NCBI GenBank assembly: GCA_950295325.1
Contig: OX485806.1
Location: forward strand, 41,044,001 to 41,108,000
Direction: 5' to 3'
Length of the DNA stretch: 64,000 nt
Origin: Polytrichum commune
Taxonomy: Eukaryota; Streptophyta; Polytrichopsida; Polytrichales; Polytrichaceae
The position numbers were made by a program, and so were the translations under genes. Below the pieces are notes generated by a model. That model saw nothing but the letters and a program-made list of their open reading frames with translations. It was not told the DNA's origin and made no database searches. Below are positions 1-64,000 of this stretch, one piece after another. Each line of letters starts with the position of its first letter. The stretch's first letter is position 1.

Positions 1-399
1 TATTTTGTGTGAGATTTGCCAAGGAATCCAATGGTGTAATTGGATTTTTGATTGGAAGTCAAAATCATTGCTGAAATTGCTAATTTCAACAATGATTTTT
101 GTTTTTGGGAGCAAATTAACTCCGATTGGAGTGAAATTTGAGCCTAATTTGTGTGAAATCTTCCTAGGAGTCCATTGGTGCACTTAGTTTGTTGATTGGA
201 GTTCATAATCACCTTGGAAATGAGCCTTTTCAATGCTGATTTTTCATTTTAATTACCAATCTCAAACCTTTGCACAATTTTGGAATTCTGGGGGCATAAA
301 CACTTGGCATTTGGCAAGGGATTGCCATTTAGATAGCCCGCAACAGGTGCAGGTTGCCATTACCTTGTAGATAGTTGCAGGTACTCAAGTGATTATTTT
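1..399 (+). promoter_or_regulatory. 5' untranslated leader of the Ty3/gypsy element
   Basis: No long reading frame is present. A diverged direct repeat of about 60 bp occurs at about 11-70 and 155-214; both copies hold a segment like GGAGTCCATTGGTG followed by GATTGGA. Short palindromes of the type AACTCC-n-GGAGT occur here (118-133) and again near the 3' end of the element (8125-8142 and 8164-8182). No primer-binding site complementary to initiator tRNA-Met could be recognised, so the PBS is probably upstream of position 1 or uses another tRNA. Confidence 0.5.
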
Positions 400-2814
400 A
401 TGGTGCAAACTAGGAGCCGATATTATCGATCTCCATCACCAGATTATTTGGAAAACGTGCATACCACAAATCTTGAGCCAGAGGTAGATACCAACGAGGC
501 TTTTGAGCCTATTTCGGCGTTGGACACTACTAGTAGGCTTCGGATTTGGAGTGTCGGCACGTTCGACGAAATGGAGGACGATCGCCACAATTCAGTGCGT
601 GATCGGTTCTCAGGTCGAGCTGGGGGAATTTCCTTGCCCGATTGGAAACTCCGGTTTTGTACCTGGATTAAGGAGAAACGCCAAAGGTCTTCCAATTTCA
701 ATGATTGGTATGCCTTTGAACTTCTGCCTCAACATTTGGAGTATGAGGCACTCCAAACTTACGAACGCTGGACAGAGGGTCATCAGCGACAACTTCGGGA
801 GGTGGAGCAGTATTGGGAGGCCCGGGTTGAACTTATTTCAGCCCTTAAAGATGGGGCGATTGCCACCTTAGCTCCACCTACCTTAAAGGAGGAGGATCCA
901 CTGGAGGAGTCTAAGGACCAAGAACTGGCATTTGGGCCAATGGTGGCTGGCAGTAGCACGGCTACCCTTTCACGGATGGCACGTGCTACACAGGCAGCAT
1001 TGACGGCTGTTGGTCCACCACCTCCGTTTAATCCCCTTACTGAATTTGTCGCACATTTGGAAGTGGAGTATGGTGGGTTTCGGCGAGACCAAATGCAGCG
1101 CATCCAGGATTTCCGCCGAGAGAAGGATGATACTCCACGGACCATGTATACGCGACTCGCGCGATTTGCTGTGGAGTCGGGAGGTGTTTTTGCTGAGAGT
1201 CAGCTTGTTAAAATCTTTTTGTCTAAGATTGACAAGCGGCTACTTGAGTTGGCATCACCTCGGATTATCCTCGACTACGAGGGCCGAGCTACGCTTGCAC
1301 AAGCGTTTGCCGTGGTTGAGAGATGTGATCGGGCTCTTTGCCAACATGATGCCACGGATATGGTATCTTGGATGACAGAGAGTCCGAAACCAAGAAGAAT
1401 TGTCACAGCTACTAGTAGTTTAGCTGAGACTCAACCCGTCAAGGAGCAAAAGATTTTGCATTGTTGGGGTTGTGGAGAAGCTGGTCATTCGAAGAATGAT
1501 CCCAATTGTCCTAGGAAGAAAAAAACTCAGCCTTTGGGAAAATTAAAACAAAAGATGGAACCAGTAAAGGCAGGGGACAATTCTAAGAAGACACAATTGA
1601 AATGTAACCATTGTGGTGGCACTAATCACGATGTGGATCATTGTTTTCAACTTCATCCTGAGATGCGGCCTGCCAGTTATGTCACTGGCAAGTCTCCAAG
1701 GGAGCAGAGTCTTGAGGCTAAGGTGGCAGAGCTTGAGCAAAAGCTCAAATCTTCTGCATCTTTTGCTCAAATTTCTGAGCCGCATGCGGGTGGTTGCACC
1801 TCGGGGTCGGACATGTATATGTTTGGGGCATCTGGAGAGGTGGTGGCGGCGGCTTCTACTCGCTCACAAACGTTGGCAGATGCGGTGGCTTCCACGAGTG
1901 GTGGTAGCAACGAGGTGCTACATCCTCGCCATGCCGGACCAGCTGATCAAATTGGTCAAGCACGTTTACCTCTTTCATTTGGATTGGTAGATACCACTGT
2001 TGTTGGGGCTAAAAACCCTGTACCTTTGAGAGATGGGGATTCCATCTCGAAGGATGTTACGCAGGCATTGGCATATAAAATTCTCCATATGCCAATTTTC
2101 TCGGGTTCGGAGTTTATGGCTTCGGATTTCAAGCCTGCTGCAGTTTTTCATTTAGCTGGGAGAATGTTAGAAGGTAAGGCGGATTTGCCATCCCTTCAAG
2201 TATCCCAAGCTGTGGTTGACGTACCTGTGGCTGAGGAGGTGGAGGACTTAGCCAATTTGCGAGCGAGTCTTGCGGATGCGGCGATCATTGCTTTTGGTAA
2301 GCAAACTGATATTCCTCCAGCATCAATTTCAGCAGTGGATACGTCATTTTCGAATTATGCGTCGGGAGCGGCATATCTTGCAGACATTTCTGCAAGGCCT
2401 GCTCGCGAACGGCATAATTTGCAACCTGGAGTTGTACGGCTGATAAACGACAAATCTTTGTTGGTCGTTTCACGCACGGATATGCCCACTATCCGTGCTA
2501 CACCACTGAGAGTTATGATGGATTCCGGTGCTCAACCGGTTATGATTGGCAAAGGACTTGCTGACAGTCTTGGATTGACGCCAGCAAACTTGGATCCTTG
2601 TCCATTCACTATTGTGACTTCAGTAGGGGGCACTGAACGTGCAACAGGTTACACCAAGGCACCTCTACGTTTGATTTTTCATGTGGGGGCAGGGCCTACT
2701 TACACTCATTTGTCAATGAAGTGTGTTGTTACTAATGCTACCAACTATGATATACTTGTTGGTCAGCAAGCTCTTTACCCACTTGGCTTTGGTTTGGATA
2801 ATTGGACGGAATAG
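400..2814 (+). CDS. Gag-protease part of the Ty3/gypsy polyprotein
   Basis: This 804-residue frame begins at ATG 400 and ends at TAG 2812. A capsid-like gag region (about residues 205-320) follows a charged N-terminus and a short proline run. Two nucleocapsid zinc knuckles follow: CWGCGEAGHSKNDPNC near residue 354 (the last spacer is longer than the canonical four) and a canonical CX2CX4HX4C, CNHCGGTNHDVDHC, near 402. A retropepsin domain lies at the C-terminus, with active site MDSGAQ near residue 707 (DSG instead of the commoner DTG) and the second motif YDILVGQQAL. The frame stays open past the TAG directly into the methyltransferase segment, so gag, protease and methyltransferase were probably one polyprotein. 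Processing by the protease would separate them. Confidence 0.9.
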   Translation: MVQTRSRYYRSPSPDYLENVHTTNLEPEVDTNEAFEPISALDTTSRLRIWSVGTFDEMEDDRHNSVRDRFSGRAGGISLPDWKLRFCTWIKEKRQRSSNFNDWYAFELLPQHLEYEALQTYERWTEGHQRQLREVEQYWEARVELISALKDGAIATLAPPTLKEEDPLEESKDQELAFGPMVAGSSTATLSRMARATQAALTAVGPPPPFNPLTEFVAHLEVEYGGFRRDQMQRIQDFRREKDDTPRTMYTRLARFAVESGGVFAESQLVKIFLSKIDKRLLELASPRIILDYEGRATLAQAFAVVERCDRALCQHDATDMVSWMTESPKPRRIVTATSSLAETQPVKEQKILHCWGCGEAGHSKNDPNCPRKKKTQPLGKLKQKMEPVKAGDNSKKTQLKCNHCGGTNHDVDHCFQLHPEMRPASYVTGKSPREQSLEAKVAELEQKLKSSASFAQISEPHAGGCTSGSDMYMFGASGEVVAAASTRSQTLADAVASTSGGSNEVLHPRHAGPADQIGQARLPLSFGLVDTTVVGAKNPVPLRDGDSISKDVTQALAYKILHMPIFSGSEFMASDFKPAAVFHLAGRMLEGKADLPSLQVSQAVVDVPVAEEVEDLANLRASLADAAIIAFGKQTDIPPASISAVDTSFSNYASGAAYLADISARPARERHNLQPGVVRLINDKSLLVVSRTDMPTIRATPLRVMMDSGAQPVMIGKGLADSLGLTPANLDPCPFTIVTSVGGTERATGYTKAPLRLIFHVGAGPTYTHLSMKCVVTNATNYDILVGQQALYPLGFGLDNWTE

Positions 2815-4497
2815 GCATGGATTAGACCGGGATGGTCCACTGGAGATGGCAGGAAGGTATTTATTCCCGTCACATTTGCAGCCACTGCTATGACTATGGT
2901 TGCGGAAGCAATGTTTGGTTGCAGCGGTTCAGTTGCAGATTTGCCTTGTGCTCCAGTTTTATTGGAGGAAACAATGGACTACACTTGTAATGCGGCAGAA
3001 CAACAATTTTTACCATCTTTTCAAATCCCTGCTCGTCATGTCAAGGATCCACCTCCACCATGGCGAACTCCTAAGGAGTTATCCGACCATTGTCGACACA
3101 TTGTAGCGGATTTGGAGCTTGGAGAGGCACCCCCAACTTCATCCTTATTTTCTTTTGCTCAACTCATTCGTTGGCAACCATCACCTGAAGGTCTTGTCCT
3201 TGTGGAGATCTTTGGAGGCATTGGCACAGGTTTGGCGGCAGTGTTGGAAGCTGGAATTACAGTTTGGCGATATATTCATGTGGACAATGGATATGCAGCC
3301 AACAGAGCCGTCCGACACCACATCCAACAATTGTTGTTGAGATACCCCGCACAATTGTCAGCCTCTGCCATTCATGGATGTTGTGGTCAACTTCCTCAAG
3401 ATGTCACTATGATTAGTGATGAGGATTTGAGAAGGTTGGGCCACGTGGATTTGATTATTGCAGGATGGCCTTGTCAAGGCCATTCGCGGGCAGGAACTGG
3501 CCAGGGATTGGATGATCCTAGGTCTAGTTTGTTTGCGGATTTGATGCGATTGACGCAATGGTGGTCTACCCACCAATCAACTCCGCCAGGGTACATTTTC
3601 GAAAATGTACCATTATTGGGTGATACCCGGCACAAAGTGGTGAAGGATGGCGAGTACATTCACCAAATTCTGGGTACTCCAACATTTTTGGATGCTGTAT
3701 CTTTGGGATCCTTTGCTCATCGGCCTCGTTGGTTTTGGACCAACTTGGTAACACCTCGGGTGCTTTCAGCGGTGATTGCCCACATTCCCCGCCTTATGGA
3801 TCGCAAAGTGGATGACATTTTAGATGATCATCGTGTTTCCTTGGCAGTTACCAAGGATGACACCTTGCCATTTGCATTAATTAATAAGGTGGGCATTCCA
3901 AGAGGTGCACTACCTACTTTTGTAACATATCCACAGTCTTTTGCATTTCGATCTCGTGGACCTGGCATGGTTTGGGATTCAAAAACCCAAACTTATGAGG
4001 AGCCTACGGCAGATGAGCGGGAACGCGCCATGGGTTTTCTTACAGGTACCACGGCTGCTCACGGGCTTCAGGAAGGTCAGAGACGTTTCCTATTGGGGCA
4101 AGCTATGGATCTTAATAGCATTGTGTGGATAATTGGAATTTGTCTTGCTGCTCAACAACGTATGGATGACCAATTGTTTACTCTGAGGGCAGAGAACAAT
4201 GGTCAGGGGGCAATGGAGCCGCAATCCAAGGATCACATTGAGGTCAATGACACCGAGGGATTATTTCCTTTAAAACTTCATGTTGCGGAAGAGCTTCGAG
4301 CCCAACGTGTTTTTTCGGCTTTGGCCCAAGAGTTTGGGAAGTTGGAGGCCCATAAAATGTTTCCACTTCTATTTCTTGGTGATACTTCATATGTGGGTAG
4401 CTATTTAGCTACACAAACTGATTGTAGTGGAGAGAATACGCATTTGGATTCAAGTGCAGATGATGGGGGCAAAGGTGTTGCCCTCTCCACGGACTAG
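2815..4497 (+). CDS. C5-cytosine DNA methyltransferase domain inside the retrotransposon polyprotein
   Basis: Numbered from ATG 2890 (535 residues), the domain shows motif I FGGIGTG (residue 108), an acidic residue in HVDNGY for cofactor binding, catalytic motif IV GWPCQGHSRAG (Cys195), motif VI FENV (238), a motif VIII-like AHRPRWFWTN (about 276) and a C-terminal GQAMDLNS block resembling motif X. Order is canonical, not permuted as in plant DRM enzymes; the motif VIII form is closer to DNMT3/DRM than to DNMT1. All core catalytic residues are present, so it should transfer methyl groups from S-adenosylmethionine to cytosine if made. The frame is open from 2815, in phase with gag, so ATG 2890 need not be the true start. 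It sits between protease and RT, where gypsy elements normally have only a linker. It ends at TAG 4495. Confidence 0.9.
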   Translation, partial: AWIRPGWSTGDGRKVFIPVTFAATAMTMVAEAMFGCSGSVADLPCAPVLLEETMDYTCNAAEQQFLPSFQIPARHVKDPPPPWRTPKELSDHCRHIVADLELGEAPPTSSLFSFAQLIRWQPSPEGLVLVEIFGGIGTGLAAVLEAGITVWRYIHVDNGYAANRAVRHHIQQLLLRYPAQLSASAIHGCCGQLPQDVTMISDEDLRRLGHVDLIIAGWPCQGHSRAGTGQGLDDPRSSLFADLMRLTQWWSTHQSTPPGYIFENVPLLGDTRHKVVKDGEYIHQILGTPTFLDAVSLGSFAHRPRWFWTNLVTPRVLSAVIAHIPRLMDRKVDDILDDHRVSLAVTKDDTLPFALINKVGIPRGALPTFVTYPQSFAFRSRGPGMVWDSKTQTYEEPTADERERAMGFLTGTTAAHGLQEGQRRFLLGQAMDLNSIVWIIGICLAAQQRMDDQLFTLRAENNGQGAMEPQSKDHIEVNDTEGLFPLKLHVAEELRAQRVFSALAQEFGKLEAHKMFPLLFLGDTSYVGSYLATQTDCSGENTHLDSSADDGGKGVALSTD

Positions 4498-4503
4498 CAA
4501 TCA
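4495..4503 (+). promoter_or_regulatory. Candidate stop-codon readthrough signal between methyltransferase and pol
   Basis: The stop is followed directly by CAATCA, giving TAG CAA TCA. This fits the tobamovirus-type readthrough consensus UAG-CAR-YYA at every position. The frame stays open after the stop for about 35 codons until a one-base shift near 4601. A leaky stop here would limit pol relative to gag-methyltransferase. Chance occurrence or simple mutation from CAG cannot be excluded. Confidence 0.4.
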
Positions 4504-4601
4504 CAGGCTGTGTTGGCACCAAGTGGCAATCCTTCTATAAAGAAGGAAACCACGGAGTTTGACGATTGGCCAATTGAAGTGGGCCAAAGCTTACTGGTGC
4601 C

Positions 4602-5855
4602 GAAGCACGAAAGGTACGGGCATTTATTCGCTCTTACCGTAATTATTTTGCCTTTAGTCTTCATGATCTTGAAGGATATAAAGGTAAACCTGTTCGTATT
4701 CAACTCGAGGACGACCACCCTATTTTCAGATGGCCATATAGACTTAGTACCTCTGAAAGGTTGGGTGTTCAAACTCGATGTCAAGAATTATTGGCAGCGG
4801 AATTGATTGAACTCTCCAATGGAGAGTATGCTTGTGCCACGGTTATGCCGTCAAAGAATGATATCTTTGGCAACTGGACGGAAAAACGGATGTGTGGTGA
4901 TTATCGTCCAGTCAACCGCAAGACCAAGTCGGATCGATATCCAATGCCGATGCCGGAGGAGTTGTTTGATGCACTAGGATTTTCTAGAATCTTCAGCACT
5001 TTGGATTTGAGGTCTGGTTATCACCAATTACCTTTGTTGTTGGGTGATCGGGTGAAGACCGCATTTTGGGGAATTGATAAAGATGGCAAGGATCAACTTT
5101 ATCATTGGAAATTTCTGCCATTTGGTCTCAAGAATGCACCAGCTGAATTTCAGCGGGTGATGGACCAATTATTGGCTGGTTTGCCGTTTGCTAGATGTTA
5201 CATTGATGATGTTATTATCTTTAGTAATAGTCCACAGGATCATGTGAGGCATTTGCAAGCGGTATTTGAACGACTTCAACGGTGGGGACTCCGTTTACAT
5301 CATGGAAAATGTAAGTTTTTCCATGATCAATTGCCCTATTTAGGCCACATGATTGTTCATGGCGGTCTTGGTGTGCAACAGGCGAAGGTGGATGCTTTGC
5401 ACAAAATTCCCGCACCTAGTGATGTACCACGGCTTCGTGCATTTCTAGGATTGGCAAATTATTATAGGAGGTTTGTCAAAAACTTTAGTTTGATTGCCAA
5501 ACCTCTTACCATTCTCACGGGGAAAGACCAACCATGGATTTGGAGTAGGGAACAACAACAGACATTTGATACATTGAAGCAGAGGCTCGGTTCAGCGCTA
5601 GTGCTTCGACGCCCGGATGTGTCTAGAGCTTTTCAATTGTACACGGATTGGAGTGCAGTGGGATTGGGAGCGGTATTGACACAGAAAGATGAAGAGGGAA
5701 AAAAATATGTGGTGGCTTATGCATCTAGAAGCAATAATAGTGCTGAATCTAATTATTCTTCTTATGAAGGCGAGGCCTTGGCGGCCGTTTGGGCCATTGC
5801 ACATTTTCGACCTTATTTGTATGGGCAAAAGTTTACTTTGGTGACTGATCATTAG
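4602..5855 (+). pseudogene. Reverse transcriptase and RNase H of the Ty3/gypsy element (one nonsense codon)
   Basis: The frame-3 reading begins near 4602; frame 1 holds the upstream part and the join needs one inserted base at 4600-4602, where no slippery heptamer is seen. RT motifs in order are MCGDYRPVN, FSTLDLRSGYHQLPL, KFLPFGLKNAPAEFQ and the catalytic YIDD at 5199-5210, followed by FLGLANYYRRFVKNFS of the gypsy connection. RNase H has YTDWS, YEGEALA and LVTDH. The next codon, TAG at 5853-5855, stands where almost all gypsy elements have Gln before PLKWL, so this is a C-to-T nonsense change of CAG. The frame resumes unchanged after it. The enzyme would copy element RNA into DNA in cytoplasmic particles. 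Confidence 0.88.
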
Positions 5856-7640
5856 CCTTTAAAATGGCTTATGGAATCAGATAAGCTCACCGGGAAACTT
5901 GCTAGGTGGGCATTGTTACTTCAGGAATATGATTTTGAAGTTGTTCACCGAGCAGGAATTGCCAACTTGGATGCAGACGGATTGTCTCGTAATTCAAGTC
6001 CTTCAGATGAGGATTTAACTGGAGCCAGGTGGCATGGAGATTGTGATCGTGAGGCAGTGCCGGGTTGGCATGCTGCCACATATCTCACAATGATGTCGGG
6101 ATTGGCTGCTGAGATCCTTGTAGAAGAACAAGATGAGGAGGTTGATAAATCTCTCGTTGTTAGTGATGTGTGGGAAGACCAGGCGGTCTTGTACAAACTT
6201 CAACAAGGGATATTTCCTCTTGGACTATCTGCTATGGAGCGAGATAGAGTTAGTCACCGGATAACAAGGTTTCGTTGGGCAAACAACTTGTTATTTCGTG
6301 TGTGGCCGAACGGAACGAGGCGCATCGTTCCAAGGCCAGATCAAAGAGCTTCTTTGGTACGGCAAGTGCACGAGGAGCTTGGACATTTTGGAGTGCGAAG
6401 GACGTACTCTATGTTGCGCAACCAATATTGGTGGACTGGTATGTATCAACAGGTTGCCACTTATGTTTCTCGGTGTGAAGTATGTGACCGGATCAGGTCA
6501 AGTTTTAATACTTTGTCACCTCAACTTCAGCCTTTACCTATTATGGGCTTGGGATATCGTTGGTCTTTGGATTTTTCCGGACCGCTTACTATCACTCCAC
6601 GTGGTTCCAAGTATGTGCTTGTGATGGTGGAGCATTTTAGTAAGTGGATTGAACTCGTGGCTCTTCCCCAAAATTCCTCAGAATTGGCGGCTATGGCATT
6701 TCTTGATCGAGTTTTGGCACGGTTTGGAGCACCTGCAGAGGTGTTGACAGATCAAGGGAGAGAATTCCTTGGATCTTTCGAGGCTTTGTGTACCAAGGCT
6801 TTGATTGATCATCAAACAACTTCCAGAGATCACCCTGAGGCAGATGGCTTAGCTGAACGAGTTGTTCAGACGGTTAAGCGCGGTTTGCGGAAGTATGGAT
6901 TGCTTCATGGCAACCATCGCGATTGGGACTTGATGTTACCATGGATAGCAATGGGTTATCGTTTCAGCAGGCAAGCATCTTTGGCATCCTATAGTCCTTA
7001 CCAACTCTTGTATGGACGGGAACCAATTTTACCTAGCTCGGTGCGAGAGAAATTGGCTCCCGTGGTAAACTTGGATGATCCAAATGTTTGGGCTCAATGT
7101 TTTCAGGACCGAGCAACGTTCTTCCAAAAGGCCATGCCTATGGCTATGGAGAACTTAAATATTGCTCAACATCGTGATACATTACGGTATGCCCGGATCC
7201 GCAGTGGAGCTTATCGACCTCAGGTTCGTAGATTTTCCAAAGGGGATTATGTTTACTTGCAACGGGAGGCGCCTACGACATTGGATGTCAAGGCTGGGCG
7301 CACGATTTTGCGGGTAAAAGATGTCTTGCCAAGTGGTATATTATTGCTTGAAGGCAAGGATGGACGGGAATGTCGTGAGCATTCAAAGAATTGTGCTCCA
7401 TGTCACCTTCCCATCGACGGCTCTGTGCATCCCGAGTTGGCGGTTGTACCACAGGGTCTGCATTGTTATGTTTGTGGAGAGAAGACAAGAGCTGTAACAA
7501 TGTTATTGTGCGACCAATGTCAACGTGGATGGCACATGGCATGTTTGACACCTCCCATTTTGACTCTTCCTTCTGGCAATTGGGTTTGTCCTCGTTGTCG
7601 GAAAGCCTCTCATTCCGTGGCCGTTAATGGTCATGATTGA
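5856..7640 (+). CDS. RNase H tail, integrase and C-terminal PHD finger
   Basis: This continues the RT frame after TAG 5853; the first ATG is at 5871. It completes RNase H (HRAGIANLDADGLSR). The integrase has an HHCC zinc site (HEELGH at 6369 and CEVC ending near 6485) and a DDE core with Asp at 6570 (SLDFSG), Asp at 6750 (LTDQGREF) and Glu at 6855 (LAERVVQ), a D-to-E spacing of about 35 residues. A GDYVYLQ/GILLLEG segment resembles the GPY/F module. Instead of a chromodomain, the C-terminus (7465-7602) is a C4HC3 PHD finger: CYVC, LLCDQCQRGWHMAC, then NWVCPRC. PHD fingers usually read the histone H3 tail, so this may steer integration. The tail ends at TGA 7638. Confidence 0.9.
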   Translation, partial: PLKWLMESDKLTGKLARWALLLQEYDFEVVHRAGIANLDADGLSRNSSPSDEDLTGARWHGDCDREAVPGWHAATYLTMMSGLAAEILVEEQDEEVDKSLVVSDVWEDQAVLYKLQQGIFPLGLSAMERDRVSHRITRFRWANNLLFRVWPNGTRRIVPRPDQRASLVRQVHEELGHFGVRRTYSMLRNQYWWTGMYQQVATYVSRCEVCDRIRSSFNTLSPQLQPLPIMGLGYRWSLDFSGPLTITPRGSKYVLVMVEHFSKWIELVALPQNSSELAAMAFLDRVLARFGAPAEVLTDQGREFLGSFEALCTKALIDHQTTSRDHPEADGLAERVVQTVKRGLRKYGLLHGNHRDWDLMLPWIAMGYRFSRQASLASYSPYQLLYGREPILPSSVREKLAPVVNLDDPNVWAQCFQDRATFFQKAMPMAMENLNIAQHRDTLRYARIRSGAYRPQVRRFSKGDYVYLQREAPTTLDVKAGRTILRVKDVLPSGILLLEGKDGRECREHSKNCAPCHLPIDGSVHPELAVVPQGLHCYVCGEKTRAVTMLLCDQCQRGWHMACLTPPILTLPSGNWVCPRCRKASHSVAVNGHD

Positions 7641-7965
7641 GGATTTTGTGGATGTTTACCACATGTTTTAGTGGTGAAGTTGTTATTTAGTTGGTTGGAA
7701 ATTTAATGGGATTGAAAATTACATTGAAAGAGTTATCCAAGAATTCAACATAACTTGTTGAAGGCGATTAAGGATGGGGCTCAAATTGCACCCAGCCTAT
7801 AGTTCTTGGATTACTTTCTCAATCATGAGTTTAATTCCCTAGATTACCACTACCCAATTGAATATGTATAGATGTAGCAACAACTTCATCATGTTCAACA
7901 ACTCTACCGATGAGTGTGTGTGTTCCTAGTCGATTGGAGGGGCTCCTTATCTGCTAGTGGGGGCA
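7641..7965 (+). other. 3' untranslated part of the retrotransposon before the LTR candidate
   Basis: There is no open frame of note. The stretch ends in a short G-rich run (AGTGGGGGC, 7956-7964) and a purine-rich GAAGAGGTGG (7969-7978). Either could be the polypurine tract that primes plus-strand synthesis. Confidence 0.45.
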
Positions 7966-8612
7966 CTTGAAGAGGTGGTTGTTTAGCATTTTAGTTTGCT
8001 ATTTTATTTTGCTAATTGATGTTGACGACGACACTCAATCTGTTGTGTTTAACGATCTTAGTTTACACGACAGCTGTCACGTGAGGTGACATCGGGGCTA
8101 AGTCACGTCAATTTAGGAGTAAATGAACTCCACTAGGAGTCCATGTGTGTTGGGATGAGTAACGGACTCCATTGGGAGTCCTAGTTAGTTGTTCATCCAC
8201 TCCATGGATGAACTCCACATAGGATTGGGGTTGTATGGAGAGGAAGGCCTCTTGACTTGCCATTGTTGTCAAGTCAAGTCTTGTGAGTGTGTTTTGAGAG
8301 AGAGAGAGCTTGTTGTTGCTTTCTCATGGCTATGGTGTAATAGATTATGAGTAAAGCCTTTGCATTCTTTCTCCACCACTTGCACTCTTGGATTCTCCCT
8401 TCGTGGAGTGAGAGATAGCTTGACTCTTGTGTGTGAATTTTAGAGTTTCTTAAGCTTTGTAAGGAGACATTTTAGTTTCTTAAGCTTGGAGAGAGAAACC
8501 CTCATCTTGAAGAGGTGGTTGTTTAGCATTTTAGTTTGCTATTTTATTTTGCTAATTGATGTTGACGACGACACTCGATCTGTTGTGTTTAACGATCTTA
8601 GTTTACACGACA
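7966..8612 (+). repeat. Candidate 3' LTR with 107-bp direct repeats at both ends
   Basis: The segment at 7966-8072 is repeated almost exactly at 8506-8612, exactly 540 bp downstream, with one clear mismatch (ACTCAATC versus ACTCGATC). Reading from TG at 7980 to CA at 8612 gives a 633-bp segment with the usual TG...CA ends. Alternatives are a 540-bp LTR followed by a second, truncated LTR, or an unrelated miniature terminal-repeat element. The 5' LTR is outside the window, so the boundaries cannot be confirmed. No clear TATA box or polyadenylation signal was found. Confidence 0.45.
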
Positions 8613-10625
8613 ACAACTTCATGGTCCATGATGTAAATAACCCTTGAAATGCATCGGATCCACCTCCTAAAGTGCTCAAATTTGAAGTGACTTGACCACG
8701 TGATCCTTGTAGTAAATTTAATTCATGATTCCAAACCCTCTAAGTCCAAGGATGCGAGAATTATGAGGATGAAAATATTCTTTGGAAACTAGAATGGATG
8801 GAAAGCAAAACCCTTACAAATGGTCCACTCTTCTTCAAGATCCCATCTCCATGGAACATCAAAAGTCATAGATTTGATCCTATGGCCCCCTTTTAATGGC
8901 TAGATCATCCAAACCAATTTTGAAAGCAAAAGTTAGAGTGGCCCACATCTAATCTTTCAAATATAATCACTATGGGTTGCCATTTGATGTGAGCACTTTA
9001 TGCTCAAAGTTGGAAATAACCGTAGATTGCTCTAATATATTGTTGTCCCTACTCATCACACATACATTTCAGTGTAGTAAAAATGTGACCTTCAACCCTT
9101 TCACGTCTTGTTCGTTGTAATGGAGGAAGAGGAGTGTCAAATGGCGGAAATCACTGTTCCATGTATAAAACTTTGTAACATTGTGGTGGCCTAAATAGCA
9201 TTATTAAACTTCTTATGGGGTCTCCTTTGTTTGAGACGTTAAAATCCATTGCAACAAGAATAATGGACTGATTTCATACACGTTAAGGATGAATTGAGCT
9301 TATCCGGATTATTACTTACTCTCAGTATGCTCAATTGCGTAGGTTGCATGATTAAGAAAAAGGTTTAGGATGCCCAATGTACAATTCATAACACTCGTAT
9401 GGTAATAATAAATTATGCACCTTTGTGAGATATGTCGTGTCATGTCATTACAATTTAACCCATTGAGCCATGAAAGATGTTGGGTCTCAATGTATGATCT
9501 GATATATTATTTATATGGGCCTCATCAAGTTCATGAATCGTATTTTACATATTTATGCATTTGAAACATTATCTTATACATTGTCGTATGTCAAGGAGAA
9601 ATTAAAAATATACTCATTTGTGACAAAAACTGGTCAAAATACAACATATGGATTTGTGTTCAAAGACACTCATCTTGCATATTTGAACTTAAATTTTCAA
9701 TAAGATTAGAGTAACATATATAAACCGATTCAAAATGTGCACTTGGAGAAGAATTAAAAGTTAGATGGGATGCTTGTAACATAATTGACTAAAGTAAAAA
9801 TATGTAGCTCAAATACATGTATTTGTGCATAGAGCAACCTAATCTAGGCCTCTTGGACACTTAAGGGTTAAGACATGGGCGTTTGAAATCACTTGAACTT
9901 TGGTGCAATTTGGTCAAAAAATGTAAGGTGCCAAAAATGGCAGAAATTTGGAAGACATTCATCATCATCTGGGTAACAAAAGAAATGTTTTAAAGGCCAC
10001 TAAAGGAGATTGCATGTTTGAAAATTTGGTTAAGTGGTTCTCATAAGCTTGAATGGAGGTAAGAATCTTGTACAAACCTTGTGGAATATGTATTCATGTT
10101 AAGTTATCATTATGAGAACGAAATTCACTTTGAAAAAAATTCTCTACAGAAAATGAACCTTTTGAAAAGAAGAATTGAAACCGCATTGTGTTCTCCCAGT
10201 CCCAAGTTCGGGGTGAACAACAGTGTTGGATCAGGCCAAGGCTTGCCTTCATTATTAGTGTTCAATTCATCTCATTTTTTTCTCTGAATCAGTCCCAACC
10301 AATTCCTAATAACATCAATGTACAGATCTGTACACACAACCTTTTTATCTTTTTTTTGGGGGGTCCACTTTCGTCGTTGTAAAATTGCCACAACTTCATT
10401 GCTACAATTTTACAAGTTTTTGCGCAATCATCGGAGGAGTCGATCACCTGATAACGTGAGCAGAACGAGGGGAGGAACGGCTTTGAAAGTTAATCATGGA
10501 TGATTGCGAAGAAACGGGCGATGTGTTATTGTACAGTCAAGTTCAGTTACTCTAATTTTGAGGAGAGAGACAACCAGCTTCTTTCTCCAAGAATTTTTTT
10601 TGGTTGAATTTACACCCGGTAATAA
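8613..10625. other. Intergenic stretch, no gene seen
   Basis: This 2-kb AT-rich stretch has no open frame with recognisable content, no tandem array and no clear transposon ends. It separates the retrotransposon from the 3' end of the F-box gene, which reads toward it. Confidence 0.6.
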
Positions 10626-13600
10626 TCAATTGGCCGGGTGGGCGAGAGGTTTGAGGTGCAGGGTGGGGTTGAGTTGCTGGAGGCGGCGCTCGAGAGACCT
10701 TGAAATGCTCATCCCCCAGACGTTGATGGAGTTCAATTTTGGGCAGCCTTCAGCGACCGCCAAAAGGCCGGTTTCCGTCACATGTCGGCAGCACCACAGG
10801 TTGATGCACTGCAATTAATTGACACAAGCATCCAGAATCACAGAAGTCGGGTCAGTGGGGGAAAAACCTTCTTCATTGTGGACATACCAAACAAGCACCA
10901 GGAAGTTACCGAACATGGAAAGTTTTGTATTCAAAACAATCGATTCGCAATCAAAACTCTGGTTTAATTAAAGGATAACTCTACTGTGGACATAACAAAT
11001 TAACATTCTTCAGCTAGGAGGGGGGGGGGGGGGAGGGTTCGGTAAGGCCAGCACCCAACCCCATAGCTTTCAGGATCATCAATAAATTATCTGCATCTAA
11101 ACCTCATCTCAGTCCAAATATGAAATTGGGATGGCAAGCCAAAGCTCTTATTTCAGTATCCACTAAGTACCATCATATGAGTCCTAAGCAATCAACCTGC
11201 GTCGGTGAAAGAAATGTGCAAATCTATCGTTGTGGTAGATTTAAAGATGCATGATAAATTTTCAATGATGCAGGAGAATTTCCCAGAAAGTTCATATGCT
11301 TGTAGTGATCAGAGGGAGAATAAGCAAGGCTTATTTCATTGCTGACTCCACAAGGTGCTAAGTATAGAAAATAACCACTGGATGTTTGCTGAAGAATGTT
11401 ATAACGCACATTAGGTATCCGAGCCTACGGTGGTTGCTTCCATGGAGGTTTTCAGCAGGTTTGACCTCTTACGATGTGCAATAAATTTTGAAAAAAAACC
11501 TAGTCGAATAACAAATCTTGTACGGATCTAACGCCATACAAAATGGCAATTTGTGATGAATTTTCAACTAGGAGATGTTGGTCTGATATTCTTAAGTGGT
11601 TACATAGGTGTGCACAAGCACACCTCTGTGATGTGATTGTGCACAAGCAATTGACACAACCACCCGGAATCACATAGGTTGGATCTAAGGAAGAGACATG
11701 CCTCGTGAATGTCACACACATGAGGTAGAGGAGCTTACTACAATTAATATTAGGAGATTTTTAGGAGATTTGGCTTTTTCTGATGCCCAATAAATCCAGG
11801 AAAAAAAAACCCCAATTGGTTTGCAAATCTGCTATGAATTCAATGCCATAAAGAATAAATCAAGGCGGCATAATGTCAACTTGTGAGCAATTCAAAATTG
11901 ACTGGCGAGCATCTGGAGTCACAGAAAATTAGACTGAAGAATGGATGGAAGCTTGGACCAAATACTCAAACGTTCTGGGGAAGAAAAACGTACTTTTAGA
12001 AGCGGGCAATGTTCTGAAATTGCTAACAGAGACACATCAGTGATGAAGGTTCCACCCACGTTAAAATGCTCCAGTGACTGTGCTCTGCTCACCTGCACAT
12101 GACAAGACAGTGCAAAGAGAGGAACTTGAAGTTGTAAAAATTGCAAGGGGGTGCAGGGTAAGCAGGCCTAATTCGATTACTCATCTTACTCAGACACCTA
12201 TATATGATGAGTGGTGTGTGGTTTGGTCTGGATCTAAGAACTATTGTAGGTTCAATAATCAACTTAATTTGAAGGGAACTATATGCTCATTTTAGAAGAA
12301 AGAGAATCTTTACTGTGACAATGAGTAAGATATTCATACAAGCTCCAAACATTTTGAAGAAAATGGCTAGTCATCAGTCTTGTACTAATTCCGTTTTTCA
12401 TATCCTGGGAGAAGTGGGCTACTTTAAAGAAAGAAAAAGAGGAGCCATTTAAGATCTAAGTATGGATCTAAATACTATTGTACGTTCAATGGTCAACATA
12501 ATTTGAAAGGACCTATGTGGTCATTCAGAAAGAAAGAGAATCCTCCCTTTGAAAATGAATAAGATATTCATACAAGCTCCATACATTTTGAGGAAAATGG
12601 CTGATCGTTATGTTCATAGTGAATATGTTTTTCATGTCCTGGGAGCAGTGGGCTACTTAGAAATAATAGTAGCCATTTAAGATCCGTCTACCTTAATTCT
12701 CAAGAAACGCTTGGAAATGTGAATTTATAACACATCTTAGAAAATGCTTTTCCCATGAAGACTTTTCAGGGTTATGTGCAAGCAGGCCTGAAACTCGAGG
12801 TTTGTCATCAAAGAAACTATAACAGCAGAGGAATGAATGTGAGGGAGAATTGATGATCGAGAATTTTACCAATTGCACCACGCCGTCATCGGTAATTGCT
12901 GTGACGCCCCAAAGAGAGATTGAAGTGAGGTTGGGGCAGGAATTTGCTAGTGAGATTTGAAGCAACCCAGCATCCGTGATACGGCATCCCCATCTCCCAT
13001 TTGATCTGCACCCACACACCCACCCATTTCATTCATTCATTCACCCACCCCAACCAAAACACACCCTGAAGAAAAGAATGGAAAAGAAAGGGAATGCCAC
13101 CATCAACCACAAGAAAATAATTGTGAGTGGTGTTCAGCTGCAAAATTAATTAAATGTCATTGCCAATCCCGTGCACATTTGACAGTGGTCAACATGCGAC
13201 AATCAATCCTTGTCTGATAAATGTATTCACAAATATCAATTCGACACAAAAATCAAGGGTGTTGTATTTTGCGGTGTGGCTTAAACGCAAGGCTGAAGTC
13301 GGGATCCTGTGAAAACTCCAAGGTTAAGTTGCCTAAGGTCGAAATAATGCTTGGATGGACGACCTTCTTAGCATTCGATTTCTGGTGCACCCTACCACTT
13401 GTGGTCCACCCAATCATAGTGGGACACTTGAGTGAACCAGATATTTTCGACCAACTGTATGACAAGCCTAGGCCTTGGGGGAAATTAGGCCTGTACCTAC
13501 CAAGGTACGGTCCACGCCCATTCAAGGTGTTCACCTTCAAATGGAAATTCTCCTGATGTCTGTTTCGGGATTACATATAGATTAAGAGTCACTTGATAAT

Positions 13601-14360
13601 GAAGCACCTCATAGAACTTTATTTGTGGGTTGTTGTGGTGATGGTGTTAAGCAATCAATCCTTGTTTGATACATGATTTTACAAACCATTCGAAGGTTGA
13701 TTTGACACAAAACAATCAAGGGCAACCACAATACCTGATTCCTGTGCATCAGGGGAATCTCAGCCAGTAGAAAGAAATCCTTGGGTTTTATAGCAATCAT
13801 GTGATTTTTGTGAGGGATGTATTGATTTTGCACAGCAGTTGTGTGAAAGTTACTCACATGTTGAATTCAAAAAACATTTGAAGATCAACTCGGTACCAGG
13901 CACAATAAAGTTCTCCTCTACCTCAACGTAAAATTTTGGTAGGGAGTTGGTTGTTTTGCATACACCTTCCATGTTCGGCAAGTTTTCGGTGCCTACTTGA
14001 AGGTAATGTGTAGGTTCATATGAAACACATTCTATATCGGTTCATTCAGTGATGAACATGCCATCAAGAGGTGCTAAAATGGATTTGGCCCTAAATGAAC
14101 CTCATGATATAGGTTGCTTTTTCACTCAAGTTCAAAGACCACTTCCAAACATACACCGCAAGTGCACAAAAGAAATGATTGAATTTGTATGCAAATATGC
14201 CGATAAAAATCCATAGAGGGCCAACTTAATCTCGACAAGAAGTCGCTTTGAGCCGAAGGACAACTCTAATGTGCTTCAGGAGAATCTCGGAAAGTTGAAA
14301 GAAATCATGGGTTTGCAGCATTCATCATAGGAATTTATTTGTGAGTTGGACTTTTGTATG

Positions 14361-14395
<35 letters not shown>

Positions 14396-15230
14396 GGTGG
14401 TAGTTGTGTGTAAGTTAGTTTAACTCACATGTTGAGTTCCTTAAGGCTGGAGGCACCATTGACTAAGCGTGTGACGGCCGCATCGTCGGGTCGCCAGCCT
14501 GCAAAGCTGAGCTTGGTGCGACATGCAAGCGCTTGTCGCATCCCTTCACGCCATCGCTTACTAACCCTGCTTGCCCTGCCTCAAATACAAAAAGCACAAA
14601 TCACTGAGCCCATTAGAGTTATCCATTAATTCAACATGGTTTACTTTTTTGGGGGAAAGAATCAAAGTGAAATAGAAAGGAATGGATCCCCCTTAATGCG
14701 GTTCATGGGAAAGGGAACCACCATCATGGTTGGAGAAAAAAGGAGATAACTCTTACTGATCTTGAGATTAGAAGTCGCCCTTGTAAAGGACCTAACTTCA
14801 AGACGATTTTTTTTTTGGGGAGGAGAGAATCGAAAAAATTAAAAGGAAAGGACCCCTGACTAACCGGTTCATGAGAAAGAGAACCATCATCGTGGTTGAA
14901 GAAAAAGGGAGTGATAACTTTTACTGAATGTGAGATTAGTAGTCACCCTTACAAAGCACCTGCGCATCAAATAGTCACAAATTTGACCTCAACGGGCTGC
15001 CTGATTCCCTGGACTTCCAAGCTCAACATTCTTCATGATTTTACTCCTATGCGCCATTCCCGCGTGAATATTTTCACTTCAAGCTCAAATTCCTCGTAAC
15101 CAAATTGATGTGTACGAATATTGATGTGCAAAATGCTGAGGAGTTAAGGAAGGTTTTTAATTTGTCAGGCTGAGTCACCAATTGATGTGTCACTGTGTAA
15201 TGCCCATCCCCAGAATGCTGAAAACCGATT

Positions 15231-15265
<35 letters not shown>

Positions 15266-15498
15266 CCCATGTCTTCAAGGTTTGTCACCAATTGATATGT
15301 ACAGTCTACTTTTATTTCCTATGCAAGTTAGTTCCGAGGAATTTGAGAGTATTCGAGGAGGAATTGAGAGAGAAACTTAAGAAGCCATATCTTGAGGTTC
15401 TCCTCACAATTAGTCACCAATTGATGTGCCACTGTCTATTTCCAATCCCTCTGCAATCTAGTTCCCAGGAATTTGAGGGTAGGTAAGGAGGACGCGAG

Positions 15499-15550
<52 letters not shown>

Positions 15551-15840
15551 GAGGCCATGTCTTGGAAGGAGTCGAGGCGCAAGAAGCAGTGCATGATGAC
15601 ATCCTCCGGCAACACATCCACATCGGACGACGACACGACGTTACTACTACTACACTCCTTCTCCAAGACATCGAGCAGCAACAATGGATCCTCGGTGGCT
15701 GCTGCTGATGCTTGTGTTTCGAGTTTTTGAGTAAGTTTTTCAAGCACCACTCGGCGCTTGAGGCCCTTGGTGGGGCTCATCGTCACCTGCAGGCTCAGCA
15801 GGGCCGCGGCCGCCGAGTTGGCCATGGTCACCGTCCCCAT
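10626..15840 (-). CDS. F-box/leucine-rich-repeat protein (At5g67140-like), five exons
   Basis: Exons on the minus strand are 15551-15840, 14429-14566, 12870-13005, 11994-12092 and 10626-10808. All joins have GT donors and AG acceptors (first donor GTAAGT inside a GA-repeat border) and keep phase, giving about 281 residues. The N-terminus is alanine-rich and charged. An F-box (LPEDVIMHCFLRLDSFQDMA, then VSKRWREGM) spans exons 1-2. Cysteine-containing LRRs follow: CRITDAGLLQI, AITDDGVVQL, FITDVSLLAIS, HVTETGLLAVA. F-box proteins bind SKP1 and bring substrates to an SCF ubiquitin ligase. From memory the order and spacing match the Arabidopsis RNI-like F-box protein At5g67140. ATG 15825 has a better context (ACCATGG) than 15840. 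No disabling change was seen. Confidence 0.85.
12230..12682. repeat. Tandem duplication inside intron 3 of the F-box gene
   Basis: Two units of roughly 220-240 bp (about 12230-12460 and 12467-12682) share AATAAGATATTCATACAAGC, ACATTTTGA(A/G)GAAAATGGCT and CCTGGGAG(A/C)AGTGGGCTACTT, with many point changes and small indels. The duplication is therefore old. No coding content is seen. Confidence 0.75.
13735..14430. repeat. Tandem duplication in intron 2 of the F-box gene including an exon 2 splice-donor copy
   Basis: The segment at about 13741-13870 is repeated at about 14265-14430. Shared blocks include GTGCxTCAGGxGAATCTC, GAAAGAAATC and, on the minus strand, ACTCAACATGTGAGTTA at the true exon 2 donor versus ATTCAACATGTGAGTAA in the copy. 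Only the last bases of exon 2 and its donor were copied. A short (TA)n run sits at about 14360-14393. Confidence 0.7.
15234..15545. repeat. GA microsatellites flanking the exon 1 donor of the F-box gene
   Basis: Uninterrupted GA runs occur at about 15234-15262 and 15499-15544. The second ends next to the exon 1 splice donor at 15549-15550, so on the transcript the intron begins GTAAGTCTCTCT with a long CT run. The unit ACCAATTGATxTG and flanking text also recur at about 15290 and 15415, showing a local duplication. Confidence 0.8.
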
Positions 15841-15957
15841 CTGGCTCCAGCTCCTGCTCCTGGTGCTCCTCCTCCTCCACCGCAGCAACAACAAAAAGTT
15901 CCTTCCAGAGACAGAGACAGGGAAAAAACAAGTCTCACAGGAGGAGGAAGACCTCAA

Positions 15958-18530
15958 TTTCAGGCTTGCTTGCTTGTCGAATTCATTAAAGCCAATTTGG
16001 CCATGTCCGAGCTTTCGTGGCTCGATTGTCGAATTGGTTGCAGGGAATTGAGCGTTATCTAGGCATGCCCGGACAAATATCCTCGAACAAAATTGTAATC
16101 ACACACCAATTCTGAGATTCGGTGCGCAATTCGCTTCACATAAGTAGTGCAATCAGTGAAATCCCGGGTATGAGGATTTTAGGAGACTTTTAAGAAAGAA
16201 GGAACGAATGAGCGAACGAATCTGCCACGGAATTAATATTAAGCGCAGTGCGGGCCCTGAAGGTGAATGTCAAAAGAGTCAGAAAGAAGCAACGATTCAT
16301 TCAAACTCCGAGAAAAAACCAACCGGTACCATGAAAATCGAGGATGAGTATAATCTTTGCAGAAGCACAGCATTCAGAGAGATATCCTACAAATTCCAAC
16401 AAACCCAATTAACCCAATTAACCCCAGATTCCGGGTGGAATGAAGAGTGCCGGCCCACCTCCAAGAGCAACACTAAACTCAATTCAACTTCTTGAGCTTC
16501 ACGAATTGGCCGGCCATGCAGTACCGGTAAAATGTAAATAAAAAGAAGGGGTGCTGCAAATGTGCATGAATTCGATCCAAAGAAAGAAAGAAAGAAAGAA
16601 AGAGCGAAAATCTGGCGCCCAACAGGCCTGGTCCTCAAGTTTGACGCAAATTTGCTCGAATTCCGGGGATCCCACTGTAGCGAAAGGAAGGGTGAAAATG
16701 TGGGCAAATCCAATTGTGGGGGGGATTAAGTTAAGAGTGGAAAACCTGTCAAGAACAAAAACTCAAGTCAACCTCCTTGAGAGGTTGAAATCTAGTCACG
16801 CACAAGGACATAGAAAAGCCTCAGGAATTGCCCGGCCATGTGAGTTTTAAGTAACAAGAAGGTTAAATTGTGCATAAATTAGTGATTGAATTGTGCATAA
16901 ATTCTGCTTGGTTCTCGAACTCACAGATAGAAAGAGAGACCCCAAAAGAGCGGATCGGCTTGAATAACCAAAAGCCACTTCACAGAAAGAAAAGAAAGAA
17001 AGACCGACCCAAAATCTCCTGGCGCCCAACAGGTCTGCTCCTGAAGGTTGCCACAATTGTTCTTGGATGTGATGCATTGGCTGACCGGCCACTGGCATGC
17101 ACCACCGGTAAGAAATTGGGTTGTTAAATAAAATTACATATAGAAGGGAAGAATCATAATCTGGTCCTCAAATCTTACCCAAATGTGCTCCCAGAAGTGA
17201 AAAATGCGGAGATTCGGTCACAAATCCTGGAATCCAGCAGTGACGCAAATTGTAAGATTGCTTCGAGGATCCTATCCATCCATCACACTTGCTTATTAAT
17301 AGCAGCCGCCGCGATAAGCATGTCGACACGCGACCTTGAAGAACATGGACACATACGATGACAATTCGGTGAAGAATTTGGCAGGAAAAGGAGGAGGAGG
17401 AGGAGGAGAGGAATTTGCTGGGATTTCAAGCATCATGATTCTAATGCAGACTAAAATTTGCTACTCTAAGTAGTCCTAATTCCTCCGAAGATCGTTCAAT
17501 CGATATTTCCCCTTCCGAAAATGCTGAGTCCGAGTCGGGGGGGTAGAAACAATTGTAGGAGCCTGGCCAAAGAACTTTCTGCCTAGCTTCCCACATGCCA
17601 GGAGGGAAGGGAGCGACCCTAAGATTCTCGACGTAAGGACCTTCCAATCAATCCGCAAAATCTGTCACCTACCCAAAAAACTCAAAAAACTCCATCAAAC
17701 AAGGCTGCCGATGACGACACAGAACTTCTAAGTATGGCTTGTAGAGATTCAACTTTACAGACAACCCTGTCAGGAGGCGGAACTTGAAGGTGTGAATGTA
17801 AGTATATTCTTGCCACCACATCATTTTCACGTCGAAAAAGAAACAAGAAAGAAAAAGTTAAGTTGCCCAGCACGATTGAATTGTGGAACAATTGTGTCAC
17901 AAATTAAAGCTGGGTAACTTTTTCCCACCGAATTGAGGTCTGGCGCTTCTGGTAAACTTACTACTTGCAGCATATGTAGCAAAAAAAAATACAAAATGAG
18001 GCAGTAGCTAGTCTCTCTTGATCCGAAATTGCAAAACAAAATCCAGAATTCAGAAGGAAAACAATGAGTCAAATTTGAACCTCAGATTCTAAAAGCTACT
18101 CAGAGTATCTGAATTCGGTGTATTGCATAATTTGATGATACAGTGGTGAACTATGAGGAGTGACTTCGGAGGTAAGCAGATCATTGCGTTGAAGATTAAC
18201 CTTATAGACTTGAGAACTGACTACATGTAGTTAATCATCCAAAAATGGATTAAATTAGGCTATCTCCTTTCAACAGTGTGCAAGCAAACCCGAAGCCAGA
18301 AGGAAAATGGGTTTTACATTAGTGATGATTCTCAATCACATGCCAATCAATCCCTAAGACGAGGTTCTAACATTTATAACACAGAGAATCCTGACATTGG
18401 AGGAACACATAAATTAATGACACAGTCATTGGTGAACTATGAGCGACTTTACATTGGAGGCACGCAAATCATGTTTCGAAGATAAAATCACCTATGTTAA
18501 CCTCATAATAAGTTAGACTTGAGAACTGAC
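15958..18530. other. Duplicated 5' flank upstream of the F-box gene, no gene recognised
   Basis: Several diverged local copies occur: a CTGGCGCCCAACAGGxCTG block at about 16612 and 17021, related CTGGTCCTCAAxTxTxxC text at 16629 and 17161, TTGTGCATAAATT twice near 16868 and 16896, and AGACTTGAGAACTGACTACA at 18207 and 18513 with matching flanks. Short GAAA-rich runs lie near 16573-16605. Open frames on either strand are short and show no domain. The part nearest 15958 may hold the F-box gene promoter. Confidence 0.5.
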
Positions 18531-18535
18531 TACAC

Positions 18536-18900
18536 TAAATATGATATTTAGTGTCACCAATTCTGATTGTCTTGCTCAATACTAATTGTAAACCGCAGTA
18601 TAGTGTCACCAACAGGAAATGTTACCCCAACATTAATTGTCATTCCTTGTAAGTTTTTTGGGGGAATTATAGATTTACCTTGTTACAATTACTGTCACCT
18701 ACCAAGTGATTTTCCATCTAAATTTCAATCATCCATGACGATATTTCATCACAAGTTGCTAACAAGAGAAGGTAGGGTTTTGGCCAATGCTTGAACTCAC
18801 CCATCACCCATGACAGTATTTGTTCACTTATTCATAAGAAGTGTCATCCGAAAAGTTACCATAGCGACATAAAATACCATATGACACTATATATTATATT
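18536..18900 (+). mobile_element. MITE-like element, copy 1
   Basis: About 360 bp start with ATGATATTTAGTGTCACCAA and end with an imperfect inverse, TxGCGACATAAAATACCAT. A second copy lies in inverted orientation at 20822-21188 and a truncated copy at 47306-47398. It has no coding capacity. The superfamily is uncertain because the target duplication is not clear. Confidence 0.65.
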
Positions 18901-19815
18901 TATGCCCCCTCCCCACCTGACTTTAGCTAAGCCTAAAAGTTGGTTCTAAAAACACGGTCTCCACACCATCGAGTCACATTATCTAGTGCTGAGCCTAGTT
19001 GGCAAATGATGTGGCATGGTTTGAAAGTGGAGGTTTTAAGACTCAAGCACTGACTCTTTCATCGGTAACTAGACATGAGGCAAGAATGTAGGACCTTTAA
19101 AAGTGTCGCCTCCTGCCCTTGTGATTGGTTGCTTTTTAATCTTAGCTACGAGGGCACAAGGAGCTCCATTAACAAAAACCGATGGTAAGATAGGTGAGTA
19201 GTAAGGCATTTTGGGGACGGGACACAAACTATCCAACATTCATTGCTTGGTAGATAAAACCATGAACATGTGTGAAAGCTGCTTAACTAAAACCTACTCA
19301 AAAATCTCCAGAGCAAGTTCTTGTAGGTGCATTGGGATAGCCGGATGCCTCCGCTATAACCGAGGGAGCTTTACCCGGGTTTTAGGAAAGACTTTGGTTA
19401 TTTGGTAAAGTCAGGTGGGGGAGAGGGCATTAGTGTACTTCATGTAAGTACATGCTTGCGACTACAGGAACAAGAGCTGTAGTAAGTTAAAAGAAAATCA
19501 TTCTTTTTGTCGCCTGGCAGTTGATGAATGGCTCATGTGTTGCCAGCAAGACAATAAATCGTTTTTGGCCACCTGTGCTGGTCTCTGATTGTGGGCCAAA
19601 GTCCTTGGAACGACAAAAGCTTAAAATAAAGAAAAAAGAAAAAAGAAAAACTTTTTTGCCCTAAACCTGCTGCCACACAAGTGTCATCTTTCGGAGCTCG
19701 AAGTTGAGGGTGTTCTCATCTACGATCGGGGAGAACCGGCAGTTAGTTACAGATGAACCGGTTGAGTTTGAGAAATAACCGGTTGAAGTTCAAGACTCCA
19801 GGAAAATCACTGATC
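18901..19815. other. Intergenic stretch, no gene seen
   Basis: No domain-bearing frame was found in this stretch. It lies inside the loop between the two inverted MITE copies. Confidence 0.5.
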
Positions 19816-20285
19816 ATTTTAGAGGAATTCATAGAACATACCCCAATTCAATAAAGGAAAACCGGGGGATGTCAACATGTAACTGGTTGGGCTTGCAAAC
19901 ACTAGGATCTCAACCGTTTATGCCTAAAAATATCCCCTTTAGAGGAATTTATAGAATATACCCCAATTTAATAAAGGAAAACCGGGGGATGTCAACATGT
20001 AACCGGTTGGGCTTGCAAACACTAGGATCTCAACTGGTTATGCCTAAAAATCTCCCCTTTAGAGGAATTTATAGAATATACCCCAATTTAATAAAGGAAA
20101 ACCGGAGGATGTCAACATGTAACCAGTGATCTCAACCGGTTATGCCTAAAAATCTCCCCTTTAGAGGAATTTATAGAATATACCCCAATCCAATAAAGGA
20201 AAACCGGAGGATGTCAACATGTAACCGGTTGGGCTTGCAAACACTAGGATCTCAACCGGTTATGCCTAAAAATCTTCCCGATCAC
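19815..20285 (+). repeat. 120-bp tandem array, about four units
   Basis: Copies of AGAGGAATT(T/C)ATAGAA begin at 19821, 19941, 20061 and 20163. The period is 120, 120 and 102 bp; the third unit has lost about 18 bp. Units carry AACCGG-type motifs and GGATGTCAACATGTAAC. Because 120 is a multiple of three, one frame remains open through several units (19869-20129), but the resulting repeat peptide matches nothing I know and is probably incidental. Confidence 0.85.
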
Positions 20286-20815
20286 TGGTTCTCATTGGAT
20301 CATATTCTCATGTCATCATCCTTGCAGACATGATGATTGAACCAAGTAAAGCAATCCACTTTCTTGTAAGTTCACCATCGTCAGCTGTTGGAAGCTCGGC
20401 TTGAGATTTGGGATGGCGAATGGCTCCAAGGTTTTGACAAAACCTGGGGCGCTAGGAATTGTTCTTTGTAGGAGGCACAATTTACAGGTTGAGTGGAACT
20501 GGGAAAGGCAGCGTAGTTAGGTTGTCAAGGCCTCTGTCGGGGGCTTGTTTTGGTGGGGTAGGGGTGGTCCTTGGCTTGGTGGGTCCGGTGGGTGGTCCCT
20601 GGTGGGGGTTGGTTGTAGTTACTCTTTACGTGGCGGTGTTTCAAGTCCAAGGAACCCTGCCTCCCCTCAGCATGGGCACGTTTTCTTGGTTTTAATTCTA
20701 TTTTGGCGTTGGTTGTATTGACCTTCTGTCTCCAAAAGAAAAGAAAAAAAGAAAAGAAAAAGGCATGGCGATCACACTCTTGTAAATCCATCGATAACGA
20801 TTGATTTGAACATAT
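20286..20815. other. Spacer between the 120-bp array and the inverted MITE copy
   Basis: There is a G/T-rich segment (20480-20640) without a convincing frame and an A-rich run (20738-20762). No gene is seen. Confidence 0.5.
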
Positions 20816-20821
20816 ATAGAT

Positions 20822-21188
20822 ACTACATGATATTTAGCGTCATGGTATTTAGTGTCCCTATGGTAGCTTTTCGGGTGACACTTCTTATGAATAAGTGGAC
20901 AAATATTGTCATGGACGATGGATGAGTTCATCCATTGGTCAAAACCCCACCTCTTTATTTCCTCAGAAGTTATGATGAAATATTGTCACGGATGATTGAA
21001 GTTTGGAGGAACAATCATCACTTGGTAAATGACAGTAATTGCAACACTGGAACTCTATATCCCCCATAAAACTTACAAGGAATGACAAATAATGCATGTT
21101 GGGTCGAAATCGTTTAGTGTTGGTGACACTATATACCACGGTTCACGATTAGTATTGAGCAAGACCATTAGAATTGGTGACACTAAAG
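20822..21188 (-). mobile_element. MITE-like element, copy 2 (inverted relative to copy 1)
   Basis: The reverse complement matches 18536-18900 through most of its length, including the AGTGTTGGTGACACTATA segment and the TGACACTTCTTATGAATAAGTG segment. It is diverged by many substitutions. With copy 1 it could form a long hairpin about 2.6 kb across. Confidence 0.65.
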
Positions 21189-21417
21189 ATCGCATTATTC
21201 AGTGTTGTTGTTGTTGTAGTAATTTTCAGGGTGGTGATGCCCGTTAATAAAGCGGATCTGAATTGTTGTTGCTGAAGCTTCTACTGAGTGACTTATTGAA
21301 GTGGTATTTGTCAGCTTGGTATTCGACATCATCGGTGGTAGAATGGCTGCTGGCTGTAGTTTGTCTCCACAACCCATATAAGGTAGAGGGTGCTTAAACC
21401 AACACTTTAAGCTACTG

Positions 21418-21734
21418 TAACACCATAGCAGGTTCATCACCTGGCGAACGAATATTTATTTATTTTGAAAAAATAAGGTTCGTTTGCTAAAAATAGATTT
21501 TTTTGAAATTCGTTCTTCTATTTTGAGGAAAAAAAAAATTCGTCCTAGAACAGAGTAGATGTACCGGGATGAGTAAATTGATTTTTTCAACAGAGTCTGC
21601 TTCACCCAACTTTCTGGATTTTTGTTCTTTTCATAATATAATTTTCCATAATTTCGTTCTTCATGGCCTGGAATTTCCGATTTTTTTCGTTTTTTTTTTT
21701 GGAATTATTTAAGAACGAACCTGCTATGGTGTTA
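21418..21734. mobile_element. 317-bp TIR element (TA-flanked MITE)
   Basis: The ends are perfect 18-bp inverted repeats: TAACACCATAGCAGGTTC on the left and GAACCTGCTATGGTGTTA on the right. The outer TA may be the target duplication, as in Tc1/mariner-type MITEs. The interior is AT-rich and non-coding. A truncated relative of the left end lies at 56066-56150. Confidence 0.8.
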
Positions 21735-24444
21735 CGGTATTGCACATACATATGGCTACATGGTTGATGTCAAAAAATATACATTCATATTAGCCTTTGT
21801 TCTAAACATAGGTATAAAGAAAGAAATTTTTTTTTTAGCCTCGATTAGATATTTGATGAATATTCAAAATCAAAATCACTAGCTTTCTTAAACCAATATA
21901 TAGGCTCCGTGTATGACGACCTTGGATATGATGAGGATCCCCACTTTCATTGCCTAGAACCAACACAACATAGTTGGGTACTAGACCCCAACTACATCAA
22001 AGCCCAAGTAGTAATGGTACGCAAAGCCACATGGCCACCTCCATGATCCCACCTACTTCGCTTGCAAAACCATCACCTTGCATCTCGGGAACCAACCCCC
22101 TTGCATCCTGGGAAATGACCCCTTTGTGCTTTGTGGACTTACCTCCTTGGCTCTGTGAATAGAATGGCTATTGACAAGCCACACTAATCCCACCTTGAAC
22201 CAACCTGAGATAGAGTGCAGCCCGTTACCAACCCTACATGGAGGTAGTGAAGGCCGCTACGAGGTGCCACCACTAATGGCACCTAACACTGCCACTCTGT
22301 GGGCTCAGACACTCCTACATCATGAAAAATATGTCAAGGTCATAAAGTGTTGGCAATTGGGAGGCGTTTATAGGCGTTTATAGTGTATACTGAGTTGGTA
22401 CTGAGTGACACTGAGTTCACGACTATGGTAAATTCTATGCTTACTTACCATAGATCTCAAGAAAATTAATGTGTGCTGGTGATTTGTGCACGCTACATGC
22501 TTGTCAATGAATAGTGCCAGGTGCCAATACATTTAATGATTAGTGTCAAGTGTCGATATTTTCATGCTAAGTGCCACTACTTTCATGTCAAGTGCCAATC
22601 CTTTAGGTGAATGGTGCCTAGTGCTGAGATGAACAATGCTTCCAAATCTTGGATCTAAGATCTTTTGGTGGCACTAATTCATAGTGTAAAGGAATTTAGT
22701 ATCACCTTCACTAATTTCCCACCCTCAGTAATTGGTATATTAAGTGTAGTCTTTTTAGGCAACCTGTCATAGCCCAATTACCTCATTGCAGGAAGTCGAG
22801 GTTCATGAGCACACGTCTGTTTCATCTGTTTGAATATGCGAGCACATTGGACGAACTTAAAATTGAAACCAACCTATAGATCGAAAGTTAACGTGAATAG
22901 ACAACTTTGCATAATAAAATTGTCAACCACTGTCGTCATGCATATGCATCATGTTCATCTTTCAACCCCAGGACTAGGAAGGTAATTAAGCAGAAATTAG
23001 AATAAAAATCGTCAAGAATAATATATACTCTTCACTTGCACCTGCAGACGTACTAACAAAATTAATGAAGACTCGGAATTACGTTAGTTTTAATTTCTGT
23101 TCCTCCTGTTGCATCATTTCAGCTGTGACTATGTACTTCGTTGAGCTTGTTACATAGATCACTAATATTTGTCATGATCACTATCTCAAATTCAGAGCCA
23201 GATGGTGAGTGCAATGCATCCAGGCAAGACGATCTTCAAAACTGGGATTTGAAATTTGTGAACTGTTGAATTTTTGGGCCTATAAGTGTTGATGATGAAA
23301 CATGGTTCTGCGTTGAAGGCCTATGAAATATGTTGCAATGCAAGCACCTAGAAGAATGATGTGATTGATCACTTTAAAAGAGAAACAAGAGAAACAAGAG
23401 CTTGCATTAATCCAACGCAAATAAGTGTTGACAGGAGATTAAATATACTGCAAGCACTACTGGAATCCAGTGGATTTAATGTCATTCGTTTGCCAACTTT
23501 CTGACATTCTTAGTTTCCATTGAGAGAAAGTGTCATATATATTTGTGACATTGTTGTGCTCAACAAGTTGACATTAACGCAGTCAAAACACATTAGTGAA
23601 GGTTGCCTGCGGGAACTTTCCTAATTTATAAGGAGACAGAGATGTAAGTAGCTTTAGTTGCTACTACCTGAACACGTGACTCGACTGGTCCATTGATATA
23701 TGAGAATTTATATGACAAGATAAAAATCATCAGGTTTGCTCCATGAAAGTACTAGATGTTTTACTCCATCATGAGCTGATATGAATTCTCCCCAATTAAA
23801 TTATCTAATCGGCCCTTGATCTTAATTTTTCTTGAAAACGATGACCTACTCCGGAAGCTTAATCTGTGGCATTATAAGCATCATTGCACAAAGATCATCA
23901 AGTACCAATATGATCAAATTTAGACTGCTCTTCAGAGAATTCAGAAGGGATTCATCTACAAACTCAAATTTCTCATATAATTCCCTTCTTGCATGACTCT
24001 TCTCTGATTACATCAAGAATCATCAAAGTTTTGAAGGCTGATCAGTCTGGGACATACTCCAGACTCCTATAAGAATCATCCTACAATTCAAGATCATCAA
24101 TGCTTCAAGTACCAGTATGATCAGATTTAGACTCTCTTCAGAGGATTCAGAAGGGATTCATCTACAAACGCAAGTCTCTCACGTAACTCCCTTCTTACAT
24201 GACTCTCTTCTGATTACATCAAGTCTCATCAAAGTTTTGAAGGCTGATCAATATTCTGGGACCAATCCCTGAAATCTGGGCAGGTGCAGAACACATGATA
24301 ATTTACCCCACACCCGAGCTTGTGATTATTATTACAAGTTTGATCATCATCGTCCCTGAATAACTGTGAGAGTCAGATGAGTTTCCATGAAGAATTAGTA
24401 TCGATGATTTCTACAGATGATTCTACTATGTCATCAAATTTTGC
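21735..24444. other. Intergenic stretch with a local duplication near its end
   Basis: No gene was recognised. Near 22500-22620 a short degenerate motif (AGTGCCAxTxCTTTxxTG) recurs several times. At about 23880-24055 and 24085-24265 a roughly 205-bp unit is duplicated, sharing AATTCAGAAGGGATTCATCT and ATCATCAAAGTTTTGAAGGC. The latter lies just past the 3' end of the minus-strand exon at 24445. Confidence 0.55.
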
Positions 24445-24939
24445 TTACTTCCATGGTGTGCGGTCTTGGTTCATAGGCCTCTTGGGCATGTCACCGCTCC
24501 CTTTAGACTTTGGATATTTGGGAGCCGACAATGGAGCACCACCACCGCCTCGCCCTGTCGATGATCTTTGTGAGCTCCCATTCATTGAATTCCTGAAAAC
24601 CATGTTACTTGGGTCATGTTGCTCTTGGTGGAGTGAGAATCCATTCATATTTTGTTTGTCCTTTTTTGGCGCCATGGTATTAGTGTCGTGATCTTGATCT
24701 GCAAAGAAATTATTATTATTATTATTATAATTAGGATAATACTCTCGTTGTAAGTATTCGATGAACTTTTGAAGCTCTCGTCCTCCAGCACCGGTCGACC
24801 GGCGCTGATGATGATGATGCTTTGCCTTCCGCTTGGGTTGCTTCGAATTCTTACTGCTTTGATGTTTCTTCTCAAGTTTCCTCCTGGTTCTTATTTTCGT
24901 TGTTGTCCGATTCCTCGCTTCGGTATCCGTTTCTTGATC
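24445..24939 (-). CDS. Terminal exon of an unrecognised basic, low-complexity protein
   Basis: The minus strand is open for 164 codons from 24939 to a stop at 24445, with an AG acceptor (CCATAG) just upstream. An in-frame stop within that acceptor shows that translation must enter by splicing or start later (ATG 24675). The N-terminal part is strongly basic (RRKLEKKHQSSKNSKQPKRK), followed by a His run, the helix-like LQKFIEYLQREYYPN, an Asn run from an ATT repeat, then a Gly/Ser/Pro-rich tail ending in MNQDRTPWK. I do not recognise the family; it could be a nuclear protein given the basic stretch. Upstream exons in 25000-26600 were not identified. Confidence 0.45.
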   Translation of the reverse strand, partial: DQETDTEARNRTTTKIRTRRKLEKKHQSSKNSKQPKRKAKHHHHQRRSTGAGGRELQKFIEYLQREYYPNYNNNNNNFFADQDHDTNTMAPKKDKQNMNGFSLHQEQHDPSNMVFRNSMNGSSQRSSTGRGGGGAPLSAPKYPKSKGSGDMPKRPMNQDRTPWK

Positions 24940-27304
24940 CTATGGTACGCTGCTCAAAAAGAATGATGCAGTAATTAGATGTGTACAATTAAGTGGAATA
25001 GAGCAAGCGCCCTTGCTAGTAATCGCTTTGGAGAAAATTATCTAAGTTGCGACATCATTCTTGCGAATTGATGCGAGGAAGAAAATTGTCTCCCTCACAT
25101 TCTCAGATATATCCTCTCTTTCATTAATGTATGTCTCTGCCTAACAATCACACGAGTGTGCAAGGTTCAACGAGGTTCAGATGTGACAAGTATGACGACG
25201 ATCGGCTCCTCTAGATGGTACATGCGGACGCAAAATATGATGACAAGATTCAGAACCAATGTCTAGCAAACGACAGCTCAGAATCTCTATAAGGCCAGGA
25301 ATAGGGTTAATGATGTCAATGGGTAGGATTAGACTCCCGCAGTATACTACTTGATTTTGGCTTGCTACCGAAGAAGTCTTAAGTCATGCTTCGTATATGA
25401 TGAATTAAGGGTGCTCTTTCCCAAACCTAGGAAATTCTGCTTCGAGGTATGAAGGAGTTTTTTTCCTCTGAGCGATGCCTGCATTCTAATGTAACTCATG
25501 TTGATGATAATGCATCAGAATTGCAGTATGCAAGATGCGCAATGTTTTCTGAACAAATCACAAAATGCAAAGATATTTCTCTTGAAAAATTTGGATATAT
25601 AAAGATAAGAAGTACGTACATGGGTGATGTCGATAGCAGTCGAACACTTAGAGCAGAATCACACCAACTTGTGTGCAACAATCTGAGACTTATTAGACTG
25701 GACTTGGGCCTGCGGGGGCGACCGTGGAGTAGAAGGAAATTCTAAGGAATTAGAGAATCACAAAAATTCAAAGTGGGTAAAGTGACTTTTGGGAAAATTT
25801 TCAGAACGAAACACTGAAATGAATCCAAAACTGGGGACAAGATCTGCAATGGAGAAGAAGAGAGCAACCGCAGGCCCACCCAAGTGCTAAGGTGACTGGA
25901 TTAAAACAAACACGCAAACCAACAAAAACCCAAACACAAAAACTGAGTCGAGCCGCATTGGTGCTAAAAATAGGAACAAAAAACCCTGGCTATTAAGGTA
26001 ATGTGGGCCGAACAGTAGAACGCTAAGAAGAAAAAGATTATTCACACGGGGGTTATACAAGTATAGAAATGCGTTTTTTTTTTTTTGTGTCAAACCTTGA
26101 TGATAACCAAATACAATTGCAAGTAAAAAAAATAAAAGAGCAGACACAACGATAGACTCAAATCTGCTCTAGGTCTGGTGTCAAAGAATTCGGTGTACTA
26201 AATAAAGCTTGGAGGAAAGATTGTAGATTAGATTAGATTAGAAGAAGGGTTTGGACATATACAGACATAGACAAGCAATAATTGACAATGCAAGCTAATT
26301 ACGTAAATTGACACACATACAGAGGAGCGAGGAAGCAGGAGGGTTAACGTGGAAATTGGAATTTGGAATTTGGAAAGAAATTAAAGAGGGATGTGAAGAA
26401 GGACGGAGGGGGTGCGCGGATGAAGGAGCACGGCCAGCCGAACAGGGTGTGGTGTCGCTTCGACGCAACCGTTGTAACTGCCCAAAAATCATTCATGGGT
26501 ATATGTATGTGACTGGATGAATGAGAGGGCGCAAGCAAGTAGGTCTCGATCGACATCCTACTTTCACAGATTGGGTTAAGTTACGTATACAACAGATTGC
26601 CATTCTATTTCTCTCTCTGCAATTTTCGTTTCGACATAAAATGCAACTAATGATCATCATGTCTAGCTGCCAAGCGGGGTTCATTGATTCCCAGACCTTT
26701 CCTGCATGAATTCATTCATCTCGAGTAAGTGTGTTGATACAACTGGACAAATAAATTGACACAACTTGAGAATGAAGAACTACTTTCTGAACAGACGTGT
26801 CTTCATTTGACTAAATTTGAGAATTATATGCTACTTTATTGCATTGAGAATCATGGTTTACAGACGATAGCTCAGACTGAAACCTTTCTAAGTTATCCAC
26901 ATTGCAAGCTTACTCGTAACAACTGATTTCGAGAAGAAGACCTACTGTACTGTATAATTTATGTTAAAGTTAATCTGAGCGGGGAGACTGGATTCAAAGT
27001 AAGTGCGAACTTTCTCATTCTAGAAACATGTCTAAGTAGTTCTACTGGATAAATGAGCTGTCGTATGACATGTCGTCTTGAGTTCTTCTTCGCAGCCAAG
27101 CTGGAAGTAGTATGTACCTTCGTGGCAGTTTGTTCATTGTAGACTCCTCTCTGTATCTATCAGAAAGGTTTTATGTAAGTAGCTCAAAGGACAAGTTCCA
27201 CACCATATCTTCAAGTTCTGGGGATTGATGGGCATCAGACAGTGCACATCAATTGGTGGCCTAATCCTGAGAGAGAGAAACCTTGAAGACATCCGTGGCG
27301 TAAT

Positions 27305-27366
<62 letters not shown>

Positions 27367-28137
27367 TAAACCTAAATCTCACATAAAACAACAACACATG
27401 CTCTAAGACCTGCTGGTAATTATGTGTTATGAGAACTGATCCAAAAAAGTCAATGTCAGTTCGGGTGTCAAAGAAAATTCCTGAATTGCAGAGTTTCATT
27501 TTTGAGCTCCTCCTGTGTCAATATCACTTATAAGCTATATTGTATCGCAGGAAACAGTCATTGGTGATGAAATCTCAAAATCTCCTGTTAATCATCATGT
27601 CCACATGACCGTGAACGATGATTCTTCCTCCTCTTCAGAGTTTCTTCTTTTTTGTTCGAAACATCATCCTCTACACAGACTAATTGGTCTGAATGCCTTG
27701 TATAATGATTAGCCGAGTTGCCTGCCTTAATTCCGCCAACTAGGGTCTTCTCACTAATTCGAAATTAATAATGTGTCTCCGATTCTAATCAGAACAGGTT
27801 TATCAACTAAAAGAAAAGTAAATAGACTACAAAAAAACCAGCTTCGATGCATGATCTCTTCCCCCTCCTGAAATGCAGGGAGATTACCCTCGAGCTGGTC
27901 TGTACGATTAAATTTTGTATGATCATTAATCCTGGTGCTCGCAAATCTTCTTGTGTGCTTGTCTCTAATTATTTCCCCTGTCTTCTACTTCCTCTCTCAT
28001 CGTGTCTTATTTACTGAGCTCGATCATCCACAGCTATGTATATGATACAGATACGATCATAGCAATCCATGACATAATTTCTTCACTGGCATAATAAATT
28101 AGGTCATCACTATGAAATAGCTTCATGTCATCATCAA
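24940..28137. other. Stretch without a recognised gene
   Basis: It may contain upstream exons and the promoter of the minus-strand gene ending at 24445, but I could not join any. A long CT microsatellite lies at about 27308-27362. Other frames are short and show no domains. Confidence 0.45.
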
Positions 28138-29843
28138 TCATTTTATGGCCTTGATGATCTTGCGGGCGATCTTGAACTGCGTGATGGACTTCCAGAGCTT
28201 GCCCGAATCGTAGGCCGACTTGAGATTTTGCAGCAAGTTGGAGAACTTTGAAGGTTCCACCACCGTCATAGTCCTTGTGAAAGTGTCTGTCTTGGAAGGA
28301 TGGTCCAGCTGAAACTCCCGGCCATGGCCGGGATACATGCACGTGCACCGAAACCCTGCTCCCACTTTGAGGCCTTTGGGTCCCCAGGAAGATCCTGTGT
28401 TGGTGAGCCTGGAGCTGAAATCGGTGCAGCTCTGCCCCCTGCATGAAGTGTCTGCCCTCACATACAACCTGCAACCAAATTACATCATATCATGCACTAA
28501 TGGACATGATGAACACTTGAGACATTCATCAGACTTGAGCAGCTAATTATTGCAAACAAAAGGCATGAAGTCATGGCGCCAATGCTACTAATTACATCAG
28601 TATCATTTGTTCCTCGACTCAGAGTCCTACTGGATTCAACCAACAGCTGTCTGGTTCTTGAATTTGTTCAAAGTAATGAAATTCAGAGAAATGGCGCCCA
28701 TGCTCCTTTCCATGGATTTCACTGGCCAACGGCTGCCTGTTACTTGAGTTTACTGTTCAAACGAAGCAGTGACACCAAAGTATCTATCGCTACAAGGGTT
28801 AGGCCTGCTTGGGAGAGATAGCCAATGGTTTTCGGGTGTTGGAATTCAAGCTCATTCTCGGTAATTGCGTTATAAAGCATCGACATAACCCTCGGAATGG
28901 CTTGTGTCCATATATAAGCGAATTTTGGGGATTTTCTCAAGGTTTCTTGGGCTAGGCCGAGAGGTTACTCTCAGTTCTTAAAGGCTATCTGTGACTTGAG
29001 TTCAATGTTCAAAGCAGTCTGACACCAAAGTGCCTATCACTACAAAGGTTAAGTAGGCCTGCTTGGAACAGTTTAGCCAATGCATTGAACGACGTGAGGA
29101 TTAACGCTTTCAGGCTTTTGGCGGTGTTGGATTTCAAGCTCATTCTCAGCAATCCATGTTTTGTAAACATCCGAGTCATAACCCTCGAAATTAGAACTTA
29201 CATGCATATATGTTATGCGTAAATTCCACATATGTGCATAAAATCCACATACAAGCATGAATTCTGGGAGTTCTAGAGATTTGTACCTGGCTACATGAAC
29301 AAGCCCCGGAGAGGTGACAGAGGCAGGCCGTGAATTGACGGTCATGAGGTCCCTCTTATCCAGCAAGAAAATGGGCTCGTGGACAGAGACTTGATCATCA
29401 GCTTTTCGACTGATATTATTCCTTTCTTTGGAATTGGTGACGCCAGCCTGATCGAACTGTGGGTTGTTGTTGACAACGTTGGTGCTCTTGGGCGTCATGT
29501 GCTGTTGTTTGTTGAGTGGGTCGAAGTTTCTAGTCATGTAGGTTTTCTTGTGTAACGAGGGGAAGATGGGGTGTGCCATGATTCGGGCTGGTTTTTTGTG
29601 AATCTCATGTTGTTGCCCGCATGACCCCTCGGCGAGAATCTTGTTCAGGAGACGTGATGTTTTGGCTTCAAACCATGCGGCAGGGTCGAACTGAACATCA
29701 CGATAATGATGATGATCTGCCTTAATTGGAGCAGCAGCAGGATCACATGATGATGATGATGATGATTTCACCGATGACGGTGCTGTTGTTGCCGCTCTTG
29801 TTGACGCATGACTTTTCAGAATATGTGCCTCTTGCATCACTAC
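28138..29843 (-). CDS. Two exons of unknown function, probably the 3' end of the EEP gene
   Basis: Minus-strand exons 29287-29843 (acceptor TTCGCAG, donor CCAG/GTACAA) and 28138-28468 (acceptor GGTTGCAG) join in phase. They code for about 295 residues, ending in a basic helix-like KITQFKIARKI-type tail with stop at 28138. The first exon is Ser/His-rich and low complexity; the second has several cysteines (RADTSCRGQSCTDF, FRCTCMYPGHG). No domain is recognised. Exon 30726-31463 upstream has a possible GT donor at 30725 in phase 0, matching this acceptor. These may therefore be exons 5 and 6 of the EEP gene, giving about 791 residues in total. If that donor is not used, this is a separate gene with missing 5' exons. 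Confidence 0.5.
28735..29275. repeat. Tandem duplication within the intron between the two 3' exons
   Basis: Units at about 28735-28945 and 28985-29275 share GACACCAAAGTxxCTATC, AGGCCTGCTTGG, TTCAAGCTCATTCTC and CATAACCCTCG, with diverged spacers. They lie in the intron 28469-29286. Confidence 0.75.
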
Positions 29844-29879
29844 CTGCGAATATCGCAAGAAAATTAGAGGCCATATAAT

Positions 29880-30430
29880 ATTCATCGCTGCTCGGAACCT
29901 ATCTTTGACGTGCTCAAAACAACTTGCAGACACATACCTTGGCAGAATTTTGACAGAATTTGGGAAGCTCTGCAGATCATCACGAAAAGAATTCCAGAGG
30001 CTTTGGATTTCTTAACGTACTTAACTAGAGTCCATCCGAATTTTTATCCTTGCTCGGAACATAATACTTTGGAAACGTGCTATTCACCGCTCAGAAACAT
30101 TTGACACACTCTTCGACAGATTTGTAACAGAAATTGGAAAGCAGCTTTGCAGATCATCACGAGAAGAATTCTAGAGACTTTTAATTGCTTAACGTGCCTT
30201 AATTAGATTCCATCTGATATTCATCACCGCTCAGAACCTTCCTTTGAAATGCTATTCACTGCTCTTGGGAATTTGACACATGATGCCTTGAAAGAACTTT
30301 ACAGAATTTTGAAAGCTCTGACAAGTACGAAAAATTCCACCGACGTTTAGGTTTCATAACGCGCTTAATTTAATCAGAGTCCATCTGATTTTCATACTCG
30401 TTGAGAGCCTATCTCTGAAATTTCTTCGTG
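29880..30430. repeat. Intronic tandem array, three to four units of about 160-175 bp
   Basis: Repeated landmarks are GCTCxGAACxTxxxTTTGxAA near 29897, 30053, 30230 and 30401, each followed by GCAGATCATCACGA-like or GAAAGCTCTG text and a TCCATCxGAxTTTxAT block. The units are well diverged. The array lies in the proposed intron 29844-30725. Confidence 0.75.
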
Positions 30431-30710
30431 ATCATTAGAGCTTTCAAGATCATAAATTTTTCTGCATACAAGACCTTCCGTGTTTGATTTGAGGGAAGAA
30501 CATTCTATACCGGTTTATTAAGGGTCAAAATTTTCTTGGCATGCGATCAAGAGATGCTAAAATGAGTCTGGCCCTCAATGAACTGAAATAGGTTGCTCTT
30601 CATTCAAATTCAAACGCTACCTCCGAGCCTGGATGCACCACAAGTGCTGAGAAAATATTGATTTTGTATGCAAAACAACCTTGAATGGATAATCATAAGG
30701 AAAATTTGGG

Positions 30711-31481
30711 CTAATGATTCTTCACCTTATCTGAGGCATGACTACTCCATTTGCTGGAATGATCCACTCTTTCTCTTTCCGCCATGCTCCGAACTGCATA
30801 CCTCAAACCTTCCCCATGACCATCTATTCCCGAAACAGTCACCCTAACTCCGGAAGCAGATTCCCACTCCCCCCCAGACACTATCACGCTCTTCGGGCTC
30901 GACAACAAATTACTCTCGTCACGCTTCTTTAAATTTTCTCCTTCTCCTTTGACATGATGATTTTTCTTCGACTTCGTCGCTGACTTCTGATGATGATGAT
31001 CACTCTGCGCCATTCCCATCCCATTATTGCTCATCTTCGCGGCACCTGATGCTCCTCTACTTTGTGGCTTCTTGGTGATAATGTTAATCCCCTCTGAACT
31101 ACCTTCTTCCTGCTGGGCATGTGGTAATTTTCTGCAACTCTCATCTGGCTGCTCAATTTCTTCTTTATCCAAAAAAGCCGTTGTGGATGATGTAACGGCC
31201 CTCATAACAGCCTTAATTTCGGCCGTTTGTACTTCATCTGCAACACCTGAAATCACCTTGGAAGTTTTGATTATGCTACTGAAATCAATTGCAACAGGAT
31301 GCGGTCTTCGTAGCGAGAAAGTGATGGCGTTGTGGTCAGATTTTTTCTCCAGGGGGAGGATGCGGAGGTCTTTGAGGAGGTACCGAGCGCGGGAGACAGG
31401 AGCGAGGAGGTAGTCGACCACGCTTCGACTCCTGCACGTCGTCTCTCCCGATCTCGGCCACACCTGCCATTCATTCATTCA

Positions 31482-31518
<37 letters not shown>

Positions 31519-34500
31519 ACATCGTCATCGTCATCGTCACATGATGATAGGTTAGGGACCGGACCACCAACCCCAAATGTGCTTCGAAGCTATTGAGAAC
31601 AACATGTCTGGAATCTGCTCATCATCAACATCGTCAGCATCATCGCATGATGGATGATTAGGTTAGGGACCGTACCACCGAGCATAAATGTGCTTCGGAG
31701 CTGTCGAGAACATGATGTCTGGAGGTAATTTGTTGCGGTGATGCTAATTGGAAGGTAGTGCTTTAGTGATAGTCATCTCAACATCAACGCTGTCATCACC
31801 CGCATCACATGATGGATGATTAGGCTAGGCACAGAACCACCAGTAAGCTCAAGTGTGCTTCGGAGCTGTGGAGAACATGTCGTGGTGATGCTATATGGAT
31901 GGTAGTTTTCAGTGAGAATCTGTTCATAATCACATGATGATGACCACCAAGCCCAAATGTTCTTCGGAGCTGTCGAAATTTAATGTCTGGAGGTGAAGTG
32001 CTGTCGTGATGCTAAATATTGGGTAGAATGAGAATCCGCTCATCCTTACAGCGGCGTGAGATTAGGTGTAACCACAAAATGTTGGTTCAGTCCTGGTGTG
32101 GAATAGTCCCCCTGGTACTTACCAGTCTGGTTGTAATCCACCGGTGTTGCACAAATTACATGTCCTCCAAATTAGAGGCGCCCTTGATTTCTGAGTGTCC
32201 CATCATCATCGTCACATGATGATTAGGTTAGGTACCGGACCACAAAGCCCAAACCGAAGACAAGGTACGATCGAATCTGCTTCGGAGCTGCCGAAAACAT
32301 GTCTGGAAGCTTGTTTGTTTGTTGTGGTGATGCTAATTGGGTAACTTTATAGTAACAAAATGCTCATCCTTACAGATTAAGTGTGAGGTTAGGTGTAAGC
32401 ACAACAAACTGTTTGGTTTGCTTGAATTAGAGGATCCTTGTATTCCCTTGAACAGGCACACTGGACATTAGTACACTTCAGAATTTCCCAACGAACTTCT
32501 CACCAAAGAGTGATACCGCTGGAATCGGATAACTCTAACCCCTGCATGATTCGCATGGTGATAACCGATGTGCACTTCTAGGGTTTTCGGGTGGCTAGGA
32601 ACTAATCTCCATTTTCGTTAACGCATTTCTAACAAAGAATCTAACAGTACTCAGAGCATCATTCATATATACAGTTATGAAGACTTTGTAAAATCTGATG
32701 CTGACCTACCTGTGTGACACCGTTGCAGATGATGAGATCGTTTTGGGCGCACACATCCATGAGCGGCAGCCCGAACTTGTTCACCTTCTTATCTGCCGAT
32801 TCGCGCGCCAGTCCATGTCGATGTGCTTCCGGAGCTTGCGCATCACCGACCCGACTATTGAAATCACCGACTACCAAAAAATCGCATAACTTATGATGAC
32901 CTTCTTCCACTTCTTCTTGTTTTTGTTGATTTCTTTCTGTGAACAAGGCTATGTCATCATTGAGGCCTCCGAAGGGGAAATTCTCCTCCGTCCGGTTGCG
33001 GCCTTTGTACGCCGTAGAAGAGATCGGTGGGAAGTAGCAAACGGCGGTGAACAGGTCCGTCTCGAACCCGAGCTCCTTGTCGATCTTGAGCCACAGGTAA
33101 TGACCTTGCGGATCCTTCTTGAAGCAGGAGATGAATGGTTCGAATTCGGTCCGAAAATAGCATGCTACACCCCCGCGCCCTCCGGTGTGCTCATCACTCA
33201 TGCAGGAGATGAGGTTGTAGCCCTGCACATCACAAATTGCAATTCCACGAATTTGAGAATTTGAGGATTTGCGGCGAACCATTTTCCATCAAAACATGCA
33301 TTTCATCATCTCCAGCACATAGATTTGTGACCATGATGATGATATGTCTGCAATGTGATGAAAAAATTGTTTCGTGAAGGACCATGTTATTATTCATGAT
33401 GAAAGTGCAGGTGATCAAATCCAATGTTATTTGATTATCTGCAGCTGAACCAGGAGTATACCCTGTACTTTAACTTATAAAACTTGTTGTGCAGCTCCCG
33501 AAACACCAATTCCTCCCTAATGATCAAAATCATGCCACGAATTGGAGGATTTGAGAATCAGTCTCCGCAACATCATTGCAATTCATCATGTCCACGCACT
33601 TGGTTTGTGAACATGGTGGACCCTGTGATGGGGGAACTTCGTGAAAGGACCAGATTAACCACATGATGAAAGTGCAGGTGATCAAATCCAATCCAATCTT
33701 CTTGGAGTAGTTGCAGCTCCCGACACAATTTCCTCCCAAATCATCATGGCCAGCATTTTTTTAAACGTGACCGCTTCGAGAAACAAATATGCATGCAAGC
33801 TGTGATAAGGGATCAACAGCTCCAGGAGTGTACCCTGCTCTCTCTAACTTGTAGAGCTTGTTGCAGCTCCTGAATTCATCATGAGACAAACCAAATAGCC
33901 GAATCATGCCATAGCAGATTCTCGAGGTGGACTTAGTGGTTACCACTAATTCAGGCAGAGGTTGACCTTTTCGAGAAACCATGCATGTGATCCAGTGTCT
34001 ATGATTAGGGTCGAACTTCATTTAAAAGACCAGACTATACATGAAATTGCAGTTGAAACCCAATGTTCTTTTGATTACCTGAAGCTCTCTAGTGAGAGTA
34101 CCGTGTTCTCTAACTGATTTATAGAAGTCGAGTCCAACTAGCTGAATTATTATTGTAGCAGATTTTCGAGGTGGAGGTGGCAATTACCTCTAACTCAGGC
34201 AGAGGTTGACCTTTTCGCTGCCACGTTTCGGACAGAAACAGGAGATCCGCCTACAGCAAGAAGATCAGTAGAAAGGTTAATATCAAGCTAATTTGCACAT
34301 CATAATAGATGTGTCGACTGAGAGTTATAAGTAGAAACGGTAAGATTCAATAACGCACTAATGAGTCTACTGAAATACTTCAACACTCAATTCATTTTTT
34401 TTCCAGTAGAATCAATTTAAGAAAATGTGATCATTTATTTTGAAGATCCAACTTGAGTTAAGTACTTTGATTCAAGATAAGTAGCAGTATATATGAGAAT

Positions 34501-34826
34501 ATGCATACTAAACCATGAAAACACTTAATTTAAAGAATCTCAATTTATGAAAATATTTGGAACATGATTCAGATGATGCAGGAGACATTTAATAAGCAAG
34601 GATGGCAAGAGGAATTCAGTTTTAGATGATGATGTTGACGACGATGTGCGACCTGTTTCTTTTTTATGTAATTTTGCAGTTGTTTCACATTCTTCTTCCC
34701 ACTGATGGATCTTACATTCCAATATATGCACCGGAGCGGAGTGCTTGCTGGCACATGACTGGGATCAGGAGGACTGGGTGATGATTTTCCTTCTGATGAA
34801 TTAGTACTGCTACGAGCAGTCAGCAT
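30711..34826 (-). CDS. Intron-containing EEP-family (LINE-endonuclease-like) protein
   Basis: Minus-strand exons are 34653-34826, 34188-34250, 32710-33222 and 30711-31463 (or to 30726 if spliced onward). Every junction has GT/AG borders and phase 0, giving 500 residues, or 496 plus the downstream exons. The start is ATG 34826. Endonuclease/exonuclease/phosphatase motifs are complete: IYWNVRSI (Asn), FLSETW (catalytic Glu, exon 2), VVGDFNSRVGD (Asp and Asn, exon 3), SVVDYLL, and KKSDHNAITF (Asp-His, exon 4). The layout matches LINE-type AP-like endonucleases, but no reverse transcriptase follows. Instead there is a roughly 200-residue charged, Ser/His-rich tail. A metal-dependent nuclease or phosphatase activity is possible; the substrate is unknown. 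It is either a domesticated LINE endonuclease or an independent plant EEP gene. Confidence 0.75.
31464..32709. repeat. EEP intron 3 with tandem copies and trinucleotide repeats
   Basis: About five diverged copies of a unit with GGACCACCAAxCCCAAAxGTGCTTCGxAGCTGTCGA-type text occur near 31560, 31675, 31830, 31945 and 32235. Each is followed by CATGTCTGGA and GTGGTGATGCTA. (ATTC)n and (ATC)n runs at 31470-31535 lie directly next to the exon 4 acceptor. Confidence 0.7.
33230..34187. repeat. EEP intron 2 with about three tandem copies, one holding a broken exon 2
   Basis: Units at about 33236-33500, 33520-33760 and 33790-34080 share ATGAAAGTGCAGGTGATCAAA, CCAGGAGTxTACCCTG and GTTGCAGCTCC. At about 33938-33984 the third unit carries a copy of the 3' half of exon 2 (minus strand, CGAAAAGGTCAACCTCTGCC) with the donor retained. 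The 5' half with the catalytic ETW codons has been lost, so this is an exon relic rather than an alternative exon. Confidence 0.75.
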
Positions 34827-37770
34827 TTTGTAGCAGTCACTTCTAGTAAGTTAATCTTCTTCAAAACTTCTTCATCAATCTGCCTTCTTCTTCTTCTTCT
34901 TCTTAACTTTTTCTAGTCTATATCACTCCGGGTCCAGCCAAAATTGGGTCCAGAATTGCTGCCGACACATTTCTTCCAGGTATTTTTGTGGGTTACTTAC
35001 ACCTACAGACGGTATAAATTGATGGCCATGAACACCGACCATGCCCTTCATTATACTCGTTATGCAATTGCGACACATGCTCAAAGAAGCTTGCACTTCT
35101 TCTGATGATCACATAGAGATCTATCTAAAATTTCATGAAGGGTATGCAAGATGATTAAGGACTTGAATCTTAATTGTTTATCTTGAAGATCAAGAACTCT
35201 CTTCCTCAAATTCTTCACGATTCATCCTCATAAGATTCAGAATGTTGCTTTGCAGACTGTAGTACTAAACCTTAAAAAGAGGAAAGTTATTCTGGACTCG
35301 AGCACAGTAATACTTTAAAAGTACTGTAGGTTTGCAAGGTGTTTGTTTGACTACAGATATATAGCTTTTGGGAGGAAGAATATTCCTATCATTCTTGGTA
35401 ATTTGTCTTCCAACCACAAAATGACAACGGTTGATGTTTTGAGATAATTATAGCCTTGTTGATACGATCAATCTGTTCTTGATGTGTGCTAATTCGGGGT
35501 GACTGCAATCAAGTCTAGTGAGAAGGTATAAAACCACACAACACATGCAAACTATCGCTATTTTAATTACCTATACTGCATGATCGATCTCATTGGCAGA
35601 TTGCACAATTAATCTACCATGCATTGCGAGAGGTTTCTATGGTGGCTGAGTTTTTGTAGGTACCCAATCTTTGAGGCAGTGATGAATCATCACAGCTGCT
35701 AAGAAGACAAGCCACAGTTCTTCCTCCAGATTTGAAGGTTGGGGAGAATTGGGGAGCCACAAGAGCAATGTGAGCCGTTGGATGGAGATCCACATGGTCC
35801 AGATGCTCCACCCCATGTGATCTTAACCACCCATCATCCGCACATGATTTGCAAGATGACTGCAGGATGACAAGTTAGGAGAGAGGGAAATATCATACAC
35901 AGGCGTACCTATCATTCATCCGATATATATAAAAGCCCCAAAGTAGTATGCAGCTTGGAAGTTACTTTTTTTAGTTGATTTGACACCAGATTATTTTAAA
36001 AGATGTCGAATTAGTGTACTCAAGCCATTTGAGATGAATTGGCAACAAAGCAATGAAAAGGGTTAAGTTTTAATATTGAATGGATGAGAGGTACGCTCAT
36101 ATATGATAATCCTCACTCTCCAACAAGTTACTTACATGCAATTTTTTATAAATAATCCAAATTGATTTTGGAGGTATCCATCCTTTATACTCCTTTTATA
36201 GTAATTAACAATTGCATTACGTCTTCTAAAAGCTGCTAAGACCTTATACGCTATTAATAGATTCATACTATTTGGGTATTCTCTTCATAGACTCGATGAC
36301 AACATGAAATCTTTGTCAACTTCTTTCCAAGTTACATTGGGTGGGTGTCAAAAAGTGCAAGGTTCTTCGTCCAAGACAACAAGCTATCACTATGGGGACA
36401 CTATCTACCAAAGGTTCACACCGCAATGTATGGGAGGCAAGCCCAAACCAAGCTCCAAAAACATTTGAGGGGGTAGCTGGCGACGAAAGTCTGCCGCATG
36501 GAAATTCAACCCGATACGACTACTAGGACTTCAACCACCATTAGGTAGGTGTGCCTAATTTTGGTTACTTACCTTAATTGGACTTGAGTGGCTTGAACAA
36601 TAAGTGTGAACCTAATAACAAACACCCAAAAGGCATGTGCATAAACAAGATTGGACGATGCACCCAAAACTTGTTAACTATATTAGGTTTAAGTTAATCA
36701 ATATATTTGACAAGACCAATAGCAATATGATCTCAGTGAAGAAGAAAAAGTATTTTCACTTGAATAAAGGATAAGATATTCGTATGAGATCCAAAACTCA
36801 TGAGGAAAATCCCTATGGTCTTGTAATGGATTTACTGATCATCTCATATTAGATATATGCTTGCTTGTTGGATGGTTGCCTTAATTTCAAATTAGCTCAC
36901 TTCTCCTATATATGATAGACATGTCTACCTTCCTATGCAAGCTGAGATTATGTTTCACAACAATACATTTCATTAGATGGTTGATTACATACATGATGTG
37001 TATATTTTAGAAAGAGTCCAAATTTGTAAGGTTCTTGCATTTCCAAAATATTAATAATGTATGGTTGTTCAAATGGTACTCCAATCCGCAAAGTACATGT
37101 GTCACTCCAAGAAGCTGTGTATTATCGTAAGGATTTCGCCTGTCACATGGGTGACCCAAGTTCAATCCCCGAGAACGACACTCTTGATGACACATACTAT
37201 TCAACCTTTCTACAACTGCTTGTTGCATGATTTGGTTCTTCTAAGTTGAATGTTTAAGAACTTGAGATTCACACAAACTTTTGTTGGATCCCCCATCTAA
37301 ACTTGATTCATTAGCGAGTTCACTTAGTTGTTTATACTCTTCAATCGAGGCTACTTCACCCTTTCTTCTCTTTAGTGTCACTGCATGGGTGCTTAAAATA
37401 AAGTGCCATCAAATTAGGTGGGTTATTTCAAGTGAAGATATTTTGTGGAATAAGGTGTTCCATTAAATATGGTCCTCCAAAAGCCGTGGCACTTCCGCAT
37501 GCCTCGTTACATAGGATTCTGCATCCACTCAATGTATGCAATGTGTGTAAAGCTTGAGACTCCATGCACAATGAACATTGTCTTAATTAATAATCTTCCG
37601 ATATTGTAAGTTTAAGTCTATGTTACATTGTGAAATCATAAAATTGTTACTGAGGTTTTCTATTATATTATCCCCCCACGTCGTGAATCAAGCTAACTAA
37701 ATTAGTGAGAACACATCGGAATAAAGAGAAGAAAGAGTATACAATGTATCTATAGTACTGTAGTTTACCC
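34827..37770. other. Upstream of the EEP gene, no gene recognised
   Basis: It should contain the EEP gene promoter near 34830-35100. A CTT run lies at about 34884-34905. Frames are short. At 37126-37180 a GTTCAATCCCC stretch resembles a tRNA B box but has no convincing tRNA around it. Confidence 0.45.
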
Positions 37771-37772
37771 AA

Positions 37773-38060
37773 CGCAGACGCGCGTCTGCGGTGCAGGCCG
37801 TCCTGCTGACGACACCGGCTGGTCGCCCGCGAGCGAGCATCAGTCTTCTGACAATTGGCGGTATGCCGATGTGCGGATTGATGGTGGCGATGGCGATCAA
37901 GCTTAAGACATGGTATGGCGGTCTCAGCAATAATGTCCAAGTCAGGTGTCTACAGGCGCTGACTGCGGCATGGCAGAAGCTACCGCAGTCGGCCATCAAT
38001 GCTGGCGTGGAGTTCGAGGACGCCTCTTATTTGTTGCAGATCGGTGCAGTTAATTTTTAA
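37773..38060 (+). other. GC-rich island with an 18-bp palindrome and an 89-codon frame
   Basis: The island begins with the perfect palindrome CGCAGACGCGCGTCTGCG (37773-37790), unlike the AT-rich surroundings. An 89-codon frame from ATG 37791 runs to TAA 38058 with no recognisable domain; the opposite strand is also open for 100 codons, as is common in GC-rich DNA. It could be a small insertion or a decayed gene fragment. Confidence 0.35.
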
Positions 38061-38429
38061 GTTAAGGAGTTAGTTGCTATCAGGTTTGCTACTGTAGCTA
38101 TATCGTCTTAGAAATTTGCTCATGTGGAATGTTTAAGCACTTACCAAGGTGAACTGTGGATATATCACTGATGGAGGTGGTGGTTTAACGGGTAAGGAAA
38201 CGGACACACTCATGGCCATGTGGAGTGAGTAATTTGCAAGGACCAGCATGGATACGGTGAGTACGGTAGTGAAGTTTCACACATGAGAACGGGGACGTGA
38301 TTTGCGTGATGACAAAACATCATCAGGACGACTCGCCAGGACAGTTCTTGAAGGTTAAGTTAGTAAGGCGGCGATGATGGCAGAACGACTCAAATTAAGC
38401 CGAGTCTGGCCACCTGAGCTGTCGAATCG

Positions 38430-38900
38430 GTGTCAGCTCTTTGGTGCCTGCGGCATCAGTGTGGAGTGTGGAATACTTGGTTTGAATCGCTGATTCTGTC
38501 ATGTCTGAAATCCAACCTCGAAGGATCTGAGGCGGACGCTGAGAGTTCATTGTTATAAAGTTCGTAGGAAGATGTTCAGGATATATAGGTGCAATGAACG
38601 CAAATGGCAGCGGCTAGCTTAATCAATTTAAGTAGTATCTGCTTTACAAGAAGCCATCTCTTTCAGCTCCTCAATTGCTTCTTAATTCTTGTCATTTGGT
38701 GTATGTCATCTCTCTGGTGCATCACTTTTAAGTTTGGAGTGTGGATCACTGAGTTTGAATTGTTGATTAACCATGACTGAAATCCAGCCTCGCAGGATCT
38801 GATGCGGACGCTAAGTTTATAGGTTCAATTTTCATAAAGCTTGTAGGAAGATGTTCGGATAGCGGCTGCAATGGCCGCAAATGCCAGAGGCTAAACTTAA
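38430..38900. repeat. Local tandem duplication upstream of the SPH locus
   Basis: Units at about 38432-38640 and 38690-38900 share GTTTGGAGTGTGGAT-like text, TGAAATCCAxCCTCGxAGGATCTGA, GCGGACGCT and TTGTAGGAAGATGTTC(G/A)G. The second ends shortly before the SPH copies. Confidence 0.75.
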
Positions 38901-39141
38901 CCAAAGCAGTCTCTGCCTACACCAAACAGTAAAACAGCTGAAAGGGATGGCTACTTAGCCTGCAATCTGTATCTGTCTTTCATTCCTACGCTACCTGCAG
39001 GCTCCGCTTGTCTGCAAGGTAAACTCTGCGCTCCCGTTCAGTTCTTCTGCTCCAGGAGGTCTCTAAGGAAATTCCCCACGTTTGAGTCCATGTTTTCATG
39101 CTTGCGTCGATTCAAGTTCCATTTAACGAGGTACTCACACT

Positions 39142-39296
39142 CACTAGTCCGAGCCTCCTAATTTCGTTTTGTTCCTTTACCTTGAGTTGCCGCCTACGAA
39201 ATCTAAAGTCTTCCTCTCTCGCAAACCAGCTCCATGGCCGGAGGTTCTTTTTCCACTCCAAGTCGACAAATGTTTTTTTCAAGTGCTACTGATTAG
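39142..39296 (+). pseudogene. Truncated upstream duplicate of the SPH gene 5' end
   Basis: This stretch matches 39380-39533 (promoter-proximal text, TTTCGTTTTGTTxCTTTACC, and the start context CCAGCTCCATGGCCGGA). ATG 39234 begins MAGGSFSTPS, then a frame change leads to TAG at 39294 after 20 codons. The mature S1 domain is absent. The duplication is about 234 bp upstream of the intact start. Confidence 0.8.
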
Positions 39297-39467
39297 CTGG
39301 ATCATGTTTCGGAAACGTTAAGCTGCCTCTAGCCTATCATTTCACTCTCTCCTCTTGCTGGCCCTTAACATTGTCGCAGTAACTAGTCCCCTTAATTTCG
39401 TTTTGTTTCTTTACCTTGGGTTGCCGCCTCCGATTCCTAAACTGCTTCTCTCTCCCAAACCAGCTCC

Positions 39468-39905
39468 ATGGCCGGAAGTTCTTTTTCCACTCCATGTCGA
39501 CACGTGATCTTGTTTCAAGTGCTACTGATTCTTGCTCTCCTGGCAACAAGCGTCCGGTGCAAGAGGCTTACCGTGCGCATCAAGAATGAGATGGGGCCCG
39601 AGATGGACCTGGAGGTGCACTGCCACTCCTACGTCGCCAGAACCGATCTCGGTGCGCACAACTTGCCCGATAATGCCATCTACAGCTTCTCTTTCCCGCA
39701 ACGGACTTTCCCCGAGCTCGACAACGTCGTCTACGAGTGCACATTTGTCGCCCTGGGATTCCCGGCAGCGTATGTCCCCGTCTACAGCGGCTCCTACTAC
39801 CCGAACACGCATTGCTCGTGCAGGCGGGGCCGGTGCCCCTGGTGGAGGGTCACCCCTGCAGGCTTTTTTTGCGGAGGAAAGTTGGCCGCTGCCTGGCCAT
39901 TCTGA
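39468..39905 (+). CDS. S-protein homologue (SPH), secreted self-incompatibility S1-like protein
   Basis: This intronless 145-residue protein has a hydrophobic signal peptide (VLLILALLATSVRC, cleavage near residue 31). An S1-type domain follows: TVRIKNEMGP, LEVHCHSYVARTDLGAHNLP, YSFSFPQ, VYECTFVALG, then a cysteine-rich end HCSCRRGRCPWWRVTPAG. Length and cysteine pattern fit the plant SPH family, small secreted proteins; the founding poppy S1 is a stigma ligand in self-incompatibility, while most homologues have unknown roles. A 5' copy lies just upstream, so the gene arose or was rearranged in a local duplication. The coding region is richer in GC than its surroundings. Start ATG 39468 has an in-frame signal peptide and a good context. 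Confidence 0.8.
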   Translation: MAGSSFSTPCRHVILFQVLLILALLATSVRCKRLTVRIKNEMGPEMDLEVHCHSYVARTDLGAHNLPDNAIYSFSFPQRTFPELDNVVYECTFVALGFPAAYVPVYSGSYYPNTHCSCRRGRCPWWRVTPAGFFCGGKLAAAWPF

Positions 39906-39979
39906 CATTGACGCCATAGCCTTATTTGTTCAGGTGAACCACCACGCACGCACACTCTGTTCACCAAATTAGCTTTAAT

Positions 39980-40410
39980 TGTATAGAGAGAGGTTGAGAG
40001 CTTGAAGATTCAGCGATGCTTTGATTGTATGGAGATTTAATTCCCACCTTGCATTAGAGAATTTTCGAGCTCGAAGATTCAGGAATGCTTCGATTGTTTG
40101 GAGATTTTAGTCCCCCTTTGCACTAGAGAGAACTGAGAGCTCGAAATTTTTGAAAAGCTTGATTTTATGGAGAGGTTGAGAGCTCGAAGATTCTGCAATG
40201 CTTTGATTGCATAGTGGTTCAAGCCCCCTTTGCACTAGAAAGGTTGAGAGCTCAAGGATTTAGCACACTCGATTGTATGAAGATTCGGGCTCCCTCTGCA
40301 CTAGAAAGGTTGAGAGCTCGAAGATTCAGCAATGCTCTGATTGTATGGAGATTCCGGGGCCCTTTGCACTAGAAAGGTTGAGAGCTTGAAGATTCAGCAA
40401 AGATGTGATT
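39980..40410 (+). repeat. Tandem array of about 62-72 bp units downstream of SPH
   Basis: About seven diverged units share AGGTTGAGAGCTxGAAGATTCAGCAATGC, TGATTGxATGGAGATT and CCCCxTTTGCACTAGA. Further isolated units occur near 40975-41000 and 41262-41300, so the array once extended further or was dispersed. It is non-coding. Confidence 0.8.
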
Positions 40411-40770
40411 GCATAACAACTAGATGGGGCCCATTCTGTCCTGGCTTGTTGCACCCGTGCATACGAGTTGATGTATTGTCCGCTCATCATGTCATTGTCT
40501 ACAGTCAATTGTTTTGGAATGGTGAATGTGTCAATAGAGTTATTCGTAAAGTAAAGTGAATGAAACCATGAGTTTAGTCCCAAACCATGAGTTTATGAGA
40601 ATTAACACAAAGTCGTTCAAGTTTTCTTTATGCTTAAATTATCATCTACAAGGAGTGGTGTCAGACTATTAAAAACTGGCTATCTAGCTTGTCCTACTAG
40701 GATGGGTGGGCCAAGCTAGCCTTGCATATTCCGATATGGAATTCACAACGGGGAGCATGCACATACCCTT

Positions 40771-40933
40771 TTTTAGATCTTAGTATTTTTTTCAAAGTTT
40801 GAGAGGTGGAAAGAGGAGGCTCCAAAACATGATGAGCTAGTGAGCTCTCCATAAAAAGTTTTCTCAAAGAATGATCAAACCCATGATTTCGTCCATCTTT
40901 GAGGGACTTTACAAATAACTCTAATGCCCATGC
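40771..40933 (+). repeat. Dispersed repeat, copy 1 (second copy at 56152-56330)
   Basis: This shares AAAGTTTGAGxGGTGGxAAGAGGAGG, AAAGTTTTCTCAAAGAA and TTTGAGGGACTTxACAAATA with 56152-56330 in the same orientation about 15 kb away. It has no recognised coding content; it is probably a fragment of an unidentified transposon. Confidence 0.7.
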
Positions 40934-41299
40934 GTCCTTCTTCCAAAGTTTCAAAATCAGTAGTAGATTCAAGCCCCCTTTGCACTACAAAAATTGTGAG
41001 CTTGAAGATCCAATAGAAATCTAATTGTACAAAGATTAATTTTGGTTTGTGTTGTCCTCATCCATTGCACATGTGCATATGAATTAATGTTCAAGATCAT
41101 CCTTGCACTGACCGCTCAACATGCCATTGTCAATGGTCACCTACTTTGAAACTTCGGAACGACAACTACTTTGAAACTTTGGAACGGCAAATGCATCAAC
41201 GCTCATGTGTCAACACCCTCACTGTTCCAAAGTTCCAAAACATGTGGTAGGTTCAAACCCCCTTTCCAATAGAGAGGTTGAGAGCTCGAAGATTCCAAA

Positions 41300-42945
41300 A
41301 TGTAAACTAGATTCAGGCCCTGCATTTGAGAGGTGACAGCTCAAGACTGCATAGAGCTTGAAGAAAGGAGCCTCTTATGCATGTTTGTTCACTCAAGTCC
41401 ACATAACACTTGACTTTTCAACTTGAGAGTACTTTTGTGGGGCTTACAATGCATACCTGGCATCTTCTCATGTGAAATAATGGGTACGACAAACTCTTGG
41501 TCAAGATCTGAAGCTACCACATGGAATTCTTGTTTAAACTCTTGTTTTGTGAGCCAATGGGCTTTCGAAGAGCTTTGGCTTGTCATAAATTCTGCTTAGT
41601 TTACTTAAATTCCCTTCTTCATATCTCCCTTTGAGCACGGCCACTTGACACTAGCTCAAAGTGTATAGAGCTGCTCAAAGTCAGTGTTCAAGATTGAAGC
41701 CCTCATATGAGTTTCATTTTGAAGGGCTATCAAATTTTAGCTCTTCGGTTGAAGGGCGGGTTCAAATCCAAGACGTCAATCCAAGAACATAGAAATGAAA
41801 TATAAAACTCATATTAAACTTGTGCATGAATTATACAATACATGTTTCTAGTACAATGTGAAGAATTAAGAATTAACCATCTAACTCCATTTATTGTAAT
41901 AATAAAGCCCTGCGCTTCTTGGTTCTTATTGTGGGCATATTATATTGAGGACTCCAAGCAACATCTTCATTTTCAAGTTGGGGTTGCATTTTGGAAGGAT
42001 TGTTTTAAGAGAAGTATATTTTGAAGAGCCAAATCACGTTTGAAGGGCATTGAAGACGCCAATCTTGAACACTGCTCAACGTGTATAAAGCTCTGGATGA
42101 AGCTCTTAATAGTTTGAGCTTTAAATAAAGGCTTGTCAAATGCAAGTATCAAACTCCCAAAATCTCCAAGAAAGTTAAGCTCTAAACTCCAGCTCTAGTG
42201 TGAAGGGGGCCGAAGCTCCGTGTTACTATTTTCCAACGATTGTGTGATAAGTGTTCTATTTATGGCAGATACTTGTCTTGTTCTATCGCATATATTTCTG
42301 TTGATTGTAAAGATAAGTGAAAGTATGTCCAAGATGACCCTAAACTACCAAATGTTAGTGAGGTACCCAAAACCAAGTAGATGGTTGGCAGTTCGATTTC
42401 CGGCCATGAAATCTTCCCTCTGCTTGATGGAAGAATTACCATAGCTAGGTGGTCATGCGCCTCCTAGCTCCCCCCCCATAAAAGTAAAGATAATTGAGAG
42501 AGCACTGCCATAGTGAAAGCACTCTCTCCACTGAAAACACATTTCGATATGGCAAGTGATTTCAACACGAGCTTATGCAAGTTTTCCTATGCACAGGATG
42601 ACAAAAGTGCTCTCGTTACAAATTCAGGTTTCGATGTTCCCAACAGCCACATCAAGAATCATGTAACTTGCGTTTTAACTTCTCACTGAAAATTTCTTCA
42701 CTAACACTAGGTGCATAGGGCGGTGAAATGCTTCCGACTCGCACATACTTATTCCGATTCACGAAACAATCTACTGTAATACCACTTGTAGAGCTTGAAA
42801 TAGCTCTACAAATCGGAGATTGGGCTGATTGGCAATTTCTATTCAAGTCATAACCCCATTCCCTTAAAGCAATTCTAGAGGTTACCATCCTCCACTCGAA
42901 CAGGGCAAACAGCAATTGCAACATACATTCTCTCACTGATACATA
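41300..42945. other. Stretch between the satellite and the polyubiquitin 3' end
   Basis: No gene was recognised. A 94-codon minus-strand frame at 42652-42936 reads plausibly but has no known domain. A GTTCGATTTCC stretch near 42391 resembles a tRNA B box or SINE head without enough context to call. Confidence 0.4.
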
Positions 42946-43151
42946 TCACAAACATAATCCATATAGAAGCAGAACATGGAGAATAACGAAGCAAAAGTTT
43001 CAAAATCTTTACTCCGTCGATAGAAAGGTTACAATTAAGAGTCCTTTGCTTTGTCTATCTTTATTCTGTACATCATGCAACATCTGGTCCAGTTACAAAA
43101 GCCAAAAACCAAACATCGGAGGAAGGAACCATCCTGTAGCATAGAATCGCT

Positions 43152-44351
<1,200 letters not shown>

Positions 44352-44477
44352 CTATCTCTCGACAAATAGTTCAAAACTCTTCTCCTATCCTCCAATGCCT
44401 ATACAAAACAGAGGGAAAGCGGTGCAAGAACAATAGAAAAGAGTTACGCTGTTGGGCGCAAGTGGAGTCGGAGTCCC

Positions 44478-44490
44478 CTCATATACGAGT
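44478..44490 (-). promoter_or_regulatory. Possible TATA box of the polyubiquitin gene
   Basis: On the minus strand CTCGTATATGAGG lies about 185 bp upstream of the start codon, a plausible distance for a 150-nt leader. An ACGT-core palindrome (GACACGTGTC, 44562-44571) lies further upstream and could bind bZIP factors. Both are position-based guesses. Confidence 0.4.
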
Positions 44491-44881
44491 GGAGAGAGGT
44501 GACCGATGGATGAAAACGATGATGACTCACCACTCGATGACGTTTACACAAATACAGGATCGACACGTGTCGGATTGAATGGATGAGTTGCGAAGCGAAT
44601 CCTCTCGAGATGGAGGAGACTATGGATGGAAATAAGGTGACTCACGGCTCATGAGGTCTGGACAAATGATCAATGGCCACGTGTTTGACTGGATGAATGA
44701 GGCATTTAATAGAATTCTCTGGAGAGGGCGGAACCTTGTTCAGGCTCCACGTCGACAGGTGGGTGGTTGCTTTGTTGTTTCCTCCGTAGTTTGGTAGTTG
44801 CAGAAAGAAGTAAAGAAAGACGACTCCAATGTTGCCCATCGGCGTGAATTATGGTGTCCCTTCATTTTCGAGTTGGCCTAA

Positions 44882-45818
44882 GGGCCATTTCACACACACA
44901 AGATTGAAGGCATGTGACCATTGCAATCTAAGAGCTCTCATTGGTTGAAAGGGCAAAGACTGTCCAAGTTCACTTCACACACGGAGGTGAAGGTCTAAAG
45001 GCGCAAAGAAGACTTCATGGATGAAAAGTCTACATGGAGTCCTACATGGCGGACTATGGATAAGGTTTCATGGTCTCCTACAAATTTCGAGAGACCATGA
45101 CTTTTTTAACATTTTCTCCATCAAAATAGATTTCAAGGCAGATTCCATAACATATTTCAAGACAGATAAACACCACCAAGTAAGAGCATCCTCAGTCGGT
45201 CTAGGTAAAGCTCACTGCAAACCAAGACCTATCTTGCTTAAAATGCTCAAAATTTAGAGGGAGTGCACCAAATCTTGCTTAAAAATGGAAAGATCCTCCC
45301 ACACTCCCTCTAAATGTCAAAAATTTGGAGGGAGTGTGGGAGGATCTTTCCATTTTTAAGCAAGATTTGGTGCACTCCCTCTAAATTTTGAAAATGTGGT
45401 GTTTTCAATGAGGGATTTCACCTACGTCAAATTTTTACAATTCTTTTTTCTTGAGAAATATCTCACGTTTATTTAGGTGTGCTTCTAATGATGGTAATTT
45501 CAGTTTCTAATTTTAGGTCAGTCAAAAGATAGGTTTTGGTTTGCAGTGAGCTTTACCTAGACCGACTGAGGATGCTCTAATTCTCTTAAATTGATAGAGT
45601 TTGAGACATCATATATTTAACCAAATCCTCCCCTCTTTTTCCGCCAACAAAATATGTAGTTGTCCCGCAACATGGTCCATTCTCACTTCACACTATGCTT
45701 GAGGGCCCGTGACTACATAAAACAACTTTCCCAATACCCATGGTACGGCCTTTGGATGAGAGGCAAGGGTCCTCACCATTACAAGGTCATAGGTCTTGGC
45801 TCATGTGTGAAGTGGCCC
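44882..45818. mobile_element. 937-bp MITE with TAA target duplication, host of a nested MITE
   Basis: Left end TAA-GGGCCATTTCACACA and right end TGTGTGAAGTGGCCC-TAA are inverted repeats flanked by TAA on both sides, typical of PIF/Harbinger (Tourist-like) elements. Its interior is interrupted by the 394-bp element at 45184-45577, so the original was about 540 bp. No transposase is encoded. Confidence 0.8.
45184..45577. mobile_element. 394-bp MITE with long TIRs and an internal hairpin, nested in the 937-bp MITE
   Basis: The TIRs are about 50 bp: GAGCATCCTCAGTCGGTCTA on the left and its inverse TAGACCGACTGAGGATGCTC on the right. Perfect TAA duplications flank it (45181-45183 and 45578-45580), indicating PIF/Harbinger-type mobilisation. 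Inside, a second near-perfect inverted repeat (about 45248-45315 and 45325-45390, arms over 60 bp, spacer about 10 bp) forms a strong hairpin. Little divergence between arms suggests a young insertion. Confidence 0.9.
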
Positions 45819-45965
45819 TAAGGGTTGGTTCACATAGAATCCCAACTCCCAACTCCCACTCAATTTAACAAGTTTCAACATGGAGGTAAAGTCCCAAATT
45901 TTGAGCTTCAAGATACCATTGAAATATGGTTAATTATCATGAAAGTCGGGTTTTGATTATTTTAA

Positions 45966-46514
45966 GGGCCGGTTCACACTATGGCCAAACTTCGAGAGGA
46001 GAAGCGTTTGGACCAATGAAAATGCATAAATGTCCAAAGTCCGTCCTCTCGGCCTTCACACTAGAGGCCAAAGTCCAAAGGACGTCACCTCCAAAAGAGC
46101 CTAGGTGGCAGCACTTTTAGGAAGTTATGGCGCAAGATGCTCGACCCAAACTTCCGTCGAGAGGCCGAACTTTTTTTCATTAAAATATCAATCATTAACA
46201 AGATCTTGACCATTAGATTGGAGGGGTTATTCTAAGCAAGGAATAAAGTGGGATGCTCCTTTGGGTTTGGACTTTGGGCTCGGCCTTTGGAGGCTTCACA
46301 CTATGGCCGTCCAAGTTGAGAGGCCGTGGGAGTTCATGGCCAAAGGTTAGGACTTTGGGCTTAGCCTTTGGAGGCTTCACACTATCCCCGGCCAAAGGCT
46401 CCACTTACTATATTTTATTGACTATTTTCAGCTCATTTCTTTGGACTCTCAACAAAGTTTGGCCACTCAATCCCACGGCCTCTCGACTTGGACGGCCATA
46501 GTGTGAACCGGCCC
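45966..46514. mobile_element. 549-bp MITE with TAA target duplication
   Basis: The ends are GGGCCGGTTCACACTATGGC and its inverse GCCATAGTGTGAACCGGCCC, flanked by TAA at 45963-45965 and 46515-46517. Termini resemble those of the 44882-45818 element (GGGCC...TTCACAC), so the two belong to one PIF/Harbinger-like group. The interior repeats the TIR text (CTTCACACTATGGCCGTCCA near 46292) and has GGACTTTGGGCT(C/T)xGCCTTTGG twice, so it has internal subrepeats. Confidence 0.85.
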
Positions 46515-46535
46515 TAAGAGGAAATATTTGCAAGA

Positions 46536-46588
46536 CTTGTGTTGAGAGTTGGGTCTAGCGTTTTGCTCGACCCAACTCTCAACACAAG
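46536..46588. repeat. Perfect 20-bp inverted repeat (hairpin)
   Basis: The arms CTTGTGTTGAGAGTTGGGTC (46536-46555) and its exact inverse (46569-46588) are separated by 13 bp. It could be the core of another MITE whose left end may be the GGGTTGGTTCACATAG at 45822, but no matching right end was found. Confidence 0.75.
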
Positions 46589-46599
46589 TTCCAAGCCTC

Positions 46600-47428
46600 A
46601 CCTCCAAAAAGTGTTGTCATGTAAGCATTCATGTCGTACTTGGGACTTGAGACCCCACGTGAAGTAGTAAGTCTCAACTTCCATGCTGTCAACGGTGGGG
46701 ATTGCATGGATTGACCTCAAGTGACTTGGGACTTAGAACTTGGGACCCCGCGACCCATAGTCTTGGTCGTTGCAGTGAAGATTCATGTTTCCTTTTTGCT
46801 CTTCACTCCTAGCAAAAAGGAATAGCAAATGTGGAATGTCACGCTACTTGATGCCACACTAATAAGGTATGTAGGTGTTATTCGTTTCTCTTTCTTAATT
46901 GGACACCTATATTTGATTGATATCATGTTAGGCGATGAACGCAAAAGAAACATTGTAAAGACATGTGATGCTTTGAAGAGTTGGACTACAAGCTTCAAAT
47001 TTTATTAACTATTTCACATTCAACACTGAACACAATTGGGAGGACCTATGTATTCAATTAAGGAATCAAAACATGCCATGGTAAGTCGTGGTGTGATGTT
47101 GATGAAGCCCACACACTATTTGGGGGCAACATGACGAAGTTGGGGTTGTTTTATACTAGCACTAGAGCCATTTTTAGCAAAGGTAGGGGCTGATGGACTT
47201 CATATCTTGCTACAATGTTTTGTCTAATTAATGTGGGTTACCATTTGGAGTTATGCATTGCTATAACATTCTATTGAGAGTATCACTATTTACCCAAATA
47301 AACATAAGTACACTATATATGATATTTAGTGACACCAATTCCAATTGTCTTGCTCAATATTGAGTGTAAATTGTGGTATAGTGTCACCAACACTAATGGA
47401 ATAAATAATCCGTCTATTATATACAATA
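46600..47428. other. Intergenic stretch with a truncated MITE copy
   Basis: At 47306-47398 a fragment matches the left part of the 18536-18900 MITE (GATATTTAGTGxCACCAATTC, TATAGTGTCACCAACA). The rest has no gene or clear repeat. Confidence 0.6.
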
Positions 47429-49141
47429 CAGTCTAACCTCGTTAATACGACACTCGTTCATATGACACCCTGGATATTATGACACATATTTGCATGACCA
47501 AACTTTTTAGTTCAAAAATCCCTCTCTTATACGACTACGACACTCGATAATACAACATTTAGAATCAACCTTTTGTCATATTAAAGAGGTAATTAATGCT
47601 AAAATATCTTTCATCTATGTTATGTACATCTAAAATGCATCCATTTTCACTTGGGAACCACTTGGGAACTTCACTTATCACCGGGAACTTAATGATAATT
47701 ATGGATACTAGTGTAGAATGGACTTGGTTAGGGTTAGAATGGCCTCCTTCTTATTCTTTTGTCAAATTATGAGCTTGAAGATGTTTACAACATGGATGAG
47801 ATTGGATTGTATTTTAGAGCACATCCTAATAAAACATTAGCACAAGGGAAGGTGAAGGGTCGGAAGTTACAGAAGGAGAATGTAGCACTTGCTCTTACTC
47901 TTGCTGTTAATTCAACTAGGACTAATAAGTTGATATTGCTTTTGATTTATACATCTAAGCAACCACGATGTTTTGGAAGGTGGCAACCTCATGAGTATGT
48001 TCGGTGGCACTCAAATAAAACAACTTGGATGAAGGGGGATGTATTTGAAGCTTAGATTTTGCAACTCAACAATCAATTCAAAGGCCAAAATCGAAAGGTG
48101 ATTGTGATTTTGGATAATGCATCTTCACATGTTGTTAGCTCTGCCAAAGTTGGTAAGTCTAGTGGTTTTTCAACCTTGGAATTGAGCAACATGAATTTGG
48201 TATTGCCTTCCTCCCAATGTTACAAGCGCAATTCAACCTTTTAATCAAGGTATAATAGCATCTTTCATAATTCAGTACAAGAAGAAACTTTTGTAGTGGG
48301 TTTAATCACTAAATAATGATCCTACATTGAAGGACTTAAGGAAGGTGGTGCCCAACATTAGACATGCTATCATGTGGAGTTATGAAGTATGGAGTGAGTT
48401 GGATGCACAAATAATCAATAATTGTTGGAGGATGGTGTGTATATTACCTGCAACATGGAATGTTGATTTGGCCCAAGTTGATGAAAGGGAGAAGAATAAA
48501 ATGCAAGAATAATCGGATGAACTTGGTGCTCTGAATTCAAAGTTGTGATTAGGTGATGAAGAGATGTCAATCGAGACTTACATTTAGATGGAAAGGGAAG
48601 AGATTAATGAGCTAGAATTGAGTATTGATGAGTTAGTGGATGTTGCTTTGGGAATCAATTATGCACAAGGCTTTAATCTTAATGTTGATCTACATTCATT
48701 AGATGTAGATGATGTTGCTTCACCTACATTAAAGCTTAATGATGCTAAACGTTATGCATCATTGTTGTCTAATTTCTTGTTAAACAACTCTTTACATTTT
48801 GATGTTAATGAAATGATTAATTTTCAAAAGCTAGTAGGGAATTTAGATAAGATGACAATTACTAACTTGCGTAGGCAACACCAAAGATCTTTGAACTCCT
48901 ATTTCAAAAGTTCTTGAGAATATTTGTATTTGTTTGGACTTATAAGTTATTATTTCATACAATCTATATTACTTAAACTCGTTGTGTATATTTTAAAGCT
49001 CAAATTGCTTATGTCTTTGTATCCCCTCGATAGTATGACAATTGTATGCCATTTGTCATATTAACGAGAAGACGACACCTTGATAATACGACATTTTTTG
49101 TGTTTCCCAAACGGGTCATACTAAAGAGGGAGAACAATACT
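47429..49141 (+). mobile_element. Decayed pogo/Tigger-type (Tc1/mariner) DNA transposon
   Basis: The left TIR CAGTCTAACCTCGTTAATAC starts next to a TA (47427-47428). Related inverted text (GTCATATTAACGAG, GATAATACGACA, GTCATACTAAAGAGG) fills 49045-49130 as a diverged right end. Coding remains at 47765-48250 show DDE_1 motifs: YNMDEIGLYFR, KVIVILDNASSH, and the third motif as IQPFNQG. The third catalytic Asp is replaced by Asn. Stops and frame changes follow (after 48055, at 48280), and later fragments (48327-48917) are the C-terminal acidic region. The N-terminal DNA-binding HTH is missing, as only about 330 bp separate the TIR from the catalytic core. The element cannot move by itself. Confidence 0.8.
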
Positions 49142-49900
49142 ACCTTTTCAAAAAGACAAAACTAAATCCACGTCATGGCAATCATAAATTATTCCATGAC
49201 GAGGTCATGACTCCTCGACAATCACTCATTCGGATTAAGCTTCCTATGTGGAATCTCTCCCTCTCTCCCTCACACACACACATACATATTCTAGCTCACT
49301 CCTTCCTCCAACAATTTCTCCGAAATTTACTTATTTAAGTACTTACATATAATATCATTCTTGAGTAGGATTTCCTGTGGCCGTCGAGTGAGTCATCGAT
49401 CACACATCATTCATTATTATCAAATTCATCGCAATAGTCGCCGCGCCTCGTCCCTAACTCCCAAACAGATGAGGGACAGGGCCGCCCTCCCAGGCGGGCG
49501 GGGCAGGGTCTTTATTTTGGTTGCCTGCCCGGAGGGGCGGGCCATGAGCGGGGCTCAGCGCGTCCCATTCACTTCCCCAACAAGTGGATGGGGTAGTGAG
49601 TGAACCATAGGGTACACCCCATCCATAATGTGGAAATATGGATGGGATTTCAAGTGTTTGTGGAAGGTTTTGCAACGCTTTAGTGAGAGTGGTAAGGTGG
49701 AGTTGAAAGTCAGTAGAAGTGTATATGTTTGCATTGTATTAGAGAGCATTGATAGTTTATAAAATAGCCCTTCACGGAAGTTACAATCTTTGTAGGATTG
49801 TACTAGGGTTGGGAATTTGAACAACAATATTTTAAGGTTCATACATTTCTTTAGCTTCAAGTGTGATTGAACTCTAATGTTTTAGGGGAATCTTATCGCT
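49142..49900. other. Spacer between the pogo and MULE remnants
   Basis: A GC-rich segment at 49440-49610 is open in both directions without a recognisable product. No gene is called. Confidence 0.45.
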
Positions 49901-49913
49901 TCATAGGTATTTC

Positions 49914-52900
49914 ATGGACATACCTTCAACCTCCTCGGAGGATGGCTTCTTTTATCCTTCAGATTTTGATGATGACTTAGAATTTGTGGTAGAGGTAGAT
50001 GAACTCTTTCGTGATGTTTTGGGTGGCCAAAACCCACTATTGCCATATTCTGGAGTACTAGAGTACTACTCAAGTGACAATGAATCAAATGGTGGAGGAG
50101 AGAAATAAAGTTTTGGAGATGAAGAAGTGGTGGACATAGTGGGGCAACAATCATCACACGACTTGGACTTTGTTGAAGAAGAAGGCATTGAAGTTCTTTA
50201 ATTTGACAATGTGAGTGTTGAATCAATGCCAAATGGTTTTATTTTTACCAAATCTAGTTTGGCGCTCATGATTCAATGTGTAGTATCGGGGTTGCAACCT
50301 AGTTTTCTTCAAATACGGATTGCCGATCCCAATTTTCTACCTATTCTTCAACACCATGGTAGACCTGTTGATCCCAATGATCCTATACACATTGTAGAAC
50401 GTTGGGTACGGTTGCAAAAAAAAATGTAAAAGTTTTAGGTAGTCCACATGGACTTCTTTTAAGCCCATGTAGTGTTAAGATGGGGCGAACATAACTTCTA
50501 GTGACCTTTGGCATTCTATTGTGAAGCAAGCCCATTGTTATGTTAGTGGCAAACATTCCTCTTTGAAATTCACGGTGCATTCCATACGATAACAATGGTC
50601 TACCGATGTAAAAGTGGGTGGGATCCCGTATTATTTCATAGAAAGAAGCATCTAATCTTGTGCAACTTGTAGTGGTTTAGGACCATTTTGGGATGAAGTT
50701 GTTAAGGTTCCATTAGAAAAATTGCAAGACATTCTTAACAATATATGTGCGAAGCATATAGTAGCTCGTAGAGTAAAAAGTAAGAGGCAAACAATATCTA
50801 CGTTGGTCACTATCTACTATTGTCATAGAGGGGGGAAACAAAGAATTAGGAGAGAGAAGGAAGAAGTGAATTATACCCGGTGGGAGATAAAATCTTACAA
50901 GTGTGATTGTGAGTTTTTTTTAAAACAAATTGTGTCTTCTATGAATACAAAGTCATGTATTGAAGTTGCTAAACAAGCGATGACCGAAATACATATGCAC
51001 TCCAAACATTCTAGTCGCAACCCGGGAAGCGAGGGTAACAAATACTTCTTACCAGTTCATCATTTGGTGCTTTCATTTGCAACTGAGAATTTCAAAATGA
51101 TGATGTCTCCTTCAATTGTAATTGTTATTTCACTCAAAGAAGCAAAGAAGTTTGAAAATATGGTAACCTATTTTGAACAAGTCACATTTCGATTTTTTAT
51201 TCTTGTGGAGGAGGTCGAGGCATTATCATATTCCACTAGACTAAATGATGCGTTCCTCTAACATTTTGCTACCTTCATCATTCAACATTATTTATTTGAG
51301 TTTCATTGAAATTTTTGTATGTGTTATACCTAACCAAGGTGTCTTGTATGACCCTTATAAATGCTGCTCGAAAAGATGATTGGGATGCCACTTAACTTAA
51401 AATTCTTGGGCTGTAAGCAAAAAAAAATGTGATTTTTTAATTAAAAATATGACAAGAAGCACGAAAATGTACGAAAAAGACCTTTCATTGTCGTCATCCA
51501 ATATGAATTCATGAGATACATTGCTAAGAGATTTTCTACGGGGAACTCATGGGCGTTGGATTCTACCTTCAAAACCAACAATTATGACCTACTATTATAC
51601 GTTGCGATTGTTCTGAATGACGACAGCCAAAACATGCCAGTTTTCTATATGTTTTGTTCTAAAGACAAGGGACAAGGCCATCGAGGTATTGCTATTAATA
51701 TTGATTTGGAATATGTTTTAAAAAATATGGGGAATGTAAGATATAGTACGATTTTTATAGACAAATATATGACATCTTTGAATGTCATAACAATAATTAT
51801 AATAATTGATCATTTTTGTTGGAAGAATAAACAAATAAGGGGTGAACAAATTGCATGTCAAATTTTACTTTGCCACTTCTATGGTATGAAAATATGGAGT
51901 AAGCATCTTCTCCCCCGTGTTCCATTTGATAGGAGAGATGAATTGAGACAATTGCTTATAACACTATTACATTGTCCGGTGGAAGCACATTTTGATTTTA
52001 ATGTTCAAAACCTCTTTCGAGCGTTTGAAGCCATTCCGGGAGTAATTCAATACGTACATTCGGGGTGGACTAGCTCTTCTTCACCTTGGAGGTCGTAATG
52101 GCCCAAGTTTGGCCACATATTTTCTTACAGAGGCATGAACACCACAAATCATGTGGAAATGAATTGGGAGCGAGATTTAGTAGTGGCAATCATAGGGAGC
52201 GCCAATGATAGAGCTCGGGTTGGAGGACCCACACTTCTAGATTATTTCAAATCACGGCAAGGCATAAATAGGTAGCATCTAACTAAATTTGAATCATTTA
52301 CTTTCAAACAATAAATTGATTATAGAAGGAAGAGTAGATAATAAGGTTTTTTATGTTTACTAAATATAGTTATTTATTTTATTCTATAAAAACAATTTTT
52401 TGATATTTTGAACGTTTAAAATATTTTATATGAAATGGTACAAAAAACTACATTGTTGGAAATTTATTTTATCACATAATAATCTCAGTAATTGGAGTAG
52501 GAGAGAGTCATTTGAAGAGCTATAATATTTGTTAAATAACTTTGCTTAAAATAATTTTAAATAGTGGTTTCCAACCAGTTTGAAGAATATTAAACATATG
52601 CCCATTTTAAAATTTAGGTGTAGGTGATTCCGAAAGGTTTTCAAGGAGGGCAAATAACAAAGTCCATTAACGGCGTTTGAAGGGTAGAGAAATGATTTAT
52701 AAATTATATGTTAGAAATCCCAACAGAGTTTTTTAAATTCTTAACAAAAACTTCCTTCTATTTCGCATTCGAAGTGAGATTAAACCGGACACCATATATA
52801 ATGTGTCTTTGAGTCGCCATTATTATACTTATTCAACAGTAATTGCAACTTATAAATATATTATTGGATTACAACTTATATTGAAGAAATATCTTTCGAC

Positions 52901-53525
52901 GGATTTTAAGTTATTCGAATTTGTTGATTCCCAAGTGCCGTTGAAAGAACCGGTTGTTATGACATTCAACCTCGAGGATTCGCCAATACTTGAAGAAATT
53001 GTCCCAAAACCAATCGAGATTCATACTTCTTTTGAAGAATAACGAAACATTCAATTTCTTCAATTACAAACAATAATTTCAAAGGTATGGCAAACACGGG
53101 AACCCAGTTAGGTACATGTAAGTGCGGAGGAATGGAAATACATGATAGAGTTAAATAATCGTTTCATTTAATCAATGAAAGAGTCGTTGACATTTGATAG
53201 GCCCGCCATGATAGATCTTCATATCAAATGTTATATTTCTACCATTCAAGCTAACGTAAAGCGCATAATAATGGAGTTTGGATCAAGTGCAATGTTAATT
53301 GAAAAGAACTATGAAAATACTAACGGTGAAAGCATTGCGGAACGACCTTATCTCAAACAACAGGGTCACATATTGGTGTCTACATCTAAATCTAAGAGGG
53401 ACATCTTTCTACGGGTACCTAAAATTCTTTGTCGAGTATGCATGATAAAAACGATGGTAGAAAATGGTGATGTTTCTGTCAATTGCCGGAATTGTGATAG
53501 TGACATTATGGTGAAGCAAACATAA
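49914..53525 (+). pseudogene. Decayed MULE (Mutator-like) transposase gene
   Basis: The core at 51511-52098 has MULE-type motifs: NSWALDSTFKTNNYDLLLYV (first Asp), a GQGHRGIAINI block, FIDKYMTSLNVI (second Asp), a region around LLPRVPFDRRDELRQ, and IPGVIQYVHSGW. After a frame change at about 52098 the reading continues with MNTTNHVEMNWERD (third acidic residue) and VVAIIGSANDRARVGGPTLLDYF. Upstream fragments (49914-50108, 50211-50429, 50722-51261) look like the acidic N-terminus and zinc-binding region, each cut by stops. Fragments at 52803-53042 and 53175-53525 (with CRVC and CRNC pairs) may be the C-terminus or separate debris. TIRs were not identified. Many lesions make it inactive. Confidence 0.65.
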
Positions 53526-54347
53526 TGTGAATTTCTCTATCAACTTCAACATTATTAAATTTTGAATATTGTCTATTTAGTTTTGATGTATTACGTGTTA
53601 ATACAATTTTAGGAATTTGATCGTATATTGTTAATTATATATATGAAAACTATCATGTTTGTTTCTCTCCTTACTGAATACACTAATTATTTTTTTACTT
53701 GAGAAATTTAAGTTTTTAAAATTTGCTTATAATCATGAATAATTATTAGAATCAATATAAATGCCTAATGCTATATTAATTTTTTCCTTTCTATAAATTG
53801 AATTATTGCTTAAAATTGCTCTAAATTCTGTAATGATTGGTGATAATGATAGACTAATGTATAAACTTCTATACTTTAAAATTATTTATGTTGTTTTTTC
53901 ACATAGAAAAGAACCAAATTCATACTTGAGCTGTTTTGATTCTATTTGAATACAATTCAATTATAATGAGTGCATGTTATGAGAAGCCGTTATAATTACA
54001 CAAGTGGTTGTCATATAGATACATTAAAATCTATTGTAAACAAAATAGAAACTAGTGGATTCTTTCGACAATGACCAAACGGAGAACAAGGAACACGCAT
54101 TATATTTTATCTATACAATTAAAATAACACAATCAGAGATCCAATCATAATGAACACTTGACACACCTAAACCCTAATAGAATCCAGTTAATAAATTTGA
54201 ATGAAACGTGAAGATTTTACTCTTCTCATTGAAATAGAAATTGGTTGTTTCAAATCCATTTGTAATAAGTGATAAAAATAAGAAGTTCTATTGGAATCCA
54301 AGTACACAATACTTATAAATTTTTATCCGGACCTAGACAACCCTACT
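53526..54347. other. AT-rich stretch, no gene seen
   Basis: Very AT-rich sequence with no frame of note and no recognised repeat. Confidence 0.5.
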
Positions 54348-54735
54348 GGCAGTCTGCTCCTAATCCAGCTGATATGGCTCAGCCTTCACCTCCCGGCAGT
54401 CTGCTCCTAATCCAGCTGATATGGCTCAGCCTTCACCTCCCGGCAGTCTGCTCCTAATCCAGCTGATATAGCTAAGCCTTCACCTCCGGGCAGTGTGCTC
54501 CTAATCCAGTTGATATGGCTAAGCCTTCACCTCCCGGCAGTCTGCTCCTAACCCAGCTGATATGGCTAAGCCTTCACCTCCCGGCAGTCTGCTCCTAATC
54601 CAAATGATATGGCTAAGCCTTCACCTCCCAGCAGTCTGCTCCTAATCCAGCTGATATGATTAAGCCTTCACCTCCCGGCAGTCTGCTCCTAACCCAACTG
54701 ATATGGCTAAGCCTTCACCTCCCAGCAGTCTGCTT
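54348..54735 (+). repeat. 47-bp minisatellite, about 8.3 units
   Basis: Units begin GGCAGTCTGCTCCTAATCCA and occur at 54348, 54395, 54442, 54489, 54536, 54583, 54630, 54677 and 54724, an exact 47-bp period. Differences among units are a few substitutions. The period is not a multiple of three, so it is not a coding repeat. Confidence 0.92.
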
Positions 54736-57700
54736 CTAATCCCACACTAAGCCCCTACCTAATCACACTAAATCCCCTAATACCCTATTGCTAATTCACA
54801 CATTTTGTTCCTAACTCTAAAAAACTCAAAATCCTAGAGAGTAGAAGAAGAAGAGAGAGGGAGGAAAAGAGAGGAAAAAAATGAGGAGGAGAGGGCACCC
54901 AAGACCACAAACCCCTTAAAGGCTTAACCTTCTCCTACTTAGTACGACCTTCTCCTATCCACTAAATCCTCACCCTTTAAACCAACAAAAGCATGTTCTA
55001 ATTCAAACATTTAAATCCAAAGCACTTCTCCTTGCTTCAACAAACACTACTCACTCAACCACAACACTTCCTAATGTCACTAAGCTTCTAATTAACCACA
55101 CAAAATAGGCTTAAGGCCTAACACATAAACCACACCAAGCCTCACTTTTTTAATACTTTTGATTGTTTCAATATCACTCCAAATGCAATTCTAAATAAAT
55201 TCTAAACATAAAACAAATATGAGCACTCATTTTGGGCTCATAGATACCCTCTGTAAAGAAGCACATTATATGGTCATATACATATTTTCGGGCGTTCATA
55301 CTAAATATGAGCAATACTCTGTTGTATGACGTCTTTTAGTGTTTGTGCCGCAGTGCGCACGAATATGTATTGTCTAACGATTATACGAATTTGCAACGTT
55401 TCCGAACAAATATGTGTTCTACAACGTAATTTCATGGATTACAATTGCCGGAATCTGTTTAATTGTCATATTACATAGAAACGTTATTCTCTTTAAAGAA
55501 CATAATCTATATTTCCAGGCGTTCATACAAAGTCTTACCAAAAGTTTGTTGTCTGAATTTTTTTCATGTGTATTAGCGTTTGCACAAGTTTATATGTTAT
55601 ATGACTGCAATAAGTTTTGGGGAATATGACGCACGAATATATGTTATACAATGTAGTTTCGCGGCTTATCATGGCTAATACGTGTTTAATGGTTACATTA
55701 CATATAAACGTTATCCTCTGTAGAGAAGCACATTATTTGTTTATATGCATTTTTTTGGTCGTTCCAACTAAGTCTGCCCGCTAAACTGTTATATTACATG
55801 TTTTCGTGTGTAAGAGAGTGTGCAAATGAGGACGTGTCAAATTACTGCAATAAATATTTTCACATCTTGGGCACGAATATGTAACACCCAACGTAATTTC
55901 GTGGATTACAATGACCGGAACCTGTTTAATGGTTAATTGACATGAAAACATTACCTAATGAAGGAACAACAACATATTGTGAAAAATTACACATTTGTGT
56001 GGTCCACAATTTATGGACCCCAGTAACACATCGAAAGAGACCTAATTGTTGTGGTTGCATATTGTAACACCATAGCAAGTTCGCCACCTACCGCACGAAT
56101 ATTTAATTTTCTTGAAAAAATAAGGTTTGCCTTCCAAAAATGGATTTAGATCCTAAATCTCTCAAAGTTTGAGGGGTGGGAAGAGGAGGTCCCAAAATTT
56201 GCACCCAACTTTCAAAATAGGCTCCAACGTATGACGAGCTAGCGAACTCTTAATAGAAAGTTTTCTCAAAGAAGGATCAAACCCATGGTTTTATCCCACT
56301 TTGAGGGACTTCACAAATACCTCTAATATGTTTGGGTCAGATTCGATATATATTTACTTAATTGTATTGTTTCATTTCGCCAAAGGCAAATACTATTTGA
56401 TATCATGACTTTATTAGTCACAATGTAGAAAATGCACCCCGTTCTGACTTCACTATTGTTTCCTTAGATTGGTAAGTATCCCACCTTAGCATAATGCAAA
56501 AAAATTCATCGAGTTCTTGCCATTAAAGGCACTTTGCAGGTCAATCACAAGGTCAATCAACCCACTAAACCTTTCCATGGTTTGAGTTGAACTTCGTGTT
56601 AGGTTTTGTATTTTCCGGCATAGTGCAAGTGATCATAGTCCAAAATCAAAGAACAATTTTGTGTTCAATCAAAAATCTAAAAGGATTTTCTTACATACTA
56701 TATGCTAGACAAACATATGCACCTTTCTTTGTCATGATTTGGGACATGTATAGTTGGCACGTCTCCAAATTCTTTATAGACCATCAATGGTGAAGGTGTA
56801 CCCACATGATGTCTTTCAAAACTTTGCTACTATGAACAACTTTGAGCTTCTAACTACCTGGTGAGCAAGGCCTTTGATACGCTATGTACGCAAGGAATTT
56901 GATTTATGAGTCCATAATGTACAGGTTTATTTATATCTCTTCCATTATTGAATTGTATGGATGCACTTTTGTTTGAGGAAATGTCAGGTTTAAGCTCTAA
57001 TTGTGGAAGACAAAATTTATAACAAAAACACTTGCAAGTGTTTGTGACAAATTCAAGTCTTATACTTCATGCATGGTGCGTCAATTATTAATAACTGGTA
57101 TTTCTTTCTTGGCCTGCAATTACATGGCTTTTGTTGATGTACGACCGTGAACCACGAGAAGCCAAATTAACTTAGGACTTGATAATATTGCTTTCCATTG
57201 GCAAAGTTCCACCCATTTTCTTTCACAATCTTTTGAACATCGCCATGGAAAATATAACCAATCTCTTCACCATTTGGGATGCTGCATATCAAGGTATTGA
57301 AAGCTATTGTTAACTGCAATATTGGACTCTTGTTCTTACTTGCTCTACACTTCTCTAAACCTTCGCTTACAAAAATAAATCAAATTTTTGTGTAAAAAGC
57401 CTCAAATTCTTGGCAGAAAGAATTGGTGAATTTTTGGTCCGAAACATGAGTTTTGATTGGTTGTTGCAATGTGATATGAACTAGGTAATGAATGTGAGGA
57501 GCCTTGCCATTACTGGATGAAGTGTCAAGCCATGGCAGAGTTATCCATTATGGATGATAATGTGTCTCCTTGTATCCAATCAAGAATAGCCACATCAGCA
57601 AAATCGCTTAGCATGACAACTAAGAAGGTAGACTTTTTGTTAAACTCTTCCCATAAGCGTATGTACATTCATAAGTGGCATGCTCTCCTATTACAAATTT
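54736..57700. other. Stretch with transposon fragments, no intact gene
   Basis: Around 55240-55930 a unit with GAAGCACATTATxTGxTxATAT, ACGAATATxT, TACAACGTAATTTCGTGGATTACAA and CATATAxACGTTATCCTCTxTAxAGAA recurs three or four times with period about 220 bp, a diverged tandem array. At 56066-56150 lies a truncated left end of the 317-bp TIR element (GTAACACCATAGCAAGTTCG), and at 56152-56330 the second copy of the 40771-40933 repeat directly abuts it. Other frames show no domain. Confidence 0.55.
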
Positions 57701-59090
57701 GCATATGTTTTTGGTCCTTACAGAGGTGAAGGAAACTGGAGCTGATTTCAGGCTTGGGGATCAAACTTACAGGATGCTCCTGGCGGGGATGCCCTTGAGT
57801 CACCCCCAAATTCAAAGAAACCTCAAGACAATGTCCAAGAAGAAAATGAAGGAACTACAAAGAGGTTGTGCACCTCTACCATGTACATACTACCTAATGG
57901 GTACTTCACATCCTACACCATAAAAAGTTTTGGAACGAAACCAAGTTGCCATTGTCAGGTAAGCCATCACACTTGTGTTCAAAATGCTCAGGGCTATAAA
58001 TGCTTTTGATAGTAAGTTCTCGGTCTAATTTTAGTGCAGGCATTGTATCCTAGTTATACTTATAAATAACCAAGTAACCCAAATAGCCAAGCAACCAAGT
58101 TAACTTTGCTTCCAAATCAGTAAGTGACCAAGTATTTTTCGTTCCAAAACCTTTTCTCTTTATTGACTCTTCCGGAACTTCTCTCCGTTAAAACATGTGT
58201 GGAACTTCCTAATATAGGATAATCCAACTGTAAATAGCCTCTAGATGGGATTCAACATTCTCTTACCATTGTGTATATAGTTTTGGTCATGCAAGCCAGT
58301 TGCTACTCCATTGTCATTCGTTGTTGAAGTGAAAACCCAAGCCTCTTAATATACAGTTAACCTCGCCCACTATAACCTTTTAGAATCTAGGTGCCAACAA
58401 AGGTGGAGGGAGATTTGTTATACTTTGAAGAACGTTTATTCATTCCAGAAGGTTCGACACGACTTCGAGTTCTGCAATACCGCCATAACTTTCCAACTGC
58501 AGGTCATTTTGGATACAAGAAAACTTTGGAACGTCTTTCCAGAGATTTTTGGTAGCCAAAAATGTGGAAGGATGTAAAAAAATTTGTTACCTCTTGTGAC
58601 ATTTGTTCAAGATTCAAAAATCGTCGGCATTGCCCTTACGGTCTCTTATAGCCATTATTTATTCCACACCGGCCATAGTCTTCGGTCTCTATGGACTTCA
58701 TTATAAAATTGTCGTCATCAAATTCATTTGACAATATTGTTATTGTGGTGGATCGGTTTACAAAGATGACGTATTTTGTGCCTTGCAAGAAGTCTTCGTC
58801 AAATAAAGACACAACGAAATTATTTCTTGATAATATGTATCGATACCATGGTCTACCAGACGATATCGTATTTGATCGGAAAATTCAATTTGTATCAAAG
58901 TTTTAGAGATTTTTCTTTGAGATATTGAGAGTGGATATCAACATTTCTTCAAATTTCCATCCTCAATCTGGCGGTCATACAAAACATGTTAATCAAATTC
59001 TTGAGTAGTTTTTACGATGCAGTATCAGCTATTAGCAAGACAACTGGACGACAAACTTGTCGCTAGCAGAGTTTGCTAGCGACAAGTTTC
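57700..59090 (+). pseudogene. Ty3/gypsy remnant, mainly integrase
   Basis: Reading frames with stops at 58425-59080 show the integrase zinc region (an HFGYKKTLERL segment, VTSCDICSRFKNR) and core: VSMDFI (first Asp), VVDRFTKMTYFVPC, GLPDDIVFDRKIQF (second Asp), and FHPQSGGHTKHVNQILE, where the catalytic Glu before the VNQ motif is Lys. Several TAG/TAA codons interrupt it, including a Trp-to-TAG after the zinc region. A stretch near 57723-57920 may be the linker before RT, with RT itself deleted, but this is weak. It is a different and much older element than the one at 1-8612. Confidence 0.7.
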
Positions 59091-59394
59091 AAAAAGTTGT
59101 TTAAGTGGAAAGTAGTTATTTTCAATGTGAAATATTTTTTTATGTGTCAAGTAGTTCTTTTAAGTATCAAGTAGTAACAACGATAAAAACTGCTCCCACC
59201 TTGATAGAGGACCATTACAGTCTTTTGTTTCAGGTACCAGAACAACACCATTTAATTTACAATTGTTTAAAAACATAGACTGGATATGGACTGCAAGGTC
59301 ATGTGAGAGTAATTTAGGTCCCTCAATTGAATTTTTTTGAAAAACATAGTGTCACTTTTGGAGAGGAGTGGAGAGGATTGAGCTTGTATCGATG

Positions 59395-62300
59395 AAATTG
59401 TTAGCCATTGATTCCAACCACCAAGTTCTATGATCAACGTCATAGTCCGACCGGGAATTGTGGAAAATGTTACAATCAAAGCCAATTGTGAGCCCCAAAA
59501 GACTCTATGGCCATGTGAAATTAAAAAGGGCCTTGTATTTCAGGTACCAAATCTTCACTTCACATTGTACACCTTATGTTACATAAGATCATATATCACT
59601 TATTGAATGGCAATTAGAATGATGTATTTCTACTCTACATTTATTGCGTTCGTCAATTATTGCAGATGTGTCTAGACATTCCTTACAATAAATTTATTAT
59701 TGTAATCTTTCATTATGGGACAAGATATTACAGGTCACAAATAAATTCAGGAATGTGGTGGAGGTCACAGAGAGTGTGAAGATGCTATTATAGGGATTTG
59801 AACTACTAGATGGCAACAAGGACGGTTGCATTAAGAAGGTTAAATCTCCATCCAATCGAATGTGATCAGACAGAGAAAAAAATAACAAAATAAGATTCAT
59901 CCATGCCATGTATAATGCCATGCTCAATTCTCTAAATGCAGCTTTGTGGAAATTGGACTGGCAGGTGGATGCCAACGGTTGCCTTGATCTAAGTGGTCGA
60001 CTAATAGTACTAGGAAAATATGGAGGGGCATATACATATATTCTAAACTCATGTAAACATCCAAGTTCAATATGGGACGTTGATCACATATGAAACTTAA
60101 CTTTCCATTTATTGGGTTTGTACATGAATCTTTCTAGCTTCAATTGAAGTGCGGAGCGTGGAGGATATGCAACTGGGCGGGGTCTCCTTTGATCTCATCA
60201 AGAGATCGCTGCGCATACAAAATGTAATTTGAACCTCGATTTTTTTTCTATGAATTTGATGTCAAACTACAATTTCACAATTGACAAATATAGAAGGGTT
60301 GCCAAACTAATTTTTAATCAATTGCGTGCTCTTTTGGTTGACGTCTTAGAAACCAATATTTGCAACAACTCGCTTAAAGCTGGTAGATATTATTGAAGAA
60401 GCAGTAGATAAGTTGGGAATTATGGACAAGAATATGGATGGGGGTAAGTTATGCGTTAAAGCTCGATTGGAACCTGAGTTTTTGCGTGCTCTTTCGTGAA
60501 GGGGTTTGCAGACTTCCTCCAACCGATCTACCAAACGTTTGTAGAGTTTGGACAAGTATAGTGGTACTTGAGCTAGGATAAAGAGATCCAAGCTCAAATT
60601 TTGGTAAGAACCAATTATTGTGACTCTGCTATATGTCTCTGTAGTTAGAAAAATTCCGAATGTTTATGCAATTTTTTTTTACATAATTGAGGTTATGAAC
60701 TCTTAGTAATTCATAGTGAGTTGGCTTTGTAGGTGGATGTCAAGTATTCAGAAAGACTTGTTGATGGCATCCCAATGTATGCAGAGGTCAATTCAACTAG
60801 ACTTGGTTGTCACACTCCACGTGAGTTTGCAGGGAGTGCGAGAAATGTACCTTTGGTCAAGCAAAAAATCAATGCAAGAGTAAACCAAGATACCATATTA
60901 TCACAGAATGCCAAGGTATTCTTAAATTTCACCTTACTTTCTGAAACAACATGATTTGAGGTGTCCAAAATGAATTCCATATGTATAAAGGAATAAACTA
61001 GTGTTATAATTGGTGATTGTCTTTTTTTTAACCCCACTGGGACATATATAAGTCCAACAGAGGATGTTTCTGTTTTCAATACCGTTCGGGTCTTTTATAA
61101 TATATAAGAACCTCCATACCTAGTAGTATCAATATGGCAAAATGGTATTCACCCAAATATTGATTGGGTACACCTTGAATTCTCTCACCTTGACTTGTGT
61201 TACAATTTTGATACTAGCCGGGTGGGTAATATTGTTGATATTTGATAATAGATACCATGCCTCCACATGTATACAAGTCCAACATTGGAATATACGTAAT
61301 GATTTCTCAACTCACCTTCATGCAATTTCTAGTAAACACTTAGTTTTTCTTGACGCTGACTTGCAGCAAGTACACTATGTCAAGTAAAAAACTTACTAGA
61401 GAACCTTTTCATAGTTCACGTGAGAAAGTGACAAGCTCACAAAATGGGAAATTTTGGGAACGATTTGAAGCAGCTTCAGAAGCAGGAAGATGAAACTGGT
61501 GTGAAGATCGAGTATTACCAAAGACAATTACGAGATGTGCCACCCAACTCCGAAGATCAAACCCCATGTATAGATCAGTGAGATAGAATCAGTAATTGGC
61601 AAAAGCCCAAATATGAGTCTATGAGAATATTGGAAGACATTCAAAATTTAGGTGACCTCTTGGAACACATGCAACATGTATTTTGCTTGATGCAGTCCAA
61701 GAATGTGAGAGTTTCAGATAGGGGCCTAGATCCAACATCCTTGGCATTGTTGCCTTGTTGGCAATGGTTGAAAATGACACCATTAGAATGTGGGTTGCAA
61801 ATCAAATTAATTTATTCTTTAATTCATCCTAAGGGTTTTGATGCAACCATAATTCTACCATGGTTTTAACTCATTAATATTACATTGTGCAAAAACAAAA
61901 ACAAAGTTGATCATATGACTTGGTGTGATTTTGGGTGGTATGATACAAGGGCATTGGCAGGATTCTTGGGGGAGAAAAATATGACTGCCATAGTGTGTAA
62001 ATCGAGGAGTAACATCGAGTTCCTTGATGATGAAGAGAAAGGTCTTCATGGCTTTGCAAAAAATCGGGGTGCAAAAATTAACGGTAGTTTCCGAATTATT
62101 ACACCGAATACGAAAAAATGAGCAAATGCAATTTGTTTCATTCATACAACAACTCCATAAGCCCATCATATGACTGGTTTAGGTTGATTCTTAACTTTGT
62201 AGGTACTATTTGTCACGTATGAACTACATGTGTTTTGAACAACCTCCTAATTAGCACAAAAAAATTTGCACTAAGATGATCTTTCAACTTCTATAGGTGC

Positions 62301-62968
62301 TATAGACACAGTGACAATGCACCAACTATAACTAAGGACCGCACTCAGAAGCTCCTTAACTTGACAAGTGAAGAACCTATGCCAGAGGGTTTCCTTGGCT
62401 CTCGGGGCGGTCAGTGTGTTAAAAATTTGAGGATATAGGTACGAACAACCACTATTTTATACGGGGGTATTATTTTCAATTTTTTTTCACATGCTATCAT
62501 TATGTAATTTTCTACTTTGGGTTAATAGAAAAGGGGCTTGCATTACTTATAATTCCAAATTACCTATTATTTCATACCCTATAGTACTTTAAAGATGTCC
62601 AGTGCCATTTTTGATACACTATATTACTCTAAAGTCCATTTATAATTTTTTGTCCCCATGTTTTTAAAATACCCTATCATTTGTTCGCACGTATATTGCT
62701 ACTCCAACAAATCACTACCCCCCCCCCCCACCTTGGCTACGTTGTTAATCTACTCCATTTAAACAAAAAAAATTGTGTTGACCATGGACATAGATGGATA
62801 CAGGTTACGTATAACGCTATTCTTTCAACTATTCTCATACCTTCAAGTCTACGAAACAAAAAGTCACATCAAGAGTGCTCTGAAATACATCAAGATTGTT
62901 GCGGTGTTGCCTGATGGTGGCATGATAATCTATGACAAAGACATAGGAACACTATATTCGTTAATTTG
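59395..62968 (+). pseudogene. Broken multi-exon gene of the GMI1/SMCHD1 type (SMC hinge domain)
   Basis: Exon-like blocks with GT/AG borders include 59430-59543 (VIVRPGIVENVTI), 59734-59860 (KFRNVVEVTESVKML, then in-frame TAG 59791), 59965-60091 (VDANGCLDLSGRL...KYGG), about 60145-60222, and 60734-60915 (MYAEVNSTRLGCHTPREF). The SMC hinge follows: 61735-61830 (ILGIVALLAMVENDTI), 61900-62121 (ALAGFLGEKNMTAIVCKS), 62299-62438 (SEEPMPEGFLG) and 62796-62968 (LFFQLFSYLQVYETKSH, AVLPDGGMIIYD). These match, from memory, the hinge of plant GMI1 and animal SMCHD1. GMI1 relatives act in DNA repair and chromatin; DMS3 is a related hinge protein in RNA-directed DNA methylation. The TAG and missing N-terminal exons suggest a pseudogene or decayed duplicate, although exon calls are approximate. 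Confidence 0.6.
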
Positions 62969-64000
62969 AGACTCTCTCTTGTCTCAAATTAATATATGAA
63001 CCACAACAACATGGTCTAATGTTTGGGTCATCCTACCTAAACCATCTTGATACGAGTTCTTAATTGGGTTCTTGATCTCAACACCCGCTTCAAAGTATTT
63101 GCATCTTATAACATTCCCCAAAATCTGTGTGATTTTATCCATGTTCATATATTTGTAACTGTCTCAAAATGCCGAAAAAGTCCCAAATTAATGAATATAG
63201 TAATTAGGGATATTGAACTCGGTTGTAGGTCTTAGATTTTTTTTGAATGCGGGTGTTTATATTTTATTTATTTATTTATTTATTTTTACCTTTTTGTGTT
63301 GTAAGCTGACAGTGTGCATTTTGGAATCGTAGAATAGAATCGATCTAGAGGCTGTTTACAGTTACAATTCAAGTTTCTCCATATCCTGCATCTTGAACTT
63401 TTCTTAATCTCGAAATAAACCTGCAGAACAAGCACCAAAAAGGAACAATCAATTCATCTCCATAAAGCTTGAGTGAAATTAGGACTTGAGGGATCACATG
63501 AGGTCCGAAGCTTTCGACATCCTGTATAAAATTGCTCACCGTGCAGGCTTACTTCAGCACAATCTTTAGGGTTAGAATGCTCTCGATATTCGAAGCGAGT
63601 GATTTGCGTAGTTGCATGTCACCGTTGGCACACCAGTGATTGCAACTCAACCTCAATCTAGAATCTACTAATTTACAGCGCCCGCAAACAAAATTGAAAA
63701 TTCTCATCACCATGTGTCGAACTTCATCAAAATAGAGGATCTTCATAATCGTCGAATCAATGGAAATTCCTCAAAGACCTCCCAATTCTACACCCTGGAG
63801 CTGATTCATAGTACTCAGTATGTAACCCGATAGTATCTACATGCAGAATCGAGGGAATAACACGAGGGGGTCACTAGCAAAATTTAAGAAAACCACGTGC
63901 GAGAAAATATAGGGTGGATTTTATTCAAGACACGTAATTTTTACATTTTTTTTTAGATATACAATAGCGTCCTCTGAATGTAAATTTTGGAAATTATATA
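62969..64000. other. 3' edge of window, no gene recognised
   Basis: A (TTTA)n run lies at 63262-63285. No coding region could be supported; short minus-strand frames near 63549-63746 lack domains. Confidence 0.5.

Follow-up and report, generated by a model that had tools for sequence, protein, structure and literature searches.

The locus examined here raises the question of whether a cytosine DNA methyltransferase (MTase) found inside a retrotransposon polyprotein of Polytrichum commune is an integral part of the element and, if so, where it came from and what it would do for its carrier. In the window (the whole 64-kb stretch of DNA that was analysed), the forward-strand frame at 2815–4497 is open over 560 codons, and reading it bore out the MTase motifs that the initial annotation had listed in canonical order: FGGIGTG at 3211, GWPCQGHS at 3463, FENV at 3598, HRPRWFWTN at 3718 and GQAMDLN at 4096 (motifs I, IV, VI, VIII and X). 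A profile search, which that annotation had proposed, returned a methyltransferase match (Pfam PF00145, E 6.5e-12, with 46 bits where the cut-off is 22), and PHROGs and NCBIfam yielded only general cytosine methylase families. The interval held up as an open MTase frame, while the catalytic domain proper, delimited by Pfam, PDB matches and the structural model, covers about 3172–4179; the rest comprises a protease–MTase linker (2815–3171), the first 70 residues of which are mostly of low model confidence, and a C-terminal tail (4180–4494).

Among C5 MTases of known structure, the enzyme is closest to DNMT3. DNMT3B and DNMT3A were the first matches of the single protein in a PDB sequence search (2e-7), and a 27-row family profile matched DNMT3A at 3e-24, ahead of 4onj (1.5e-12), which we take to be a DRM, DRM2 (2e-9), DNMT2 (6e-8) and HhaI (1e-7). 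An AlphaFold model built from the 27-row family alignment had a mean confidence of 76 over 560 residues, with residues 121–220 at 92–97 per block of ten; its predicted fold matched DNMT3B/3A with a TM score of 0.80 when normalised to the target and 0.43 when normalised to the query (E 7e-15), and the 50 solved neighbours listed were DNMT3 chains or complexes, the first at 20% identity. The motif order is non-permuted, unlike that of DRM, so that the claim of a DNMT3-like, non-permuted enzyme agrees with PDB matches, fold and motif order alike. Compared with DNMT3A/DNMT3B, its best sequence and fold match, the MTase shares about 20% identity over the fold, has PCQ for PCN and, by Pfam, comes with no PWWP or ADD domain; a PHD finger is, however, found on the integrase of the MTase's own polyprotein. 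By sequence and predicted fold, 2815–4497 thus encodes a complete, non-permuted DNMT3-like cytosine MTase.

Across the aligned family members, the catalytic Cys was kept in 89/90, the motif VI Glu in 89/90 and the motif VIII Arg in 88/90, and the Pro preceding the catalytic Cys was replaced by Glu in 11/90. Three Chlamydomonas eustigma proteins (P0056, P0057 and P0058) have FEC in place of PC in motif IV and ENT in motif VI, and the MTase of this branch may therefore be altered or inactive. The family-wide retention of these residues in 88–89 of 90 members, to which the C. eustigma proteins may be an exception, bears on an explanation that we consider improbable, namely that the domain methylates or merely binds nucleic acid such as element RNA as a part of the particle, DNA methylation not being its job. 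Its position adjoining Gag would suit such a role, and RNA methylation has been offered for LINE-borne DNMTs (PMC5890265), but the best match is to DNMT3, which acts on DNA, with DNMT2 far weaker (3e-24 versus 6e-8).

The surrounding domains placed the MTase, as annotated, between the protease (DSGA at 2521) and the reverse transcriptase (RT; from 4578) of a gypsy-type element. The window copy measures 10,053 bp (G000:C4:41042560–41052612), of which 1,441 bp lie to the left of the window. All of its features are on the forward strand. Comparison of termini assigned 1–399 to the right part of the 5′ untranslated leader, the element start lying outside the window. The gag frame spans 337–2814 with its first in-frame ATG at 400, and 400–2811 encode gag, with two CCHC-type knuckles (1462 and 1603), and the aspartic protease (translation and Pfam). 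An in-frame stop at 2812–2814 precedes the MTase frame, which ends in a second, conserved stop read as TAG-CAATCA (4495–4503). The RT and most of RNase H follow at 4578–5855, in a shifted frame that closes with a stop at 5853–5855 (translation and Pfam), and 5856–7640 encode the end of RNase H, the integrase zinc finger, the DDE core and a C-terminal PHD finger (about 7464–7598), as seen by Pfam and structure matches. With the stop at 2812–2814, the frame change before RT and the stop at 5853–5855, the window copy is interrupted, and hence only its MTase frame is shown intact among its parts. Ty3 was the best solved match of the RT–RNase H–integrase frame, with domains in gypsy order in one polyprotein. 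The solved PHD fingers matched by that of the integrase include those of PHF21A, CHD4, UHRF1 and AIRE, whose histone-tail specificity is for H3 unmodified at K4.

Beyond the element, the window contains a polyubiquitin gene of five ubiquitin units (43155–44351, reverse strand), a frame resembling plant self-incompatibility protein S1 (39441–39902, forward strand), a piece of a MULE-type transposase (51445–52095) and a 47-nt tandem repeat array (54248–54811); no tRNAs or Rfam families were found in the 64-kb window.

The ends of the element, assessed in ten copies, that of the window included, by comparing the sequence on either side, proved unusual. The left end consists of a repeat A1 and the right end of B1-GC-A2-B2, that is, split direct repeats in the order A1...B1-A2-B2. 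In the window copy, A (431 nt) and B (107 nt) each differ by one base between their two versions; A1 lies 1.0–1.4 kb left of the window start (G000:C4:41042560–41042990), and B1 (7966–8072), A2 (8075–8505, joined to B1 by the GC) and B2 (8506–8612) follow the coding region. The termini read TGTC...GACA, and the right copy of a 4-bp target duplication, ACAA, occupies 8613–8616, its left counterpart standing directly before A1, outside the window. Both ends were found in seven of the ten copies, all seven with a perfect 4-bp duplication (ACAA, CATC, ACTT, ATTG, CAAA, GAAG and TAGC); the remaining three have A1, with no A2-B2 within the 8 kb covered, and one of them has B1. Gaps aside, A1 and A2 differed in these seven copies by 1, 0, 0, 0, 0, 0 and 2 bases (two pairs with 22–23 gapped columns), and because the repeats are nearly identical the insertions are recent. 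Genome-wide, the B end returned 303 matches at no more than two mismatches (reversed control, 0), and 32 neighbouring same-strand B pairs, 513–896 bp apart, occurred among the first 100 of the 303 matches listed.

An ordinary LTR element was rejected, as the 3′ end is B1-A2-B2 and B was absent from all ten upstream pieces. The Ty3/gypsy assignment of the initial annotation consequently stands for pol order and phylogeny, and not for the ends, which are split direct repeats instead of two ordinary LTRs; with A1 at one end and B1-A2-B2 at the other, the element is best regarded as gypsy-type by its pol, its ends being unusual. Measured against the Ty3/gypsy elements (Metaviridae), it shares pol phylogeny and domain order and lacks two like LTRs at its ends; measured against DIRS/PAT elements, it shares the split direct repeats and lacks both the tyrosine recombinase and the absence of a target duplication. 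Split repeats are a trait of DIRS/PAT elements, whose insertion relies on a tyrosine recombinase and creates no target duplication. No recombinase was detected by Pfam here and a DDE integrase is present; to find the latter, along with a target duplication, in an element with split direct repeats is unusual. The B1-GC-A2 junction reads ..GACA-GC-TGTC.., equivalent to the element ends placed head to tail with two extra bases. No clear precedent for split direct repeats in gypsy elements appeared, by title, in the literature searched; the Fig. 4c legend of PMC5890265 describes KnitGypsy-Dnmt3 of Klebsormidium nitens as having gypsy domains with DIRS-like repeats.

The genome survey that the initial annotation had suggested revealed many further copies. 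From 668 first-look candidates, 78 copies were scored, 93–100% identical and distributed over all seven large contigs; as they were found via the MTase itself, which served as the search probe, the survey covers copies that carry the domain. The exact catalytic motif, which occurs in at least three spellings, had 252 matches in the 408-Mb genome and none in the reversed control. That the element is a one-off insertion, a chimera of the assembly or a contaminant, for which one might cite a close homologue (P0005) filed under a bacterial metagenome-assembled genome, is therefore exceedingly improbable: the 78 copies on all seven large contigs, the 252 motifs, the target duplications and homologues in named bryophytes stand against it, and we rejected it as refuted by the copy survey. 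P0005 itself, deposited as Candidatus Obscuribacterales, is a plant-type retrotransposon MTase and its filing probably reflects contamination. A stop-free gag–PR–MTase frame of 1386 codons was present in 15/78 scored copies and a stop-free MTase part in 33/78. The MTase had been described as in phase with gag; the phase is indeed the same, although the stop at 2812–2814 parts them in the window copy, the frame being open in the 15 copies just mentioned. Two side cases may be recorded: in one copy from another subfamily, the MTase is split by a Copia-type insertion that has a long open frame (L050:3457–6999), and another gypsy-type frame of 1233 aa (L035:4300–7998) has RT and integrase with no MTase noticed, and served as an outgroup.

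The stop between MTase and RT is a conserved feature. In 24 of the 30 copies nearest the window copy, RT is in frame with gag–PR–MTase with one TAG between them; in the other six, the window copy included, RT is parted from the MTase by more (another frame, a further stop, or an RT motif that was not found). The stop context in these 30 copies was TAGCAATCA in 29 and TAGCAACCA in one. Ten sites from other subfamilies, chosen by alternative spellings of the catalytic motif, gave TAGCAATTA or TAGCAGTTA in the MTase frame in eight cases (CAATTA or CAGTTA after TAG), one degraded copy reading TAGCAATTC and one piece ending short of the site. Overall, TAG-CARYYA was present in 38 of 39 readable copies (30/30 of the first family, 8/9 of other subfamilies), and the degraded copy aside, bases varied only where CARYYA permits. 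UAG-CARYYA is the leaky context of TMV, between 126K and 183K, and a like stop serves the env of SIRE1; in Polytrichum, unlike in these, the stop would divide Gag-PR-MTase from Pol. The frame after the TAG runs for 1047 codons and ends in the PHD finger in 4/9 downstream pieces. The MTase lies on the Gag–PR side of the stop, and since gag–PR–MTase precedes a conserved leaky-type TAG, the enzyme would be made at Gag level. None of the relatives P0001–P0029 continues into RT, in a protein search that favours shorter proteins, and ten Klebsormidium-like proteins (P0037, P0041, P0043 and P0045–P0051) do; as the protein searches exclude much longer proteins, bryophyte MTase–RT fusions could have been missed.

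Variation among copies indicated that the enzyme has been maintained. For the copies nearest the window copy (29/30 for the MTase, 23 for RT and 26 for gag–PR, out of the 78 scored and 668 candidates), pN/pS in the MTase domain was 1.28 for single-copy variants and 0.41 for shared ones (Fisher p 0.0012), with a comparable drop in RT (0.69 versus 0.24, p 0.0023) and one in the gag–PR end that was not significant (0.64 versus 0.27, p 0.089); the MTase C-terminal tail showed no drop (0.77 versus 1.04). Because pN/pS falls in shared variants, MTase changes after insertion are near neutral, while lineages still copying kept the enzyme. Comparison with a second subfamily gave a dN/dS of 0.11 in the MTase domain (191 codons) and 0.24 in the linker, with dS saturated. 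On these sequence comparisons, transmitted MTase variants are evidently under purifying selection.

We then considered the relatives and origin of the enzyme. A first protein search returned 44 relatives, with Calypogeia fissa, Marchantia polymorpha and Sphagnum troendelagicum as named hosts; a second returned 19 including the query, naming three from Klebsormidium nitens and three from Chlamydomonas eustigma; and a third returned 60 including the query, with names that suggest Chromochloris zofingiensis and Cymbomonas tetramitiformis as hosts. The kinship with Klebsormidium retrotransposon MTases that the initial annotation had raised is borne out by the MTase tree, K. nitens KFL_009030040 belonging to the same MTase and RT family as the Polytrichum element. 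In 82 proteins a domain adjacent to the MTase shows where it lies: 29 have the protease before it or RT after it, and 53 represent a second type, of which 26 have RT or RNase H ahead of the MTase, the remaining 27 being seen only as an MTase directly before the integrase. Within the bryophytes, the S. troendelagicum element P0034 is 54% identical over 707 aa to M. polymorpha P0027 and 39% to the Polytrichum family, a closeness that reflects either horizontal transfer or subfamilies of long standing.

The MTase tree (91 rows, quick search; 25/115 proteins were left out as too short) had human DNMT3A as its one cellular outgroup, and the RT outgroups were two, Ty3 and a further gypsy from the Polytrichum genome. 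The second (chlorophyte) type formed one side of a branch in the MTase tree (SH-aLRT 99) and a clade in the RT tree of 26 rows (100/99), in which the first type was paraphyletic; MTase-bearing elements grouped together against Ty3 and the other gypsy (99/99). The integrase tree did not separate the two types, recovering the second as a single clade in 44% of bootstrap replicates. The integrase tail and PHD finger were 35–51% identical over 123–188 aa between the Polytrichum element and the 30 second-type proteins listed. Independent captures of DNMT3-like genes by bryophyte, Klebsormidium and chlorophyte elements would account for the two positions of the MTase in the polyprotein (29 versus 53 of 82) and gain room from the few outgroups in the trees; such a history was concluded for K. 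nitens versus dinoflagellates in PMC5890265. We nevertheless consider it unlikely for the elements treated here, since a long branch (2.9) separates DNMT3A from the retrotransposon MTases, which are much nearer one another, their RTs group together, the chlorophyte type is a clade in both the MTase and RT trees, and the integrase tail and PHD finger are alike as well. The simplest reading of these sequences, and the one favoured, is a single MTase acquisition in which the position before RT came first and one later shift followed; it is favoured rather than shown because the trees draw on few outgroups and, within this gypsy lineage, on MTase-bearing members, and horizontal spread could also give the observed trees. 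Selection on the enzyme and its kinship with those of other mosses, liverworts and green algae suggest that a DNA-marking ability of their own may be a very old property of these elements. A donor within the host was also sought and rejected: a genome search for a host DNMT3 gave the retrotransposon copies and two short exon-like matches, with no clear DNMT3, and the one of these two that was read (L061) is DRM-like.

Placed among known systems, the element most resembles KnitGypsy-Dnmt3 (PMC5890265) in gypsy domain order, in a non-permuted Dnmt3-like MTase within pol that has the key residues, in DIRS-like repeats, in purifying selection and in the shared MTase/RT family. Domain order, an MTase between protease and RT, repeats and common descent (with few outgroups) all place it with this kind. 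The Polytrichum element differs in its land-plant host, where recent copies are numerous, in an MTase that precedes TAG-CARYYA where the K. nitens frame continues into RT, in the 4-bp target duplication shown for it, and in an integrase with a PHD finger; "PHD" is absent from the main text of PMC5890265, and P0048 ends before that region. De Mendoza et al. saw no methylation by the K. nitens enzyme in yeast, in an assay that by their own control did not decide the matter (PMC5890265). Dinoflagellate SymbioDIRS-Dnmt3 and SymbioLINE-Dnmt are likewise retrotransposons with a captured DNMT, and differ in belonging to the DIRS and LINE classes (PMC5890265). Elements of chlorophytes (Chlamydomonas eustigma, Chromochloris zofingiensis and others) have a related MTase, RT, integrase and PHD finger, but are arranged RT-RH-MTase-IN-PHD, with the MTase between RNase H and integrase; a limited literature search found no paper on them and we know of none. 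Split repeats are typical of DIRS elements. Chlamydomonas REM1 was considered as a PHD precedent and set aside, as PMC2774666 describes GPY/F and a chromodomain in it, not a PHD finger.

As to whether a land-plant copy may be undescribed, which the initial annotation had surmised, the host is a land plant and no land-plant or bryophyte description of an MTase-bearing element was found in the literature searched, mostly at the level of titles. An earlier mention is possible, given that DNMT3s inside streptophyte retrotransposons are referred to in general terms in PMC12344493. The kind is already known (Klebsormidium, 2018), and what is new are the termini, the leaky stop, the PHD finger and the distribution across the green lineage.

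Inserted copies carry a signature of cytosine methylation. Among singleton changes in the MTase region of L001–L030, 143/223 were C>T or G>A, at rates per site of 0.226 in CG, 0.198 in CHG and 0.166 in CHH, about 8-fold above A>G/T>C per A:T site (0.023); element copies are thus probably methylated in all contexts. The signal is not assignable to the element's enzyme because the host has MTases of its own, and the host DRM-like gene fragment (L061) is a gene separate from the element. CpG observed/expected showed no contrast between the element part (0.66) and the rest of the window (0.60). The genome search also encountered radial spoke exons and 42 dirigent matches, 41 of them over the cut-off, which together with the DRM-like gene mark the host as a land plant that reproduces by free spores.

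We regard as rather probable, taken as a whole, the explanation that the window holds most of one copy, recently inserted and since broken, of an abundant gypsy-type retrotransposon with a DNMT3-like de novo MTase that would operate as follows. Ribosomes would mostly halt at the TAG, leaving Gag-PR-MTase in excess, while occasional readthrough would yield the Pol fusion, and both products would be packed into the particle. The B1-A2 junction would template closure of the cDNA ends, and the MTase would methylate double-stranded cDNA before or at integration, and for that reason the new copy would arrive methylated. The PHD finger would steer the DDE integrase to chromatin, probably to H3 tails that lack methylation at K4. 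Finally, the gene for the MTase would most likely have been taken up once by an old green-lineage element clade, with one later move within the polyprotein. The observation of the initial annotation is confirmed and its interpretation partly supported: that the element methylates itself or hides in silenced chromatin is something we infer from sequence, and methylation could equally help the host to silence the element.

The methylation signature and the PHD finger can also be read in another way, which we think rather unlikely although not negligible: the target of the MTase may be host chromatin at the insertion site or close to it, or the enzyme may restrain the element's later expression, instead of protecting cDNA. 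The integrase PHD finger would bring the particle to chosen chromatin, the denser singleton C>T changes in all contexts suggest that inserted copies are probably heavily methylated, and restraint is also offered as an option by de Mendoza et al. (PMC5890265). Action inside the particle is, however, the better fit for an enzyme produced in surplus as part of Gag, as the stop would imply, and the C>T signal may come from host MTases, a DRM-like gene being present. Returning to cDNA methylation, a broader version of it is tentative, and we hold it to be possible without being likely: a DNMT3-like enzyme would have been gained before the chlorophyte/streptophyte split, or early in the green lineage, and kept since as a built-in methylation kit; in elements of the bryophyte type, the leaky stop would give a Gag-level MTase greatly outnumbering RT, which methylates the cDNA of its own particle before integration guided by the PHD finger. 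If this were true, one polyprotein would rebuild the pairing of histone-tail reader and de novo methylase found in cellular DNMT3.

Cytosine methylation is a main weapon of plants against transposons, and here Polytrichum elements bring an MTase of their own that is under selection. According to a 2019 paper (PMC6338049), land plants such as tracheophytes lack DNA methylases encoded by transposons; Polytrichum, itself a land plant, has at least 78 closely similar copies, and relatives occur in Marchantia, Calypogeia and Sphagnum among the named hosts. The conserved leaky-type stop makes a concrete prediction of stoichiometry, and recent copies together with lab-tractable bryophyte relatives make the benefit of a DNMT to its element, the question posed in PMC5890265, testable in a land plant. 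This is a real, selected and recently active lineage of methylase-bearing retrotransposons in a land plant.
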